NCBI GenBank assembly: GCA_030525945.1
Contig: JAUNDT010000002.1
Coordinates: forward strand, 62,001-126,000
Source: Coriobacteriaceae bacterium
GTDB lineage: Bacteria; Actinomycetota; Coriobacteriia; Coriobacteriales; Coriobacteriaceae
Length of the DNA stretch: 64,000 nucleotides
Direction of reading: 5' to 3'
Both the position numbers and the translations under genes were made by a program. Below, in pieces: positions 1 through 64,000 of this stretch. Below the pieces are notes generated by a model, which was not told the origin of the DNA, ran no database searches, and worked only from the letters and a program-made list of their open reading frames with translations. Every line of letters starts with the position of its first letter. The first letter of the stretch is position 1.

Positions 1-701
1 AGTGGATGACCTTCGATGAGTCGCTCAAGCCCACGCTCACTACCGAGCCCCTGACTCAGTGGGTCCACGAGCTGGCGGTGAGCAAGCTCGACACCGTCGG
101 TAGCGAGCGCACGTACACGCGCGCGGACGGCAAGAAGATCACGGTGAGCGGCGGCACGTACGGCTGGAACAGCAACGAGGCTGAGCTCGTCAAGCTACTT
201 CAGGATGCCGTGGCGAACAAGAAGGTGGGCGAGGTCGAGATCCCCACCCTGCAGCAGGCGTCCACCTGGACTGCCAAGGGCGAGCGCGACTGGGGCGCGT
301 ACTGCGACATCGACCTTACTGAGCAGCGCGTGCGCTATTACAACGCCGCCGGCGCGCTCGCGTGGGAAAGCGGCTGTGTGACCGGCAACCCCAACGCGGG
401 CGACGCGACGCCCACCGGCGTGTTCATGCTGAACGCCAAGCGTCAAAATGAGATGCTGATCGGCTTTGACGAGAACAAGGACGGCAAGCCCGATTACAAG
501 TCGCCGGTTGCCTACTGGATGCCGTTTGTGGACAATGCGATCGGCCTGCACGATGCGAACTGGCAGCCCATGGAGTACTTCTCCAACCCGCAGGCGTATA
601 CCTGGGCGGGCAGCCACGGCTGCATCAACCTGCCCACCGATAAAGCCGCTGAGCTCTACAACCTCATCCAGGTGGGTGACTGCGTGATCGTCCACGGGTA
701 A
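1..701 (+). CDS. L,D-transpeptidase (YkuD), 5' end outside window
   Basis: This is the 3' part of a cell-wall L,D-transpeptidase, which would cross-link peptidoglycan stems or attach partners outside the membrane. The frame is open from base 3, so the N-terminus, presumably with a membrane anchor, lies before the window; 232 residues are visible. The first ~90 resemble the end of a PG_binding_4 domain. The YkuD domain follows, with PTGVF, IGLHD and the catalytic signature SHGCINLP, whose nucleophile Cys is visible residue 207. All key residues are present, so the enzyme looks active. A hairpin terminator begins 28 bases after the stop, and the next gene converges on it. Confidence 0.9.
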   Translation, partial: WMTFDESLKPTLTTEPLTQWVHELAVSKLDTVGSERTYTRADGKKITVSGGTYGWNSNEAELVKLLQDAVANKKVGEVEIPTLQQASTWTAKGERDWGAYCDIDLTEQRVRYYNAAGALAWESGCVTGNPNAGDATPTGVFMLNAKRQNEMLIGFDENKDGKPDYKSPVAYWMPFVDNAIGLHDANWQPMEYFSNPQAYTWAGSHGCINLPTDKAAELYNLIQVGDCVIVHG

Positions 702-728
702 CGCCGGCCGTACATGCCTGATGTGAAC

Positions 729-770
729 ATGCCGAACAGCTCGTTGCGTGCGGGCTGTTCGGCATTGTTT
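729..770 (+). terminator. Rho-independent terminator after the L,D-transpeptidase gene
   Basis: A perfect 12-bp stem (ATGCCGAACAGC at 729-740 pairing with 754-765) is followed by TGTTT. It lies between two convergent genes and could also serve the minus-strand serine dehydratase gene that ends at 809. Confidence 0.7.
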
Positions 771-808
771 GTATGCGTTTGAAAGGTGCGCTGGATTTCT
801 TGTTGCTG

Positions 809-2560
809 CTAGGAGCACATGCCACAGCGGGCGCAGGCGGAAAGCGCTGTGGGAGCGATGGCGATGCCGCCCTGCGCCGTCTCGCGCAGGGTTGCCGGCA
901 GGGCATGGCCCACGGCGAGCATGGTCGCCGCCATTTCGTCGAACGGTACGAGTGAGCGCACGCCCGACAGCGCGAGCTGCGCGCCGGTGAACGCCGCCGC
1001 GACGCCGATGGCGTTGCGGTTTTGGCACGGAACCTCCACCAGGCCGCCCACGGGGTCGCAGACGAGTCCCAGCAGATTGGCGATGGTGATGGACGCGGCG
1101 TCGAGCGCCTGCTCAGGCGTGCCGCCGTGCATCTGTACGAGCGCTGCGGCGGCCATAGCGGCAGCCGAGCCGACCTCGGCCTGACAGCCGCCCTCGGCTC
1201 CCGCCACACATGCCGAGGTGGAGAGGATGAGTCCCACGGCTGCGGCGCAGTAGAGGGCTTCTTCGAGCATGGCGTCCTTGGCGCTGGCTCCATGGGGGTC
1301 GCAGGCGCGCGGGTCGTCTGATGAGGAATCGCGTGCGGTATCCGTTCCGTCGGCGCTGAGGGGATTCGCTGCGGCGCCGCCTGACGCGGCTTGGCCAACA
1401 GCGGTCTGCGCCTCGCCACATGCCCGCGCGTCAAGCGCATCGCCGACGGCGAGCACGCACCCAGGGACAACGCCTGCGGACCCCGCTGTGGGTGCGGCGA
1501 CGATCACGCCCATGGTTGCCGAGCGCTCGAGCACGGCCATAGCGCGGGCGACGGCCTCGGACTGCACGGCTCCGAGCAGCGTGGCCGAGAGCGCGTTTCG
1601 CGCCTGGTCGACGGCGCGCGCCTCGCCGTTGAGGAAGCCGCCGAGCGAGCGCTGCGGATGGGCGAGGGGCTCCGTGGTCTCCTCGCGCATGACCTCGATC
1701 ACACGGCGCATCAGCGCACGGGCACGTTCAGCACCGACCATCTGCTCCTCGCGCTCGCGCATGACAGCGCCGATGCTCGCGCCGCGTTCGCGGCAGGCGT
1801 CGAGCAGCTGGGCGGCATCGTCGAACAGGTCGGGGGTCGAAACACCCGGGCCGAGCGCCGCGGCAGAGCCCGGCAGTTCGATGAAGGTGGCATAGGTCAC
1901 CAGGTCGAGCGCGCGCACGGCCGGCAGCACGGCGCGGTCGGGGGCGCCGTCGGTCTCGAACACCGAGTACGCGGTACCGCCCGCCTCCGTTCGGTACGTG
2001 CGGCAAAAGGCGATGTTCATTCGCGCTTGGGCGAGCGCTCCGGTGAGCGCTGCGAGCGCACCCGGCGCATCGCGGTGCGCAACGAACAGGGTGGTGTAGA
2101 GCCCCGAGATTTCAACGGCCACGCCGTTAATAGCGCTGATGCGCATCTTGCCGCCGCCCAGGCTCTCGCCGCGCACGTCGGTTGCGGTGCCCGCAGCGCT
2201 CTCGAGGTGGATATCGACGGTGTTCGGATGAATGGAGGGGTCATCCCCACCGATCTCGAAGGCGAAGTTAAGGCCCGCCTCGTGCGCGAGCGAAAAGGCA
2301 TCGCGAATGCGCTCGTCATCGGTGTCCAGCCCCAGCACACCCGCCACAAGCGCGCGGTCGGTGCCGTGGCCGCGGTAGGTGTGCGCGAAGCTGTTCCACA
2401 AGGTGAACGTGACGCTGGAAACGACGCCCTCCACGAGCGTCGCCGCAACGCGCGCGCATCGCAGTGCCCCCGCCGTATGCGAGGACGAGGGCCCCACCAT
2501 AACGGGCCCCAGGATCTCAAACGCCGAGGTAGTGGCAAACGACTGCGGTACTGCGCTCAT
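809..2560 (-). CDS. sdaA: L-serine ammonia-lyase (serine dehydratase), single-chain iron-sulfur type
   Basis: This enzyme deaminates L-serine to pyruvate and ammonia using a [4Fe-4S] cluster. The 583-residue chain has the beta domain first (ILGPVMVGPSSSHTAG, then an ACT-like region) and the alpha domain after it, with CDPVGGLVEVPCQNRN carrying cluster cysteines and further Cys near the C-terminus (CARCGMCS). The ATG at 2560 was chosen because GGAGG precedes it; an in-frame extension to 2650 would run through a palindrome. About 35 residues rich in Ser, Asp and Ala (bases ~1285-1400) interrupt the alpha domain; this is unlike the usual family sequence and resembles insertions in PriA, Fmt and RsmB nearby. 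A possible promoter is TTGACA at 2664-2669 with TGTAAC inside the adjacent hairpin stem. Confidence 0.9.
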   Translation of the reverse strand: MSAVPQSFATTSAFEILGPVMVGPSSSHTAGALRCARVAATLVEGVVSSVTFTLWNSFAHTYRGHGTDRALVAGVLGLDTDDERIRDAFSLAHEAGLNFAFEIGGDDPSIHPNTVDIHLESAAGTATDVRGESLGGGKMRISAINGVAVEISGLYTTLFVAHRDAPGALAALTGALAQARMNIAFCRTYRTEAGGTAYSVFETDGAPDRAVLPAVRALDLVTYATFIELPGSAAALGPGVSTPDLFDDAAQLLDACRERGASIGAVMREREEQMVGAERARALMRRVIEVMREETTEPLAHPQRSLGGFLNGEARAVDQARNALSATLLGAVQSEAVARAMAVLERSATMGVIVAAPTAGSAGVVPGCVLAVGDALDARACGEAQTAVGQAASGGAAANPLSADGTDTARDSSSDDPRACDPHGASAKDAMLEEALYCAAAVGLILSTSACVAGAEGGCQAEVGSAAAMAAAALVQMHGGTPEQALDAASITIANLLGLVCDPVGGLVEVPCQNRNAIGVAAAFTGAQLALSGVRSLVPFDEMAATMLAVGHALPATLRETAQGGIAIAPTALSACARCGMCS

Positions 2561-2578
2561 GGCTCCTCCAACCCGGTC

Positions 2579-2658
2579 GGGCGCGCTTGGGGTGTAACCC
2601 CCGCGCTCAGCTTCGCTGCGCTCAGAAGTCGCGCGGGAGTTACACCCCAAGCGCGCCC
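2579..2658 (-). repeat. Long intergenic hairpin, GAAGC-loop family (copy 1)
   Basis: A 20-bp perfect outer stem (2579-2598 with 2639-2658) is followed by a 7-bp inner stem CCCGCGC/GCGCGGG and a 24-nt loop at 2607-2630. Read on the minus strand the loop contains CTTCTGAGCGCAGCGAAGC. It sits just upstream of the serine dehydratase ribosome binding site and is paired with copy 2 in opposite orientation. Confidence 0.85.
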
Positions 2659-2768
2659 TACGCTGTCAAAGCCGGAAACACAACAAAAAGAAATACTACG
2701 AAGCGAATGGCCGTGCGGTCTGCACCGCGGCGACCTCGCCCGCCCGATGGCACGAGCGGATAAACGTA

Positions 2769-2846
2769 GGGGCGCCCGCCGTATGTCCGCTGAGCGACTT
2801 CTGAACGAAGTGAAGCTGAGCGAAGGGGACATACGGCGGGCGCCCC
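2769..2846 (+). repeat. Long intergenic hairpin, GAAGC-loop family (copy 2)
   Basis: A 20-bp perfect stem (2769-2788 with 2827-2846) encloses 7-nt flanks and a 24-nt loop at 2796-2819 that matches the loop of copy 1 at 21 of 24 positions, although the stems are unrelated. It lies 11 bases beyond the gltX stop codon, so it may act in 3'-end formation of the gltX message. Confidence 0.85.
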
Positions 2847-2857
2847 GGTCGAGCGGT

Positions 2858-4339
2858 TTAGCCGGCCATCGGGCGGGCGCGGTCGATGCGGGCGAGGCAG
2901 TCGTCGCGGCCGATGAGCGCCATGGTCTCGCCCAGCGGGGGGCTCACCATGTTGCCGCATTCGGCCACGCGAACGGCGCCGAATACCAGGCGCTTCTTAA
3001 CGTCGAGCGCCTCAGGCAGCGGCTCGAGCGCCGCATCGATGCTCTCGGGTGTCCATGCGTCCTCGCTAAGCGCCTCAAGCGCCGTGCGGGCGGCGTCGAG
3101 GACGGCGCCCAGGCCCTCCTTGGCAAGGCCCTTGGCAACCGACTTCTCGTCATACGCAAGGGTCTCGGCCGTGGCGAACACCGGGGCGGCCACGGCGGCG
3201 GCGTCGGCGGGCATCTTGGTGCGCGGGCGCACGATGGCGGCGAGTGCGTCGACCCACGCCTCGTCGGCCTCAAAGCCCTCGTCGATCATGTCGGCCTCGA
3301 GCAGCTCGGGCAGCATGATCTGGTCGGCGAAGTCGGCGTCGGACATGGCGTTGATGTACTCGGCGTTCATCCAGTCGAGCTTCTTGGGGTCGAAGGTCGC
3401 CGGGTTCTTGGAGATGCGGTCCAGGCTGAACTTGCTGGCCAGCACGTCGCGCGGGATGACGGTGGTCTCGCCGTCGAGCGACCAGCCGAGCAGCGCCAGG
3501 TAGTTCACGAAGGCGTCGGACAAGTAACCGGCGTCACGGTACTCCTCCACGGAGGTCGCGCCGTGGCGCTTGGAGAGCTTCTTGCCGTCGGCGCCCAAAA
3601 TCATGGAAATGTGCGCGAACGTGGGCACGGGCGCGCCGAGAGCCTCGTACACCATGACCTGGCGCGGGGTGTTGGAGAGGTGGTCGTCGCCGCGGATGAC
3701 GTGGGTGATGCGCATGGCGGCGTCGTCCACCACGGTGGCGAAATTGTAGGTGGGGGTGCCGTCGGAGCGGAAGATCACGAAGTCGTCGAGCTCCTTGGCG
3801 TCAAAGGTCACCTCGCCGTGGACGGCGTCGTTGATGACCACGTTGCCGCGGTCAGCCGGGACCTTGATGCGCAGCACGTAGGGCTCGCCGGCGTCGATGC
3901 GGGCCTGGGCCTCCTCGCGGGAGAGGCCGCGGCAGCGGCGCTGATAACCCTGGAAGGGGTCCTTGCGGGCCTGGGCGGCCTCACGGTCGGCGGCCAGCTG
4001 CTCGGGGGTGCAGAAGCAGGGGTATGCCGTGCCCTCGTCCCACATCTTCTGCGCCGCGGCCTTGTACATGTCCAGGCGCTCGGTCTGGGAGTAGGGGCCA
4101 AAGTCGCCGCCAACCTCGGGGCCTTCGTCCCAATCGAGGCCGAGCCAGCGCATGGCGCGCAGGATGATCTGCGTGTTCTCGTCCGTCGAGCGGGTGGGGT
4201 CGGTGTCGTCGATGCGCAGGATGAAATCGCCGCCGTTGGCGCGGGCGAAGGCCCAGTTGTAAATGGCGGTGCGAGCGCCGCCGATGTGCAGCTTGCCAGT
4301 GGGCGAGGGCGCAAAACGAACGCGGACGTTGTCGCTCAT
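2858..4339 (-). CDS. gltX: Glutamate--tRNA ligase
   Basis: This class I aminoacyl-tRNA synthetase charges tRNA-Glu in the cytoplasm. The 493 residues match the normal bacterial length. The HIGH-type motif is at PSPTGKLHIGGART (residues ~10-23) and the KMSKS-type motif at KKLSKRHG; the C-terminal helical anticodon-binding half is complete. The ATG at 4339 has AAGGAG at the expected distance. A perfect TATAAT lies 37 bases upstream. Since no amidotransferase genes are in view, the sequence does not show whether it also mischarges tRNA-Gln. Confidence 0.96.
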   Translation of the reverse strand: MSDNVRVRFAPSPTGKLHIGGARTAIYNWAFARANGGDFILRIDDTDPTRSTDENTQIILRAMRWLGLDWDEGPEVGGDFGPYSQTERLDMYKAAAQKMWDEGTAYPCFCTPEQLAADREAAQARKDPFQGYQRRCRGLSREEAQARIDAGEPYVLRIKVPADRGNVVINDAVHGEVTFDAKELDDFVIFRSDGTPTYNFATVVDDAAMRITHVIRGDDHLSNTPRQVMVYEALGAPVPTFAHISMILGADGKKLSKRHGATSVEEYRDAGYLSDAFVNYLALLGWSLDGETTVIPRDVLASKFSLDRISKNPATFDPKKLDWMNAEYINAMSDADFADQIMLPELLEADMIDEGFEADEAWVDALAAIVRPRTKMPADAAAVAAPVFATAETLAYDEKSVAKGLAKEGLGAVLDAARTALEALSEDAWTPESIDAALEPLPEALDVKKRLVFGAVRVAECGNMVSPPLGETMALIGRDDCLARIDRARPMAG

Positions 4340-4375
4340 GTGTGCTCCTTGGAGTCGATGTAGTCAATCTTTCCC

Positions 4376-4381
4376 ATTATA
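4376..4381 (-). promoter_or_regulatory. -10 element for gltX
   Basis: The minus strand reads TATAAT here, 37 bases before the gltX start. No good -35 box is visible at 16-18 bases, so only the -10 element is called. Confidence 0.4.
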
Positions 4382-4605
4382 GGACATGCGCATGAGCGCG
4401 CCGTCGCAAGCCGCGCATTGCACGGAGAAGCCGTGTTGGATTGGGTTGGGCCGGCACTTGACCACGCGGCAAGGCGCATGCCAGTAGTGTTCTGAAAGAT
4501 GCGGCAGCCCAAGCGTTGGAGACCTTGGTGAGTGCTAGACTGACCGAACCGTTGCACGCGAGGTGTGCCCATCGCCCTCATCCATATAGGAAGGGGGTGG
4601 TCGTT

Positions 4606-4668
4606 TTGTCCGAAGCGATTTTGCTTTTGGCACTCGTCACCGTTTTGGTGATTGTCGCCAAGTCGTAA
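4606..4668 (+). CDS. Possible holin-like type I toxin peptide
   Basis: A 20-residue ORF (MSEAILLLALVTVLVIVAKS) starts with TTG behind AGGGGGTGGTC, which is close to the full anti-Shine-Dalgarno complement; an in-frame GTG at 4597 would give 23 residues. The peptide is a single hydrophobic helix with a Ser-Glu head and a Lys-Ser tail, the layout of small Hol_Tox/Fst-like membrane toxins known from Gram-positive bacteria. A -10-like TAGACT is at 4536-4541. The downstream hairpin has its T-run on the opposite strand, as expected for an antisense antitoxin RNA ending inside the toxin 3' region. The function is inferred from layout only; the peptide is too short for firm homology. Confidence 0.4.
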   Translation: MSEAILLLALVTVLVIVAKS

Positions 4669-4675
4669 TCGATAT

Positions 4676-4790
4676 AAAACGACTCCGGGTCGCCCTGGCA
4701 GACAATCCGGAGTCCAAGGTGTGAAGTGCTTGCTTCCCACTCCGCTTTAGTTCCTGCTTAAAAAGAGGGTGAGCCTTGCGTGCTTCGGTT
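4676..4790 (-). ncRNA. Possible antisense RNA to the small toxin ORF
   Basis: On the minus strand an extended -10 (TGCTACCAT, at 4794-4802 of the plus strand) could start an RNA of about 115 nt ending at a hairpin (GACTCCGG...CCGGAGTC type, 4681-4714) followed by GTTTT. The RNA would overlap the 3' untranslated part of the toxin message. This is inferred from position alone. Confidence 0.25.
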
Positions 4791-4936
4791 TTATGGTAGC
4801 ACAAATAATAATGCGGCGTTACGGTGTGCATTGGGCGCGCGGCGCGGCACGGTCCGTGCGGCGCGGTACAATCTATCAGCTACGAGCTCGGCGGAATGGT
4901 AACGGTCGCCGAGCGCTTTGTTTGAAAGGGGCTTGC

Positions 4937-6235
<1,299 letters not shown>

Positions 6236-6286
6236 CTTCCACGGGACTTGCGTGCTGCTCCCACCGCAAAACGTAGCGCTAATTGC

Positions 6287-6324
6287 AAGGGCTGCTCGGA
6301 TTCAAATTCCGAGCAGCCCTTTTC
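6287..6324 (+). terminator. Rho-independent terminator of metK
   Basis: A perfect 14-bp stem (AAGGGCTGCTCGGA paired with its complement, loop TTCAAAT) is followed by TTCTC. It lies about 50 bases after the metK stop. Confidence 0.8.
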
Positions 6325-6368
6325 TCATACTTTTAAACCCTGTAAAACCGTTGATTTATGGCTATATA

Positions 6369-6418
6369 AATTGTGCAAAACCGTAAACATGATCTAATAT
6401 AGATTGTGCAAAAGCGTA
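6369..6418 (+). promoter_or_regulatory. Promoter flanked by two direct repeats, upstream of the DUF4143 ATPase
   Basis: The sequence ATTGTGCAAAACCGTA (6369-6384) recurs as ATTGTGCAAAAGCGTA (6403-6418) with a period of 34 bases. TTGTGC at 6371-6376 and TAATAT at 6395-6400, 18 bases apart, would form a promoter overlapping the first copy, with the start point inside the second. Two repeats bracketing a promoter suggest operator sites for an unidentified regulator. Confidence 0.4.
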
Positions 6419-6444
6419 CATATCAACGTGAATGGCGACATGAT

Positions 6445-7809
6445 ATGCTCAGAAGAAGCGTGACCGATAAGTTTGATGAATGGAAGGCCTCCGGATCGGG
6501 AAAGGCGCTGTTCGTCATGGGCGCACGGCAAATCGGCAAAAGCTTTGCCATCAGGGCTTTTGGCGTGTCTCGGTACCGTGTCTTTGTTGAGATCAATCTT
6601 CTTCAGGATGACTCGGCACGCAGGGCGCTTTTGGAAGCGACCGATGCCGCTGAGTTTATAAGGCGCGTTTCGATTATCTCCGGAATCAAACTGGTTCCTG
6701 GAGAGACCCTGGTGTTCATCGATGAGGTGCAAGAAGCGCCTGACATCATGACCATGTCCAAGTTCCTTGTCGAGGATGCTCGTTTTGATTGGGCGTTTTC
6801 CGGCTCGATGCTCGGGACGGAGTTCAAGGGGATTCGGTCGTATCCCGTTGGGTATGTGCATGAGATTGTCATGCGCCCGTTGAGTTTCGAGGAGTTTTGC
6901 TGGGCAATCGGAATCTCCTCAGAAGCTATGGACGAAATTAGAGAGGCGTGTATTCTGGAGCATCCGCTTCCCGAATACCTGCACGCCGCCATGTTGCAGA
7001 ACTTTCGAACATATCTTGTGGTTGGCGGCATGCCCGAGGTCGTACAGGGCTTTCTTGATTCGGCAGGCGATCTTGTCGGAATACGCTCAATGCAAGATGA
7101 GCTCAATAAACAGTATCGAAGAGACATCTCTAAATATGCTGCGGGTCGATCCCTGCACGTCCAGGCGATCTTCGATCAGCTTCCACTTCAACTTGAGGGC
7201 GCAAAGCGCAAGTTCATTATGTCGTCTATTGATCAGGATGCTCGGTTTAAGAAATACGAGCGTGATTTCGTCTGGCTTGAACGCGCGGGGGTTGCCCTCA
7301 AGGTCGATCGTGTGAGCGAGCCGAAGTCGCCGTTGCTTGGTACGGCCGACCAATCGCAGTTCAAGCTTTATCAATCGGATACAGGCATGCTTATCGCGCG
7401 CTATCCGTCAATGCTTGCCCGCGCGGTCTATCTTGATGATAAGCACCCCAATCTTGGCGGCATCTATGAGAATGCGGTCGCTCAGGAGCTGGCGGCGCAA
7501 GGACATGATCTTTACTACTATATGACCAAGAGCCGAGGCGAGGTGGATTTCGTGGTTGACGCCCCGGACGGCTCCGCTGTCGCTCTTGAGGTTAAATCGG
7601 GTGCGTACTACCACTCCCATGCCGCGCTCGACAACCTTCTTGCAGCGGAGGGTTACGGTGCGCGTCTGGGCATCGTTTTGTCTCGAGGTAACGTCGAACG
7701 TGATGGCAAGGTTTTGTATCTGCCCCTGTACGCCATGTTTTGTCTTCCGACATTTTTAGATGGTGACGTCGCTGCGAAGGGGTTTCGACTAGAGGTCGCT
7801 CGCGTGTAG
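6445..7809 (+). CDS. AAA-type ATPase with DUF4143 C-terminal domain
   Basis: This is a 454-residue member of the ATPase family whose N-terminal AAA domain (Walker A-like GARQIGKS, Walker B LVFIDEVQ) is joined to a DUF4143 domain with a nuclease-like EVDFVVD...ALEVKSG core of PD-(D/E)xK type. The biological role of the family is unsettled; it is common in gut anaerobes and often treated as mobile or defence-associated. I place the start at ATG 6445 because the family typically begins at this point, although no good ribosome binding site is visible; GTG 6406 would add 13 residues and might be leaderless. The DNA is clearly AT-richer than its neighbours, and the gene stands alone between metK and priA, consistent with acquisition by transfer. 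Confidence 0.85.
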   Translation: MLRRSVTDKFDEWKASGSGKALFVMGARQIGKSFAIRAFGVSRYRVFVEINLLQDDSARRALLEATDAAEFIRRVSIISGIKLVPGETLVFIDEVQEAPDIMTMSKFLVEDARFDWAFSGSMLGTEFKGIRSYPVGYVHEIVMRPLSFEEFCWAIGISSEAMDEIREACILEHPLPEYLHAAMLQNFRTYLVVGGMPEVVQGFLDSAGDLVGIRSMQDELNKQYRRDISKYAAGRSLHVQAIFDQLPLQLEGAKRKFIMSSIDQDARFKKYERDFVWLERAGVALKVDRVSEPKSPLLGTADQSQFKLYQSDTGMLIARYPSMLARAVYLDDKHPNLGGIYENAVAQELAAQGHDLYYYMTKSRGEVDFVVDAPDGSAVALEVKSGAYYHSHAALDNLLAAEGYGARLGIVLSRGNVERDGKVLYLPLYAMFCLPTFLDGDVAAKGFRLEVARV

Positions 7810-7877
7810 ATTGGCGCCCGCCCGAGTGCTTGGGCGGACAATGATCTTTTATGTAGGATTTGAAGGCGGGAGGGCAC

Positions 7878-10499
7878 TTGTCCGGTTTTGCCTCGGTGGT
7901 CATCGATATCCCTTCGCGCGCATTGTCGGAGCCGTTCGCCTATGCGGTGCCCGCGGAGCTCGAAGGCGCATGCGCGGTGGGCACGACGGTGCTCGTGTCG
8001 TTTGGGCGGCGCGTTGAGGTGGGCTACGTGGTGGCGCGGGCGGCGGCGCTCGGCGACTTGCCGGGTGCCGAGGGCGTGAACCCGGCACGCGTCAAGCCCG
8101 TGCGCGAGGTCGTGGCCGCGAGCGCGTTTTCCGAAGCGGGGGCTGAGCTCGCGTTTTGGATGAGCCGCGAGTACGTGGCGGCGCTCTCCGAGTGCATCCG
8201 CCTGTTCCTGCCGCCTGGCGGGGCGGGCAAGGTCGTGCGCGGCGACGACGGCACGTATTCGTTCGTGCCCTCCGCAGCCAAGCCGGTCACGGTGCGGTGG
8301 GCGAGCCTGACCGAGGCCGGGCGCAGCTTTGAGCCCGCCGCGAACGCGCACAAGCAAAAGCAGCTCATCGAGGCCCTGTCGTGCGGCCCGGTGACCACGC
8401 GTGAGCTCAATGTCCTATACGGTGACATGTCCGCCGCCGTGCGCGCACTGGAAAAGCGCGGCGTGGTGGCAGTTGAGGAACGTCGCAGCTGGCGCGGCTC
8501 GGGCGAGGGAACCACATTGTCTTCGGCGCGCGCCGCGGCGCCTCAGGAGCTCACGGCGGGCCAGCGCGCGGCGCTTGCGGCCATCGACGCTGCTCGCGAG
8601 TGGGCGGCGGGCGACGTGGTGCTGGTCGATGGCGTGACGGGCTCGGGCAAGACCGAGGTGTATCTCTCCGCTATTGAGCGCGTGCTCGCGTCGGGTGGCT
8701 CAGCCTGCGTGCTCGTGCCCGAGATCTCGCTCACGGCCCAGACCGTGGGGCGCTTCCGCTCGCGCTTCGGCGATGCTGTGGCGGTGTTCCACTCGCGCCT
8801 TTCGGCGGGCGAGCGCCTGGACCAGTGGGACATGGTGCGCTCGGGCGCGGCCCGCGTGGTGGTGGGCGCGCGTTCGGCGCTGTTCTGCCCGTTTTCGAGC
8901 CTCGGTCTTATCGTGATCGACGAGGAGCATGAGCAGAGCTACAAGCAGGGGAGCAGCCCGCGCTACCACGCCCGCGAGGTCGCGGCGCAGATGGCACGGA
9001 TGCACGGGTGCCCGCTCGTGCTGGGCTCGGCCACGCCCTCGGCGGAGTCGCTGGCACGCTGCGAGGCCGGCGTCTACCGCGGTCAGCGCTGGGAGCGTGT
9101 GGAGATGCCCGAGCGCCCGGGCGTGGCGCATCTGCCAAAGATCGTGGTGGCCGACCTGCGCCGGGAGTTCGCCTCCGGCAGCCGCTCGATCTTTTCCAAG
9201 CCGCTGCTCGACGGCCTGCGGCGCGTGGTGGAGCGCCGGGAAAAGGCCGTGCTGCTGCACAACCGCCGCGGGTTCGCGAGCTTTCTCATGTGCCGCGAGT
9301 GCGGCTGCGTGCCCACGTGCAGGCACTGCTCCACGGCGCTCACCTACCACGAGCGCACGCACACGCTCGAGTGCCACACCTGCGGGTGCGTGTACCGCGT
9401 GCGACCCTACCCCGCGCACGGCAGTGCGTGCCCCAAGTGCGGCAGCCGGTACCTGGCCAAGATGGGCTTGGGAACGCAGCAAGTTGAGGACGCGCTGCGC
9501 GAGCTTTTGCCTGCCGACGTGCCGGTGATCCGCATGGACGCCGACTCAACGCGGGCGAAGGGCGCGCACCAAAAGCTGCTGGAGGAGTTCGATGCCGCCG
9601 AGTGCGCGGTGCTGCTGGGCACGCAGATGATCGCCAAGGGCCTCGACTTTCCCGAGGTGACGCTCGCGGCGGTGATTAACTCCGACTACGCGCTCAAGAT
9701 GCCGGATTTCCGTGCGAGCGAGCGGGCGTATGACTTGCTCGAGCAGGTGGCGGGCCGAGCCGGGCGCGGGAAGAGAGCGGGCGAGGTCGTCATCCAGACG
9801 TACCTGCCGCAAGACCCGGTGATTCGCGCGGTCGCCGGGCACGATCGGTCCGTTTTTACTGAGCATGACCTGGCGCAGCGTGCCGAGGCCCTGTATCCGC
9901 CCTTTGTTCGCCTGGTGAACATCCTGGTGTGGAGCGCGCGCGAACGCGATGCGCGTGACTACGTGATGCGTCTGGCGGACGAGCTCCGCGCGGCCACAGG
10001 CGGCGCGGGTGCGCGCTTGGCGGCGTTCGAGCTGCCGAGCACGGCGGGGGCGGCCGGTGCTCCCGGGGCAGCGCTTATGTTCGACGGCGGGCAGGGGCGG
10101 ACGTGCGGATGCGAGCAGGCGGGGGGTTTCTCGGGCGGTTCCCGTGCTGCGGCGGGCGAGTCTCGTGGCGCGGTTGAGGGCGCTTGGGCGCCCGGGTCTC
10201 GCGGGTCTTATTCGAGCGCGTCCATGCTCGTGGCTGCGAATGGCCCCGCGCCCGCCCGCTACTCAGCCGCTGGTTCTCAGGCCTCCGCCGCGCCGACGTC
10301 CCTACTCGACCACATCGAGGTCATCGGTCCCGCGCCGTGCGTGATCGAGCGGGCGAAGGACCGCTATCGCTTCCATGTGATCGTCAAGGCCCCGCTGGAC
10401 GCGCCCGTCTCGGAGACGATCGCGGCGGTGCTCGGCGATGTGGGCCCGCGCCCCGGTGTGAGCGTGGCGGTCGACGTGGACGCCTACGACCTGATGTAG
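7878..10499 (+). CDS. priA: Primosomal protein N' (PriA replication-restart helicase)
   Basis: PriA is a superfamily 2 DNA helicase that reloads the replisome at stalled forks. The N-terminal 3'-binding domain is followed by Walker A (GVTGSGKTEVYL), the DEEH box (VIDEEHEQSYKQ), and two zinc-binding clusters (CRECGCVPTCRHC, CHTCGC, CPKCGS). TTG 7878 is preferred because GGGAGGG lies 5 bases before it; TTG 7860 is an alternative without a good site. At 873 residues it is longer than usual, mainly because ~88 Gly/Ala/Ser-rich residues (about 721-808) split the C-terminal domain before IEVIGPAPCVIERAKDRYRF. Catalytic parts are intact. Confidence 0.93.
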   Translation: MSGFASVVIDIPSRALSEPFAYAVPAELEGACAVGTTVLVSFGRRVEVGYVVARAAALGDLPGAEGVNPARVKPVREVVAASAFSEAGAELAFWMSREYVAALSECIRLFLPPGGAGKVVRGDDGTYSFVPSAAKPVTVRWASLTEAGRSFEPAANAHKQKQLIEALSCGPVTTRELNVLYGDMSAAVRALEKRGVVAVEERRSWRGSGEGTTLSSARAAAPQELTAGQRAALAAIDAAREWAAGDVVLVDGVTGSGKTEVYLSAIERVLASGGSACVLVPEISLTAQTVGRFRSRFGDAVAVFHSRLSAGERLDQWDMVRSGAARVVVGARSALFCPFSSLGLIVIDEEHEQSYKQGSSPRYHAREVAAQMARMHGCPLVLGSATPSAESLARCEAGVYRGQRWERVEMPERPGVAHLPKIVVADLRREFASGSRSIFSKPLLDGLRRVVERREKAVLLHNRRGFASFLMCRECGCVPTCRHCSTALTYHERTHTLECHTCGCVYRVRPYPAHGSACPKCGSRYLAKMGLGTQQVEDALRELLPADVPVIRMDADSTRAKGAHQKLLEEFDAAECAVLLGTQMIAKGLDFPEVTLAAVINSDYALKMPDFRASERAYDLLEQVAGRAGRGKRAGEVVIQTYLPQDPVIRAVAGHDRSVFTEHDLAQRAEALYPPFVRLVNILVWSARERDARDYVMRLADELRAATGGAGARLAAFELPSTAGAAGAPGAALMFDGGQGRTCGCEQAGGFSGGSRAAAGESRGAVEGAWAPGSRGSYSSASMLVAANGPAPARYSAAGSQASAAPTSLLDHIEVIGPAPCVIERAKDRYRFHVIVKAPLDAPVSETIAAVLGDVGPRPGVSVAVDVDAYDLM

Positions 10500-10849
10500 C
10501 TGTACCGCTGCGATAGGGCTGCCCGGGGCCAGGTGCGAGTGGTCGATTTGATTCGGGTTCGTCGCCTTGGTCGGCATGTGGCGCCGTGGTCCGATTCACC
10601 CTGGTTGCGGTGCGCGAAGTCGATCTGCTCTGGGTCGCGCCTTGGTTGGCCCACGGTGTCAGTCTCCCGTACCCGCGCTGCTCGGTTCCGCCAGCTCGCC
10701 TGCGCTTGCGCCCGTTGCCGCCAGCCTCTCTATTTTTGGCGGAGGAATCGCCCTCTCCGGTGCTTCGACGCGCTCGTCTCCCGGTTTGCGGGTACCATAG
10801 AACCGATGTGCATAATCGGCCGCTCGCTCGGCCGCGTGAAAGGAATCCC
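10500..10849 (+). other. Intergenic region priA-def
   Basis: These 350 bases hold no convincing gene; short open frames here lack ribosome binding sites and coding character. The only signal I see is a -10-like TACCAT at 10793-10798 preceded by GCGGG, followed 52 bases later by the def start. No hairpin terminator with a T-run is visible after priA. Confidence 0.5.
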
Positions 10850-11386
10850 ATGGAAATCAACGGTATCGTACTGTCGCCCGACCCGCGCCTGCGCCAGGAG
10901 TGCGCCGAGATCACCGAGATCAACGACGACCTGGTTGCGCTGGTTGAGCGCATGAAGGTACAGATGTTCGAGAACGGCGGCTGCGGCCTGGCCGCCCCGC
11001 AGGTGGGCGAGCTCATCCAGCTCGCGATTGTGGACACCGAGTACACCGGCGCCGACGACTACGACCCCTTCGTTCTTATTAACCCGGTTATCGTGGAGGC
11101 GTCCGACACGCTTTCGCCCTACAACGAGGGCTGCCTGTCGATCCCCGGGATCAACTGCGAGATCCAGCGCCCGAACCGCGTTGTGGTTGAGGCGTACAAC
11201 CTCGACGGCGATTGCATGCGCTACGATGCCGCCGGCGACCTGTTCTGCGTGTGCCTGCAGCACGAGATCGACCACCTGCATGGCAAGACCATGTTCGAGC
11301 GCCTGAGCCCGCAGCAGCGCATGCACGCCATGAAGGAGTACCAGGCCGCGCTGGCCCGCGGCGCCAAGCCGGGCGAGACGGAGTAG
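10850..11386 (+). CDS. def: Peptide deformylase
   Basis: This metalloenzyme removes the formyl group from nascent proteins at the ribosome. The 178-residue protein has all three family motifs: GCGLAAPQ, EGCLS (metal-ligand Cys) and QHEIDH (two metal-ligand His). The ATG at 10850 is preceded by GAAAGGA. It lies two bases upstream of fmt, forming the common def-fmt pair, which couples formylation of initiator tRNA to removal of the formyl group. Confidence 0.96.
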   Translation: MEINGIVLSPDPRLRQECAEITEINDDLVALVERMKVQMFENGGCGLAAPQVGELIQLAIVDTEYTGADDYDPFVLINPVIVEASDTLSPYNEGCLSIPGINCEIQRPNRVVVEAYNLDGDCMRYDAAGDLFCVCLQHEIDHLHGKTMFERLSPQQRMHAMKEYQAALARGAKPGETE

Positions 11387-11388
11387 CC

Positions 11389-12375
11389 ATGCGCGTTGTG
11401 TTTATGGGCACGCCCGCGTTCGCGGTGCCGTCGCTGCAAAAGCTTGCCGCTGTGCACGAGGTGGCCTTGGTGCTCACCCGCCCCGATGCCGTGCGCTCGC
11501 GCGGCAAAAAACTCGAGCCCTCGCCGGTTAAGGTGGCGGCGCTTGAGCTGGGGCTTCCGGTGCTTGAGGCGAGCCGCATCACGCCCGAGGTCTTCGAGGC
11601 GCTCGAGGCGGCCCGCGCCGACGTGTTCTGCGTGGCCGCGTACGGCTGTATCCTGCCCGACGAGGTGCTTACCATGGCGCCTCTGGGTTGCGTGAACGTT
11701 CATGCCTCGTTGCTGCCGCGCTGGCGTGGCGCCGCGCCCATCCAGCGCTCCATCCTGGAGGGCGACGAGCGCACAGGCGTGTCCATCATGCGCATTGGGC
11801 ACGGTGTCGACACGGGCGCGTATTGCGCGCAGGCGAGCTGCTCCGTGGCGGGCAAAACCGCTGACGAGTTGACGGCCGAGTTGGCCGAGCTCGGCGGCGA
11901 GCTGCTGGTGGAAACGCTGCCTTCGCTCGTGGATGGCAGTGCGGTTTGGACCGAGCAGGATGAGGCGCTCGTGACCCATGCGGCCAAGATCTCTAAGGCA
12001 GAGATGCGTCTGGACCCCGGGTTGCCCACGCTTGAGAACGAGCGTCGCGTGCTGGCGTCCTCCGACGCGGCGCCGGCCCGCTGCGTGATCGCTGGCAAGC
12101 CCGTGCGCGTGATGCGCGCCGTGGCGGTTGGTGCTGGTGCTGCGGCTTCCGGTTCTGATGCGGCCGCCGGTTCAGGTGCGGATGCAGGTGCTGAGCTGGG
12201 CATGGGCTTGGGCTCCGGTGCGTGCTCCTCGGCTGGTAAGCGCCTGGTGCTGGGCTGCGCGGACGGCGTGCTTGAGGTGCTCAGCGTTAAGCCCGACGGC
12301 AAGCGTGAGATGGATGCCTCTTCGTTTTGCGCTGGCCTGCGCGAGCAGACGTCTACCTGGGAGAAGATCCAGTAG
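11389..12375 (+). CDS. fmt: Methionyl-tRNA formyltransferase
   Basis: This enzyme formylates Met-tRNA for initiation. The 328-residue chain begins MRVVFMGTPAFAVPSL and carries the catalytic HASLLPRWRGAAPIQ and the GVSIMRIGHGVDTGA stretch. Residues ~247-283 form a Gly/Ala/Ser-rich insertion in the C-terminal OB-like domain, between VMRAVAV and KRLVLGC, not expected in the family. The start lies two bases after the def stop, so translation is probably coupled. A strong terminator hairpin lies ~95 bases downstream. Confidence 0.95.
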   Translation: MRVVFMGTPAFAVPSLQKLAAVHEVALVLTRPDAVRSRGKKLEPSPVKVAALELGLPVLEASRITPEVFEALEAARADVFCVAAYGCILPDEVLTMAPLGCVNVHASLLPRWRGAAPIQRSILEGDERTGVSIMRIGHGVDTGAYCAQASCSVAGKTADELTAELAELGGELLVETLPSLVDGSAVWTEQDEALVTHAAKISKAEMRLDPGLPTLENERRVLASSDAAPARCVIAGKPVRVMRAVAVGAGAAASGSDAAAGSGADAGAELGMGLGSGACSSAGKRLVLGCADGVLEVLSVKPDGKREMDASSFCAGLREQTSTWEKIQ

Positions 12376-12468
12376 GTGCTTCCGCGAGTCAGTTGGGCGC
12401 CGTACGATGGTTGCTCTGGTGTGCAGCGAGGCAGCACGAACTGCTGACTGTAATCTGTTATCTGAACA

Positions 12469-12502
12469 GGGGGCGGTGCGCTTATCGCGCATCGCCCCCT
12501 TT
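12469..12502 (+). terminator. Rho-independent terminator of def-fmt
   Basis: The stem GGGGGCGGTGCGC pairs with GCGCATCGCCCCC (one G-A mismatch) around the loop TTATC and is followed by TTT. Confidence 0.75.
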
Positions 12503-12684
12503 GCGTGCAGGCCGGGGTGCGAGGGGTCAGTATCTTTCACTAGCTTTGAGGTGTTCCTGTGTGAGAGATGATTGGCGGCTGAGTCTGATATTAAGATCGC
12601 CTGCTCAAATGGGCCTGCGTCTGGGCCTTAAGAGTACGCTTCAGCCCAGTGCGCGGAGTCTTTCGGCCGCAAAGAATGGCTTGG

Positions 12685-12895
12685 ATGGTCAAATTGCCTT
12701 TGGATGGCCAAATCACCTTGCGGCTGGGTTCGATGAGCGTCTTTGAACCGAGTGCGCGGCGTTGCAGCCAGCAAAAATCACGTGGTGTGGTCAAATCTCC
12801 TTGCAACTGGGTCGTTTTTAAGAGACACCAGCTTGCTCATGTCTCCTTTTACCGGCAAAAAATGGGCTCTGTGGTCAAATTATCCCGTGACTGGG
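12685..12895 (-). repeat. Left arm of a bipolar degenerate repeat cluster
   Basis: Three 25-base copies of GTGGTCAAAT...ACTGGG type lie at 12704-12728, 12787-12811 and 12871-12895, with periods of 83 and 84 bases, plus a truncated copy at 12685. Each full copy is preceded by a C(C/A)(G/A)GCAAAAA-like stretch or a relic of it. The same unit appears in inverted orientation in the right arm. Confidence 0.75.
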
Positions 12896-12948
12896 CCTTT
12901 AGGGTTGCTCGATAGGCCTATTTCGTCCACGTCCCATCTGCAAGATGG

Positions 12949-13200
12949 CCCAGTCACGGGGTGATTTGACCATATGACCGATCTTTTGGGATGTTTTTGG
13001 GGCGCACGGGGATTCGTATTCACCCAGTCACGAGGTAATTTGACCAGAGGACCAATCTTTTAGGGCGGTTTCGAGTCGGGTGGGGTTCGAGCTCGCCCAG
13101 TCGTGGGCCGCTTTGACCAACGGGCCGAGTTTCTAGAGCGTTTCACGGGGGATGAGAGCTCGTATTCATCGAGTCACGAGGCATTTAGACCGCTCGGTCT
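12949..13200 (+). repeat. Right arm of a bipolar degenerate repeat cluster
   Basis: Four copies of a unit beginning CCCAGTCACGGGG, with variants, and continuing ATTTGACCA start near 12949, 13023, 13096 and 13168, a period of 72-74 bases. Between the cores a GATCTTTTGGG-like stretch is also conserved in the first copies. The first unit is the reverse complement of the nearest left-arm copy, so 12871-12975 could fold into a long hairpin. Divergence between copies excludes a CRISPR array. Confidence 0.75.
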
Positions 13201-13449
13201 CTCTATTTTTGTAGCACATGCGCTGTGGCCGCGCCCGTTGCTGGGCTTTTGAGCGAGTACCTGGACTTCTTGCTTAGATGAGGGCAGGTATAGACCCCTG
13301 CAGGTACAATCTATAAAGAATGTTGAATCATTTGGCTATGGGAATGAGGGACGGTTGCAGCCGCGGCAAAGCAAGCGCCGGGAAATTGCTCGCTAGTCGT
13401 TCTTAATTAGCTACGGATCGCTATAGGGCCAAGGGCAAAAGGGGAGAGC

Positions 13450-15216
13450 ATGGCAAAGGTGACGCCGGCGCGTAGGGTCGCGCTGAACGTGTTGATGGAA
13501 GCCGAGCAAACGGGCCGGTACGCGCGCGAGCTCATGCCTGCTGCAGCGGATGCGGCTCGCCTCGACGCGCGTGATGCGGCGTTCGCCATGCGCCTGGCCC
13601 TGGGCGTCACCTCCACGCGCGGTTGTCTGGACGACGCGCTCGACGCGCACCTGGACAAGCCGAAGAAGGTCGCCGCCCGTGTTCGCATGGCCCTGCGCAT
13701 TGCCGCCTTCGAGGCCCTGTATCTGAATACGGCCCCCGAGGTTGCGGTGAGCCAGGGCGTTGAGCTGGTGAATTCCTTTGCCAAGGGCGCGTCGGGGTTG
13801 GCCAATGCGGTGCTTCGTCGCGTGTGCGCGTGCCGTGATGCGTTTTTGTCGGCGGAGGACGCCGCGCCTGAGCAGCGGGAAATGGTGGCGCGCGCCCGTC
13901 GTGCGGGCTTGCCCGTGTGGCTCGTGCGCCGGGTGGTTGAGTCGCTTGGCGAAGATCGCGCGCAGGAGGTGCTCGACGCCCAGTGTGGCGCCGCTCCCTT
14001 GGCGGTCCATGCGAATCCGCTGCGTGAGCGTGAACTCGTGCGGCCTCTGCACGATGCCGATGCGCTGCCGTTGGCGCTGCCCGGGGCTTTGAGTGTTGCG
14101 CATGTTGGGCCGCTGGTCTCGAGCGGCTCGTTTGCCCACGCCGATGCGGTGGCCTCCGATTACCATGCGCAGCTGATCGCCGCGGCGGCCACGCGCGCGG
14201 GCTCGTGCTTGGAGATCGGCGCGGGCCGCGGCACCAAAACGTTCATGATGCTCGCTCATGTGCGCCGTCGTCAGATTGAACATGCGCACGTGGCGCTCGA
14301 CATGTACGAGGGTAAATGCCGTGCGAATGCCGTGCGCATTGAGCGTGCCGATCTGGGTGGTCTCGAGCTGGCGGTTGGTGACGCGACTGATCTGGACGCC
14401 TGTTTGGCTGAGTACGATGCTCATGTGTGTGGGTGCGTGGCTGAGGGTATTGGTGGGCGTGCGGAGGGGCATGCGAGCGGCTGGACGAACGGCGAGGGGA
14501 GCGTGCGTGTGAGCGGGGATACCGGCGGTTTTGCAAGCTCAAATTCGAGTGTTCGAGTGAGTAGCGGGACGAGCCTATTTTCGGGCGAACGCGGCGGCGA
14601 GACCTCTGCTGACCGTGCGGTTGTTCCCGTGGATGCCGATTTCCGCGAGTGTGCTTTGTCTGATGCCCTCGCACATGGTACCGCCCGCACGTGTGTCCCC
14701 GCGGGCGATGATTCCCATGAACGCGCTTTGCGCGATGCCGTTGCGCATGGTACCGCCAGTGCGGGCGCTCCTGCGGATGTCGATTCCCGTGATCGTGTGT
14801 TGTTCGATACCGTGTTCGTGGATGCTCCGTGCTCAGGTACGGGTACGATGCGTCGTCATGGCGAGATTGCCTGGCGATTGACGCCCACGGAATGTAAGCG
14901 TGAGCTGCCTGATCTGCAGCTGGCGCTGCTACGCGCGGCTGCCCGCCGTGTTGCCGAAGGCGGCGAGCTCATCTACGCGACTTGCTCGGTGCTGCGTGCC
15001 GAGAACCAGGATGTTGTCCAGGCGTTTTTGTCTTCCGAAGAAGGTGCTCGATTCAAGCTGGCGCCGGTGTCTGGTCTGCTGGAAGAAGCCGGTGCAGCGT
15101 ACGCCAGGGCCGCGTGTGAAATGGCGGCGCTCGAGGACGAGCACGGCTGCTTCCAGAGCGTCCCCGCTCCTGGCGGCTACGACGGCCACTTCTGCGCACG
15201 CTTCATCCTGCGATAA
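13450..15216 (+). CDS. rsmB: 16S rRNA (cytosine-967-C5)-methyltransferase
   Basis: RsmB methylates C967 of 16S rRNA. The N-terminal ~135 residues form a NusB-like RNA-binding domain and the rest a SAM-dependent methyltransferase with EIGAGRGTKT (SAM loop), the DAPCSGTGTMRRHGEIAW motif and the catalytic YATCSV. At 588 residues it is well above the usual ~430-460. The excess is an insertion of ~125 residues (about 321-450) between the motif at VGDATDLD and FDTVFVDAPCSG. Its last part is made of a 24-residue tandem repeat (HGTA recurs 72 bases apart). Conserved catalytic residues flank the insertion, so activity is expected. The ATG follows GGGGAGAGC. Confidence 0.92.
   Translation: MAKVTPARRVALNVLMEAEQTGRYARELMPAAADAARLDARDAAFAMRLALGVTSTRGCLDDALDAHLDKPKKVAARVRMALRIAAFEALYLNTAPEVAVSQGVELVNSFAKGASGLANAVLRRVCACRDAFLSAEDAAPEQREMVARARRAGLPVWLVRRVVESLGEDRAQEVLDAQCGAAPLAVHANPLRERELVRPLHDADALPLALPGALSVAHVGPLVSSGSFAHADAVASDYHAQLIAAAATRAGSCLEIGAGRGTKTFMMLAHVRRRQIEHAHVALDMYEGKCRANAVRIERADLGGLELAVGDATDLDACLAEYDAHVCGCVAEGIGGRAEGHASGWTNGEGSVRVSGDTGGFASSNSSVRVSSGTSLFSGERGGETSADRAVVPVDADFRECALSDALAHGTARTCVPAGDDSHERALRDAVAHGTASAGAPADVDSRDRVLFDTVFVDAPCSGTGTMRRHGEIAWRLTPTECKRELPDLQLALLRAAARRVAEGGELIYATCSVLRAENQDVVQAFLSSEEGARFKLAPVSGLLEEAGAAYARAACEMAALEDEHGCFQSVPAPGGYDGHFCARFILR
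14626..14830 (+). repeat. 72-base in-frame tandem repeat inside rsmB
   Basis: The element GCRCATGGTACCGCC is at 14671 and again at 14743, exactly 72 bases later. In the protein the units read PVDADFRECALSDALAHGTA, PAGDDSHERALRDAVAHGTA and PADVDSRDRVLFDTVFVDAP; the third merges into the true catalytic strand, so the extra units look like duplications of the segment before it. Confidence 0.8.
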
Positions 15217-15380
15217 CAAGCGTCCGCGAGCCGTCGTTCTGCCGAGCTACCGTTCCGCCGTGCCGGTGAGATCCCGAGCCGTCGACCGTATTGCCGAGCC
15301 GCTGCGCCTCTGCGCCGCCGCACCGTCAAGATGCCGCGCCCGTGACCACGCTGCCAATCGGCCCGCCGCGCTCCACTCCA

Positions 15381-15440
15381 GACCGCGGGTTTTGGACACA
15401 CAGGCCTCAAAAACGGCCCTATATGTCAAAATTCACGGTC
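15381..15440. repeat. 60-base palindrome, GACCGCGG family (copy 1)
   Basis: The element begins GACCGCGGGTTTTGGACA and ends with the imperfect complement ...TGTCAAAATTCACGGTC, followed by GCTTTG. A second copy with the same ends and flank lies 233 bases downstream. Confidence 0.7.
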
Positions 15441-15613
15441 GCTTTGCGCAACGCGTGCTGGGATTTTGCGCTGCGCATGGACGACGTACAGGCCAGGGAG
15501 TTCAAGCGCCACTTGCGTAACGTTAGGGCGTTTGACCCGTGTTGCTGCGCTCGGGCTGTCGGCGCACAGTCAGGCGCCGTCGCGCTGTCCGTTGCTCCGT
15601 CCCTCTACAAAGG

Positions 15614-15674
15614 GACCGCGGATTATGGACATACAGGGCTCAAGTATGCATCTGTATGTCCAAAACCCGCGGTC
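15614..15674. repeat. 61-base palindrome, GACCGCGG family (copy 2)
   Basis: The element begins GACCGCGGATTATGGACA and ends TGTCCAAAACCCGCGGTC, again followed by GCTTTG. The right arm of this copy matches the left arm of copy 1, so they are related elements and not chance hairpins. Confidence 0.7.
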
Positions 15675-15756
15675 GCTTTGGGGCCAGTAGGCCTTTGGGC
15701 ACGGACACCGGCACCCCGGCGGTGGCGCAATGGCCATAACGGGGCCTTACAGCCTC

Positions 15757-16017
15757 CTACTCCGCCTTGTGGGGGCAGTCGCTGCAGCTGCAGCTTGACT
15801 CGGAGCCGGAGGTGCTCGTGGCGGCGGTGCTGGAGCCGCCATCGCGCATGTCGGTGTTGTAGAAGCCCGAGCCCGCGAACTTGATGCCGCTTGCGTTGAA
15901 GACCTTGTCGGCCGCGCCGCCGCACGCGGGGCACGTCACCTCGGGGTGCTCCATCATGCCGTGCTCAACCTCGAACACCGTGTTGCAGCTCGTGCAGCGG
16001 TAGTCATAGCGTGCCAT
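15757..16017 (-). CDS. FmdB-family zinc ribbon protein
   Basis: This is an 86-residue protein starting MARYDYRCTSCNTVFEVEH with two CxxC pairs (CTSC and CPAC) spaced as in the FmdB/CxxC_CxxC_SSSS family, including the FNASGIKFAGSGFYNTD segment typical of it. The C-terminal half is Ser-rich and ends with extra cysteines (SCSCSDCPH). FmdB was named as a putative regulator of formamidase; for this family the true role is unknown. ATG 16017 has AGG 8 bases upstream; six more residues are possible in frame. A -10-like TACAGT at 16089-16094 (minus strand) would give a leader containing the hairpin at 16042-16072. Confidence 0.8.
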   Translation of the reverse strand: MARYDYRCTSCNTVFEVEHGMMEHPEVTCPACGGAADKVFNASGIKFAGSGFYNTDMRDGGSSTAATSTSGSESSCSCSDCPHKAE

Positions 16018-16041
16018 GTCAAACCTCGTTTTCACCTAAAG

Positions 16042-16072
16042 GCGCCCGCCGGTCTGAAATGCCGGCGGGCGC
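16042..16072 (-). terminator. Hairpin between the GH13-GH77 gene and the FmdB-type gene
   Basis: A perfect 11-bp stem GCGCCCGCCGG/CCGGCGGGCGC closes a 9-nt loop. On the minus strand it is followed by CTTTAG, a weak T-tract. It may terminate the GH13-GH77 message 240 bases after its stop, or lie in the leader of the FmdB-type gene. The 240 bases between 16073 and 16312 hold nothing else I recognise. Confidence 0.45.
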
Positions 16073-16312
16073 GAATTTGTACGCCTCTACTGTACCCCAA
16101 ACGCCACGCTCAATGCCCTCGTCATGCAAATACAACATGGGCTGCGGTCCAGTCATAGGCGAGGCCAGTTCAAAAGCGCGCCTATGCCGAGCTCGAGCAC
16201 GGGTGGATGTCCTCCTGGTTGGGCATGGGTGACAGGTGCAAGACGCGCTTGGGCGACATTGAAAGGCATGCCATGCGCCCGACGTGCTCGTCTTGCGCTG
16301 CCGCCCGTCTGC

Positions 16313-19300
16313 TTACCGCGCGAAGCGCCCCGTTTCGTCCATCGCCATGGCCACGAGGTGCTCGCTGGTGCAGATGTCGGCCTCGCTCGCCTGCCAGCTC
16401 CAGTTGCCCTCGGCCACGCCGGGCACGTTCATGCGCGCGTCGTCGCCCAGGCGCAGGGCATCTTGCAGCTGCATCATAACCACGGTCGCGTTGCTCGCCA
16501 GCGCTGCGCGCAGAATCTCGCTTGCCAGGTAGCGGCTGCCCTCAACGTCGCCGTCCGCGCAGAACGATTTCTGGCAGAAGCCCGCCAGCGTGGACGTGTC
16601 GTGCGTGGAGGTGTAGAGCACGTTGGCCGCGTGCGGGTGGATGCCCTGGCGCACGTCGTAGTCGGCGAACTCGATCACGTCCATGCCGGGGAAACCGCAG
16701 CTCGCCAGCAGGGCGCGCACGCCGGGCGTGAGCAGCCCCAGGTCCTCGGCAATAAGCGGCAGCGGGCCGAACTCCTCAAACGCGCGCTGGAACAGCTCGA
16801 TACCCGGACCCGGCATCCACTGGCCGTCCGCGCCGGTGCCGCCGGCGGGGATGCCAAAGTAGTTGTGGAAGCCCAGGAAGTGGTCGAGGCGCACGCGGTC
16901 GTACAGCTTGAAGCTGCGGCGCAGACGCGCGAGCCACCACACGTAGCCGTCGGCGCGCATGGCGTCCCAGCGATACGTCGGGTTGCCCCATACCTGTCCG
17001 GTGGCCGAGAAGCGGTCCGGCGGCACGCCTGCGATCTCGTAGGGCATGCCGTCTTTGCCCAGGCTGAACATCTCGGGCTCGCTCCAGGCGTCGGCCGAGT
17101 CGTCCGACACGTACATGGGGATGTCGCCGATGATCTGGATGCCGCGCTCGTGCGCGTAGGCGAGCATGTCAGACCACTCGCGCTCAAAGCGGAACTGCAC
17201 GAAGGCGTGGTAGCGCGCGCGATCGGCAAAGCGCGCGTCGGCGAAGATATCCACGGTGTAGCGCTTGAGTTCTGTGGGCCAGGAGTGGCGCGACGTGCCG
17301 CCCATGGCGTCCTTGACGGCCATGAAGGCGCAGTACGGGTCGAGCCAGCTCTCGTTGTCGCGTGCAAAGCGGAAGAACTCTGCGCTGGTAAAGCCACCGT
17401 TGGCCTTGAAGTGCTCGAACGCGCTCTTAAGCTCGCTGGGTGTTTCCTCCAAAAGCGCGGGGTTTCCCGCGAAGGCGGAAGGGCCGGCGTAAGGCGAGCC
17501 GAACGCGTCGGTGGGGTTCACCGGCAGCACCTGCCAATAGCGCATGCCCATGGTGTGCAGGTGGTCGATGAAGCGACGGCACGGGGCGCCGAGCGTTCCG
17601 GGGCGACCGTTGCCCTGCGGGACGGAGGTGATGTGCGCAATCACGCCCGCGCCGTGCTCGAGCGGCTTTTGCAGGCGCTGGGGATGGTGCGAGTACACCA
17701 CGGCCGACCCGAGCGGCCATAGGCGCACCTCGGCGCAGCCGTCCGCGCCGCGCTTGAGGTCTGTGCCCGAGATGACGTCCACCGCGCTGCCGCCCTCCAG
17801 GGGCACGCGCACGGAGCGAGTGTTCGACAGGCTGTGGTTGATCAGGATGCTCGCCGCCTGGCCGTCGGCGCCGCGGCGGCGAATGCACAGTACGTCGTCG
17901 TTGTAGGCGTACGCCTCCATGGTACCGTCGATGAGGAACGGCAGCGCGCGGCGGAGCATGGCGGTGTTGCGCACCATGGTGAGCATGTCGCGGTCGTGCA
18001 CGTCCTCGGGCACGGGCAGCGTGCGGCGGTTGCCCGGGTCGGAGAGGCCCTCGAGCGCGTACTCGTCGCCGTAGTAGATGGACGGCACGCCCGGGAACGT
18101 CATCTGCATGAGCGTGGCAAGCCAGAAGCGGCCCTTGGCGAGGCCCATGGAGTTCTCGTCCAGGCGGAAGCGCCCGCGCTCCTCCTCGGGCAGCTGCGAC
18201 TCGTCCGGGCCGCCGCCCAGCACGGAGGCGATGCGCGGCTTGTCATGGCTGCCCAGCAGGTTGAGGCAGCAGGCGAGGGCTTCGGGCGGGTAGTTTTCGC
18301 GCAGGGTCTCGATGCGCTTAGCGCAACAGTAGGCGCTTTCGCCGCCCACGAGGAAGCCCAGGATCGCGTCGCGCAGGGGGTAGTTCATCGCGGAGTCGAG
18401 CTCGTCGCCCAGCAGGTAGTGGCGCAGCTTGCCGTACGCGAGCTTGTTGGAGGCGTCCTCCCAGACCTCGCCCAGCAACAGGCCATCGGGGCATTCTTCG
18501 AGCATGGCGGCCTTGATGTCGGCGATCAGCTCGTCGGAGAGTTCGTCTGCCACGTCGAGGCGCCAACCGCGGGCGCCGGCGCGCAGCCACGTGCGGACCA
18601 CTCCGTTCTCGCCCAGCAGCAGCTCACGCACGCGCTCGGATTTCTCGTTGAGCGCGGGCATGTTCTCGATGTCCCACCAGGAGTCGTAGGTGCCGTCCTC
18701 GTGCCAGAGATAGGCGTCGTGCCAGGGGGAGTCCTCGTGCTCCCAGGCGCCGGGCTCGGGGTAGTTGCCAAAGCGGTTGAAGTAGATCGAGTCGTCGCCC
18801 GTGTGGTTGAACGCGCCGTCGAGGATGATCGAGATGCCCATGTCGCGCGCTTCGGCGGCTAGGCGGCGGAAGTCCTCTTCCGTTCCGAGCATGGGGTCGA
18901 TTGTGAGGTAGTCGCCCGTGTCGTATCGGTGGTTGCTTTGCGCCTCGAAGATGGGGTTGAGGTAGATGGCCGTGATGCCCATGCTCTTGAGACGCGGCAG
19001 GTCCTCGCGGATGCCCTCGAGCGAGCCGCCGTAAAAATCCCAGCTACGGATGGATTTGTCTTCGTTGCGCTCGTATACCGGGGGCTCGTTCCAGCGCTCG
19101 ACCAGGTGCTTGCCGGGGCCCTTGCGCGGGGTGTTGACCACGGCTTCGGCGCGCTCGCGCCAGGCGGCGTCGCGACGGTAGCGGTCGGGGAAGATCTGGT
19201 ACACGATGCCGCGCTCGTACCAAGAGGGGCGCGTGTCGCGGTGCTTGTACACGGTGACCTGGAAGGACGGGACGTCCGCACGGTCGTAGTAGGCGACGGC

Positions 19301-19609
19301 CTCGCCGCCGGTTGAGCCGTCTTTTGCGCCCACGTGGATTTGCGTGCCGTCGGTGCAGGTTACGCGGAAGCTGTACCACAGGATAGTGGGATGCGGGCAG
19401 TGGAGATCTGCTGCGAGGGTGTTGTTCTCGCCGAGGTGCATGGGGATGAGGGTCTCGCCGTCCTCGTCAGTCCAGGTGCGGACCTCTCCGGTGAGGAAGC
19501 TCGCGTCCGCGTCCTCTACGCGCAGGGACAAATGGACCGTGGTACCGGCGACGACGGCGCCGTACGGGACGCGGAAAGCCGCGTTGCGGGAGTTATGAAT
19601 GAGTCTCAT
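16313..19609 (-). CDS. Bifunctional alpha-amylase/neopullulanase (GH13) - 4-alpha-glucanotransferase (GH77)
   Basis: This 1098-residue protein fuses two alpha-glucan enzymes. After an N-terminal beta-sandwich (~1-120) comes a GH13 barrel with GARGWRLDVADEL (nucleophile Asp), LLGEVWEDAS (acid/base Glu) and LLGSHDKPR (third Asp), then a short beta domain. From ~640 on it is a GH77 amylomaltase: YWQVLPVNPTDAFGSPYAG, VRLDHFLGFHNYFG (nucleophile Asp), LIAEDLG (Glu) and YTSTHDTSTL. It would trim and shuffle maltodextrins released from glycogen or taken up from starch, inside the cell since no signal peptide is seen. ATG 19609 is preferred because a perfect TATAAT overlaps the alternative start at 19651. 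It follows the glg locus in the same direction but has its own promoter. Confidence 0.92.
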   Translation of the reverse strand: MRLIHNSRNAAFRVPYGAVVAGTTVHLSLRVEDADASFLTGEVRTWTDEDGETLIPMHLGENNTLAADLHCPHPTILWYSFRVTCTDGTQIHVGAKDGSTGGEAVAYYDRADVPSFQVTVYKHRDTRPSWYERGIVYQIFPDRYRRDAAWRERAEAVVNTPRKGPGKHLVERWNEPPVYERNEDKSIRSWDFYGGSLEGIREDLPRLKSMGITAIYLNPIFEAQSNHRYDTGDYLTIDPMLGTEEDFRRLAAEARDMGISIILDGAFNHTGDDSIYFNRFGNYPEPGAWEHEDSPWHDAYLWHEDGTYDSWWDIENMPALNEKSERVRELLLGENGVVRTWLRAGARGWRLDVADELSDELIADIKAAMLEECPDGLLLGEVWEDASNKLAYGKLRHYLLGDELDSAMNYPLRDAILGFLVGGESAYCCAKRIETLRENYPPEALACCLNLLGSHDKPRIASVLGGGPDESQLPEEERGRFRLDENSMGLAKGRFWLATLMQMTFPGVPSIYYGDEYALEGLSDPGNRRTLPVPEDVHDRDMLTMVRNTAMLRRALPFLIDGTMEAYAYNDDVLCIRRRGADGQAASILINHSLSNTRSVRVPLEGGSAVDVISGTDLKRGADGCAEVRLWPLGSAVVYSHHPQRLQKPLEHGAGVIAHITSVPQGNGRPGTLGAPCRRFIDHLHTMGMRYWQVLPVNPTDAFGSPYAGPSAFAGNPALLEETPSELKSAFEHFKANGGFTSAEFFRFARDNESWLDPYCAFMAVKDAMGGTSRHSWPTELKRYTVDIFADARFADRARYHAFVQFRFEREWSDMLAYAHERGIQIIGDIPMYVSDDSADAWSEPEMFSLGKDGMPYEIAGVPPDRFSATGQVWGNPTYRWDAMRADGYVWWLARLRRSFKLYDRVRLDHFLGFHNYFGIPAGGTGADGQWMPGPGIELFQRAFEEFGPLPLIAEDLGLLTPGVRALLASCGFPGMDVIEFADYDVRQGIHPHAANVLYTSTHDTSTLAGFCQKSFCADGDVEGSRYLASEILRAALASNATVVMMQLQDALRLGDDARMNVPGVAEGNWSWQASEADICTSEHLVAMAMDETGRFAR

Positions 19610-19649
19610 AGGCGTGCCAATGATGGGAAATGGATAGATGTACCTGCTC

Positions 19650-19678
19650 ATTATACAAGGGGAGGTGGGTTAATTGAA
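19650..19678 (-). promoter_or_regulatory. Promoter of the GH13-GH77 gene
   Basis: On the minus strand TTCAAT (19673-19678) and TATAAT (19650-19655) are separated by 17 bases. The predicted start point near 19643 leaves a ~35-nt leader before ATG 19609 and rules out the upstream ATG. Confidence 0.55.
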
Positions 19679-19855
19679 AAGCGCAGTGCCCGGCGGGCGG
19701 GCACTGCGAACTTGGCGTCCGTCGCCCGGCGGCATGTGCTGCGGGCTCGGCGGCCGTCGCTCGGCGGCGTGTGCGCGGTTGTTTGTGTTCTCTATGGGCT
19801 GTCGTTCCCCATGGCCGCTTCCTCAGTGGGCTGCCGCTCTGCGCTTATTCGCGTT

Positions 19856-19994
19856 CAATTACGCAAATGTGGGGATAAAACGTGAGGCCGTATGGTACCC
19901 AGATGGACGACAAGCCATCTACCTGCGGCCTTATTGGCGATATATGCGTTTATACTCGGTGCGTCGCTGATTTATCCCCACATTTGCGCAATTG
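19856..19994. repeat. 139-base nested inverted repeat (MITE-like)
   Basis: The 24-base ends (19856-19879 and 19971-19994, CAATTACGCAAATGTGGGG... type) are inverted copies with one mismatch. Inside, AGGCCG...AGATGG and CCATCT...CGGCCT form a second stem. No target-site duplication or coding region is visible, so a non-autonomous transposable element is possible but unproven. Confidence 0.6.
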
Positions 19995-20114
19995 GATGCG
20001 ATTGAACGATTGAAAACGCGGTGTGACATGTTTTGGTTGTCGCGGCGATCTGATGGGTTGCCTGTAACGCAATTGAGGATGCATGTATTTACTGCGTCAC
20101 ATGCCGTTATGGCA

Positions 20115-20154
20115 AAACGGGAGGGTTGGAGCTTGGGCTCCAACCCTCCCGTTT
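20115..20154 (-). terminator. Rho-independent terminator of glgA and the glg locus
   Basis: An 18-bp perfect stem (AAACGGGAGGGTTGGAGC with 20137-20154) closes a 4-nt loop; on the minus strand the stem ends in a T-run of four. It lies ~100 bases after the glgA stop. Confidence 0.85.
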
Positions 20155-20252
20155 CATCTCGCACGACGTGTTTACATCTGAGCGTAGTGTCTGACCTTAG
20201 AGGCTATTGTTTGCAGGGGTTTTCAGGTCTGTGCGCCCATGGCTGCCTGCTT

Positions 20253-23120
20253 TTACTTGCGCCTGCCCTTCCGGGTAGCCTTGGGGACCACTTTGGACAC
20301 CAGAGACTCCTTTGGCTTCATATGCGCTGGGGTATGGGACTCTGCAGCGGCGGGCTTGCCGGGTACGACCGGATTGGGAGCCACTGCCGGAGTGACAACG
20401 GGTGCAGCAGCGGGAGTCGCGGCGGGCGCCTTTGCGGGCGCGGGATCCGCAGGGGCGGGATCGGCGGGCGCTGGCGTCGGAGCTGTCTTCGCGTTGGAGC
20501 TGTTTGCCGTCGAGGCGCTCTTCTTCCTCGCGGTCGCCTTCGTCGCAGAGGTGGTCTTGGGCGCGGGTGCCTCACTGGAGGATGGCGTTGCTGCGGGTGC
20601 AGCCTGGGAGACGTCTGCCGTGCGCTCTGCCTCGGTTGCGCTTTTCACCGTCTTCGCTGCAGCGGGCTTTTTGGCCGCTGCAGTCGTCTTGCGAGCGGCG
20701 GTGGACTTGGCTGCGGTCGTCTTCGTCGCGGTCTTCTTGCTGGTCGCGCTTACCTTGGGGGCAGCGTCCGTGTCTGTGGCCTTTTCGGCGGCAGCCGCAG
20801 GAGCCTCTTCGGCTTGTGCATTGGAGGTTGCCTTCTTAGCAGTGTTTGCCATGGGCGTAGCCCTGGTGCTCGTGCTGGCTTTTGGGGCAGCCTCAACCTC
20901 AGCGGATTGAACGGCTGGCTCGGCAGGGGCCGGTGCGGCAGCGGTCTTTTTGACGGCTGCAGTCGTCTTGCGAGCGGCGGGCTTGCGAGTGGTGGTTTTG
21001 GCGGCGGGCTTTGCCGGCTCGCTAGCGGATGCGGCATCCGTGCTAACTGCGGCCTCAGTTGCCGTCTCGACGCTATCCGTCTCTTCACTTGCTGCGTCAG
21101 TCGTCTTTGCCGCAGTAACCTTGGAAGTCTTCTTCGCAGCTGCCGTCTTTGCCGTTGCGGTCTTCGTGGCCTTCTTAGCAGTGGCGCCCTTGGTGGCCTT
21201 GGCGGCAGGTGCGTCGGCTTCGGCATTCGCGGCAGCACCCTCGGCTTTCGCGTCATCGGCGGTTGCCTTAGCTGCGGTCTTGCGCGTCGTGGTGCGCTTG
21301 GTTGCCGGCTTCTTGGCTGCGGTCTTCTTGGCGGGCGCCTCGCCCTCCGTGCCACTGCCGTCTGCCGCGTGCATTTCAGCTGCGGTCGCGCCTCCGTCGG
21401 CTGCTGGCGTATCAGGTGCTACAACGCCGCTGTCAATTTCCGGCGCCTCGGATACGGCCCCGCCGTCGACTGCCGGCGCAGCATCCGTCGCGCCGCTCGC
21501 GCCCGCCTCCGCCTCGCTCGCGGCCACGTTCTCAAGCGGCAGCTGCTCGGTCACCGTCGCAACCTTCTTCGCCCGCGTCCTCGTCGACTTCGCCTTGGGC
21601 TTCGCGGGTGTCTTCTTGGGCGCCGGCGGCTCGGGCAGCGGGATTTCGGGGTGGAGGTTGTGGTACAGCTCCATGTAGGTCTTCGCCGAGCGCGTCCAGC
21701 TAAAGTCGCAGCCCATCGCGTTGTCCACGAGCTTGTTGAACGCGGCACGGTCGTCCCAGAACAGGCGCGCGGCGCGGAACACGGCGTCGCCCATCTCGTC
21801 ACCGTTGAAGTGCGCAAACGAGAAGCCCGTGCCCTCGCCGGTGAACTGGTTGTACGGAGCCACGGTGTCGCTCAGGCCGCCGGTCTCGCGCACGATGGGC
21901 AGGGTGCCGTAGCGCATGGCGATCATCTGCGACAGGCCGCACGGCTCAAAGAGTGACGGCATGAGGAACAGGTCGGCGCCCGCATACATGCGCTGCGAAA
22001 GCGCCGGGTCAAACTGGATGCGAGCAGCCATGGTGCCCGGGTACTTGCCCTCAAAGTAGCGCAGGGCGTTCTCGTACTCGGTGTCGCCGGTGCCGAGCAC
22101 GGCCACCTGCACGCCGCCCGAGAGGATGCGATCGAGCGCGTAGGTCACTAGGTCCATGCCCTTTTGGCGGGTCAGGCGCGTGACCATGACCATGAGCGGG
22201 CGGTCGTCGCGCACCTCAAGCCCCAGTTCGCGCTGCAGCTCGGCCTTGCAGACCGCCTTGCCGGAGCGATCGGCGGCCGTGAAGTTCGCGGCGATGCGCG
22301 GGTCGGTTGCCGGGTCGAACCCCGTGGTGTCGATGCCGTTCACAATGCCCTGCAGGATGGGGGCGCGGCGGCGCAGGATGCCGTCGAGGTGCTCGCCAAA
22401 ATCGGGCGTCTTGATCTCCTCGGCGTAGGTGGGGGAGACGGTGGTGATGGCGTCGGTGTAGTTCAGTGCGCCCTGCATGTAGTTGATGGCGTCGGGGCCG
22501 CAGGTGAGCTGGAACGCGGCGGCGGGGATATGCGCCAGGCCCAGGATGTCGTTCAGGATCTTTGCGGTGAACTGGCCCTGGAACGCGATGTTATGGATGG
22601 AGAACACGCACTTGACGTTCTCGTACAGCGGGAGCCCCTGGTAGAACTCACGCAGGAACACCGGCGCCATGGCGGTGTGCCAGTCGTTGCAGTGCAGCAC
22701 GTCGCAGGCAAAGCCGCCCAGCACGTGGGGCAGGTACTGCAGGGCCTCCACTATGGCCTTGGAGAAGAACGCGAAGCGCTCGCCGTCGTCGAAGAAGCCG
22801 TACGGATAACCGCGGCTAAAGTAGCGCTCGTTGTCGATGAACAGGTAGTCGACCCCGTTGTGAACCAGGCGCTCCAGGCCGCAGTACTCGTTGCGCCAGC
22901 CGAGCGGCACGTAGAAGTCGCACAGGTGCTCCATGCGATCCTTGTACTCCTGGGCAATGGAGTCGTATTTGGGCACGAGCACAACGACCTCGGCGCCCGC
23001 GGCCTTCAGGGCCTGCGGGAGCGAGCCGGCCACGTCGCCCAGGCCGCCCGTCTTTACGAACGGCGCGGCTTCGGCGCTCGCGAACGCGATGTGCATCTTG
23101 GGTGCAGATGTTTCTGACAT
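20253..23120 (-). CDS. glgA: Glycogen synthase (GT5) with long histone-H1-like C-terminal tail
   Basis: GlgA extends alpha-1,4-glucan from ADP-glucose. Residues ~1-495 form a complete GT5 synthase: FVKTGGLGDVAGSLP at the N-terminus (ADP-glucose loop), CDVLHCNDWHTA, and the C-terminal LMPSLFEPCGLSQM. The remaining ~460 residues are a low-complexity tail rich in Ala, Lys, Thr and Pro with repeated AAKKT, TTRKTAA and KKPAA words, acidic patches in the middle and a basic end (KATRKGRRK). Ordinary GlgA is ~480 residues. The frame is continuous from ATG 23120; upstream MMRR... is possible but outside the family. The composition resembles histone H1-like bacterial proteins. It is the last gene of the locus, 141 bases after glgD. 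Confidence 0.93.
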   Translation of the reverse strand: MSETSAPKMHIAFASAEAAPFVKTGGLGDVAGSLPQALKAAGAEVVVLVPKYDSIAQEYKDRMEHLCDFYVPLGWRNEYCGLERLVHNGVDYLFIDNERYFSRGYPYGFFDDGERFAFFSKAIVEALQYLPHVLGGFACDVLHCNDWHTAMAPVFLREFYQGLPLYENVKCVFSIHNIAFQGQFTAKILNDILGLAHIPAAAFQLTCGPDAINYMQGALNYTDAITTVSPTYAEEIKTPDFGEHLDGILRRRAPILQGIVNGIDTTGFDPATDPRIAANFTAADRSGKAVCKAELQRELGLEVRDDRPLMVMVTRLTRQKGMDLVTYALDRILSGGVQVAVLGTGDTEYENALRYFEGKYPGTMAARIQFDPALSQRMYAGADLFLMPSLFEPCGLSQMIAMRYGTLPIVRETGGLSDTVAPYNQFTGEGTGFSFAHFNGDEMGDAVFRAARLFWDDRAAFNKLVDNAMGCDFSWTRSAKTYMELYHNLHPEIPLPEPPAPKKTPAKPKAKSTRTRAKKVATVTEQLPLENVAASEAEAGASGATDAAPAVDGGAVSEAPEIDSGVVAPDTPAADGGATAAEMHAADGSGTEGEAPAKKTAAKKPATKRTTTRKTAAKATADDAKAEGAAANAEADAPAAKATKGATAKKATKTATAKTAAAKKTSKVTAAKTTDAASEETDSVETATEAAVSTDAASASEPAKPAAKTTTRKPAARKTTAAVKKTAAAPAPAEPAVQSAEVEAAPKASTSTRATPMANTAKKATSNAQAEEAPAAAAEKATDTDAAPKVSATSKKTATKTTAAKSTAARKTTAAAKKPAAAKTVKSATEAERTADVSQAAPAATPSSSEAPAPKTTSATKATARKKSASTANSSNAKTAPTPAPADPAPADPAPAKAPAATPAAAPVVTPAVAPNPVVPGKPAAAESHTPAHMKPKESLVSKVVPKATRKGRRK

Positions 23121-23261
23121 GGCTCTCTCAATCTGTCTCACCACCGCCCGCGGCAGGCGCGGGGCGTTGTTTGAAGATGCGCCGCCCGGAATCAGAATCG
23201 GGCGGCGCATCAATCATACTCCTATGGCGCTTGCACGCTCAGGCGGCAGAGCATGGGTCGG

Positions 23262-24371
23262 TTAATTCTCGGACGGCGCCTTGCGGACCGCGAGCGTGTG
23301 GTCGGGCGTGCCGCACACCATGGTGCCCGGCTCGACCACATTGTTCTTGTCCAGGATCGCGTTCTCTACGCGCGCGCCGCGCTTGATCACGCAGCCCTGC
23401 ATGATGATGGAGTTGGACACGTAGGCGCCCTTCTCGACCACCACGTCGCGGGAGAGGATCGAGCCCAGCACGGAGCCGTCGATGCGGCAGCCGGCGGACA
23501 CGAAGGAGTTGCGGGCGTTGGAGTCGCTCGAGTACTTCGCCGGCGGCGTGTCGTGCGCCTTGGTCATGATCGGGCGCTCGTGGGTGAACAGCTGATGCAT
23601 GACGTCCGGGTTCAGCATCTCCATGCTGCGCTCGTAGTAGGTCTTCTCGTTGAACATGCCCACGGCCATGCCCTTGAACTCGTAGGAGCACACGTCAACG
23701 CGGCCGTAGTCGTTCTTGGTTGCCTCGAACACGTCGAGATAGTCCAGGCTGGCGTAGTCGTCGCAGATCTTGAGCAGCAGCTCGCGGTTGATGATGAAGC
23801 AGTCGAGGAACTCGTTGTCGCCGTAGTTGCAGCCGCGCTCGAAGGACTGCACGCGCCCGGCGTCGCCGATGATGAGGCGGCCCACGTCGTCAAGGCTGCG
23901 GTCGCACTTCTTGTAGATCATGGTCACGCCCGCGCCGCTGCGCTCGTGCGCGTCGATGACGTCGGCGATGTTCATGTTGAACACGATGTTCGTGGCGCTC
24001 ATGACCACGTAGGGCTCGGTGGCGCGCTCGAACAGCATGCGGTTGTTGATGATGTCGCGCAGCAGGAAGCGCATGCCCTTCTTGGCGGTGCCGAAGGCGC
24101 TGCCCTGCAGCAGGAACAGGCCGCCCTTCTTGCGGTCGAGCTCCCACTCGCGGCCGGAGCCGAGGTGGTCGACGAGGCTGCGGTAGTTGTTCGGCAGCAC
24201 CACGCCCACCGTGCGGATGCCGGCGTTCATCATGTTGGACAGCGGGAAGTCGATCAGGCGGTAGCGGCCCATGAACGGCACGGACGCCAGCGGACGGTTC
24301 TCGAGCAGGACGCTGTTCTCCTTGCTCGTGTAGTTAGCGGTGATATAGCCGATGGCCTTGCGGTTGATCAT
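23262..24371 (-). CDS. glgD: Glucose-1-phosphate adenylyltransferase regulatory subunit
   Basis: This 369-residue protein is related to GlgC but lacks its Gly-rich nucleotide loop: where GlgC has LAGGQGSRL, GlgD reads YITANYTSKENSVLLENRPL. That is the mark of GlgD, a partner subunit that in Gram-positive bacteria modulates GlgC in a heterotetramer. The nucleotidyltransferase fold (FMGRYRLIDFPLSNM) and left-handed beta-helix C-terminus are kept. Its ATG lies 4 bases after the glgC stop, with AAGGGGG inside the end of glgC, so translation is coupled. Confidence 0.93.
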   Translation of the reverse strand: MINRKAIGYITANYTSKENSVLLENRPLASVPFMGRYRLIDFPLSNMMNAGIRTVGVVLPNNYRSLVDHLGSGREWELDRKKGGLFLLQGSAFGTAKKGMRFLLRDIINNRMLFERATEPYVVMSATNIVFNMNIADVIDAHERSGAGVTMIYKKCDRSLDDVGRLIIGDAGRVQSFERGCNYGDNEFLDCFIINRELLLKICDDYASLDYLDVFEATKNDYGRVDVCSYEFKGMAVGMFNEKTYYERSMEMLNPDVMHQLFTHERPIMTKAHDTPPAKYSSDSNARNSFVSAGCRIDGSVLGSILSRDVVVEKGAYVSNSIIMQGCVIKRGARVENAILDKNNVVEPGTMVCGTPDHTLAVRKAPSEN

Positions 24372-24375
24372 CGGA

Positions 24376-25524
24376 TCATTCCCCCTTCCCGATCACGACG
24401 TCGTTTCCAACGACGGCCGTGTCCTTGGTCATATCGACGCTGCCGAGCTTGACGCCCTCTTCGACCACGGCGTTCTCGCCCAGGATCGCGCGAACCACAT
24501 GCGCGCCGTCCTTCACGATGGCGCCGGGCAGCAGCACGGAGTCCTCAACGATGGCGCGCTCGCCCACGACGCAGTCGGTGGACAGGATGGAGTGGCGCGC
24601 GGAGCCCAGGATGCGGCAGCCGTTGGACACCAGGCAGTCGTCCACGCGGCCATCGGGGCCGATGTAGTGCGGCGGGCGCGTGGAGTCGTTGCTCATGATG
24701 GGGAAGGACTTGTCGAACAGGTCGAACTCGGGGTTCTCGCCCAGCAGGTCCATCGAGGTCTCATGGAAGCTCGCGATGGTGCCGACGTCCTTCCAGAAGC
24801 CGTGGAACTCGTAGGTGAACAGGCGCTTGCCGTCGCCGAGCAGCTTGGGGATGATGTCCTTGCCGAAGTCGTGGCTGCTGCGCTGATCGATGGCGTCCTC
24901 CTCGAGGGCGGCCACGAGCACGTCGGTGGAGAAGATGTAGATGCCCATGGAGGCGAGGTTCGAGTCGGGGACCTCGGGCTTCTCGGTGAACTTCTCGATG
25001 CGGCCGTCGCCGGGATTGGCGGTGATGATGCCAAAGCGGCTGGCCTCCTCCCACGGCACGGGCATGACCGAGACCGTGAGATCGGCGTTGCTGGCGATGT
25101 GGCTCTCGAGCATCTTGCGGTAGTCCATGCGATACAGGTGGTCGCCGGAGAGAATCAAGACGTACTTGGGGTCATGGCTCTTGATGTAGTCGAGATTCTG
25201 CGTAATGGCGTCCGCCGTGCCCACGTACCAGGCGCCGCCGTCCTGCGTGGCGTACGGCGGCAGGATGGACACGCCGGCGCCGTGCTCGGACAGGTCCCAC
25301 GCGCGGCCGGAGCCCACGTACTCGTGCAGCTGGTAGGGGCGGTACTGCGTGAGCACGCCCACGGTGTCGATGCCGGAGTTCGCGCAGTTCGACAAAGAGA
25401 AGTCGATAATGCGGAACTTTCCTCCGAAGCTGACGGCAGGCTTGGCAATCTTTGAGGTAAGAGCCATCAACCTGCTGCCCTGGCCTCCGGCGAGGAGCAT
25501 TGCGATGCATTCTTTCTGTGCCAT
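24376..25524 (-). CDS. glgC: Glucose-1-phosphate adenylyltransferase catalytic subunit
   Basis: GlgC makes ADP-glucose from ATP and glucose-1-phosphate, the committed step of bacterial glycogen synthesis. The 382-residue protein starts [19 protein letters not shown], has [19 protein letters not shown], the substrate-loop Asp in [11 protein letters not shown] and a beta-helix C-terminus. ATG 25524 follows GGGAGAG; a TTG one codon earlier is less likely. It stands between glgP and glgD on the same strand, 141 bases after glgP. Confidence 0.95.
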
Positions 25525-25665
25525 CAAACTCTCCCTAAAATCCGATTGGACCTAACAGATGTATTGCTCGGGACACTCGTGACCGGTGGCGGCGTTCCCG
25601 TGCTGCCGCCACCGTCGCTTGCATGTGAATGGTGCGCGTGTGCTCTCTAGGCGCTCGACCTCCTT

Positions 25666-28092
25666 TTACGCGTGCCAGATCTCGTCGCGGTACTCGCGGA
25701 TGGTGCGGTCGGAGGAGAACCAGCCGGACATCGCGGTGTTGTGCAGCGCGCGGCGGTTCCAATCCTCAGCGTTGGGGTACGTGGCGGTGAGGTTCTCCCA
25801 GGCGTCCACGTAGGAGTGGAAGTCCTTGAGCACGAGGTCGTAGTCGTTGTTGAACATAAGCTCGTGGTGGATGCTCTCGAAGTTGCCGGACTGCGCGGCG
25901 AAGGTGCCGTCCACGAACTGATCGACCACGCGGCCCAAGCGGTCGCGGTCGGCGTTCACCACGTCCCAGGCGAAGTACTGGCCGCTTGCGCGCAGGGCCT
26001 CGACCTCGGGGGTGGTCAGGCCGAAGATGGCCTCGTTCTCACGGCCGGCGAGGTCGACGATCTCGATATTTGCGCCGTCCATGGTGCCCAGCGTGATGGC
26101 GCCGTTCATCATGAGCTTCATGTTCGAGGTGCCCGAGGCCTCCTTGCCGGCGGTCGAGATCTGCTCGGAGATCTCGGCGGCGGGGTAGATGAGCTGGGCG
26201 TTGGACACGCGGAAGTTGGGGATGAAGCAGACCTTCATGATGTCGTTGACGCGCGGGTCGTTGTTCACCACGTCGGCGACGCCGTTGATGAGGCGGATAA
26301 CCTCCTTGGCGAAGGTGTAGCTCGAGGCCGCCTTGCCGGAGAAGATGAAGGTGGTGGGCTGGATCTTGTAGTTCGGGTCGGCGAGGCGACGGTTGTAGAG
26401 ATCCATCACCTTCATGATGTTCAGCAGCTGGCGCTTGTAGGCGTGGAAGCGCTTGACCTGCACGTCGAAGACGGTGTTGGGGTCGATGACCATGCCGCAC
26501 TCGCGCTTGACGTACTCGGCTAGGCGCAGCTTGTTGGCGCGCTTGGCGGCGCCCACGCGCTCGAGGAAGGAGGCGTCGCCCTCGAATGCGGTGAGCTTCT
26601 CGAGTTCGGCGGCGTTATCCAGCCAGCCGTCGCCGATGGCCTCGGTGACGAGCTTGGCGAGCGCCGGGTTCGCCTCGGCGAAGAAACGGCGATGGCTGAT
26701 GCCGTTCGTCTTGTTGTTGAACTTCTCCGGGCTGAGCGCGGCGAAGTCCTTGAGCGTGGAGGCCTTGAGGATGTCGGAGTGGATCTTGGCGACGCCGTTG
26801 ACCGAGTGGCCGCAGATGACGGACAGGTTGGCCATGCGGACCTCGCCGTCCCACAGCACGGCGGTGGCGCGCAGGCGCTCGGCGCTCTCGGGCTGGGTCA
26901 TGTCGAAGCCCTCGCGCCAGCGGCGGTTGATCTCGTCGATGATCTGGTAGATGCGCGGCAGCAGCGAGGAGAACGTGGAGATGGGCCACTTCTCGAGCGC
27001 CTCGGGAAGGATGGTGTGGTTGGTGTAGGACACGGTGTGCGTCACGATGTCCCAAGCCTCGTCCCACGGCAGGCCCTCTTCGTCCATGAGGATGCGCATG
27101 AGCTCGGGGCCGCACATGGCGGGGTGCGTGTCGTTGGTGTGGATGGCCACGTAGTTTGGCAGCTCGCCCCAGGCCTTGCCGTGCTCGCGCTCAAAGGTAT
27201 CGAGCAGGGTGCGGATGCCCGCGGCCACGAACAGGTACTCCTGCTTGAGGCGCAGCAGGCGGCCGTGCTCGCCGGCGTCGTTGGGGTAGAGGATGGCCGA
27301 GATCGCCTCGGCGTTGGCGCGGTCGCGGTCGGCGCCGGTGTAGTCGCCGGCGTTGAAGGCGTCGAGGTCGAAGTGCTCGTCGATGGGCTCGGCGCTCCAG
27401 CAGCGCAGCTTGTTCACCGTCTTGCCGCCGTAGCCCACGATCGGGATGTCGTAGGGGACTGCCAGGACGTCTTGCGTGCCCTCAACGGTGAAGACCGTGC
27501 GGTCGCCTTCCTGGTGCGACACCACGTGGCCGCCAAAGCCGATGCGCACGGCCTTGTCGGGGCGCTTGACCTCCCACGGGTAGCCCTTGGAGAGCCACTC
27601 GTCGGCGACCTCGACCTGGCGGCCGTTCACGATCTCCTGCTTGAACAGGCCGTAGCGGTAGCGCATGCCGTTGCCGTAGCCGGCGATGCCCTCATGCGCC
27701 ATGGAATCGAGGAAGCATGCGGCCAAGCGGCCCAGACCGCCGTTGCCCAGCGCCGGGTCGGGCTCTTGGCGCTCGATCTCGTCGAGGTCGGCGCCCATCT
27801 CGGAGATGGCCTCGGCTACCAGGTCGCGGACGCCCAGGTCGAGCAGGTAGTTGTCGAGCAGGCGGCCGATGAGGAACTCGATGGAGAAGTAGTAGACGCG
27901 CTTTTTGGCCTCCGCCTTGTTGCGCTCGTCGGTGGCGGCGGCGATGTTACGCGCGTAGTCGCCCACGAGCTGGGCGAGGGCGGTAAAGCGGTCGATGTCG
28001 CTCGTGTCCTCGAACTCCTTGCCGGAAAGCGAGCGCACGGCCTGGCGGTAGGCCTCTTTGAACTGGTCTTTGGTGTACGGGGTCGGTTCCAT
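25666..28092 (-). CDS. glgP: Glycogen/maltodextrin phosphorylase
   Basis: This PLP enzyme releases glucose-1-phosphate from the non-reducing ends of alpha-1,4-glucan. The 808 residues match the family. The N-terminal region has GNGGLGRLAACFLDSMA and GYGNGMRYRYG; the PLP site EASGTSNMKLMMNGA contains the cofactor Lys, followed by LGTMDGANIEI. ATG 28092 follows AAAGGAA. It sits between glgB and glgC on the same strand, so synthesis and breakdown enzymes are probably co-expressed. A GC-rich hairpin at ~25583-25612 lies in the gap to glgC. Confidence 0.95.
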   Translation of the reverse strand: MEPTPYTKDQFKEAYRQAVRSLSGKEFEDTSDIDRFTALAQLVGDYARNIAAATDERNKAEAKKRVYYFSIEFLIGRLLDNYLLDLGVRDLVAEAISEMGADLDEIERQEPDPALGNGGLGRLAACFLDSMAHEGIAGYGNGMRYRYGLFKQEIVNGRQVEVADEWLSKGYPWEVKRPDKAVRIGFGGHVVSHQEGDRTVFTVEGTQDVLAVPYDIPIVGYGGKTVNKLRCWSAEPIDEHFDLDAFNAGDYTGADRDRANAEAISAILYPNDAGEHGRLLRLKQEYLFVAAGIRTLLDTFEREHGKAWGELPNYVAIHTNDTHPAMCGPELMRILMDEEGLPWDEAWDIVTHTVSYTNHTILPEALEKWPISTFSSLLPRIYQIIDEINRRWREGFDMTQPESAERLRATAVLWDGEVRMANLSVICGHSVNGVAKIHSDILKASTLKDFAALSPEKFNNKTNGISHRRFFAEANPALAKLVTEAIGDGWLDNAAELEKLTAFEGDASFLERVGAAKRANKLRLAEYVKRECGMVIDPNTVFDVQVKRFHAYKRQLLNIMKVMDLYNRRLADPNYKIQPTTFIFSGKAASSYTFAKEVIRLINGVADVVNNDPRVNDIMKVCFIPNFRVSNAQLIYPAAEISEQISTAGKEASGTSNMKLMMNGAITLGTMDGANIEIVDLAGRENEAIFGLTTPEVEALRASGQYFAWDVVNADRDRLGRVVDQFVDGTFAAQSGNFESIHHELMFNNDYDLVLKDFHSYVDAWENLTATYPNAEDWNRRALHNTAMSGWFSSDRTIREYRDEIWHA

Positions 28093-28198
28093 GGTTTCCT
28101 TTCGGGTGGCCGCGTAGGGGGTTACTCGTCATCATCGCATATGCGGCCGGCTGTGCGAAGACGACGCGGTATGGCGTAACGGGCGGTTGACGCTGTGC

Positions 28199-30364
28199 TT
28201 ACACGCTCTTGCGCTTGGGCGCCTTCGCGGCCTTCTTGGGGGCCGGTTTGGTCGGGGTCTTGGCGCTGGCGGGCTTAGGGGTCGCCGGGGCGTTCGCCTT
28301 GGCGACGGGCTTGGCCGGCTTGGGCGGCTTGTAGGACGACGCGCGACGGCGGCGGTACACGAGGCCCGTAAGGCCGGGTACCGCGATCTCGATCGAGTCG
28401 CCGCGCCCGTTCCAGGGCTCGGGCTTGGAGGAGGCCATGTCGACCTTGGTGTAGCCGGAGCCGCCGAACGCGGGGTCATCGGTGGTGAACACGAGCTCCC
28501 AGTCGCCCTCGCGGGGCACGCCCACGCGGTAGGACTCGTAGGAGGCGGGGTCGAAGTTGATGAGGATGAGCAGGTCATCGGCGGGCTTGTCGCCGTGGCG
28601 CACGAAGCTCACGATGGACTGCTCGCTGTTGTCGGCGTCGATCCACTCGAAGCCGTCCTCGGTGTAGGCGCGCTGCCAGAAGGCGCGCTGATCGGTGTAG
28701 AGGTGGTTCAGCGCCTCGATGAAGCGCTGCTGGGCGCCGTGCGTTGCATCGAAGTCGCGCGCCAAGAACCACTCGATGGACTCGTAGTAGCGCCACTCGA
28801 TCTGCTGGCCGATCTCGTTGCCCATGAAGTTGAGCTTGGCGCCGGGGTGCGTCATCTGGTAGAAGGCCAGGGTGCGCAGGCCCGCGAAGCGGCGCCAATC
28901 ATCGCCCGGCATGCGCCCGATGAGGGAGCATTTGCCGTTGACCACCTCGTCATGGGAGAGGGGCAGCACGAAGTTCTCGGAGAACGCGTACATGATGGAG
29001 AACGTGAGCAGGCTGTGGTTGCCCGGGCGCCACGGGAAGTCGCACTGCATGTAATGCAGGGTGTCGTTCATCCAGCCCATATCCCACTTGAGATGGAAGC
29101 CCAGGCCGCCGTCCTCGGCGGGGTAGGTCACGAGCGGCCAGGCGGTCGATTCCTCGGCGATCATCATGACGTTGGGGAACTCGCGCCCCACCGCGCAGTT
29201 GACCTGGCGGATGAAGGCGGAGGCATCGAGGTCCTCCTCGGTGCCGTACTTGTTGAACTTCTTGTCGGCAGGGTTGTCCACGCCGAAGTTCAGGTAGAGC
29301 ATGCTCGACACGCCGTCCATGCGGATGCCGTCCACGTGGAAGGTCTCGATCCAGAACATGACGTTGGACACCAGGAAGCTGCGGACCTCCGGGCGGCCGA
29401 AATCGAACTTGTGCGTGCCCCAGTTGGGGTGGATCTCGCGCTCGAAGAGCATATGGCCGTTGAAGGTGGCGAGGCCTTCCGCGTTCGCGCAAAAGCCGCC
29501 GGGCACCCAGTCGAGAATCACGCCGATGCCGGCCTTATGGCAGCTGTCCACAAAGTGCATGAGCTGCTGCGGAGTGCCGTAGCGGGAAGTGGCGGCAAAG
29601 TAGCCGGTAGCCTGGTAGCCCCATGAGCCGTCGAAGGGGTGCTCCATCAGGGGCATGACCTCGATGTGCGTGTAGCCCATCTGCTTGACGTAGGCCACGA
29701 GCTCATCGGAGAGGTCGTCATAGGTGTAGTAGGTGCCGCGCTGGGCGGGGAACGGATCGCCCGGGCCCGGCCAGGTGCCGTCTTCACGCGGCTCGCCCTG
29801 GGGCTCGTTGCCGTGGCGCTTCCAGCTGCCGAGGTGCACCTCGTAGATGTTGAGGGGGCTCTTCATGATGTCGCGCTCGGCGCGCTTCTTGAGCCAGGAG
29901 CCGTCTTTCCAGGTGTATCCGCCCATATCCCAGAGCTTGGAGGCGGTGCCGGGACAGGTCTCGGCGTGGAACCCGAAGGGATCGGCCTTCCAGAGGAGTT
30001 CGCCTTCGGTGGTTTCGATGACGTATTTATACAAGTCGCCTTGGCTGAGTTCGGGAACAAAAACTTCCCAAATGTCGCTTTGCGCCGCGCGGCTGAGCGG
30101 GGTTGCGCAAGGATCCCAGCCGTTGAAGTCGCCGGCAACGTGGACGCTGCTGACCTCGGGGGCCCATACGCGGAAAAGCCATCCCTCAACGCCGTTCTGG
30201 ACGTCGCGGTGAGCGCCCATCTTTTCCCATGCGCGCTGCCACATGCCATGTGAGAACAGGTGGATATCGTCATGCGTGAGCATGAGCGCAGCGCCCGTGT
30301 CCTTGAGTTTTGCGGAGCGCGGGCTGCGTGTTACGGTTTTCACAGGCTTCACTGCTGTAGCCAT
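28199..30364 (-). CDS. glgB: 1,4-alpha-glucan branching enzyme with basic C-terminal tail
   Basis: GlgB cuts alpha-1,4 chains and rejoins them as alpha-1,6 branches. The 721-residue protein has an N-terminal CBM48 region (VEGWLFRVWAPEV, VAGDFNGWDP) and a GH13 barrel with DGIRMDGVSSML (nucleophile Asp region), MMIAEESTAWP (Glu) and LPLSHDEVVNGK (Asp). The last ~50 residues, after LVYRRRRASS, form a Lys/Pro/Ala-rich tail ending PKKAAKAPKRKSV, similar in style to the GlgA tail. ATG 30364 follows GGGAAGG. It is the first gene of the glg locus; a 17-base inverted repeat lies 21 bases upstream. Confidence 0.95.
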   Translation of the reverse strand: MATAVKPVKTVTRSPRSAKLKDTGAALMLTHDDIHLFSHGMWQRAWEKMGAHRDVQNGVEGWLFRVWAPEVSSVHVAGDFNGWDPCATPLSRAAQSDIWEVFVPELSQGDLYKYVIETTEGELLWKADPFGFHAETCPGTASKLWDMGGYTWKDGSWLKKRAERDIMKSPLNIYEVHLGSWKRHGNEPQGEPREDGTWPGPGDPFPAQRGTYYTYDDLSDELVAYVKQMGYTHIEVMPLMEHPFDGSWGYQATGYFAATSRYGTPQQLMHFVDSCHKAGIGVILDWVPGGFCANAEGLATFNGHMLFEREIHPNWGTHKFDFGRPEVRSFLVSNVMFWIETFHVDGIRMDGVSSMLYLNFGVDNPADKKFNKYGTEEDLDASAFIRQVNCAVGREFPNVMMIAEESTAWPLVTYPAEDGGLGFHLKWDMGWMNDTLHYMQCDFPWRPGNHSLLTFSIMYAFSENFVLPLSHDEVVNGKCSLIGRMPGDDWRRFAGLRTLAFYQMTHPGAKLNFMGNEIGQQIEWRYYESIEWFLARDFDATHGAQQRFIEALNHLYTDQRAFWQRAYTEDGFEWIDADNSEQSIVSFVRHGDKPADDLLILINFDPASYESYRVGVPREGDWELVFTTDDPAFGGSGYTKVDMASSKPEPWNGRGDSIEIAVPGLTGLVYRRRRASSYKPPKPAKPVAKANAPATPKPASAKTPTKPAPKKAAKAPKRKSV

Positions 30365-30692
30365 CCGTACCTTCCCATCGAATGTATGGCGTTATGCCAT
30401 AGACCAATGAAAACGTCTCGGGCTCGGCATACGCGCATCGACAGATGGGACCGCAGGCGGCTGCGTCTGTTCCACGCGCCTGATGGACATATGTGGAACC
30501 TCATGACATCGTTACCGTATCACTTGTTCACCACAATTTGCACAAGAATGCGGCAAGCGGTATAAAACGCCCCCTGGATGAAATAATTCTCTTCTCGGTT
30601 GACAAATCCGGATGATTGGACCCATCGTTTTATGCAGTCCTCGGTAGAATATATCCACTGGTACGTACCGCGTGGATATGTGGGGGATTGCC
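30365..30692. other. Divergent promoter region glgB / thiN
   Basis: These 328 bases separate two divergent genes. For thiN, a consensus -35 TTGACA is at 30599-30604 but has no good -10 at the right distance; TAGAAT at 30645-30650 is the best -10. For glgB, TTGTGC at ~30538-30543 (minus strand) could be a -35. No gene is visible. Confidence 0.45.
30385..30401 (-). promoter_or_regulatory. Inverted repeat upstream of glgB
   Basis: TATGGC-GTTAT-GCCATA is a perfect 6-bp inverted repeat with a 5-base spacer, 21 bases before the glgB start. It could be an operator or a short leader hairpin; no regulator gene is in view. Confidence 0.35.
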
Positions 30693-31403
30693 GTGAACGG
30701 TGTGCTTGAATCGGATGATTGCGTGCGGCCTGCGCGGGTGCTCGTGGTCGGCGGGTCCCCTCAGGCGTCCTCTGCCGAGCTGATTCGCTCCCTTGCGCGG
30801 GGGGTCGATGGCGTTGTGGCGGTTGACCATGGCCTCGATGCGGTGCTTGCCGCTGGGATGGATTGCGATCTGTTCTGCGGAGATGCCGACTCGGTGGGGG
30901 AGATTGCATCCGCACTGGTTCGAGCATGCGAGTTGGGTGAGGCTGTGCCTGCGGGTGCCTGCCTGGTGCGAGCGGTGGAGCGATACGACCCGCATAAGGA
31001 CTTCACCGATTTGAGCCTGGCACTGCGTGCGGTTGGCGAACGTTGGCCGCGCGCCGATTTGGTTTGCACGTGCATGACGGGAGGCCGCCCGGACCACGCC
31101 CTTGCAGTGATCGGACAGTTGGTGTCATGGCGGCGCGGGCGCGTTCACGTCTTTGAGGACGGCCTTCGGGCGTTCGTGCTTCACGAGAGGGAGTCTGAAT
31201 CGCTGAGCGGCTGCGTTGGGCGCACGTTCTCGTTCGTGCCGATTGCCCCGGGTTGCGTGGTGAGCGAGTGCGGTATGCGTTGGAATCTCGACTGCAAGCC
31301 TGTTGAGCTTTTGAGCGACCTGGGGATCTCCAACGTCATTGAGTCCACCGACGCCTGCATCATCTGCCATGCCGGCACCCTCATCGCCTGGTGCATGTTG
31401 TAG
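30693..31403 (+). CDS. thiN: Thiamine pyrophosphokinase
   Basis: This enzyme converts thiamine directly to thiamine diphosphate. The 236-residue protein shows the family's N-terminal half (VLVVGGSPQASSAEL, VAVDHGLDAVLAAG, CDLFCGDADSVGE) with the metal and ATP-binding DPHKDFTDLSLAL, and the small C-terminal thiamine-binding half. GTG 30693 is preferred because GGGGG lies 7 bases upstream and the probable transcript begins near 30657; in-frame GTG 30672 and ATG 30678 have no site. It stands alone on this strand. Confidence 0.85.
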   Translation: MNGVLESDDCVRPARVLVVGGSPQASSAELIRSLARGVDGVVAVDHGLDAVLAAGMDCDLFCGDADSVGEIASALVRACELGEAVPAGACLVRAVERYDPHKDFTDLSLALRAVGERWPRADLVCTCMTGGRPDHALAVIGQLVSWRRGRVHVFEDGLRAFVLHERESESLSGCVGRTFSFVPIAPGCVVSECGMRWNLDCKPVELLSDLGISNVIESTDACIICHAGTLIAWCML

Positions 31404-31414
31404 CAGACGCCGGC

Positions 31415-31473
31415 GAGGTAACAGGTGCCGGAGGAGTGTTGCCCGCTGGGAGGTAATAGGTGCCGGAGGAGTG
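31415..31473. repeat. Two 24-base direct repeats downstream of thiN
   Basis: GAGGTAACAGGTGCCGGAGG (31415) recurs as GAGGTAATAGGTGCCGGAGG (31450), both followed by AGTG, with a period of 35 bases and a single difference. They lie between the thiN stop and its terminator. Confidence 0.7.
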
Positions 31474-31493
31474 CCGTCTTCTCTGTCAATGAA

Positions 31494-31530
31494 AAAGCGC
31501 CCGGAAGCACAAGAGGCTTCCGGGCGCTTT
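31494..31530. terminator. Bidirectional terminator between thiN and the kinase gene
   Basis: A perfect 15-bp stem, AAAGCGCCCGGAAGC with its complement, closes a 7-nt loop. It ends in TTT on the plus strand and has a T-run of five on the minus strand, serving both convergent genes. Confidence 0.85.
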
Positions 31531-31554
31531 GCGTTTATGCGTGGGGCACGGAGC

Positions 31555-32322
31555 TTAGCCCTGGTAGTCCACGACGTCGATCCAGCTCATGAGGAACTCG
31601 TCGTTCACGTCGGTGCGCTTGCGAGAGAGCTCGGCGGCGGCAACGATGGACATCCACTGGCGGACGACCTGCATGGGCACGTCGGCGCGATCACAGTAAA
31701 GCTCGAGGTAGGCGTCAGCCTGCTGCTTATCGTTCAGGGCGAACAGCAGGTAGGTCATGGCCGCGTCGGCGGCAGGGGAGCCCTGGGTAGCGTGGGCCCA
31801 GTCGCACACGTACAGCTGGCCGTCGTCGCCCACGATCACGTTGCTCGGGTTGAAGTCGCCGTGGCAAACCTGGAACTCCTTCTTCATGCCGTCGAGGCGC
31901 TCAAGAAGGTTGTAGCGGGTCGTGGCGTTGATGTGACCGAGCTCGTTAATCATGCGTGCGTACTTGTCGCGCTGTCGGTTGAGGAGCGGGGAGCGCTTGG
32001 CATGGATTTCGACCTGCAGGTCGACGAACTGCTCGAGGTACTCATAGAACTTAGAGGGCTCAGCGGCCATCTTCTCGGCGAGCGTGGTGCCGGGGACCTT
32101 CTCGGTGAGAAGCGCCCAACCCTCGCCCTCGACCTCGGAAACCTCAAGCGGCTTGGGGGCGCGAATCTCGGCCTCGGTGATGCGAGCGAGGTTCAGCGCC
32201 TCGTTGAACACGTCGGAAGCGGGTTTGTTGGCGTTGAAGACCTTGGCGATGGTTGTGCCGAGGTCGTAGACCTTCTTGTTGGAGTGCTCGACGAGCACCG
32301 ACTTGGTCTCGGGAAGAATCAT
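31555..32322 (-). CDS. Aminoglycoside phosphotransferase-fold kinase, substrate unknown
   Basis: This 255-residue protein belongs to the APH/choline-kinase-like superfamily. The catalytic loop is VCHGDFNPSNVIV (Asp acting as base, Asn as metal ligand) and the metal-binding Asp follows in VCDWAHATQGSPAADA. An N-terminal lobe with the ATP-side ALLTEKVPGTTLAEKM precedes it. Such proteins phosphorylate small molecules (sugars, choline, homoserine, aminoglycosides) and the substrate cannot be read from sequence; nothing beside it suggests a pathway. The ATG has GGAAGG at the right distance. It is downstream of adhE on the same strand, separated by a hairpin. Confidence 0.8.
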   Translation of the reverse strand: MILPETKSVLVEHSNKKVYDLGTTIAKVFNANKPASDVFNEALNLARITEAEIRAPKPLEVSEVEGEGWALLTEKVPGTTLAEKMAAEPSKFYEYLEQFVDLQVEIHAKRSPLLNRQRDKYARMINELGHINATTRYNLLERLDGMKKEFQVCHGDFNPSNVIVGDDGQLYVCDWAHATQGSPAADAAMTYLLFALNDKQQADAYLELYCDRADVPMQVVRQWMSIVAAAELSRKRTDVNDEFLMSWIDVVDYQG

Positions 32323-32375
32323 GGTGCTACCTTCCTTTCCGAACGGTTATGACACCTTCATCTTAAAACCGCCGA

Positions 32376-32410
32376 CGCGCCGCTCACCCAACTATTGGGT
32401 GAACGGCGCG
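32376..32410 (-). terminator. Probable terminator of adhE
   Basis: A 16-bp stem with one mismatch (CGCGCCGCTCACCCAA with 32395-32410) closes a 3-nt loop; on the minus strand TTTT follows after seven GC-rich bases. It lies 50 bases after the adhE stop. Confidence 0.5.
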
Positions 32411-32459
32411 AAACAGGCGGGAAGCGGCAACGCTTGACGTGTTGTCGATTAACGGCTAC

Positions 32460-35108
32460 TTAGAGAACCGCGTAGTCCTGGGGCTCACGACCATAGTAAG
32501 CGTCGAGGTAGAGCTCCTTGATCTCGCTCATGAGCGGGTAGCGCGGGTTGGCGCCGGTGCACTGGTCGTTGAAGGCCTGCTCGGTCATCTCATCGAGCGT
32601 CTCGAGGAAGTAGGCCTCGTCCACGCCGTAGTCGGCGATGGTGTCCTTGATGCCGATGGTGGCCTTGAGCTCCTCAAGCTTGGCGCAGAAGTTCTCGAAG
32701 ACCTCCTTGTCGTCCTTGCCCTCAACGCCGCAGTAGCGAGCCATCTCGGCGTAAGCGGCGAGCGCGTTCGGGTAAGGATACTGGGAGAAGGTGCCCATCT
32801 TGACCGGGGCCTCAGCGGCGTTGTAGCGCATGACGCGGGTCAGGATGACGGCGTTGGCGATGCCGTGGGGCAGGTGATGGAAGGCGCCGAGCTTGTGGGC
32901 CATGGAGTGGTTGAGGCCCAGGAAGGCGTTGGCGAAGGCCATGCCGGCCATGCAGGAGGCGTTGTGCATCTCCTCGCGGGCGTGCGGGTCCTTGGCGCCG
33001 TTCTCGTAGGAGCTCGGCAGGTTGTCGAAGACCAGCTTGGCGGCCTTCATGGACAGACCCTTGGTGTAGTCGGAAGCCATGATGGAGACGTAGGACTCGA
33101 TAGCGTGAGTCATGACGTCGATACCGGAGGCGGAGGTGAGGCCCTTAGGAGCGGTCATGGCGTTGTCGACGTCGACGATGGCCATGTTCGGCAGCAGCGC
33201 GTAGTCGGCGAGCGGCCACTTGATGCCGGTGTCCTTGTCGGTGATGATCGCGAACGGGGTGACCTCGGAGCCGGTACCGGAGGAGGTGGGGACGGCCACG
33301 AAGTAGGCCTTCTCGCCCATCTTGGGGAAGGTGAAGACGCGCTTGCGGATGTCCATGAAGTCCATGGCCATGTCCTCGAAGTTGCACTCCGGGTGCTCGT
33401 ACATCATCCACATGATCTTGCCGGCGTCCATAGCGGAGCCGCCGCCCACGGCGATGATGACGTCAGGCTCGAAGAGGGCCATCTGAGCGGCACCACGGCG
33501 AGCGCACTGCAGCGACGGATCGGGCTCAACGTCGTAGAAGCAGTCGTGAGCGATGCCCATCTCGTCGAGCTTGGCCTCGATGGCGCGGGTGTTGCCGTTC
33601 TTGAAGAGGAACTGGTCGGTAACGATGAAGGCGCGCTTCTTGCCCATAACGGTGCCGAGCTCGTCGAGAGCGACCGGCGTGGAGCCCTTCTTGAAGTAAA
33701 CCTTCTCGGGAGCGCGGAACCACAGCATGTTCTCGCGGCGCTCGGCCACGGTCTTGACGTTGATCAAGTGCTTCACCCCAACATTCTCGGAGACGGAGTT
33801 GCCACCCCAGGAGCCGCAGCCCAGCGTGAGGGAGGGCTTCATGCCGAAGTTGTACAGGTCACCAATGCCGCCCTGGGAGGAGGGGGTGTTGATGACGATA
33901 CGGCAGGCCTTCATGGTGTGCTCGAAGAGGCTGATCTTATCGGCCTCGGCGGGGTGCACGTACAAGGAGGCGGTGTGACCAGGGCCGCCAGCGAGCACGA
34001 GGTGCTCGGCCATATCGACGGCGGTCTGGAAGTCCTTGGCCTTGTACATAGCCAGAACCGGGGAGAGCTTCTCGTGGGAGAACTCCTCCTTCTCCGGATC
34101 GGTGGAGGTGACCTCGGCGATCAGGATCTTGGTCTTGGCGGGAACCTCGATGCCGGCGAGCTCGGCGATCTTGGCAGCGGGCATGCCGGGGATGCGGTGA
34201 TCGAGAGCGCCGTTCTTGAACATGGCGCCGCGCAGGGCCTCCATCTCGGCGCCCTTCTTGACGAAGTAGCAGCCGCGGCGAGCGAACTCGTCCTTGACCT
34301 CCTTGTAGATGGACTCGATGACGGTCACGGACTGCTCGGAAGCGCAGATCATGCCGTTGTCGAAGGTCTTGGAGTGGATGATGGAGTTGACGGCGAGCTT
34401 GATGTCGGCGGAGTCGTCGATGATGACCGGGGTGTTGCCGGCGCCGACGCCCAGGGCGGGCTTGCCGGAGGAGTAAGCGGCCTTGACCATGCCGGGGCCG
34501 CCGGTGGCCAGGATGATGTCGACGTCGGCCATGACCTTGTTGGTCAGCTCGATAGAGGGCACGTCGACCCAGCCGATGATGCCCTCGGGGGCGCCGGCCT
34601 TGACCGCGGCGTCAAGCACGAGCTTGGCGGCGGCGATGGTGCACTTGGCGGCAGCCGGGTGAGGGGAGATGATGATGGCGTTGCGGGTCTTCAGGGAGAT
34701 GAGGGTCTTGAAGATCGCGGTGGAGGTGGGGTTGGTCGTCGGGATGACGGCGCCAACGATGCCGATGGGCTCGGCGATCTTGGTGATGCCGAACGCGTCG
34801 TCACGCTCGATTACGCCACAGGTCTTGGTGTCCTTGTAGGCGTTGTAGATGTACTCGGCGGCGTAGTGGTTCTTGATGACCTTGTCCTCGAGCACGCCAC
34901 GACCGGTCTCCTCGACAGCCATCTTGGCCAGCGGGATACGGGCCTTGTTGGCAGCCATAGCGGCCTCGTAGAAGATCTTGTCGACCTGCTCCTGAGAGTA
35001 GGTAGCAAAAATCCCCTGGGCCTCACGCATCTGCGCGAGCTTGGCCTCAAGGGACTCGATCGAATCTACGACTTCGGGGGCGGCGGCAACGGTAGGTTTC
35101 TTCGCCAT
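32460..35108 (-). CDS. adhE: Bifunctional acetaldehyde-CoA/alcohol dehydrogenase
   Basis: AdhE reduces acetyl-CoA to acetaldehyde and then ethanol, consuming two NADH. The 882-residue protein has the aldehyde dehydrogenase domain first (catalytic Cys in GMICASEQSVTVIE) and the iron-dependent alcohol dehydrogenase second (GGGSAMDAGK, PTSSGTGSEVTPFA, with metal-ligand His in GLNHSMAHKLGAFHHLPHG). Family members form filaments called spirosomes. ATG 35108 follows AAGGAGAG. Two identical TGAAACGCTTCA words upstream suggest control by a LacI-family repressor, unusual beside the redox sensor Rex expected for such genes. Confidence 0.96.
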   Translation of the reverse strand: MAKKPTVAAAPEVVDSIESLEAKLAQMREAQGIFATYSQEQVDKIFYEAAMAANKARIPLAKMAVEETGRGVLEDKVIKNHYAAEYIYNAYKDTKTCGVIERDDAFGITKIAEPIGIVGAVIPTTNPTSTAIFKTLISLKTRNAIIISPHPAAAKCTIAAAKLVLDAAVKAGAPEGIIGWVDVPSIELTNKVMADVDIILATGGPGMVKAAYSSGKPALGVGAGNTPVIIDDSADIKLAVNSIIHSKTFDNGMICASEQSVTVIESIYKEVKDEFARRGCYFVKKGAEMEALRGAMFKNGALDHRIPGMPAAKIAELAGIEVPAKTKILIAEVTSTDPEKEEFSHEKLSPVLAMYKAKDFQTAVDMAEHLVLAGGPGHTASLYVHPAEADKISLFEHTMKACRIVINTPSSQGGIGDLYNFGMKPSLTLGCGSWGGNSVSENVGVKHLINVKTVAERRENMLWFRAPEKVYFKKGSTPVALDELGTVMGKKRAFIVTDQFLFKNGNTRAIEAKLDEMGIAHDCFYDVEPDPSLQCARRGAAQMALFEPDVIIAVGGGSAMDAGKIMWMMYEHPECNFEDMAMDFMDIRKRVFTFPKMGEKAYFVAVPTSSGTGSEVTPFAIITDKDTGIKWPLADYALLPNMAIVDVDNAMTAPKGLTSASGIDVMTHAIESYVSIMASDYTKGLSMKAAKLVFDNLPSSYENGAKDPHAREEMHNASCMAGMAFANAFLGLNHSMAHKLGAFHHLPHGIANAVILTRVMRYNAAEAPVKMGTFSQYPYPNALAAYAEMARYCGVEGKDDKEVFENFCAKLEELKATIGIKDTIADYGVDEAYFLETLDEMTEQAFNDQCTGANPRYPLMSEIKELYLDAYYGREPQDYAVL

Positions 35109-35164
35109 TCTGCTCTCTCCTTTACGAGAAGCGGGTTTACCCAACAGGCGATACTTTACCGCAT

Positions 35165-35176
35165 TGAAACGCTTCA
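35165..35176 (-). promoter_or_regulatory. Candidate LacI-type operator O1 at adhE
   Basis: TGAAACGCTTCA is a near-palindrome of the type bound by LacI/CcpA-family regulators, centred on CG. It lies 57-68 bases upstream of the adhE start, in the likely -35/-10 region (TAAAGT as a weak -10). Confidence 0.5.
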
Positions 35177-35215
35177 CTTTTCAAAAGAAGAGAAATATTG
35201 GTCTGAACCACAGAA

Positions 35216-35227
35216 TGAAACGCTTCA
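35216..35227 (-). promoter_or_regulatory. Candidate LacI-type operator O2 at adhE
   Basis: A second, identical TGAAACGCTTCA lies 51 bases from O1, close to five helical turns, a spacing that would allow a tetramer or two dimers on the same face of DNA. Confidence 0.5.
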
Positions 35228-35344
35228 AACCGAAAAGAGGGAGCTAATTGTGTTCACGGCGTGTCAGGATTGTGGTGAACGCCGTGCGATTTCTGGCGTT
35301 AAGTGGGTGCTTGTGCGCGCCCGTGGGCGCTCAGCGATGGCACC

Positions 35345-35866
35345 CTACGACTTGGTCTCCATCTTTGCGTGACACTTGGGGCAGGTCACGATCAGCTTGC
35401 CTTTGCCCTTGGGAACCGAGAGGACCTGACCGCACTGCGGGCATTTGAGAAACGCGTGCGTCTTGTGCTGCTTCCACATTTTCTTGAGCAGGCTCTTTTG
35501 GCGTTTGAGCTCATCTTTGCCGGCCTGAGTGCTCGCGTTGGCAGCGGCGTTGCGCTTGCTTTCGCTGCGGCTGGACTTGCCTTGCGTTGAGGATGCGTGG
35601 GTCGAGCCCATGTTGATGCGCTCGATGAGCGACTGGAGCATCGGCACATGTGAGGCCCAGGCCAGAAACGCCTCGTTTTCGCGGGAGCGGGCGTCGATGT
35701 TTTTGGAAAACGCGCGCGCCAGAGCCAGCAAGATACCTGCGATGGACAGCCAGAGAAGCGGATCGACGTCGAAAATCGAGCCGATAAGCGCAACGAACAT
35801 CGACACCATGCCGACCAGATACGTGATCTCGTCTACTCCGTAGCGGTCCTTCATGAAATTATTCAT
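35345..35866 (-). CDS. Membrane protein with C-terminal zinc ribbon, function unknown
   Basis: The 173-residue protein has two closely spaced hydrophobic segments (about residues 14-32 and 37-53), a Ser/Lys/Gln-rich linker, and a C-terminal zinc ribbon with CPQCG and CPKCH ending near the C-terminus. The ribbon resembles those of short uncharacterised actinobacterial and coriobacterial membrane proteins. I do not recognise a function. The ATG at 35866 has only a weak ribosome binding site; ATG 35854 is an alternative. It follows rpmB on the same strand behind a terminator. Confidence 0.7.
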   Translation of the reverse strand: MNNFMKDRYGVDEITYLVGMVSMFVALIGSIFDVDPLLWLSIAGILLALARAFSKNIDARSRENEAFLAWASHVPMLQSLIERINMGSTHASSTQGKSSRSESKRNAAANASTQAGKDELKRQKSLLKKMWKQHKTHAFLKCPQCGQVLSVPKGKGKLIVTCPKCHAKMETKS

Positions 35867-35879
35867 AGCTTCATCGCCT

Positions 35880-35917
35880 TAAATAAAACGCACCCCCGGA
35901 GCGTATCCGAGGGCGCG
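35880..35917 (-). terminator. Rho-independent terminator of rpmB
   Basis: On the minus strand a GC-rich stem (CGCCCTCGGA...TCCGGGGGTGCG) is followed by TTTTATTT. It lies 40 bases after the rpmB stop. Confidence 0.75.
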
Positions 35918-35955
35918 ATGCTTGCAAGCAAACGTTTGTCCAAAGAGGGGAGTGC

Positions 35956-36144
35956 TTAGGAGCGAGCCACCTTCTGGGCCTTGAGGCAGCTGGTGCACAC
36001 GTTCATCTTGCGGCGCACGCCGTTCACGACGACGTAAACGCGCTGGATGTTCGGACGGAACTTACGGTTGGAGACGCGGTGGGAGTGGCTGATGGAGCGA
36101 CCAGCAACAGGGTGCTTACCGCAGATTTCGCAAACTTTGGACAT
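35956..36144 (-). CDS. rpmB: 50S ribosomal protein L28
   Basis: This is the 62-residue L28 with SKVCEICGKHPVAGRSISHS at the N-terminus and a second CTSC pair near the C-terminus, so it is the zinc-binding (C+) form. The ATG follows GAAGGG. An extended -10 element is visible 57 bases upstream and a terminator follows, so it is a single-gene unit, as often seen for rpmB. Confidence 0.96.
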   Translation of the reverse strand: MSKVCEICGKHPVAGRSISHSHRVSNRKFRPNIQRVYVVVNGVRRKMNVCTSCLKAQKVARS

Positions 36145-36200
36145 GTCAGTGACCCTTCTTAGGCGGCTGTTTGTAAAGCCGCGTGAACAAACAGCAATGA

Positions 36201-36209
36201 ACTATACCA
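36201..36209 (-). promoter_or_regulatory. Extended -10 promoter of rpmB
   Basis: The minus strand reads TGGTATAGT, an extended -10 element (TGnTATAAT type), 57 bases before the rpmB start. A short GCGGCT...AGCCGC hairpin lies in the leader. Confidence 0.55.
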
Positions 36210-36321
36210 CAGGTAGGCGCTCATGTGGGAAATCTTCACATTGAACGTCTTTTGATCGCGCGTGGATTTTGCGCGCCATGCACTATAGCACGCTTTGGGT
36301 CTATTCCAAGGGCCTTCCACC

Positions 36322-36349
36322 TTGAATACTTATGAGGTACCTAAATTAT
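36322..36349 (+). promoter_or_regulatory. Candidate promoter of the ABC exporter operon
   Basis: TTGAAT (36322-36327) and AATTAT (36344-36349) are 16 bases apart. The spacer carries the palindrome AGGTACCT and a second palindrome GACACGTGTC lies ~19 bases downstream, so repression by a local or distant regulator is possible. Confidence 0.35.
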
Positions 36350-36471
36350 TGTCCTTTTGTGGAGTTGGACACGTGTCGCATAACTCGGTGCGTGAAGGAG
36401 AAAATACCCAGGTTCAAATATGCCCGCGGGATATTCCTGCGGGCGCTTCGTGGGAGAGTAGGGGGTCTTGG

Positions 36472-38790
36472 GTGAAGACATTCAGTTTTCTAAAGCACCA
36501 TAAGCTGAACTTGTTGTTGGCGCTTGCGCTGCTCATGGTTCAGGCGTATTGCGAGCTCACGCTACCCTCGGTCATGAGCGGTATCGTTGATACCGGTATC
36601 AGCCGAGGCGGTATTGAGAGCGCGGTTCCCAGTTATATTACCGAGGCGTCGCTTGAGGACGTCGAGCTCTTCTTGTCTGCGGGCGAGGCGGAGCGCGTTG
36701 AGAACGTGTACACGGCGCCCAACGATGAGGGCGTGCGAGAGTTCGCGGGGACGAGCACGGACCGCCGCGATATTGAGGGCTTCATGGCCGAGGCTGAGAC
36801 TATGGTCTACCTGCTTGATCGCGGGCTTCCCCTGGACGCGGTGATGGGCGAGCAAGGTGTTGACACTCAGATGCAGGCGGCTCTTGGCGATACGATTGAC
36901 CTGGCTGAGTTCAAGCAGCTGGCACTTACCGTGGGCGGCGCTGCGTCCGGTTCGGGTGCCGCCCTTGCGCCGGGGGCATTTGCGGATATGCGCGCGGAGC
37001 TTTCCGACCAGCTCGGCGACGGCGGCGAGGCCATGGTCGAGGCTCAGGCTATCGAGTTCGTCAAAGGCGCGTACAAGGATGCCGGCGTCGACCCCGACGA
37101 CGTTCAGACGAGTTACCTGATCCGCGAGGGCGCGGTCATGCTCGGATACGCGCTGGTGGCGGCGCTTTGCGCCATCGCAGCCGCCTACAACGCTTCGCGC
37201 ACGGCCGCCAAGATCGCTCGCGGCCTGCGTCATGACGTGTACGAGCGTGTGCTCTCCTTTTCGCCCGCCGAAATGGGCGAGTTCTCCGAGGCGTCCCTCA
37301 TCACGCGTGCTACCAATGATATTCAGCAGATTCAAATGGTGCTCGTGATGTGCATGCGCATGGTGCTGTTCGCGCCCTGCATGGGGTTCGGCGCCGTGGT
37401 CAAGGTCATCGGATTCGGTTCTACGGGTCTGCAGTGGATTATCGTGGTGGGGCTTATCGTGATCTCCGCCGCGATCGGCGTGCTGATGGCCCTCACGATG
37501 CCCAAGTTCCGCCGAATGCAGGATCTCGTTGACCGCAACAACCTCGTTGCGCGCGAGATCATCACCGGCATCATGCCGATTCGCGCCTTCGGTCGCAGTA
37601 AAGATGAGGAGGCCCGCTACGACGAGGCCAATCGCGCCCTGACGGGCACCTATATTTTCACCAACCGAGCCATGAGTTTCATGATGCCAATCATGTTGGT
37701 GATCATGAACGTCATCTCGGTTGCCATCGTGTGGTTCGGCGGGCACGGGGTTGACGCAGGCGCCATGCAGGTGGGCGACCTCATGGCCTATATGAATTAC
37801 ACCATGCAGGTGATTATGAGCTTCATGATCATCACCATGGTCGCCGTCATGCTGCCTCGCGCCGACATCGCATCCGAGCGCGTGCGCCAGGTGCTCTCCA
37901 CCACGTCGAGCATCGAGGACCCCGCCTCGAGCGTCGAGGGGGCTCAGCATCTTGAGACCGCAGAGGGCGAGCGCATGCCGTGGACGGGCGAGCTTTCGTT
38001 CAACGACGTCTCCTTTACCTATCCCGGATCGGACGAGCCGACGCTCGAGCACGTGAGCTTCACCGTACGTCCCGGGCAAACGCTTGGCATCATCGGTTCC
38101 ACCGGTGTGGGCAAGTCCACGCTCGTGCAGCTTATCCCCCGTTTGTACGATGCGACGAAGGGCTCGGTGACGGTCGACGGCGTGGACGTGCGCCGCATGG
38201 GGCTTGAGGAGCTCCGCGGCCTCATCGGCTATGTGCCGCAAAAGGGCATGCTCTTCTCGGGCGATATCGCGAGTAACATCGCTTACGGCGCGCCCGACCT
38301 TGGGCAGGAGGGAATTGAGCGCGCCGCCCGCATCGCGCAGGCCAGCGAGTTCGTCGAGGCGAAGCCCGAGGGATATGCGAGCCCGATTTCGCAAGGCGGC
38401 TTGAACGTTTCGGGCGGTCAGCGCCAGCGCTTGGCAATCGCGCGCGCCCTTGCCGTGAACCCGAAGATCCTCGTGTTCGATGACAGCTTCTCCGCGCTCG
38501 ATTACAAGATCGATTCGACGCTGCGCTCGGCGTTGGCGCGCGAGGTGACCAATGCGGCGGTGGTGATCGTGGCCCAGCGCATCGCGACCATCATGCATGC
38601 CGATGAGATCCTCGTGTTGGATGACGGCCGCGTGGTGGGGCAGGGCACGCATGAGCGGCTGCTGCGCTCGTGCCCGGAGTATCTCGAGATCGCTTCCAGC
38701 CAGCTTTCCGCTTCGGAACTCGGCCTCGATTCCGCAGATGAAGGTTCATGTGGAGCGTCTGCAAGCAACACGCAAGAGGAGGTGCGCTAA
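36472..38790 (+). CDS. ABC exporter half-transporter with degenerate ATPase site
   Basis: This 772-residue type IV ABC half-transporter joins a six-helix membrane domain to a nucleotide-binding domain. Walker A is GSTGVGKSTLVQL, the signature NVSGGQRQRLAIARA, but Walker B reads ILVFDDSFSALD: the catalytic Glu is Asp, as in the degenerate subunit of heterodimeric exporters. A ~170-residue hydrophilic, acidic insertion (about residues 45-215) separates the first two membrane helices and would lie outside the cell; typical half-transporters have a short loop there. GTG 36472 follows AGGGGGT; the upstream open frame has no similarity. The stop overlaps the next ATG (TAATG). Substrate unknown. Confidence 0.9.
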   Translation: MKTFSFLKHHKLNLLLALALLMVQAYCELTLPSVMSGIVDTGISRGGIESAVPSYITEASLEDVELFLSAGEAERVENVYTAPNDEGVREFAGTSTDRRDIEGFMAEAETMVYLLDRGLPLDAVMGEQGVDTQMQAALGDTIDLAEFKQLALTVGGAASGSGAALAPGAFADMRAELSDQLGDGGEAMVEAQAIEFVKGAYKDAGVDPDDVQTSYLIREGAVMLGYALVAALCAIAAAYNASRTAAKIARGLRHDVYERVLSFSPAEMGEFSEASLITRATNDIQQIQMVLVMCMRMVLFAPCMGFGAVVKVIGFGSTGLQWIIVVGLIVISAAIGVLMALTMPKFRRMQDLVDRNNLVAREIITGIMPIRAFGRSKDEEARYDEANRALTGTYIFTNRAMSFMMPIMLVIMNVISVAIVWFGGHGVDAGAMQVGDLMAYMNYTMQVIMSFMIITMVAVMLPRADIASERVRQVLSTTSSIEDPASSVEGAQHLETAEGERMPWTGELSFNDVSFTYPGSDEPTLEHVSFTVRPGQTLGIIGSTGVGKSTLVQLIPRLYDATKGSVTVDGVDVRRMGLEELRGLIGYVPQKGMLFSGDIASNIAYGAPDLGQEGIERAARIAQASEFVEAKPEGYASPISQGGLNVSGGQRQRLAIARALAVNPKILVFDDSFSALDYKIDSTLRSALAREVTNAAVVIVAQRIATIMHADEILVLDDGRVVGQGTHERLLRSCPEYLEIASSQLSASELGLDSADEGSCGASASNTQEEVR

Positions 38791-40619
38791 TGCCAGGACC
38801 GATGGGGCACGGCCACGGGCGTGGGCCGGTTACCGAGAAAGCCAAGGATTTCACGGGCACGCTCAAAAAGCTCATTCACTACATTGCGCACGATAAGCTC
38901 GCGCTGTTCGTCGCCATCGCCTGCGCTATCGGCTCGGTGGCGTTCAACGTCACCGGTCCACGCGTGCTGGGCGAGGCTACAACCGAGCTGTTCGAGGGCA
39001 TCGCCGCCAAAGTGAGCGGCACGGGCGGCGTTGACTTCGACGCCATCGGGCTGATTTTGGGCACGGCGCTTACTATCTATATTAGTTCCGCCGTTTTGAA
39101 CCTCGTGCAAGGCTGGCTTATGACGGGCATCACGCAGCGCGTCTGCTATCGCCTGCGCCGCGAGATCATCGAGAAGGTCGACCGCATGCCACTCGCGTAC
39201 TTCGAGCGCGTGAGCACCGGTGACGTGATGAGCCGTGTGACCAACGACGTCGATACGCTCGGCCAGTCTCTGAACCAGAGTGTGACCCAGCTCATTACCT
39301 CGGTGGCGCAGCTCGTGGGCGTGAGCATTCAAATGCTCTCGCTGTCCGTGGCCCTTGCGGGCGTGACGTTTTTGACCGTTCCGCTGTCCCTTGCCGGCGT
39401 GATGCTGGTGGTTCGCAGCTCGCAGCGGCACTTCCGCCGCCAGCAGGCGTTTTTGGGTCAGGCGAACGGCATCATCGAGGAGAGTTTCAACGGCCAGAAC
39501 ATCATCCAGGCCTACAATCGCGCCGATCGCGCGGTAGCGGAGTTCGATGAGGTCAACGAGAAGCTGTATCAGTCGGGTTGGCTGGCGCAGTTCCTGTCCG
39601 GCATCATGCAGCCCATCATGGCGTTCGTGGGTAACCTCGGGTACGTGGCCGTTGTGGTGGTTGGCGCGTTCCTCGCCATCGGCGGCACGATCACCGTCGG
39701 CGATGTCCAGGCGTTCATGCAGTACGTCCGTAATTTCACGCAGCCGATCACGCAGCTTTCCCAGGTTTCGAACATGCTGCAGATGCTGGCCGCGGCCGCG
39801 GAGCGTATCTTCGAGTTCCTCGATGGGGAAGAGGAGGAGGACCTCACTGCCACGCCCGAGCTCGCCCGTACCGACGGCGCGGTGAGCTTCGATCACGTCC
39901 AGTTCGGCTACGTGCCGAACAAGACCATTATCCATGACTTTACCTGTGAGGTTGAGCCCGGCCAGACGGTCGCCATCGTCGGCCCCACCGGCGCGGGCAA
40001 GACCACGCTCATGAAGCTGCTCATGCGCTTCTACGACGTGAACAGCGGTTCCATTCGCGTGAACGGCCTGGATGTGCGCGAGTATTCCCGCGAGGACCTG
40101 CGTTCGAATTTCGCCATGGTTCTGCAGGACACCTGGCTGTTCAAGGGCAGCGTGCGCGAGAATATCCGATACGGCAACATGGACGCCGACGACGCGATGG
40201 TCGAGGCAGCGGCGCGCGCGGCGCTTGCCGACCACTTCATCCGCACGTTGCCCGGCGGCTACGACTTCGAGCTCAACGAGGACGCCTCCAATGTGAGCCA
40301 GGGGCAAAAGCAGCTGCTCACCATCGCCCGCGCCCTGCTCGCCGACCGTCCGATTCTCATCCTGGACGAGGCGACGTCGAATGTCGACACGCGCACCGAG
40401 CAGCGCATCCAGCGAGCCATGGACATCCTCATGCAGGGGAGAACGAGCTTCGTCATCGCCCATCGCCTGTCCACCATTCGCTCGGCCGATAAGATCTTGG
40501 TTCTCAAAGACGGCGATATCGTTGAATCCGGCACGCATGATGAGCTCCTCGCCCAAGGTGGTTTCTATGCAGAGCTCTACAACTCCCAATTTGACGAAGG
40601 CGAGGGCGTTGTATCATAA
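38790..40619 (+). CDS. ABC exporter half-transporter, catalytically complete partner
   Basis: This 609-residue partner has a membrane domain (~45-345) and an ATPase domain with Walker A GPTGAGKTTLMKLLMRF, Q-loop MVLQDTWLF, signature NVSQGQKQLLTIARA and an intact Walker B ILILDEATSNVD with the catalytic Glu. It begins GHGHGRGP, a His/Gly-rich head. The ATG shares a base with the previous stop and has AGGAGG upstream, so the two are made in equal amounts and presumably form one heterodimer with one active and one degenerate site. The layout matches multidrug-type exporters such as TM287/288; the substrate cannot be told. Confidence 0.92.
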   Translation: MPGPMGHGHGRGPVTEKAKDFTGTLKKLIHYIAHDKLALFVAIACAIGSVAFNVTGPRVLGEATTELFEGIAAKVSGTGGVDFDAIGLILGTALTIYISSAVLNLVQGWLMTGITQRVCYRLRREIIEKVDRMPLAYFERVSTGDVMSRVTNDVDTLGQSLNQSVTQLITSVAQLVGVSIQMLSLSVALAGVTFLTVPLSLAGVMLVVRSSQRHFRRQQAFLGQANGIIEESFNGQNIIQAYNRADRAVAEFDEVNEKLYQSGWLAQFLSGIMQPIMAFVGNLGYVAVVVVGAFLAIGGTITVGDVQAFMQYVRNFTQPITQLSQVSNMLQMLAAAAERIFEFLDGEEEEDLTATPELARTDGAVSFDHVQFGYVPNKTIIHDFTCEVEPGQTVAIVGPTGAGKTTLMKLLMRFYDVNSGSIRVNGLDVREYSREDLRSNFAMVLQDTWLFKGSVRENIRYGNMDADDAMVEAAARAALADHFIRTLPGGYDFELNEDASNVSQGQKQLLTIARALLADRPILILDEATSNVDTRTEQRIQRAMDILMQGRTSFVIAHRLSTIRSADKILVLKDGDIVESGTHDELLAQGGFYAELYNSQFDEGEGVVS

Positions 40620-40673
40620 GGGGATGAATGCTCAAGCTGCGTTAATTTGGAGCGCGTGCGAAAGGAGAATTCC

Positions 40674-41027
40674 ATGACTGAACCGATTGCCGGGACCCTC
40701 AACGTTTCGAACGAGGTCATCGCCGACATCGCCGGATACGCCGCCATGTCCTGCTATGGAGTTGTGGGCATGGCCGAGCAACTCCAGGGTGCCGAAAGCG
40801 TCCGCCTGCTGCCGGGTCAGCGCCTGCGCAAGGGCGTGCTCGTCACGGCTGCCGAGGATGGTCTCACGGTCGATTTGCACGTGGTCATCGAGTCCGGCGT
40901 CAACATGCGCTCGGTGAGTGAGAATCTCGCCAGCTCGGTGTCGTTCACGCTCTCTGAGATCGCCCAGATCGATCCGTCCCAGCTCAAGATCGCCATCCAT
41001 ATCGACGGCATGAAGTCCCGCGCGTAA
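40674..41027 (+). CDS. Asp23/Gls24 family envelope-stress protein
   Basis: This 117-residue protein of the Asp23/Gls24 (YloU) family has the core SNEVIADIAGYAAMSCYGVVG followed by the typical LHVVIESGVNMRSVSENLA segment. Family members associate with the membrane or cell envelope in Gram-positive bacteria. ATG 40674 follows AAAGGAG. It is 5 bases upstream of the DhaL-type gene, the same pairing as yloU-yloV in Bacillus, suggesting the two act together. Confidence 0.9.
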   Translation: MTEPIAGTLNVSNEVIADIAGYAAMSCYGVVGMAEQLQGAESVRLLPGQRLRKGVLVTAAEDGLTVDLHVVIESGVNMRSVSENLASSVSFTLSEIAQIDPSQLKIAIHIDGMKSRA

Positions 41028-41032
41028 GGAAA

Positions 41033-42709
41033 GTGTCTAAACCGATGATTTCTAAGACCATTCGTACCTGCTTCCCGATTGCCGCTGCGGCCGTGGCCGA
41101 CAAAGCCGAGGAGATCAACAAGCTCAACGTCTTCCCCGTTCCGGATGGCGACACGGGCACCAACATGTCCCTGACGCTGCAGTCGGTCGTCAAGGAGCTC
41201 GCCGCTCTTTCCGTCGATGCCACGATGGACGATATCGCCGGCGCCATCACGCACGGCTCGCTCATGGGCGCTCGCGGCAACTCCGGCGTTATCACGAGCC
41301 AGATCCTCCGCGGTGTCGCTGAGGGGCTGCGCGATGCCGGCGAGCCCGTGAGCTCGTCTGATGTTGCCGCCGCGTTCCGTCGCGCCGTCAAGGTCGCGTT
41401 CCAGGCCGTGCGCAAGCCCATCGAGGGCACGATCCTCACGGTTCTGCGCGACGTTTCCACTAAGGCCGACGAGTGCGACAAGCACCGTATGGGCGTTGAG
41501 GAGACGTTGGACGCGCTCGTGGTCGAGGCATACCAGTCCGTCGCACGCACCCCGGACCTCTTGCCCGTTCTCAAGGAGAACGGCGTTGTGGACTCCGGTG
41601 CCTTCGGCTTCGCCATTTTCCTGGAGAACTTCGTGGCCGCCGCGCTCGGCCGCACGCCCGAGATCGACAACTTCTCCGCGACGTTTGAGGCGGACGCTTC
41701 CTCGGCGAAGGCGGGCGCTCTCGATCGCGTGAAGATCGAGGCGAACGACGACTGGGAGGGCTCGGAGTTCCGTTACTGCAACGAGTTCCTCTTCAAGGCC
41801 GAGAAGCATTTTGACGAGGATGAGGTGCTGCGCTTCCTGGGTTCGATGGGCGACTGCGAGCTGCTCGTGGGCGCATACCCCGACTACAAGGTCCACGTGC
41901 ACTCCAACACCCCGAATCTCGTGCTCGAGTACATGCTCCAGTTCGGTCAGGTGTACGAGGTGTTCATCCACAACATGGATCTTGAGGTCGCCGAGCGCAC
42001 CGCGAAGATCCATGCCGATCAAGACGAGGCTACCGAGCCCGCCAAGGCCATCGGATTCGTGGCCGTTGCCGCGGGTTCCGGGCAGGCTGAGATCCTGAAG
42101 TCCCTGGGCGTAGACGTCGTCGTGTCCGGCGGACAGACGATGAATCCCTCCACGGCCGACCTTCTCGATGCGGTGGCGCAGGTAAACGCCGAGTCCGTCA
42201 TCATCCTGCCGAACAACAGCAACATTCGCATGGCCGCTGAGGCCGCCGCGAACGCCTGCGATTCCAAGCGCGTGTTCGTCGTTCCCACTAAGACGGTCCC
42301 GCAGGCCTTCTCCGCGCTCTTCACCGTTATGCCCGATATGGACGTCGAGGATGTCGTTGAGGCCATGACCGAGGCCAAGGGCGAGGTTCGCGATGGCGAG
42401 GTCACCCGCGCCGTCCGCGACAGCTCCGCATCTGACGGCACGCCGATCCACGATGGCGACGTCATGGGCATCATCTGCGACTCGATCGATATCGTCGGTT
42501 CCGACGTCAAGCAGGTCACCCTCGACTGCATCAACCGCATGATGGACGAGGACGAGGGTGATACCCTCACGATTCTCGCCGGCGACGAGCTCTCCGATGA
42601 GGCCTTCCAGGATATCCTCGATGCTATTGAGGAGGCTCAGCCCGATCTCGAGATCGACTCGCACCGCGGCGAGCAGCCCCTGTATCCGGTGATCTTCTCC
42701 ATTGAGTAG
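41033..42709 (+). CDS. DhaL-domain kinase, FakA/YloV family
   Basis: The 558-residue protein has an N-terminal DhaL domain (NVFPVPDGDTGTNMSLT, the Mg-ADP site, and GARGNSGVITSQILRG) and the long C-terminal region of FakA (YloV) fatty-acid kinases, which phosphorylate exogenous fatty acids held by FakB. No FakB (DegV) gene is in the window. The GTG start at 41033 has AAGGAAA close by; ATG 41045 is possible. Gene order asp23-dhaL-recG-rsmD-coaD is widespread in Gram-positive bacteria. Confidence 0.88.
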   Translation: MSKPMISKTIRTCFPIAAAAVADKAEEINKLNVFPVPDGDTGTNMSLTLQSVVKELAALSVDATMDDIAGAITHGSLMGARGNSGVITSQILRGVAEGLRDAGEPVSSSDVAAAFRRAVKVAFQAVRKPIEGTILTVLRDVSTKADECDKHRMGVEETLDALVVEAYQSVARTPDLLPVLKENGVVDSGAFGFAIFLENFVAAALGRTPEIDNFSATFEADASSAKAGALDRVKIEANDDWEGSEFRYCNEFLFKAEKHFDEDEVLRFLGSMGDCELLVGAYPDYKVHVHSNTPNLVLEYMLQFGQVYEVFIHNMDLEVAERTAKIHADQDEATEPAKAIGFVAVAAGSGQAEILKSLGVDVVVSGGQTMNPSTADLLDAVAQVNAESVIILPNNSNIRMAAEAAANACDSKRVFVVPTKTVPQAFSALFTVMPDMDVEDVVEAMTEAKGEVRDGEVTRAVRDSSASDGTPIHDGDVMGIICDSIDIVGSDVKQVTLDCINRMMDEDEGDTLTILAGDELSDEAFQDILDAIEEAQPDLEIDSHRGEQPLYPVIFSIE

Positions 42710-42715
42710 GACCTG

Positions 42716-44899
42716 ATGTCCGATTCCGTGCGTGCGCCGCGGGCTTCCTTTAAGCTCGCGCGCACGGCTGTGCTCGACGAGGACATTTGTCGGCTTAAAT
42801 ATGTTTCGGGAGCTCGAGAGGAGGCCCTGCGCAGGCTCGGTATGGAGCGTGTGGGGGACCTCCTTTCCCATATACCGTTCAGGTATCTCGACTTCAGCAG
42901 GGCTTATACGATCGAGTCGGCCCCGCTAGGGGAGATCTGCACCATCGTGGGCGCCGTCGATAAGGTGTCCAATCGACCGACCTCCAAACGGGGCATGACG
43001 GTCACCGAAGTGTTCGTGCTCGACCAAACGGGCGTGCTCAAGGTTGCGTTCTTCAAGCAACCTTGGATGACGCGCGAGTTTGAGCGAGGAGACCGCGTTG
43101 CTTTCATAGGCAAAGTCGAGTTCGCCTACGGGTTCAAGCAGATGGCGAGCCCATTGTTCGAAAAGCTCGATGGTCTTGGGGGTGCCGGGACCATCCTGCC
43201 GGTTCACCGGGTTGGCCAGGGCATATCACAGGCATGGATGCGCCGCTTGGCTTCGGTCGCGCTTGAACAGGTCGGGACATTCGTCGACCCCGTTCCCGTG
43301 CCGTTGCGCGCGCGGCGCGGACTCATGAGCATTTCCAGGGCCGCTCGTACAATCCACTTCCCCCGCACCCTCGCTGAGGTTAAGTGCGCCCGCAGGCGCT
43401 TGGCGTACGACGAGCTCCTCTACTTGCAGCTCGCCCTGCGGCTGCGCAACGATGCCAATCTGCTCGATGTGCGCCCTATAGCGCATGTGGCGTCGAGCCA
43501 TGTGGATGCGATGCGCCGTGCACTGCCGTTTGCTTTGAGTGACGAGCAGGATGCCGCGGTTGCCGACATCCTCTCCGACATGGCCGACGGCACTCGGGTG
43601 ATGAACCGCCTGCTCTTGGGCGATGTGGGGACAGGCAAGACGGCTGTGGCCTGCATGGCGCTTGCATCGGTTGCCGACTCGGGCAGCCAGGCGTGCGTCA
43701 TGGCACCCACGAGCGTCCTTGCCCGGCAATACGCATCCAAGACGGGCCCCCTGCTTGATCAGGCAGGCATCTCCTGGGGGCTGCTCACCGGTTCCACGCC
43801 GCCTGAAGAGCGTGCGTCCCTGCTTGAGGGATTGGCGTCGGGCAACGTATGCGTTTTGTTCGGGACCCATGCCGTGCTGGGAGATGCGGTGGCTTTCGCG
43901 CGCCTGTCCCTGGTTGTCATTGACGAGCAGCATCGCTTTGGCGTGTCTCAGCGCAATACGCTGCGCTCGAAAGGCCCGGGCGCCGATCTGCTCGTCATGA
44001 CGGCAACGCCCATTCCGCGTACGCTCGCGCTCTCGGTGTACGGTGACTTGGATACGAGCATCATCCGTCATCGGCCCGTTCCGGGCGCGGGGATAACTAC
44101 CAAGGTGCTTGAGAGTCCGAATCGGGATATCGCCTATGGGGCGCTCAGGGATGCCCTTTCGCAGGGTCGGCAGGCTTATGTGGTCTGCCCGCTCGTCTCG
44201 CCTTCGGAGGGAACCGATGAGCTCGAGGATGTTCCCGGCCTGGATGTGGATGAGGAGGGCCGCGCTCAGCAAGCGGTTACGCTTCACGACGTCGAGACGG
44301 AACTCGAGCGCATTCGCATACTCGTGCCCGATAAGCGCGTCGAGATGCTCCACGGCAAGATGAGCGCCCGTGCAAAGGACGAGGTAATCGATGCGTTTCG
44401 CGCCGGCGAGATCGACGTGCTCGTTTCGACCACCGTGGTCGAGGTCGGCGTCGATGTGCCGAACGCCACGCTCATGATCATTGAGAACGGCGAGCGCTTT
44501 GGCTTGGCGACCCTGCATCAGCTGCGGGGCCGCGTGGGCCGCGGCAAGCTGGCGGGTACGTGTTATATCATGACCGAGCTGCGCTTTAAGCGCGGCAAGC
44601 GCAGCATCAGCCGCGACCGCCTTGAGGCGCTCGAGAAGTCGAGGGACGGATTCGAGCTCGCCGAGATGGATTTGCGCCTGCGCCATGAGGGCGAGATCTT
44701 GGGTCTTCGTCAGCATGGCGGCGTGAGTTTACGCTATGTGGACCTCGATGCGGACACCGACCTGATCGAGGCGGCGCATGAGGATTCGACTGAGCTGCTG
44801 CGCTATGCGCGCTCGCTTAATTCAGTGGCCACGCTGCCGCTGCGTCATGAGGTAATCGCGCGTTATGGAGATATTTTCAAGGAGGTTAGCGGAGGATGA
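42716..44899 (+). CDS. recG: ATP-dependent DNA helicase RecG
   Basis: RecG remodels stalled forks and Holliday junctions. The 727-residue protein has the N-terminal wedge/OB domain (about 60-160), Walker A LGDVGTGKTAVAC, the DEQH box VVIDEQHRFGVSQRNTL, TATPIPRTLALSVYGDLD, and motif VI LHQLRGRVGRG. Its start is 6 bases after the FakA-type gene, and its TGA overlaps the rsmD ATG (ATGA), so the genes are translationally coupled. Confidence 0.96.
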   Translation: MSDSVRAPRASFKLARTAVLDEDICRLKYVSGAREEALRRLGMERVGDLLSHIPFRYLDFSRAYTIESAPLGEICTIVGAVDKVSNRPTSKRGMTVTEVFVLDQTGVLKVAFFKQPWMTREFERGDRVAFIGKVEFAYGFKQMASPLFEKLDGLGGAGTILPVHRVGQGISQAWMRRLASVALEQVGTFVDPVPVPLRARRGLMSISRAARTIHFPRTLAEVKCARRRLAYDELLYLQLALRLRNDANLLDVRPIAHVASSHVDAMRRALPFALSDEQDAAVADILSDMADGTRVMNRLLLGDVGTGKTAVACMALASVADSGSQACVMAPTSVLARQYASKTGPLLDQAGISWGLLTGSTPPEERASLLEGLASGNVCVLFGTHAVLGDAVAFARLSLVVIDEQHRFGVSQRNTLRSKGPGADLLVMTATPIPRTLALSVYGDLDTSIIRHRPVPGAGITTKVLESPNRDIAYGALRDALSQGRQAYVVCPLVSPSEGTDELEDVPGLDVDEEGRAQQAVTLHDVETELERIRILVPDKRVEMLHGKMSARAKDEVIDAFRAGEIDVLVSTTVVEVGVDVPNATLMIIENGERFGLATLHQLRGRVGRGKLAGTCYIMTELRFKRGKRSISRDRLEALEKSRDGFELAEMDLRLRHEGEILGLRQHGGVSLRYVDLDADTDLIEAAHEDSTELLRYARSLNSVATLPLRHEVIARYGDIFKEVSGG

Positions 44900-45486
44900 G
44901 GATCGTCGGAGGCGATTGGAAAGGCCGTCTCATTGAGGCGCCAAAGGGCCGTGAGGTGAGCAGGCCCACGACCGACCGCGTGCGCGAAGCCATCGCGTCG
45001 ATGATGGACAGCGCCCTGCAGGAGGGCATCGAGGGCGCCCGCGTGCTCGACGCCTTTGCCGGTACGGGGGCACTCGGTCTTGAGATGCTGTCGCGCGGGG
45101 CTGCCTGCGCTACGTTCTTCGACGTCGACCGCGGTGCCGCGGCCCTCATCAAGCGCAATCTGTCCAAGCTCGGGTGCGACGTCGCCCGCTTCCACGTTGT
45201 ATGCGGCGATGTTCTCGCGGCCGCCCGTCGCGGGCGTGTATCCGGCGCTCCTTTCGATGCCGTCCTGATCGACCCGCCTTATGCCTTGGGCACGCGCCCG
45301 GCCGAGGAGCTCCTTGCAGCTCTTGCCGGCAACGGGCTTCTTGCCCCCGACTCGGTTGCCCTGTTCGAGCGCACGCAGTCGACTCCCGCATTGTCGGTTG
45401 TTGGGTTTGTGAATCTCCGTGAAAAGCGGTACGGTCAGACCTGCATTGATGTCCTGCGTTTCAGTCCCGATGAATCTGCCTCGTAA
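44896..45486 (+). CDS. rsmD: 16S rRNA (guanine-966-N2)-methyltransferase
   Basis: RsmD methylates G966 of 16S rRNA. The 196-residue protein begins MRIVGGDWKGRLIEAP, has RPTTDRVREAIASM, the SAM-binding DAFAGTGALGLEMLSRGA and the catalytic NPPY-type motif as IDPPYALG. It overlaps recG by 4 bases and is followed by coaD after 20 bases, the classic rsmD-coaD pair. Confidence 0.95.
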   Translation: MRIVGGDWKGRLIEAPKGREVSRPTTDRVREAIASMMDSALQEGIEGARVLDAFAGTGALGLEMLSRGAACATFFDVDRGAAALIKRNLSKLGCDVARFHVVCGDVLAAARRGRVSGAPFDAVLIDPPYALGTRPAEELLAALAGNGLLAPDSVALFERTQSTPALSVVGFVNLREKRYGQTCIDVLRFSPDESAS

Positions 45487-45506
45487 TATCCCCTCAAGGA
45501 ATGACC

Positions 45507-46004
45507 ATGTCTGATCAGATTACCCATGTTCTTGTTCCCGGCACGTTCGACCCTATCACGTACGGCCATCTCGATGTCGTGCGCCGCGCTCGACGCATCT
45601 GCCCCCATGTCACCGTTGCCGTGGCGGAAAGCCTCGGTAAGAACGGGGTGGGCACGACGTTCTCGCTCGAGGAGCGCGTTGCGCTTGCTCGCGAGGCCCT
45701 CAAGGACATAGACGGGGTGGACGTACTTCCGTTTACCGGCCTTCTGGTGGATTTCGCCGCCCAGGTTGGCGCACAGGCGGTAGTCAAAGGCCTGCGCGCT
45801 ATGACGGATTTTGAATACGAGCTTCAGCAGGCCGATCTCAACTACCGGCTTGACGCCGACCTTGAGTCCATCTTCGTCATGAGCTCCCCGGAGTACGGGT
45901 ATCTTTCCAGCTCAGTTGTCCGTCAGATCGCGTCGTTCGGCGGCGACGTGAGCGATTTCGTGCCGCCGTGTGTCGATGCCGCGCTTCGCGCCCGTTTTTC
46001 GTGA
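45507..46004 (+). CDS. coaD: Phosphopantetheine adenylyltransferase
   Basis: CoaD makes dephospho-CoA from ATP and 4'-phosphopantetheine. The 165-residue protein has the nucleotidyltransferase motif PGTFDPITYGHLDVV and the ISSTxxR-type motif YLSSSVVRQIA. ATG 45507 is chosen over ATG 45501 because AAGGA ends directly before 45501. It belongs to the recG-rsmD-coaD unit and its product feeds the acyl carrier protein encoded at 48642. Confidence 0.95.
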   Translation: MSDQITHVLVPGTFDPITYGHLDVVRRARRICPHVTVAVAESLGKNGVGTTFSLEERVALAREALKDIDGVDVLPFTGLLVDFAAQVGAQAVVKGLRAMTDFEYELQQADLNYRLDADLESIFVMSSPEYGYLSSSVVRQIASFGGDVSDFVPPCVDAALRARFS

Positions 46005-46082
46005 GCACGCGGCCTCATCAAGGGCCAACCCGCGGATGTGTTACTATGTCCGGTTAGAATGCTACAGTAGAAAGGAGTCCTC

Positions 46083-46583
46083 ATGCCTGTCGAGAACCTG
46101 CCAGGTGAGCGCATCGAGAGCCTTGTCGATGAGCTCGAGGGCATTATTGAGGAGGCAAAGCCGCCGTTTGGCAAGAACTCCCAGTTCAAGGTCATCGAGA
46201 CGGATTTGTTCTTCAATATCCTCGACGAGATCCGCATGAGCTACCCCGAGGAGTGGCAGAAGTCCCGCCGCATCGTTCGCGAGCGCGAGGAGCTTCTCGC
46301 GAGCGCCAGTGCCCAGGCGGCCTCCATCATCGCCGACGCGCAGCAGCAGGCGCTCACGATTGCCTCCGAGCAGGAGATCGTTCGTCTTGCCCAGCAGCAG
46401 GCCGATGATATCCGCGATCGCGCCAACCAGTACGAGCGTGAGACCCGCTATGCCGCTGAGGATTACGCCGAGCAGGTGTTCACGCATCTCGAGGAGAACC
46501 TCAAGTCCCTCACGGGCACCGTGGCGCGTTGCCGTCAGCAGCTGAACGATTCCGCCGCTCAGAACCAGAACCAGGGTTGGTAA
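46083..46583 (+). CDS. Coiled-coil protein (DivIVA/ATP-synthase-b-like), function unknown
   Basis: This 166-residue hydrophilic protein has an N-terminal segment (PGERIESLVDELEGIIEEAK) and a long Glu/Gln/Ala-rich helix (about residues 60-150) predicted to form a coiled coil, similar in style to DivIVA-like and F-type ATPase b-subunit-like proteins. There is no membrane segment. Its place between coaD and the YceD gene is common in Actinomycetota and Coriobacteriia. AAAGGAG precedes the ATG; TAGAAT at 46055-46060 may be the -10 of its own promoter. I do not assign a function. Confidence 0.75.
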   Translation: MPVENLPGERIESLVDELEGIIEEAKPPFGKNSQFKVIETDLFFNILDEIRMSYPEEWQKSRRIVREREELLASASAQAASIIADAQQQALTIASEQEIVRLAQQQADDIRDRANQYERETRYAAEDYAEQVFTHLEENLKSLTGTVARCRQQLNDSAAQNQNQGW

Positions 46584-46585
46584 CC

Positions 46586-47140
46586 ATGAGCGTTTTTGGC
46601 TCCATTCCCGTTGAGATCGGCGACAAGCTCGAAAACCCCGGCGACTCCATGCAGCTTGCCGGTAAGGTGGATGTCACCTCGTACCAAGTGGGCGATAAGG
46701 AGCTTAAGCTGCCTGAGCCGCCTACGTACGATGTGGTTCTCACCAATGCCGGTGACGGCATCCTGGCTTCGGGTATCGCGCGCGCTCACGCTGTGGGGGA
46801 GTGCGACCGTTGTCTTGAGCCTGCGAGTTTTGAGGTTGCGGCTGAGATCGAGGAGTATTATCTGTTCGAGGAGCCTGATGACCCGGAGGGCTACGAGGAC
46901 GGTTTCGAGTTGGTGAGCGAGGACCGCGTTATCGATCTCGGTGATGCGATCTCCGATGCCGTTGTGATGGAGACGCCGTTCGTGGTTCTCTGTCGCGATG
47001 ACTGCCAGGGCCTGTGCCCCACGTGCGGAGCCAATCTGAACGAGGGGGATTGCGGCTGCGCTCAGGCCGCGGAGCAGGCATGGGTTGAATCTGATGAGAA
47101 CCCGTTCGCCGCGCTCAAGAACATCAAATTCGAGGATTAA
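46586..47140 (+). CDS. YceD family (DUF177) protein
   Basis: This 184-residue DUF177/YceD protein carries the family's CDRCLEP motif and the C-terminal zinc-binding segment CQGLCPTCGANLNEGDCGC. YceD proteins are found next to rpmF and are linked to 23S rRNA accumulation and ribosome assembly in plants and bacteria. It starts two bases after the coiled-coil gene and precedes rpmF by ~100 bases with an independent promoter between them. Confidence 0.88.
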   Translation: MSVFGSIPVEIGDKLENPGDSMQLAGKVDVTSYQVGDKELKLPEPPTYDVVLTNAGDGILASGIARAHAVGECDRCLEPASFEVAAEIEEYYLFEEPDDPEGYEDGFELVSEDRVIDLGDAISDAVVMETPFVVLCRDDCQGLCPTCGANLNEGDCGCAQAAEQAWVESDENPFAALKNIKFED

Positions 47141-47163
47141 TCCTGCGTAATCCCATAAATGTT

Positions 47164-47192
47164 TTGTGATTGCAGGTGAATTCTGTTAGTAT
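47164..47192 (+). promoter_or_regulatory. Promoter of rpmF
   Basis: TTGTGA (47164-47169) and TAGTAT (47187-47192) are 17 bases apart, giving a start point near 47200 and a ~45-base leader to rpmF. Confidence 0.6.
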
Positions 47193-47243
47193 CGGTATCT
47201 GCGCGTAATCGCCGCCAGTATTGAGTTGTAAGGAAGGTCAAAG

Positions 47244-47423
47244 ATGCCAGTACCTAAGCAAAAAAAGGGTCGCGCTAAGACGCACTCTCGTCGTTCGACG
47301 AACATGAAGATCAACGCTGCTTCTCAGTCCACCTGCCCCCGTTGCGGTGCTGTTAAGCTCCCGCACCACGTGTGCGGCAACTGCGGTTTCTACAAGGACC
47401 GCGAGGTCATCGTCGTCGAGTAA
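47244..47423 (+). CDS. rpmF: 50S ribosomal protein L32
   Basis: The 59-residue protein begins MPVPKQKKGRAKTHSRRS and has two CxxC pairs (CPRCG and CGNCG), the zinc-binding form of L32. The ribosome binding site is AAGGAAGG. It is flanked by the YceD gene upstream and plsX downstream, the conserved yceD-rpmF-plsX-acpP order, with a terminator-like hairpin before plsX. Confidence 0.97.
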   Translation: MPVPKQKKGRAKTHSRRSTNMKINAASQSTCPRCGAVKLPHHVCGNCGFYKDREVIVVE

Positions 47424-47451
47424 ACTCGACTGGCGGTTACGTTGAGTTAAG

Positions 47452-47479
47452 ATGGCCGGCTCGGTGAGTCGGCCATTTC
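47452..47479 (+). terminator. Hairpin between rpmF and plsX
   Basis: ATGGCCG (47452-47458) pairs with CGGCCAT (47470-47476), followed by TTCT. It is short with a weak T-tract, so it probably attenuates and does not fully separate rpmF from plsX. Confidence 0.45.
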
Positions 47480-47497
47480 TGTATGAAGGGACATCCG

Positions 47498-48514
47498 ATG
47501 AGCGTTCGTGTGTGCGTGGATGCCGTTGGCGGCGACGAGCCCGCAGAGGTTGTGCTCGCCGGCATCGAAGCTGCCCTTGCCGCAGATCCTGATATCGAGG
47601 TGCTCGTAGCCGGACCGGACCAGATTGTCACCCCGTTTTGCGATGCTCACGACAGGGCCGTTCCCCTTGTTGCGCCCGATGTCATCACCATGGAGGATGA
47701 TCCTATTTCCGCGGTGATGACCAAACGCAGGTCGTCCATTGTTCTGGGGTGCCGCGCGGTTAAGCGGGGCCAGGCTGACGCGTTTTTCTCGGCCGGTTCC
47801 ACAGGCGCTGTTACCGCGGCAGGCTCTGCGTATGTTACGCCGTTCAAAATTGAGCGCGACGGAAAGCGCGCTCCCATTCGTCCCTGTCTCACTAACGCGC
47901 TGCCCAATCGAGCCGGTGGCTTGACCGTCTTGTGCGATATGGGCGCCAACCCGGACGTGGAGCCCATGGATATCGTGCGTTTTGCGCAGATGGGCGCGGC
48001 GTACGCCAGCTGTGTTTTGGGAATCGACCGCCCGCGTGTCGGCTTGCTCGCAAACGGCACCGAAGAGCATAAGGGAAGCGCGTTCACCCAGACGTGCTTT
48101 CCGCTCATGTCCGAGCTGGTTGACGGCTTCGCGGGAAACTGCGAGGGCTCCGATCTTACGAGCGGTGTGTTTGACGTCGTCGTGTGCGATGGCTTTGCCG
48201 GCAACGTCGCGCTTAAGGCCATCGAGGGCGCCGCGAAGCTCATGATGGATGAGCTCAAGTCCGGGTTCATGGGCTCTCTTAAGACCAAGGTCGCGGCACT
48301 TCTCGTTAAGGACATGATGCGCCAGCTTAAGGGCAAGCTTTCGGGCGACGCCAAGGGCGGGGCGGTTCTGCTCGGTCTTCGCGGTGTTGTGCTCATTGGG
48401 CACGGTGCTACGAGCGTGGAGGCGGTGAAGGCGGGAACGCTGGCATGCGCGGAGGCCGTGCGCGCCGATCTTATCGACCGCGTCGCCTCCTCCATGGGAA
48501 GCATCGTTTCCTAG
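47498..48514 (+). CDS. plsX: Phosphate acyltransferase PlsX
   Basis: PlsX converts acyl-ACP to acyl-phosphate, feeding PlsY in phospholipid synthesis. The 338-residue protein starts MSVRVCVDAVGGDEPAEVV (Val replaces the usual Met of DAMGGD) and has the family's FFSAGSTGAVTAAG and KGGAVLLGLRGVVLIGHGAT. ATG 47498 follows GAAGGG; ATG 47483 lies too close upstream of it. It precedes acpP, its substrate carrier. Confidence 0.95.
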   Translation: MSVRVCVDAVGGDEPAEVVLAGIEAALAADPDIEVLVAGPDQIVTPFCDAHDRAVPLVAPDVITMEDDPISAVMTKRRSSIVLGCRAVKRGQADAFFSAGSTGAVTAAGSAYVTPFKIERDGKRAPIRPCLTNALPNRAGGLTVLCDMGANPDVEPMDIVRFAQMGAAYASCVLGIDRPRVGLLANGTEEHKGSAFTQTCFPLMSELVDGFAGNCEGSDLTSGVFDVVVCDGFAGNVALKAIEGAAKLMMDELKSGFMGSLKTKVAALLVKDMMRQLKGKLSGDAKGGAVLLGLRGVVLIGHGATSVEAVKAGTLACAEAVRADLIDRVASSMGSIVS

Positions 48515-48556
48515 GCACGCGCGCTTACGCGGCGCAGCGCTTGATTGAGCGCCTCG

Positions 48557-48585
48557 TTGTGATGGGGCGCTCGTCTGGGTAGAAT
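48557..48585 (+). promoter_or_regulatory. Promoter of acpP
   Basis: TTGTGA (48557-48562) and TAGAAT (48580-48585) are exactly 17 bases apart, 57 bases before the acpP start. Confidence 0.65.
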
Positions 48586-48641
48586 ACAAACCATCTGTGA
48601 GGTGCCGGCACAGGCCGGCCGTGCTTGGAGAGGGGTATTCC

Positions 48642-48890
48642 ATGGCCATGGATCGCTCTGAGATTTTCAATAAGGTTTGCGAGATCGCCGCCGACGTGCT
48701 GGGCGTGGAGGCGGGCGAGCTGTCCGACGAGACCACGTTCGATGATCTCGATGCTAACTCCCTCGACCGTCTGCAGCTCGTGACCGCCATGGAGGACGAG
48801 TTCGACATCGAGATCGACGATGACAAGCTGATGGAGATCAATTCCGTCTCCGAGGCCATTGACGCCATCGAGCAGACCTTGGAGGCGTAA
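48642..48890 (+). CDS. acpP: Acyl carrier protein
   Basis: This 82-residue acidic four-helix protein carries acyl chains on 4'-phosphopantetheine. The attachment Ser is in DLDANSLDRLQLV; the residue before Ser is Asn where most ACPs have Asp (DSL). ATG 48642 follows GGAGAGGGG; ATG 48648 is possible. Transcribed from its own promoter and probably with rnc, whose start is 4 bases after the stop. Confidence 0.94.
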   Translation: MAMDRSEIFNKVCEIAADVLGVEAGELSDETTFDDLDANSLDRLQLVTAMEDEFDIEIDDDKLMEINSVSEAIDAIEQTLEA

Positions 48891-48894
48891 CGCC

Positions 48895-49620
48895 TTGGCA
48901 GTTAGCGAGAGGATTCGCCGCGCGGAGGAAATCTGCGGGCACGAATTCAGTGATAAAAAGCTGCTCCGAAGCGCCATCACGCACCCTTCCGCCGTGGAGG
49001 GCGAGCCCGTGTGGGCCTCATACGAGCGCCTCGAGTTCCTGGGCGACTCGATTCTCGGGTCCGTTGTCGCGCTGTCGCTGTATCGCACGTATGGCGATTT
49101 CGACGAGGGCAAGCTGACGAGGCTCAAGGTCTCGCTTGTATCCGGAGCGACGCTGTCTGAGGTCGGCCGTGAGCTCGGCATCGACAAGATCATCATCCTC
49201 GGACCCTCTGAGCAGGGGACGGGCGCCCGCGGCATGCATTCGGCGCTTGAGAACGTCTACGAGGCGCTGGTGGGCGCGCTGTATTTGGACGGCGGCTGGG
49301 AAGTTGCCGAGGCATTCATCATGCGCACCCTCAAGCCTCATGTGGCAACTGAGCGCGCCGAGCATCCTTCCAACCCCAAGAGCTTTTTGCAGGAATGCGT
49401 CCAGTCCGATCGCATGGACCCTCCGGCCTATCAGGTGGTTGGAGAGGACGGCCCCGCGCATTCGCCGACGTTCACCGCCGTGGCGATTGTGGACGGCATT
49501 CGCCGCGGCCGCGGCACGGGGTGCTCGAAAAAGGAAGCCGAGGCCGCAGCTGCGCTCGATGCGCTTGAGCGCATGGGTTACACCACCAACGGCGTCATTC
49601 TCAAGAAGAAGCTCGATTAG
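48895..49620 (+). CDS. rnc: Ribonuclease III
   Basis: RNase III cleaves double-stranded RNA in rRNA and mRNA processing. The 241-residue protein has the catalytic signature ERLEFLGDSIL, the second acidic site in ALENVYEALVGALYLD, and a C-terminal dsRNA-binding domain (from PKSFLQECVQ). TTG 48895 is the likely start: GGAGG lies 9 bases upstream at the end of acpP and the family begins here. It starts 4 bases after acpP and leads into smc. Confidence 0.94.
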   Translation: MAVSERIRRAEEICGHEFSDKKLLRSAITHPSAVEGEPVWASYERLEFLGDSILGSVVALSLYRTYGDFDEGKLTRLKVSLVSGATLSEVGRELGIDKIIILGPSEQGTGARGMHSALENVYEALVGALYLDGGWEVAEAFIMRTLKPHVATERAEHPSNPKSFLQECVQSDRMDPPAYQVVGEDGPAHSPTFTAVAIVDGIRRGRGTGCSKKEAEAAAALDALERMGYTTNGVILKKKLD

Positions 49621-49629
49621 CGAGGCACC

Positions 49630-52600
49630 GTGTACCTGAAGTCGCTCACCCTCAAGGGTTTCAAATCGTTTGCAGACCGGGCTCACATGACCTTTGAGCC
49701 CGGCCTCACGGTTATCGTGGGCCCCAACGGGTCCGGCAAATCCAATGTCTCCGACGCCATCCTGTGGGTGCTCGGCGAGCAGAGCGCCAAGCAGCTGCGT
49801 GGCCAGGCGATGGAGGACGTTATCTTCTCCGGCTCCTCGGCGCGTAAGCCCGTGGGCGTGGCCGAGGTCACCCTCGTGCTCGACAATTCGGACCATATAC
49901 TCCCCGTTGATTTCAACGAGGTTGCCGTCACGCGCCGCATGTACCGGTCGGGCGAGAGCGAGTATCTCATCAATTCCAGTCCCTGTCGCCTGATGGATAT
50001 CCAGGATATCCTGCACGATTCGGGTCTGGGCAAGGATACCCATTCGATTATCTCCCAGGGCAAGCTCGATGCGATTTTGCAAAGCCGCCCTGAGGAGCGC
50101 CGCAGCCTAATTGAGGAGGCGGCGGGCATCTCCAAGCATAAGCGCCGCAAGGAGCGCGCGCTTCGCAAGATCAAGAGCATGGATGAGCACCTCACCCGCG
50201 CTCGGGATATCAACCGCGAGATTTCCCGTCAGCTCAAGCCCCTTGAGCGCCAGGTCGATCGCGCCCGGAAATACAAGGATCTCTCTTCACGCGCCAACGA
50301 GCTCACGCAGATTCTCGCGGTGGACGAGCTGCGCCAGCTCCAGGCGCAATGGGCGGACCTCGAAACTTCGTCCAAGGAGAGCGCGGCCGCCCTCGAGCTC
50401 GCTCGCTACCGACTCTCCGAAAAGGAACGCGAGCTCGAAAAACTCCAGGTCATGCTCGAGGAGAAGGGCCTTTTCGTAGGCGACTTGGGTGAGCAGCGCC
50501 GCCATATGCAAGACGTTGTGGGCCGTATCGGCTCGGACATGCGCCTGCTCGAGGAAAAGGGCCGCAACATGGTCGCGCGCCTCTCCGAGATGAGGGGTAC
50601 GCTGTCCGGCTCTGAGCACCAGCGTCGCCGCACGGTCGAGGAGCTCTCCGATATCAACCGCCAGCTCGACGAGGAGCGCGCCGTCGCGTCTGTGGCTTCC
50701 GAGGACGTCACCTCGCTCGAACCCGAGGCGCAGCGTCTGCATCGGCGTCGCATCGAGCTCGATGACTTGATTTCCACCCTGACGCGTGAGCAGCGCGATG
50801 CGCAGCGCATTGCCGATAACGCGTCGCTCGAGCTCGTCAAGGTTAAGGAGACGCTTTCCAACGCCGAGCTCGAAGACGGCATGTACGTCCGTCGTCTTGA
50901 GCAAATCGACGATGAAGTCGATGAGCTCACGTCGTCGCTGAAGCACCGGCGTGACCGCGCTGATGAGCTTTTGGCCGAGCTTGAGGACGCGCGCGCTGCT
51001 CTCGCTGACGCGAAGGATGCCGTTGAGGTGGCGGTTGCCGCGGTCAACGAGCTTCGCCAGAAGGAAGCTGAGGCCCGCTCCGCGCTGTCAGACCTTCGTT
51101 CTGAACTTTCCAGCTTGCGCAAGCTCGATAGCAATCTGGCTGACGCCTCGCCGCTGGTGTCTCGCGTCGCGCATGAGTGCGCTGAGGCGGTTGACGGTCG
51201 TCTGGGTGATCTTATCGAGGCTCCCCGGGAACTCGAGCCCCTCGTTGAGCTTTTGCTCGGCTCCGATCTTGATGCGCTTGTGTGCGCAGGCGCCGCCGCG
51301 CTGTCTCAGACGGCGCTGTATGCCCAAGATGCTGCCGGCTCGGCGGGCGAGGCGCTGCTCTTGTCACGCGATGTAATCTCCGAGGCCTCAAAGGGCGCCG
51401 CGGGCTATCGCCTCGTTGAGCGCTTGCGTGTTCGCGAGGGATACGGCTCGGCGGTTGCTTCCGTGCTGGGGAACGTATATGTGGTCGAGAGCCTTGAGGA
51501 GGCCCTTGCGGCCCCAGTTATCCCGGGTGTTGTGTACGTAACGCCGGGTGGCGCGCGCGTGCGCGACGGCGGCGTGGTCCGCGTGGGGTCGGTCCAGGAT
51601 GCGGCCTCCGGCACGCTTGAGCGCAAGCGCCATATCCGCGAACTTGAAGGACTTGAGCCTGATCTGGCGACGGTCTTCGACACCGCGTGCGCTCATGTGC
51701 GCGATGCGGAGGCTGCCGTTGAGCAGGCGCGCCTGCGTGAGAGTGAGGCATCGGGCGCCATCTCCCGTCTCGAGGGTGAGCATGCCTCGGTGCTGTCCGA
51801 GATTGGGCGCATGGAGCAATCGTTCTCCACAAAGCTCGGCGAACGCGGAAACATCGCTCGCCGCCGCGAGGACGCCGCTCAGGCCGTTCGAGATGCCCAG
51901 CCCCGCGTGGATGAGCTGAGCGCTCAGAGGGACGAGGCCCGCGCGCGCGTTGAAGACGCTGCGGTCAAGCTCGTGAATGCCCAAGACGACCTCGAGCGTG
52001 TGCGTCGCGATGATTCGGAGGCGGGGTCCAAGTTGGCGGACGCGAAGGTGCGGCTCGCCCGCGCCACGGAGCGCGTGAAGAGCCTTTCTGCTCGTGCGCC
52101 CGAGCTTGAGCGCCGTTTGGAGAGCATCGACCGCCGTATCCGCGGAACGGAGCAGTCCGCCCGCTCCCTGGAGGTACTGCGCCTGCGCGTCGACCCCCTG
52201 CACGATCGGTACCAGGCGCTTTCTGAGCGCGCGCTCGATTGGGCGGCTCGTCTGCGCGACCGCGCGTCTTTGGAGGAGGCGGACTCCGCCTCACTGCGCA
52301 GGACCATCGAGGACGCCAAGTCAGAAGTTTCTCGCGCTAAGATCGAGCTCGATATGGCCATGGGCTCCGTCAACGAGGCGAAAGTCGCGCGCGGCAAGCT
52401 CGAGGTCCAGGTGGAGGCTGCCGTCCGTGCCATCACTTCTGACGGCACGACGGTCCTTGAGGACGCGCTCAGGCTTCCCGCGCCCGATGACCGCGCCGCG
52501 GCGGAGCGTGAACTCAACAGCCTGGTGCGCCAGATCAATAACCTCGGCCCCGTGAACCAGGTGGCCATGGAGGAGTACGAGACGCTGAAGGCCCGTGCCG

Positions 52601-53163
52601 ATTACATCGCGGCGCAGCTCGAGGACCTCGAGACCGCGCGCAAGGCGCTCACCAAGATCACCGCCGCCATCGACCGTAAAATGCGTACGAGCTTCCTCAC
52701 CACGTTTGAGAAGGTGGATGAGAACTTCCGTGAAGTCTTCTCCATGCTCTTCCCCGGTGGCCAGGCGCATCTCGAGATGACCGATCCTGAGCATCCGGCC
52801 GAGACGGGCATCGAGGTCGTGGCGCAGCCTCGTGGCAAGCGCATCACCAAGATGATGCTCATGAGCGGCGGCGAGAAGTCCCTGACGGCGCTCGCCCTGC
52901 TGTTTGCGGTGTACCGCACCCGCACGGTGCCGTTTTACGTGCTCGACGAGGTCGAGGCGGCGCTCGATGATTCCAATTTGTCCAAGCTCATCGGGGCCAT
53001 CGATTACCTGCGTAAGACGACGCAGCTGCTCGTCATTTCCCACCAGCGCCGCACTATGGAGGACGCCGATGTCCTCTACGGCGTATCCATGCAGGCCGAC
53101 GGCGTGAGCCGTGTGGTCAGTCAAAAACTCGATCGCGAAACCGGAAAGGTCGTGAATGCCTAA
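49630..53163 (+). CDS. smc: Chromosome segregation protein SMC
   Basis: SMC forms the ring of the condensin complex with ScpA and ScpB (not in this window). The 1177 residues match the family. Walker A is GPNGSGKSNVSDAI near the N-terminus; two long coiled coils (~165-500 and ~670-1000) flank a hinge (~510-660); the C-terminal head has the signature LMSGGEKSLTALALLFA and Walker B VLDEVEAALDD. GTG 49630 follows GAGG, 10 bases after rnc. Its stop overlaps the ftsY ATG (TAATG). The rnc-smc-ftsY order is the conserved Gram-positive one. Confidence 0.97.
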   Translation: MYLKSLTLKGFKSFADRAHMTFEPGLTVIVGPNGSGKSNVSDAILWVLGEQSAKQLRGQAMEDVIFSGSSARKPVGVAEVTLVLDNSDHILPVDFNEVAVTRRMYRSGESEYLINSSPCRLMDIQDILHDSGLGKDTHSIISQGKLDAILQSRPEERRSLIEEAAGISKHKRRKERALRKIKSMDEHLTRARDINREISRQLKPLERQVDRARKYKDLSSRANELTQILAVDELRQLQAQWADLETSSKESAAALELARYRLSEKERELEKLQVMLEEKGLFVGDLGEQRRHMQDVVGRIGSDMRLLEEKGRNMVARLSEMRGTLSGSEHQRRRTVEELSDINRQLDEERAVASVASEDVTSLEPEAQRLHRRRIELDDLISTLTREQRDAQRIADNASLELVKVKETLSNAELEDGMYVRRLEQIDDEVDELTSSLKHRRDRADELLAELEDARAALADAKDAVEVAVAAVNELRQKEAEARSALSDLRSELSSLRKLDSNLADASPLVSRVAHECAEAVDGRLGDLIEAPRELEPLVELLLGSDLDALVCAGAAALSQTALYAQDAAGSAGEALLLSRDVISEASKGAAGYRLVERLRVREGYGSAVASVLGNVYVVESLEEALAAPVIPGVVYVTPGGARVRDGGVVRVGSVQDAASGTLERKRHIRELEGLEPDLATVFDTACAHVRDAEAAVEQARLRESEASGAISRLEGEHASVLSEIGRMEQSFSTKLGERGNIARRREDAAQAVRDAQPRVDELSAQRDEARARVEDAAVKLVNAQDDLERVRRDDSEAGSKLADAKVRLARATERVKSLSARAPELERRLESIDRRIRGTEQSARSLEVLRLRVDPLHDRYQALSERALDWAARLRDRASLEEADSASLRRTIEDAKSEVSRAKIELDMAMGSVNEAKVARGKLEVQVEAAVRAITSDGTTVLEDALRLPAPDDRAAAERELNSLVRQINNLGPVNQVAMEEYETLKARADYIAAQLEDLETARKALTKITAAIDRKMRTSFLTTFEKVDENFREVFSMLFPGGQAHLEMTDPEHPAETGIEVVAQPRGKRITKMMLMSGGEKSLTALALLFAVYRTRTVPFYVLDEVEAALDDSNLSKLIGAIDYLRKTTQLLVISHQRRTMEDADVLYGVSMQADGVSRVVSQKLDRETGKVVNA

Positions 53164-54080
53164 TGGGACTGTTCGATTCGCTTAAACGCGGTCTGGAGCG
53201 CAGCCGTGAGGCCCTGAATGAGGTCTTCTATTTTGGCGGAGAGGTGGACGAGAGCTTTTGGGAGGAGCTCGAGGACACGCTCGTGATGGGCGACATGGGC
53301 GGCGAGATCGCCATGCGCGTCACCGATGACCTCCGCGAGATGGCCGCCCGCAAGAACCTCAAGACCGCCGACCAGCTTCGCGGGGCTCTCGCGGATCGCC
53401 TGTGCGAGTTCTTCGTTCAGCCTGCGAGCGACATTTTCGACGATACACCGAGTTGCGTGCTGTTCGTCGGGATCAACGGCGCCGGTAAGACCACCACGGT
53501 GGGCAAGATCGCCAGCGCCGAGGCGCATGCGGGCAAGAAGGTCGTTATCGGTAGCGCCGATACCTTCCGTGCTGCCGCCATCGAGCAGCTCGATGTATGG
53601 GGCACGCGCGCCGGTGTTCCTGTTATCAAGCGCGACCGCGGAGCCGATCCTGCGAGCGTGTGCTACGACGTGCTCGATGAGGCCGATAAGCGCGGTAGCG
53701 AGCTCGTGCTCATCGACACGGCGGGGCGCCTGCACTCGAGCCCCGAGCTCATGCGCGAGCTGGCCAAGGTCGTCAAGGTGACGCGCAAGCGCGCCGAGGC
53801 TTGCTCGACGGGGTCCATGCCCGTGCACGTGGTTCTCGTTATCGACTCCGCCACCGGCCAAAACGGCCTGGCGCAGGCGGAGGAGTTCAACGAGGCGCTC
53901 GGTCTCGACGGCATCATCATGACCAAGCTCGACGGCACCGCCAAGGGCGGCATCGCGCTCGCCGTTGCGCAGCAGCTCAAACTGCCCATCTACCGCATTG
54001 GCGTCGGCGAGCAGGTTGAGGATCTCCAGCGCTTCGACGCGCGGACGTTCTGCCGTGCGCTCGTTGGCCTTGACGGGTAG
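53163..54080 (+). CDS. ftsY: Signal recognition particle receptor FtsY
   Basis: FtsY docks ribosome-SRP complexes at the membrane. The 305-residue protein is the short form without the long acidic A domain of E. coli: an N-terminal helical bundle, then the G domain with GINGAGKTTTVGKIA, the DTAGRLHSS motif and TKLDGTAKGG. It overlaps smc by 1 base. Confidence 0.96.
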   Translation: MGLFDSLKRGLERSREALNEVFYFGGEVDESFWEELEDTLVMGDMGGEIAMRVTDDLREMAARKNLKTADQLRGALADRLCEFFVQPASDIFDDTPSCVLFVGINGAGKTTTVGKIASAEAHAGKKVVIGSADTFRAAAIEQLDVWGTRAGVPVIKRDRGADPASVCYDVLDEADKRGSELVLIDTAGRLHSSPELMRELAKVVKVTRKRAEACSTGSMPVHVVLVIDSATGQNGLAQAEEFNEALGLDGIIMTKLDGTAKGGIALAVAQQLKLPIYRIGVGEQVEDLQRFDARTFCRALVGLDG

Positions 54081-54224
54081 ACTGTTAGATTCGATTACGT
54101 AACCGTCTCTTTCTGTAGGAGCAGGCTGGCGTACAAGACGCGGACATGCATCTTTTCACGTAGTGTCCGACAATTGAACGCCATGCGCTCGGGCGGGAAG
54201 AGGCGCGAGGATAAGGGAGATACT

Positions 54225-55706
54225 ATGGCTGCATTCGGCTCGCTTTCCGATCGCCTTGCCGATACCTTTGACAGCCTGCGTGGCAAAGGCAAGCTCACGG
54301 AGGCCGACATCAACGTCGCCATGCGCGAAATCCGCATGGCGCTGCTGGAAGCCGACGTCAACTACCGCGTGGTGAAGGACTTCGTCACGCGCACCAAGGA
54401 GCGCTGCCTTACCTCCGAGGTCATGGATTCGCTCACGCCCTCGCAAAACGTCGTGAAGATCGTGCTTGACGAGCTGACGGCGCTGCTCGGCGGTACGGAG
54501 AGCAAGCTCGTGCTCTCGAGCCGCATTCCGAACGTGATCATGCTCGTGGGCCTGCAAGGCTCCGGTAAGACCACCGCCGCCGTCAAGCTCGCCTACATGC
54601 TCAAGAAGCAGGGCAAGAGCCCGCTTCTGGCCGCGTGCGACGTGTATCGTCCCGCTGCCGCCGACCAGCTCGCCACGCTCGGTGGCGAGATCGGCGTTCC
54701 GGTGTTCCGCGGCGACGGAGCGCATCCGGTCGAGATCGCCCGCGCTTCCATTCGCGAGGCCGTCGATACCATGCGCGACGTTGTCATCGTCGATACCGCC
54801 GGTCGCCTGCAGATCGATGAGCAGATGATGCAGGAGGCCGTCGACATCAAGAAGGCCGTCAAGCCCGACCAGGTTCTCATGGTCGTCGACGCCATGACGG
54901 GTCAGGACATCGTCAACGTGGTGTCCACGTTTGCCGAGCGCACCGACTTCGACGGCGTGATCATCTCCAAGCTCGATGGCGACGCCCGCGGTGGCGGCGC
55001 CCTTTCGGTTCGCGAGGTCACCGGCAAGCCCATCAAGTTCGCCTCCATGGGCGAGAAGCCCGATTCGCTCGAGGTCTTCTATCCCGAGCGTATGGCCAAG
55101 CGCATCTTGGGCATGGGCGATGTCATCGGCATCATCGAGAAGGCCCAGGAGGCCGCGACCGCCGAGCAGCTCGCCTCTGCCGAGCGCATGCTGCGCGACG
55201 GCTTCACCATGGACGACATGCTCGAGCAGATGAAGGCCGTTAAAAAGATGGGCGGCATGAAGGGCATTCTCGGCATGCTCCCCGGTGGTCAGCGCGCGCT
55301 CAACCAGATGGGCGGTAATCTGGATGAGAAGGTCTTCGACCGCAACGAGGCCATCATTCTTTCTATGACGGCCGAGGAGCGCCGTCGCCCCTCCATCATC
55401 AACGGCCAGCGCCGCGCCCGTATCGCGCGCGGCTGCGGTTTGACGCCCACCGACGTGAACGCCCTCATGAAGCAGTGGGGCGAGATGAACAAGATGATGG
55501 GCAAGATGCGCGCCATGACCCAGCAGATGGGCGGCGGCAAAAAGGGCAAAAAGGGGAAGAAGGGCAAGAAAATGCGCATGCCCGGCGTTCCCGGCATGGG
55601 CGGCATGAACATGAACCAGCTCATGAACCAGATGGGTAACATGGGCGGCGGCATGTCCGACATGGATAAGCTCATGCAGATGAACGAGCAGTTCAAGCGC
55701 AAGTAG
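54225..55706 (+). CDS. ffh: Signal recognition particle protein Ffh
   Basis: Ffh binds signal sequences and 4.5S RNA. The 493-residue protein has N and G domains (GLQGSGKTTAAVKLA, DTAGRLQIDE, SKLDGDARGG) and a Met-rich M domain with a Lys-rich stretch, GKKGKKGKKMRMPG, then Met-rich repeats. ATG 54225 follows AAGGGAG; the frame extends 17 codons upstream without similarity. The 144 bases after ftsY hold no clear promoter. Ffh and its receptor FtsY are encoded side by side. The 4.5S RNA gene is not in the window. Confidence 0.96.
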   Translation: MAAFGSLSDRLADTFDSLRGKGKLTEADINVAMREIRMALLEADVNYRVVKDFVTRTKERCLTSEVMDSLTPSQNVVKIVLDELTALLGGTESKLVLSSRIPNVIMLVGLQGSGKTTAAVKLAYMLKKQGKSPLLAACDVYRPAAADQLATLGGEIGVPVFRGDGAHPVEIARASIREAVDTMRDVVIVDTAGRLQIDEQMMQEAVDIKKAVKPDQVLMVVDAMTGQDIVNVVSTFAERTDFDGVIISKLDGDARGGGALSVREVTGKPIKFASMGEKPDSLEVFYPERMAKRILGMGDVIGIIEKAQEAATAEQLASAERMLRDGFTMDDMLEQMKAVKKMGGMKGILGMLPGGQRALNQMGGNLDEKVFDRNEAIILSMTAEERRRPSIINGQRRARIARGCGLTPTDVNALMKQWGEMNKMMGKMRAMTQQMGGGKKGKKGKKGKKMRMPGVPGMGGMNMNQLMNQMGNMGGGMSDMDKLMQMNEQFKRK

Positions 55707-55728
55707 TCGCAACCTTATTCAACCTGTC

Positions 55729-55804
55729 GCCCACGCATATATACGCTCCGGACTGTGGTTTCGCTTCGCTTCACAAAACAGTCCTCCGGTATATATGCGT
55801 GGGC
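55729..55804 (-). repeat. Long intergenic hairpin, GAAGC-loop family (copy 3)
   Basis: A perfect 16-bp outer stem (GCCCACGCATATATAC with 55789-55804), an inner 7-bp stem GGACTGT/ACAGTCC and a 21-nt loop which on the minus strand reads TTTGTGAAGCGAAGCGAAAC. It starts 22 bases after the ffh stop. Confidence 0.85.
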
Positions 55805-55844
55805 TTATGTTATCTGGGCATAGAGCTGGGGTGCGGTTACGTAA

Positions 55845-55923
55845 GGCGCGTGTACTTATACCGTAGGGGCGTTTCTGTGGAGCGAAGCGCAACCACGCCC
55901 CGGAGTGTATAAGTACACGCGCC
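55845..55923 (+). repeat. Long intergenic hairpin, GAAGC-loop family (copy 4)
   Basis: A perfect 16-bp outer stem (GGCGCGTGTACTTATA with 55908-55923), a 7-bp inner stem GGGGCGT/ACGCCCC and a 22-nt loop TTCTGTGGAGCGAAGCGCAA... nearly the same as the copy 3 loop in opposite orientation. It ends ~43 bases before thyA. Confidence 0.85.
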
Positions 55924-55966
55924 CATGCGTACAATGACCTCATCAGCGCAAGCAAAGGAGCGAGTC

Positions 55967-56815
55967 ATGAGCAAAGCGGATCAGCTGTTCGTGAATATGT
56001 GTCGGGATATCTTGGATCACGGCACTACGACGGAAGGGGAGAAGGTTCGCCCTGTTTGGGAGGACGGGACCCCGGCATACACCATCAAGAACTTCGGCGT
56101 GACCAACCGTTATGACTTGCGCGAGGAGTTCCCGGCACTCACGTTGCGTCGCACGGCACTCAAATCTGCCATGGACGAGGTTCTGTGGATTTACCAGAAG
56201 AAGTCCAATAACATCAACGATCTCAAGTCGCACATTTGGGATCAATGGGCCGATGAGACGGGCTCCATCGGCAAAGCCTACGGGTATCAGATTGCGCAGA
56301 AGTCGCACTACAAGGAGGGTGACTTCGACCAGATGGATCGCGTGCTCTACGACCTCACGCACACGCCCTATTCGCGCCGCATCATGACGAACATGTACAC
56401 GTTCGCGGACCTCTCCGAGATGCACCTGTACCCGTGCGCCTACTCGGTTACCTACAACGTAACGGCTGAGCCCGGCTCCGATAAGCCGGTGCTCAATATG
56501 GTGCTCATGCAGCGTTCGCAGGACATTTTGGCCGCCAATAACTGGAACGTGTGCCAGTACGCCATTCTCCTCATGATGGTGGCGCGCCACTGCGACATGA
56601 TCGCGGGCGAGCTGCTGCACGTGATCGTGGACGCGCATATCTATGACCGCCACGTGGACATCGTGCGCGAGCTTATCGAGCGGCCGCAGTTCCCGGCTCC
56701 CAAGGTATCGCTCAATCCGGAGGTCACTAACTTCTACGACTTCACGACGGACGATCTGATCGTCGAGGATTACGAGACCGGGCCCCAGGTCAAGGGTATT
56801 CCGATCGCGGTGTAA
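55967..56815 (+). CDS. thyA: Thymidylate synthase, divergent ThyA subgroup
   Basis: ThyA methylates dUMP to dTMP with methylene-tetrahydrofolate. The 282-residue protein has the active-site Cys in LYPCAYSV, where classical ThyA has PPCH, the QRSQD phosphate-binding motif, and DAHIYDRHVD near the C-terminus, matching HIY of the family. The usual LGLPFN is replaced by LAANNWN. These changes place it in a divergent subgroup, but the catalytic core is kept. ATG 55967 follows AAAGGAG. It pairs functionally with the dihydrofolate reductase gene 260 bases downstream. Confidence 0.88.
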   Translation: MSKADQLFVNMCRDILDHGTTTEGEKVRPVWEDGTPAYTIKNFGVTNRYDLREEFPALTLRRTALKSAMDEVLWIYQKKSNNINDLKSHIWDQWADETGSIGKAYGYQIAQKSHYKEGDFDQMDRVLYDLTHTPYSRRIMTNMYTFADLSEMHLYPCAYSVTYNVTAEPGSDKPVLNMVLMQRSQDILAANNWNVCQYAILLMMVARHCDMIAGELLHVIVDAHIYDRHVDIVRELIERPQFPAPKVSLNPEVTNFYDFTTDDLIVEDYETGPQVKGIPIAV

Positions 56816-56827
56816 CTAACCGGTATC

Positions 56828-56908
56828 GCCCGGCCCCTGCGCATATCATCCCGTGCTCAAACAGCGCTTCGCGAACTGCGCGCGGGACGATATGCTCCGG
56901 GGCCGGGC
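56828..56908 (-). repeat. Long intergenic hairpin, GAAGC-loop family (copy 5)
   Basis: Outer stems of 10 bp (GCCCGGCCCC) and 7 bp (GCATATC) separated by a 3x3 internal loop, an inner 7-bp stem CCCGTGC/GCGCGGG with one G-T pair, and a 23-nt loop which on the minus strand reads GCAGTTCGCGAAGCGCTG. It starts 12 bases after the thyA stop. The remaining bases to 57076 hold GTGCGGGAC-type short repeats and no gene. Confidence 0.85.
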
Positions 56909-57076
56909 GGCACATGCCTGTCGTTCGCCTTAAATCATCCGGTGCGTGCGGGACTGCGTGCGGGACGGCACGTTTCTTTACAGGGCTTCTCAGCGTGCGC
57001 GAGAACTGCGTGCGGACGAAATAATCCCGCTTGGGATGGTTTGTTCTCTTAGCTTTCTTTATCAGGGGAGGTTTTC

Positions 57077-57688
57077 ATGACATGCACCTTAAAGGCCATC
57101 GTTGCGGTTTGCGACGACTGGGGGATTGGGCGCGATGGGGATATGGTCGTGGCCAATCGGGCGGACATGCGGCATTTCGTGAACAAGACGAAAGGGCATC
57201 CCGTGATCATGGGGCGCAAGACCCTCGAGAGCTTTCCCGGCGGCAAGCCGCTCAAGGATCGCCGCAATATTGTGCTGACGCGCGACGACTCGTTCACTCG
57301 AGAGGGTGTCGAGGTCGCGCATTCTATCGACGAGGCGCTTGCCATGGTTGGCGACGAGGGGACTGCCTGGGTCATCGGCGGCGGGGCCGTGTATGAGCAG
57401 TTTTTGCCCTACTGCGTTGAGGTCGAGGTTACTCATAATCATGTGACGCACCCCGTTGACACGTTTTTCCCTAACCTCGCCGAGGATCCTGATTGGGATG
57501 TTGTTGAGCGCCGGGGCGAATGCGTGATTGGCGACGGCCAGGGAGACGAGGGTGTGCGCTACGAGTTCACCACGTACCGCCGAAAGGGCCATGAACCTGA
57601 GAAGGCGAGCTCCGATGATAAGTTTTTTAAATCCTTCGATGTTTTAACTGATGCTGCTATCGTTATTTCTACGCTGCTGGATGGGTAA
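57077..57688 (+). CDS. dfrA: Dihydrofolate reductase with C-terminal extension
   Basis: DHFR regenerates tetrahydrofolate, notably the dihydrofolate made by ThyA. Residues 1-170 are a full type I DHFR: AIVAVCDDWGIGRDGDMV, MGRKTLESFPGGKPL, VIGGGAVYEQFLP and YEFTTYRR. A further ~30 residues (GHEPEKASSDDKFFKSFD...) extend beyond the usual end and have no known role. The ATG follows GGGGAGG. It is followed after 2 bases by the rRNA/tRNA methyltransferase gene. Confidence 0.93.
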   Translation: MTCTLKAIVAVCDDWGIGRDGDMVVANRADMRHFVNKTKGHPVIMGRKTLESFPGGKPLKDRRNIVLTRDDSFTREGVEVAHSIDEALAMVGDEGTAWVIGGGAVYEQFLPYCVEVEVTHNHVTHPVDTFFPNLAEDPDWDVVERRGECVIGDGQGDEGVRYEFTTYRRKGHEPEKASSDDKFFKSFDVLTDAAIVISTLLDG

Positions 57689-57690
57689 TC

Positions 57691-58599
57691 ATGGCTTGTG
57701 AGATTGTCTATATCGACACACTTGAGGATCCCCGCCTTGAGGCGTATACCAAGCTTACGGAGCGAGAGCTTCGCAATGTGCTGGAGCCGGAGAAGGGGCT
57801 GTTTATCGCCGAGAGCGGCAAGGTTATCGAGCGCGCGGTTGATGCCGGGCTCGAGCCGGTGAGCTTTCTGCTTGGAGAGCGCTGGGTCGATCAGATGGGG
57901 CCGCTGTTCGAGCGACTATCCCACGAGCGGCCCGACCTCGAGATTCCCGTTTTCATTGCGTCGATGGAGCTCATGGAAACGCTCACGGGCTTCACGGTCA
58001 CGCGCGGTGCTCTTGCGGCTTTTCGCCGTCCTCCGCTCGCCGACGCGCGTGCGTTTCTCGATGGACTCGTTGCCCGTTCCGAGGGGCGGCCGGTCCGCGT
58101 GTGCGTGCTTGAGGGGATCGTCGACCACTCCAACGTCGGTGCCATCTTCCGTTCTGCCGCCGCGCTCAATGTTGACGGTATCTTGGCGAGCCCGAGCTGC
58201 GTTGATCCGCTCTACCGTCGTTCCGCACGCGTTTCCATGGGTACGGTTTTCCAGGTTCCGTGGACGCGTATCGGCAGCGAGGCCCGCACGTGGCCGCGTG
58301 AGGGCCTTGAGGTGCTTCACGATGCCGGATTCACGTGTGCGGCCATGGCCCTCGCGGACGACTCGATTTCGCTCGACGACCCCGCGCTGCAACAGATCGA
58401 GCGGCTAGCGATTTTCATGGGGACCGAGGGTGCGGGCCTCACGCCGCGAACCATCGCCGGCTGCGACAAGACCGTCCGCATCCCCATGGCACATGGCGTC
58501 GACTCCCTGAATGTGGCCGCCGCGAGCGCCGTCGCCTTCTGGCAGCTTTGCCCCCACGTGGATAACGCTTACACCTACAAACCCGGCATGTTCGCTTGA
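57691..58599 (+). CDS. SpoU/TrmH-family RNA 2'-O-methyltransferase
   Basis: This 302-residue protein has an N-terminal L30e-like substrate-binding domain (about 1-110, FIAESGKVIERAVDAGLEP) and a SPOUT domain with motif 1 VDHSNVGAIFRSAAALN, motif 2 IFMGTEGAGLTPRTI and motif 3 VRIPMAHGVDSLNVAAASAV, forming the SAM-binding knot. The target (rRNA or tRNA) cannot be told. It starts 2 bases after dfrA and ends directly before a long hairpin. Confidence 0.9.
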   Translation: MACEIVYIDTLEDPRLEAYTKLTERELRNVLEPEKGLFIAESGKVIERAVDAGLEPVSFLLGERWVDQMGPLFERLSHERPDLEIPVFIASMELMETLTGFTVTRGALAAFRRPPLADARAFLDGLVARSEGRPVRVCVLEGIVDHSNVGAIFRSAAALNVDGILASPSCVDPLYRRSARVSMGTVFQVPWTRIGSEARTWPREGLEVLHDAGFTCAAMALADDSISLDDPALQQIERLAIFMGTEGAGLTPRTIAGCDKTVRIPMAHGVDSLNVAAASAVAFWQLCPHVDNAYTYKPGMFA

Positions 58600-58603
58600 C
58601 GAC

Positions 58604-58697
58604 CCGTCCAGACACCCCGCCTTCGTGTTCACTCGTCGGTCGCCGCACACAAGGCGTGCTCCCTCCTCGTGCACGCGAATTCGGGGTATCTGGACGG
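58604..58697. repeat. Long hairpin after the RNA methyltransferase gene
   Basis: CCGTCCAGACACCCCG (58604-58619) pairs with 58682-58697 with one mismatch, and pairing continues inward through TTCG. The loop has no GAAGC word, so it is not a clear member of the other hairpin family. It begins 4 bases after the stop codon and may end the dfrA-methyltransferase transcript. Confidence 0.7.
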
Positions 58698-58714
58698 TCC
58701 ATCTACCTGGGGGA

Positions 58715-58788
58715 GCCCGGAGCATATTGCCTTAGGGTGTTTCTGCAGTTCGAAGCGGTGTTACGCCCGAAGGTAATATGCGCAGGGC
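58715..58788 (+). repeat. Long intergenic hairpin, GAAGC-loop family (copy 6)
   Basis: GCCC, a 3-base mismatch, then a 19-step helix from GCATATTGCC to GGGTGT with one mismatch and two G-T pairs, and a 22-nt loop (58741-58762) TTCTGCAGTTCGAAGCGGTG... The loop shares GCAGTTCG and GAAGCG with copy 5. It lies 59 bases before the MATE gene. Confidence 0.8.
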
Positions 58789-58847
58789 TTCCAGCGCGCA
58801 GGTTGAACTAAACTACTCAAGGATCATTTCTGCGAGAAGGGAGAGCT

Positions 58848-60230
58848 GTGGCCGAGCGCGCGCAAAACGGTTCGATCGACGTGACGAGCGGCGTCATCTG
58901 GCGGCAGCTGCTCACACTGTGCGTTCCGATTTTTTTCAGCTCGTTTTTTCAGCAGGCGTATGCCTTAATCAACACGTTCATCGTGGGTCAGTTCGGTGGC
59001 AAGATCGCCCTAGGGGGTATACAGTCCACTCTCTCGCTCTCTGAGCTCGCCGTGGGGTTCTCCGTTGGGTTGGGCGCCGGCTGCGCGGTCATTACGGGGC
59101 AGTTCTTCGGCCAGAAGGACGATGAACGTCTATCGCGATCCGTGCACACTGCCATGACTATCGCTCTCGTGCTGGGCCTCGCTATTTCGATTCTCGGCGT
59201 GATTTTTTTGCCGACGATTCTCGAGCTCATGGGAACCCCTGCCGAACTCATGCCGGAGGCGCTCGCATACTCGCGCTGCTATTTCGGTGCGATGGTGTTC
59301 TCGCTTCTTCTTAATATGGGAACCGCGCTCTTGCGCGCCGTGGGTGATACGCGCGCGCCTGCGCTCATCATCGCCTCGGGCTGCGTGTTCAACGTCGTGT
59401 TCGACCTTATTTTCGTAGCCGGCTTCAAAATGGAGGCGTTGGGGTGCGGCATTGCCACGGCCCTTACCATTTGCATCAATGCCCTCATGGTTCTCAGAAG
59501 GCTTATGCGCGCTCAAGGCGCATGGCGCTTGGAGCCAAGCCGCCTTGGAGTGGATACGCGTCTTTGCAAGAGCATGCTCGCAACTGGTCTGCCGCTTGCG
59601 GTTCAGGCCTCCCTGTATTCCATCTCGAATATCATCGTGCAGTCCACGGTCAATTCCTTTGGCGCCGACGCCGTGACGGGATGGGGGCTGGCGGCCCGTC
59701 TCGACGGCGTTGTGTGGATGGTCACCGAGGCGCTTGGTGTTGCTATGACGACGTTCGCAGCGCAAAACTTCGGTGCACGCAACTATGAGCGCATGCGCCG
59801 CGGATATCATGTGTCGCTCGTGATCACTGTATCGCTGATCGGCAGCATGGCGCTGTTCCTCATCACCTTCGTCGAGCCGCTTGCGAGGTTCTTCATCGAC
59901 GATCCCGTTGTGGTGGGCTACACCTCAAAGATGATTCACTTCATCGCGCCGTTCTATCTGTTTTATTCAATCGTTGACAATACGTCCGGCGCCATTCGAG
60001 GGTCTGGAGAGTCGCTGTGCCCCATGCTCCTGACCGTGCTCGGGACCGTTATATTCCGCGTGGCGTGGCTGCTTGCTGTGGTGCCCATGCATCATACGCT
60101 CGAGACGATGCTTTTGGTGTACCCGGTCACCTGGATTCTCACCGCGGCCCTGTTCGTGACATATCATCATTTCGGTCATTGGCTCACCCATGCCAAGGAG
60201 CGGCGCGACCGTCTGGAGCTTTCGATTTAG
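58848..60230 (+). CDS. MATE-family efflux transporter
   Basis: This 460-residue, 12-helix membrane protein of the MATE family (NorM/DinF type) would export drugs or metabolites in exchange for Na+ or H+. Typical segments are FFSSFFQQAYALINTFIVG in helix 1, ALGGIQSTLSL-like helix 2 and GAGCAVITGQFFGQKDDERL. The GTG start follows AAGGGAGAG. It stands alone behind a hairpin pair. The substrate is unknown. Confidence 0.9.
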   Translation: MAERAQNGSIDVTSGVIWRQLLTLCVPIFFSSFFQQAYALINTFIVGQFGGKIALGGIQSTLSLSELAVGFSVGLGAGCAVITGQFFGQKDDERLSRSVHTAMTIALVLGLAISILGVIFLPTILELMGTPAELMPEALAYSRCYFGAMVFSLLLNMGTALLRAVGDTRAPALIIASGCVFNVVFDLIFVAGFKMEALGCGIATALTICINALMVLRRLMRAQGAWRLEPSRLGVDTRLCKSMLATGLPLAVQASLYSISNIIVQSTVNSFGADAVTGWGLAARLDGVVWMVTEALGVAMTTFAAQNFGARNYERMRRGYHVSLVITVSLIGSMALFLITFVEPLARFFIDDPVVVGYTSKMIHFIAPFYLFYSIVDNTSGAIRGSGESLCPMLLTVLGTVIFRVAWLLAVVPMHHTLETMLLVYPVTWILTAALFVTYHHFGHWLTHAKERRDRLELSI

Positions 60231-60303
60231 GGTGGGGCGGTTTAATTGTCCACTCAAGCGGGTATCCTGTCCCCAGTATATGTGACATGGATGGAGTGTG
60301 CCC

Positions 60304-62199
60304 ATGGAGATGGACGACCATAAGCGCCGGAGGAATCTGATCCTCTACGTGCTGATTGCCATTTTGGTGTATATGGTGCTTAGCACGGTGTTGTTTCCCA
60401 ATATAAAAACCGGCGGCATGGAGGTGGAAGACGTCACCTACTCGCAGCTGCTCAAGGATCTTGACCGCAAGAAGGTTGACGAGATCAGATACACCACCGA
60501 CGACGCGCAGGCCCTGTATACCCTCAAGGGTGAGGAGAAAAAGGCCTATCGCACCACGACGATGCCGACTGACGTTGATCTGACCAACCGCATTGAAGAG
60601 GCGGGCGCCGAGCTCAAGGTCACTATTCCCGAGCAGGATTCGGGGATGTGGCTGTATCTGCTCATCACGTTTGCCCCCATCATCATCTTCATGCTGCTTG
60701 GCTGGTGGCTCAATCGCCGCATGAAGAAGGCCATGAGCGAGGACAATCCCTCGATGGACTTCTCCGGTGGCGGTTTTGGCGGATTCGGCGGTGGGAACTT
60801 AGGCAAGTCCGGTGCCCGCATCGTCGCCTCCAAGGACGTCGGGGTGACATTCAAGGATGTCGCGGGCCAGGAGGAGGCGAAGGAGTCCCTCAAGGAGGTC
60901 GTCGATTTCCTCGAGAACCCCAAACGCTATGAGGATATTGGAGCCAAGCTGCCCCGTGGCGCCCTGCTTGTCGGACCTCCCGGCACGGGTAAGACGCTGC
61001 TTGCCAAGGCAGTCGCCGGCGAGGCGGGCGTTCCGTTCTTCTCGATCTCCGGCTCCGAATTCGTTGAGATGTTCGTTGGCCGTGGCGCCGCCAAGGTGCG
61101 CGATCTGTTCAAACAGGCAAAGGAAAAGGCCCCCTGCATCGTCTTCATCGACGAGATCGACACGATCGGCAAGAAGCGCGACGGCGGCGGTTTTTCCGGT
61201 AACGATGAGCGCGAGCAGACGCTGAACCAGCTCTTGACCGAGATGGACGGTTTCGACAACCAGAAGGGCATCGTGGTACTTGCCGCCACGAACCGACCCG
61301 ACTCCCTTGACGCCGCGCTGCTTCGCCCCGGTCGTTTTGACCGCCGTGTTCCCGTTGAGCTGCCCGATCTTGCCGGCCGTAAGGCGATTCTGGAGCTGCA
61401 CTCCAAGGATGTTAAGACTCAGCCGCCCATCGACCTGACCGCCATCGCCCGCTCGACGCCGGGTGCGTCGGGCGCCGATTTGGCGAACATCATCAACGAG
61501 GGCGCTCTGCGTGCCGTCCGCCTCGGCAAGACGCGCGCCACGCAGGAGGACTTTGAGGAGAGCGTCGAGGTCGTCATCGCCGGCCAGCAGCGCAAGTCCA
61601 CCGTGCTGTCCGATCACGAGAAGCAGGTCGTCGCGTACCACGAGATCGGCCATGCGATCGTTGCCGCACGTCAGAAGGGGTCTGCTCCGGTTACCAAGAT
61701 CACCATTGTTCCGCGTACGAGCGGCGCGCTCGGCTATACCATGCAGGTCGAGGAAGACGAGCGCTTCCTCACCACTAAGCAGGAGGTGCTCGACAAGCTC
61801 GCCGTGTACTGCGGTGGCCGTGCCGCTGAGGAGCTGATCTTCGGCGAGATGACCACGGGTGCCGCCAACGACATCGAGCAGGCCACCAAGCTGGCGCGGA
61901 ACATGATCACGCGCTTTGGCATGTCCGAGGAGTTCGGCATGATGGCCTTGGGAACCGTGCAGAATGCCTACCTCAACCAGGACACCTCGCTCACGTGCGC
62001 ACCCGGCACGGCTGAACGCGTTGATGCTGCGGTCCTCAAGCTCATCTCCGAGGCCCATGAGCGTGCGATGCAGTTGCTTAAGGAAAACAAGTTCAAGCTG
62101 CATGAGCTTGCGCATTACCTGTACAAAAAGGAGACGATCACCGGCGAGGAGTTCATGAATCTCCTCTCGCGTGAGAATCCCCTCATGCCCAAGGCGTAG
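60304..62199 (+). CDS. ftsH: ATP-dependent zinc metalloprotease FtsH
   Basis: FtsH is the membrane-anchored AAA protease that degrades misfolded and regulatory membrane proteins. The 631-residue protein has one N-terminal helix (~10-32), an extracytoplasmic region, a second helix (~112-135), then the AAA module (Walker [14 protein letters not shown], Walker [12 protein letters not shown], arginine fingers in [11 protein letters not shown]) and the protease with HEIGH as zinc site (most FtsH have HEAGH) and [15 protein letters not shown] 60304 has GGATGGAG at a good distance; GTG 60298 is possible. The NYN-LOTUS gene follows after 3 bases. Confidence 0.96.
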
Positions 62200-62202
62200 A
62201 TC

Positions 62203-63111
62203 ATGGCCGTTGATACCGATATGCGTTTCGCCGTGCTTATCGACGCCGATAACGTGAGCGAGAAGTACGTTAAAGTCGTGTTGGACGAGGTGGCTAACGC
62301 CGGCGTTGCAACCTACAAGCGCATCTATGGGGACTGGACGAGCCCCCGTCTCGCCAGCTGGAAGGGCTGCCTGCTCGACAACTCCATCATCCCGATGCAG
62401 CAGTACAGCTACACGTTCGGAAAGAACGCCACCGACTCCGCCATGATCATCGATGCGATGGACATCCTGTACTCCGGCACGGTCGACGGTTTCGTGATCG
62501 TGAGCTCGGACTCCGATTTCACGCGCCTTGTCGCGCGCCTGCGTGAAAGCGGCATGGTGGTGATCGGCATGGGTGAGCAGAAGACACCCAAGCCGTTTAT
62601 CTCCGCCTGCAACAGCTTCAAATATCTCGACCTGCTGTTCGCGCAGCATCGTGCGGAAGAGGAGGGCGAGGATGAGCTTGACGGCCCGTTCGCGTGCAAA
62701 TCCCGCTCGCGTCGCCGCCGTCGTCCGGGTGATGCTGGCGGTAACGGGGAGCTCGCTACCTCCGGCCAGGACGGCGGTAGCGATGTGAGTGATGCCGATT
62801 CGAATGACTCGGACCAGGGTGATGATGAGGTTGCGTTCGGCGAGATGAGCCGCGCCGACAAGCGCCGGCATCTTCGCGCCATTCGCTCCGCCATCAATGC
62901 CATCATCGATGGCTTCTCCGACGAGGACGGATGGGTGAGCCTGGGGCAGCTCGGCGATCAGCTTGCCAAGCGCCTGCCGGATTTTGATGTGAGAAACTAT
63001 GGTTATAAGCGCCTTCGTCCGTTTTTGAAGTCGTTGGGTGTGTATGAGTTCGATGAGCCCACGGGCGAATCGGGCCGCCGCCAGATTTACGTTCGCTTGC
63101 GCGAGCAGTAG
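62203..63111 (+). CDS. NYN-domain ribonuclease with C-terminal OST-HTH/LOTUS domain
   Basis: The 302-residue protein joins an N-terminal NYN (PIN-like) nuclease domain, FAVLIDADNVSEKY with its acidic residues, DAMDILYSG and FVIVSSDSDFTRLVARLRE, to a C-terminal winged-helix LOTUS domain (about 220-300: GWVSLGQLGDQLAKRLPDFD...). A charged, Arg-rich linker (SRSRRRRRPGD) separates them. NYN-LOTUS proteins are thought to cleave or bind RNA. It lies 3 bases after ftsH, so it is co-transcribed with it. Confidence 0.88.
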   Translation: MAVDTDMRFAVLIDADNVSEKYVKVVLDEVANAGVATYKRIYGDWTSPRLASWKGCLLDNSIIPMQQYSYTFGKNATDSAMIIDAMDILYSGTVDGFVIVSSDSDFTRLVARLRESGMVVIGMGEQKTPKPFISACNSFKYLDLLFAQHRAEEEGEDELDGPFACKSRSRRRRRPGDAGGNGELATSGQDGGSDVSDADSNDSDQGDDEVAFGEMSRADKRRHLRAIRSAINAIIDGFSDEDGWVSLGQLGDQLAKRLPDFDVRNYGYKRLRPFLKSLGVYEFDEPTGESGRRQIYVRLREQ

Positions 63112-63159
63112 GCCCAGCGTGCGGCCCTTTGATTCTGCGTGGAAAGCTCGAGATTTCTC

Positions 63160-63187
63160 TTGTTCGGCTCTGCTGGTCGTGTATACT
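63160..63187 (+). promoter_or_regulatory. Promoter of rplS
   Basis: TTGTTC (63160-63165) and TATACT (63182-63187) are 16 bases apart, 68 bases before the rplS start. Confidence 0.6.
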
Positions 63188-63255
63188 ACGACTGTTTGTT
63201 CAACCTATGTGCCGGCGTACGCGTGCGGCACCTCTAGAAGAGTAAGGAATCTGTC

Positions 63256-63597
63256 ATGGATTACATCCGCGCAATTGAGCGTCAGCAGATCCGCGAGGAC
63301 ATGCCTCGCATCCTGGTCGGCGACAACGTCAAGGTGCACTACCGCATCAAGGAAGGCGATCGCGAGCGCGTTCAGGTCTTCCAGGGCGACGTCATCCGTC
63401 TCCAGGGCGCCGGTTCTCGTGAGACCTTCACGGTCCGCAAGATCTCCTATGGCGTGGGCGTCGAGCGCACCTTCCCGGTTCACTCCCCGAAGATCGCCAA
63501 GCTCGAGGTCGTGCGTCACGGTAAGGTCCGTCGCGCCAAGCTGTACTACCTGCGCGACAAGGTGGGCAAGGCTGCTCGCATCCCCGAGAAGCGCTAA
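63256..63597 (+). CDS. rplS: 50S ribosomal protein L19
   Basis: The 113-residue protein has the L19 core ([54 protein letters not shown] and [19 protein letters not shown]). GTAAGGAAT precedes the ATG. In many genomes rplS follows trmD; here it has its own promoter, is followed by a terminator, and precedes rnhB. Confidence 0.97.
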
Positions 63598-63634
63598 TCA
63601 GCCAATTCTGGGATACAGATCCGTTTACGAAAGG

Positions 63635-63665
63635 CGGGCCGTCCATTGCGGGTGGCCCGTTTTTC
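63635..63665 (+). terminator. Rho-independent terminator of rplS
   Basis: CGGGCC (63635-63640) pairs with GGCCCG (63654-63659), with further pairs inside, followed by TTTTTC. The rnhB ribosome binding site (TTTGGAGG) lies just after it, so rnhB is read through or weakly separated. Confidence 0.7.
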
Positions 63666-63678
63666 TTTGGAGGTTGCA

Positions 63679-64000
63679 ATGGCAAACATGACAAGCTCCG
63701 CCAGCGCCGCATCTGTTGCGGCGGAGCTGGCAAGTGCTCCTTTGGAGCAGGTTGACGCCTTGCTCGAGCGCTACGCGGAAGATCCACGTCAGCAGGTTCA
63801 GAAGGCTTGCGATCGCGCACGCCGCCGTCGGGATAAGGAGCTGGCTGAGCGCGAGCGTGTCAACGAGATGTACCAAAACATGCTTGAGCTCGGTGGCGAT
63901 GGCGTCGTGGTCGGCGTTGATGAGGTGGGTCGTGGTTCTGTCGCCGGCCCCTTAACCGTTTGCGCCGTTTGTTTGCCGCCTGAGCCTCGTATCTGGGGCA
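63679..64000 (+). CDS. rnhB: Ribonuclease HII, 3' end outside window
   Basis: RNase HII removes ribonucleotides from DNA and RNA-DNA hybrids. The visible 107 residues include an Ala-rich N-terminal region (about 1-75, ending in charged RRRRDKELAERERV) and the catalytic start VVVGVDEVGRGSVAGPLTV, whose Asp and Glu bind the metal. The ATG follows GGAGG. Confidence 0.92.
   Translation, partial: MANMTSSASAASVAAELASAPLEQVDALLERYAEDPRQQVQKACDRARRRRDKELAERERVNEMYQNMLELGGDGVVVGVDEVGRGSVAGPLTVCAVCLPPEPRIWG

Follow-up and report, generated by a model that had tools for sequence, protein, structure and literature searches.

Bipolar, helically phased repeat arrays as candidate nucleoprotein assembly sites in a Coriobacteriaceae genome

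In this study, we found that the gene-free interval between fmt and rsmB carries a bipolar array of 24-bp sites (12602-13192; consensus CCCAGTCACGGGGTGATTTGACCA), which, judging by how the sites are arranged, is probably a nucleoprotein assembly site for a putative sequence-specific DNA-binding protein. The array lies in a window of 64,000 nucleotides from a Coriobacteriaceae bacterium and consists of four minus copies, four plus copies and a half-copy (Table 1).

The two groups of sites point outward from ~12922 when the core is written CCCAGTC...TTTGACCA, and the outermost copy is decayed on either side. An earlier note on this DNA had counted at least seven copies of the unit and a truncated one. 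This count was confirmed and raised to eight by an outermost minus copy (12602) that had been missed, and the truncated copy proved to be the half-site at 12686, which arose from a 19-bp tandem duplication detected by TRF. The same duplication displaced the outer minus copy to a distance of 103 bp, which would be 84 bp without it. The periods, 83-84 bp among the minus copies and 74, 73 and 73 bp among the plus copies, agree with those given before, and the central hairpin described there was recovered as well: the inner opposed pair is hairpin-capable, with 42-nt arms that are 81% complementary. Elsewhere in the window, an inverted repeat with CTGTATGTCCAAAACCCGCGGTC-like arms occurs in two related copies between rsmB and the next gene (15381-15680; 29-nt arms, 90% complementary; 23-nt arms, 96%). 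They are unrelated to the array.

Table 1. Coordinates of the fmt-rsmB array in the window and of the type D arrays in the source genome.
Feature	Position	Strand	Remark
Gene-free fmt-rsmB interval	12376..13449	.	1,074 bp; fmt ends 12375, rsmB starts 13450
Outermost minus site	12602..12625	-	degenerate (CCCAGACGCAGGCCCATTTGAGCA); profile score 24 bits; 7 mismatches vs consensus
19-bp tandem duplication	12681..12719	.	TRF
Half-site, product of the 19-bp tandem duplication	12686-12709	-	
Minus site	12705..12728	-	
Minus site	12788..12811	-	83 bp from the 12705 site
Inner minus site	12872..12895	-	84 bp from the 12788 site
Centre between opposed groups	12896..12948	.	53 bp
Inner plus site	12949..12972	+	matches consensus CCCAGTCACGGGGTGATTTGACCA exactly
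Plus site	13023..13046	+	74 bp after the 12949 site
Plus site	13096..13119	+	73 bp after the 13023 site
Outermost plus site	13169..13192	+	degenerate; 73 bp after the 13096 site
Type D arrays (L164-L167)	G000 C8:99172, C9:17976, C15:40525, C23:113052		

The unit recurs in the genome. A pattern search allowing up to three mismatches gave 33 matches in ten clusters on nine contigs of the whole 1.88-Mb genome (reversed-pattern control, 0), and a looser pattern search revealed an eleventh array on contig 2. All eleven arrays (type A) are bipolar, with minus copies on the left, plus copies on the right and two to four copies a side. The eleventh (G000 C2) has been split by an IS3-like element of 1,263 bp (L063:2486-3748), which is accompanied by a duplicated TTT target; once the insertion and the duplication are subtracted (1350 - 1263 - 3), the spacing is 84 bp, or eight turns. 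Contamination does not explain arrays that are spread over many large contigs and flanked by core genes. According to ORF scoring and Pfam, used here in place of an annotated record, the neighbours are a ROK kinase gene and tRNA-Val, rpsT with tRNAs, a GH25 gene, tyrS, an AAA protein gene and hbd, ligA and a tetR-family gene, gdhA and macB, fmt and rsmB, elp3, rpoD, and ettA (an ABC-F-like ATPase gene named from its sequence). These genes are unrelated housekeeping genes with no common function; the arrays are often found after tRNA or gene ends or between convergent genes, as in about six of them. Genes flanking nine arrays map, with a chimeric query, to 72-1463 kb of the relative G039 (2.46 Mb; dnaA at 2034 kb), and in these coordinates none of them (n=9) falls within ~500 kb of dnaA. 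This suggests that array placement avoids the origin, a post hoc pattern in nine arrays on which we do not rely, since gene order here may differ from that of G039. Two arrays are flanked by another dispersed repeat of the AAAAGTGGC...GTGCTG type, located outside the arrays (L015 and L018).

Alignment of 46 sites showed two near-invariant boxes, CCCAGTC and ATTTGACCA, separated by a half-conserved RCRGGGYR and followed by a T-rich box ~13 bp outside ATTTGACCA. The core CCCAGTC-N8-ATTTGACCA is asymmetric and forms no palindrome. Linkers and centres are nearly information-free, and once the sites were masked, no significant mutual similarity was detected inside the arrays.

In sharp contrast to linker sequence, linker length is kept. 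Same-orientation spacings are only 63, 73-74, 83-84 and 95 bp, apart from the single 103 caused by the 19-bp duplication, and 29 of the 30 deviate by at most 1 bp from an integer number of 10.5-bp turns. A fit through the origin gave 10.496 bp per turn (bootstrap 95% 10.463-10.523), the whole-turn B-DNA spacing of a phased protein-binding array. In the phase test R was 0.94 at a best period of 10.40, a value of R that none of 5,000 random sets reached. Linkers between adjacent copies in the window are 76% alike, which indicates that arrays grow by local duplication; array spacings are thus partly inherited and not all independent. The phase result also holds when each length class is counted once per array. 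The inner opposed pair is separated by 77 bp in nine of eleven arrays and by one turn less (66 bp) in the other two; correspondingly, the 53-bp centre has the same length in 9/11 arrays and no conserved sequence. Thus, the idea that the unit places binding sites on one helix face at seven to eight turns, raised in the earlier note from a single locus, is strongly supported by the ten other loci. Conserved sites, unconserved linkers and a length kept modulo the helical turn point to selection for a protein that assembles on a single B-DNA face.

The putative protein would read an asymmetric 24-bp site through the CCCAGTC and ATTTGACCA boxes, the RCRGGGYR between them and the outer T-rich box. 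With sites separated by integer numbers of B-DNA turns, its copies would load on one helix face, and two opposed stacks would come together over a centre of fixed length. Potentially, the protein binds and then oligomerises along the DNA or bridges DNA.

The fmt-rsmB gap measures only ~90-100 bp in two relatives (L027, L028) vs 1,074 bp here; therefore, most of the interval was gained. The relatives available for comparison are few, and they are distant, with 47-65% identity in the N-terminal part of rsmB. Sites of this kind were not found at the rpsT, tyrS, gdhA, rpoD and ligA loci of three relatives. The search for the unit elsewhere, proposed in the earlier note, succeeded within its own genome and failed outside it: the strict inverted core pair is missing from the 396 other genomes searched in the order, which makes the type A sequence lineage-specific, a point that counts against the assembly reading. 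At the tyrS locus, where the source genome carries a type A array, G039 has a bipolar set of its own on the 3' side of the gene (L120:1508-1695), with two copies of the core AAAAATGTGCGGGGTTTATTC at a distance of 64 bp and a third in inverted orientation. BLAST against plasmids and phages gave no match, nor did the site patterns among the viral and genome contigs searched, collections that may omit the home genome. A literature search that included the literal site strings returned nothing relevant.

A looser search revealed a sister site (type B; CGCAATATTCGGGTATTTTGACCA), in which 16 of 24 bases are identical to the window unit. Type B occurs as single opposed pairs, six in the source genome and others in G017, G018, G029 and G039, i.e. 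in 5/67 family genomes (control matches, 0). The two sites of a pair are 160, 180-182, 191-193, 202 or 222 bp apart, in steps of ~10.5. Orthologous pairs include those at trmB/helicase, nicotinamidase/rubrerythrin, zip/ybjQ and ABC transporter/tRNA-Leu (gene names assigned from sequence by eye), and in several of them the interiors have diverged and the length has been kept. At zip/ybjQ, the element measures 216-217 bp in three species with an interior that cannot be aligned, and G019 lacks it. Type B pairs are vertically kept sites and not fresh transposon copies. At the elp3 and ettA loci, the type B pairs of relatives lie near the positions of the type A arrays here. Beside the lone pair in G018, nothing convincing was found as a partner gene.

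Looping operators with several phased sites are well known, and in those of the lac, ara and gal type the sites lie on one helix face at distances that step by a turn, as they do here. A transcription factor on the phased sites might therefore loop or roadblock DNA and control the neighbouring genes, a reading that we consider rather unlikely. Some type B pairs between divergent genes, e.g. zip and ybjQ, and the position of the contig 18 array upstream of a tetR-family gene would fit it. However, the neighbours are mixed housekeeping genes and the arrays often lie between convergent genes, both of which speak against a single regulon. Among the type B loci, one (L094) is flanked by two 3' ends, and no sigma-70-like promoter was matched within 12370-13460. 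Unlike lac, ara and gal operators, the arrays comprise two opposed groups with 4-9 sites in all, and they occur at 11 unrelated loci, mostly off promoters. The ends of Mu, Tn7 and IS21 offer another parallel, as they carry several asymmetric, bipartite sites of 20-25 bp that are inverted at the two ends. Together with the gain of the interval relative to relatives, this likeness could indicate transposon remnants or non-autonomous copies, either with such multi-site ends or as a MITE family, on which a transposase would bind several sites. We regard this as improbable, and the decayed mobile element suggested in the earlier note was not borne out: the masked arrays have no significant interior similarity, the fixed-length 53-bp centre is of unrelated sequence, and linker length is retained without linker sequence. 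In addition, the arrays contain no cargo, inspection of the flanks by eye revealed no common border or target duplication, copy number per side varies, and there were no phage or plasmid matches. The conserved length and diverged interiors of type B pairs at orthologous loci across species also speak against transposition.

A structured RNA encoded by the interval, as a long hairpin or scaffold, appears very improbable to us. The plus strand does fold better than shuffled sequences (z -4.8), the arms of a type B pair resemble each other slightly more than they resemble those at other loci (p 0.014), and in other elements of the genus a conserved centre lies between long complementary arms. Yet the spacings are multiples of 10.50 bp, and A-form RNA is nearer 11; they are also quantised but differ between the two sides of each array, which prevents the linkers from pairing in register. 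This phasing disfavours the RNA scaffold that the earlier note had listed among its possibilities. Among inner type A pairs, covariation within loci was absent (p 0.18). Scanning the interval and the sister elements against Rfam gave, besides two genuine tRNAs, weak below-threshold matches only; no covariance model matched at its gathering score, and no family came near threshold.

The assembly site proposed here resembles several known systems in part. Like REP/BIME elements with RAYT, the arrays are dispersed intergenic repeats with alternating orientation and variable copy number per locus, often past gene ends. They differ in their strict bipolarity about one axis, their whole-turn spacing and a unit that is not the short imperfect palindrome of that family. 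The sole Y1_Tnp (RAYT-like) gene (G000 C2:99650-99982, within a 259-aa open frame) has no array sites nearby, and type B pairs are present in G017, which has no RAYT. In their dispersal, at about ten chromosomal positions that bear no relation to what the neighbouring genes do, the arrays are reminiscent of matS-MatP and parS-ParB; those sites, however, are single short palindromes, whereas here long asymmetric sites form arrays. No additional ParB-type gene was found besides the single canonical ParB_N gene near dnaA, as in relatives. Of the partition or nucleoid site considered in the earlier note, the ParB-type partition part was therefore not supported, and the nucleoid-type alternative is still our favoured guess. 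Plasmid iterons and centromere-type repeats (SopC) likewise are direct-repeat arrays for one protein (a putative one here) with helical spacing, but the present arrays are bipolar and chromosomal, occupy eleven loci and have no linked rep or extra parB gene. A CRISPR array was rejected on account of degenerate repeats in two opposed orientations and linkers of several lengths.

Provided that a protein binds the arrays, its most likely function would be in chromosome architecture, i.e. loop anchoring, bridging between dispersed arrays or insulation of transcription units; we consider this perhaps evenly balanced against other roles. If a protein does assemble there, common gut bacteria would have a dedicated chromosome-folding or insulating system, of which no description was found in the databases or papers searched. 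The turnover of cores between sister species would then represent, in bacteria, a rapid co-evolution of DNA and protein at architectural sites.

In relatives, many type B elements contain CAAAACCNCAGGATT, which occurs in 20 of 45 genus genomes (control matches, 0). At most loci read (L134-L163, L168-L177), it sits between inverted arms of lineage-dependent sequence. Matches of this 14-base sequence among the viral contigs listed look like chance and were not used. In some CAAAACCNCAGGATT elements, the arms are long and complementary and vary in concert, as in a hairpin; that the arms of some of these elements look as if they could pair in this way speaks against the assembly reading. The source genome further contains a third site family (type D; CAAACCNCCCCCAATGYAG) in four bipolar arrays, all with a 42-107-42 bp layout (4/4) and with the CAAAACCNCAGGATT motif on the dyad axis (CAAAACCGCAGGATT). 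Thus, at least three core types (A, B and D) coexist in it. It is tempting to speculate, tentatively and with considerable doubt, that the genus harbours a class of chromosomal sites not described so far, namely bipolar arrays phased with the helix that have a fixed axis and fast-turnover, lineage-specific cores, whose co-evolving proteins would bridge or fold the chromosome. Such a class would resemble eukaryotic centromere repeats in its fast core turnover. In G016, two near-identical CAAAACCGCAGGATT elements are located 2.3 kb apart (L175:1430-1850 and 3760-4180) with flank in common, and this pair is evidently a recent duplication.
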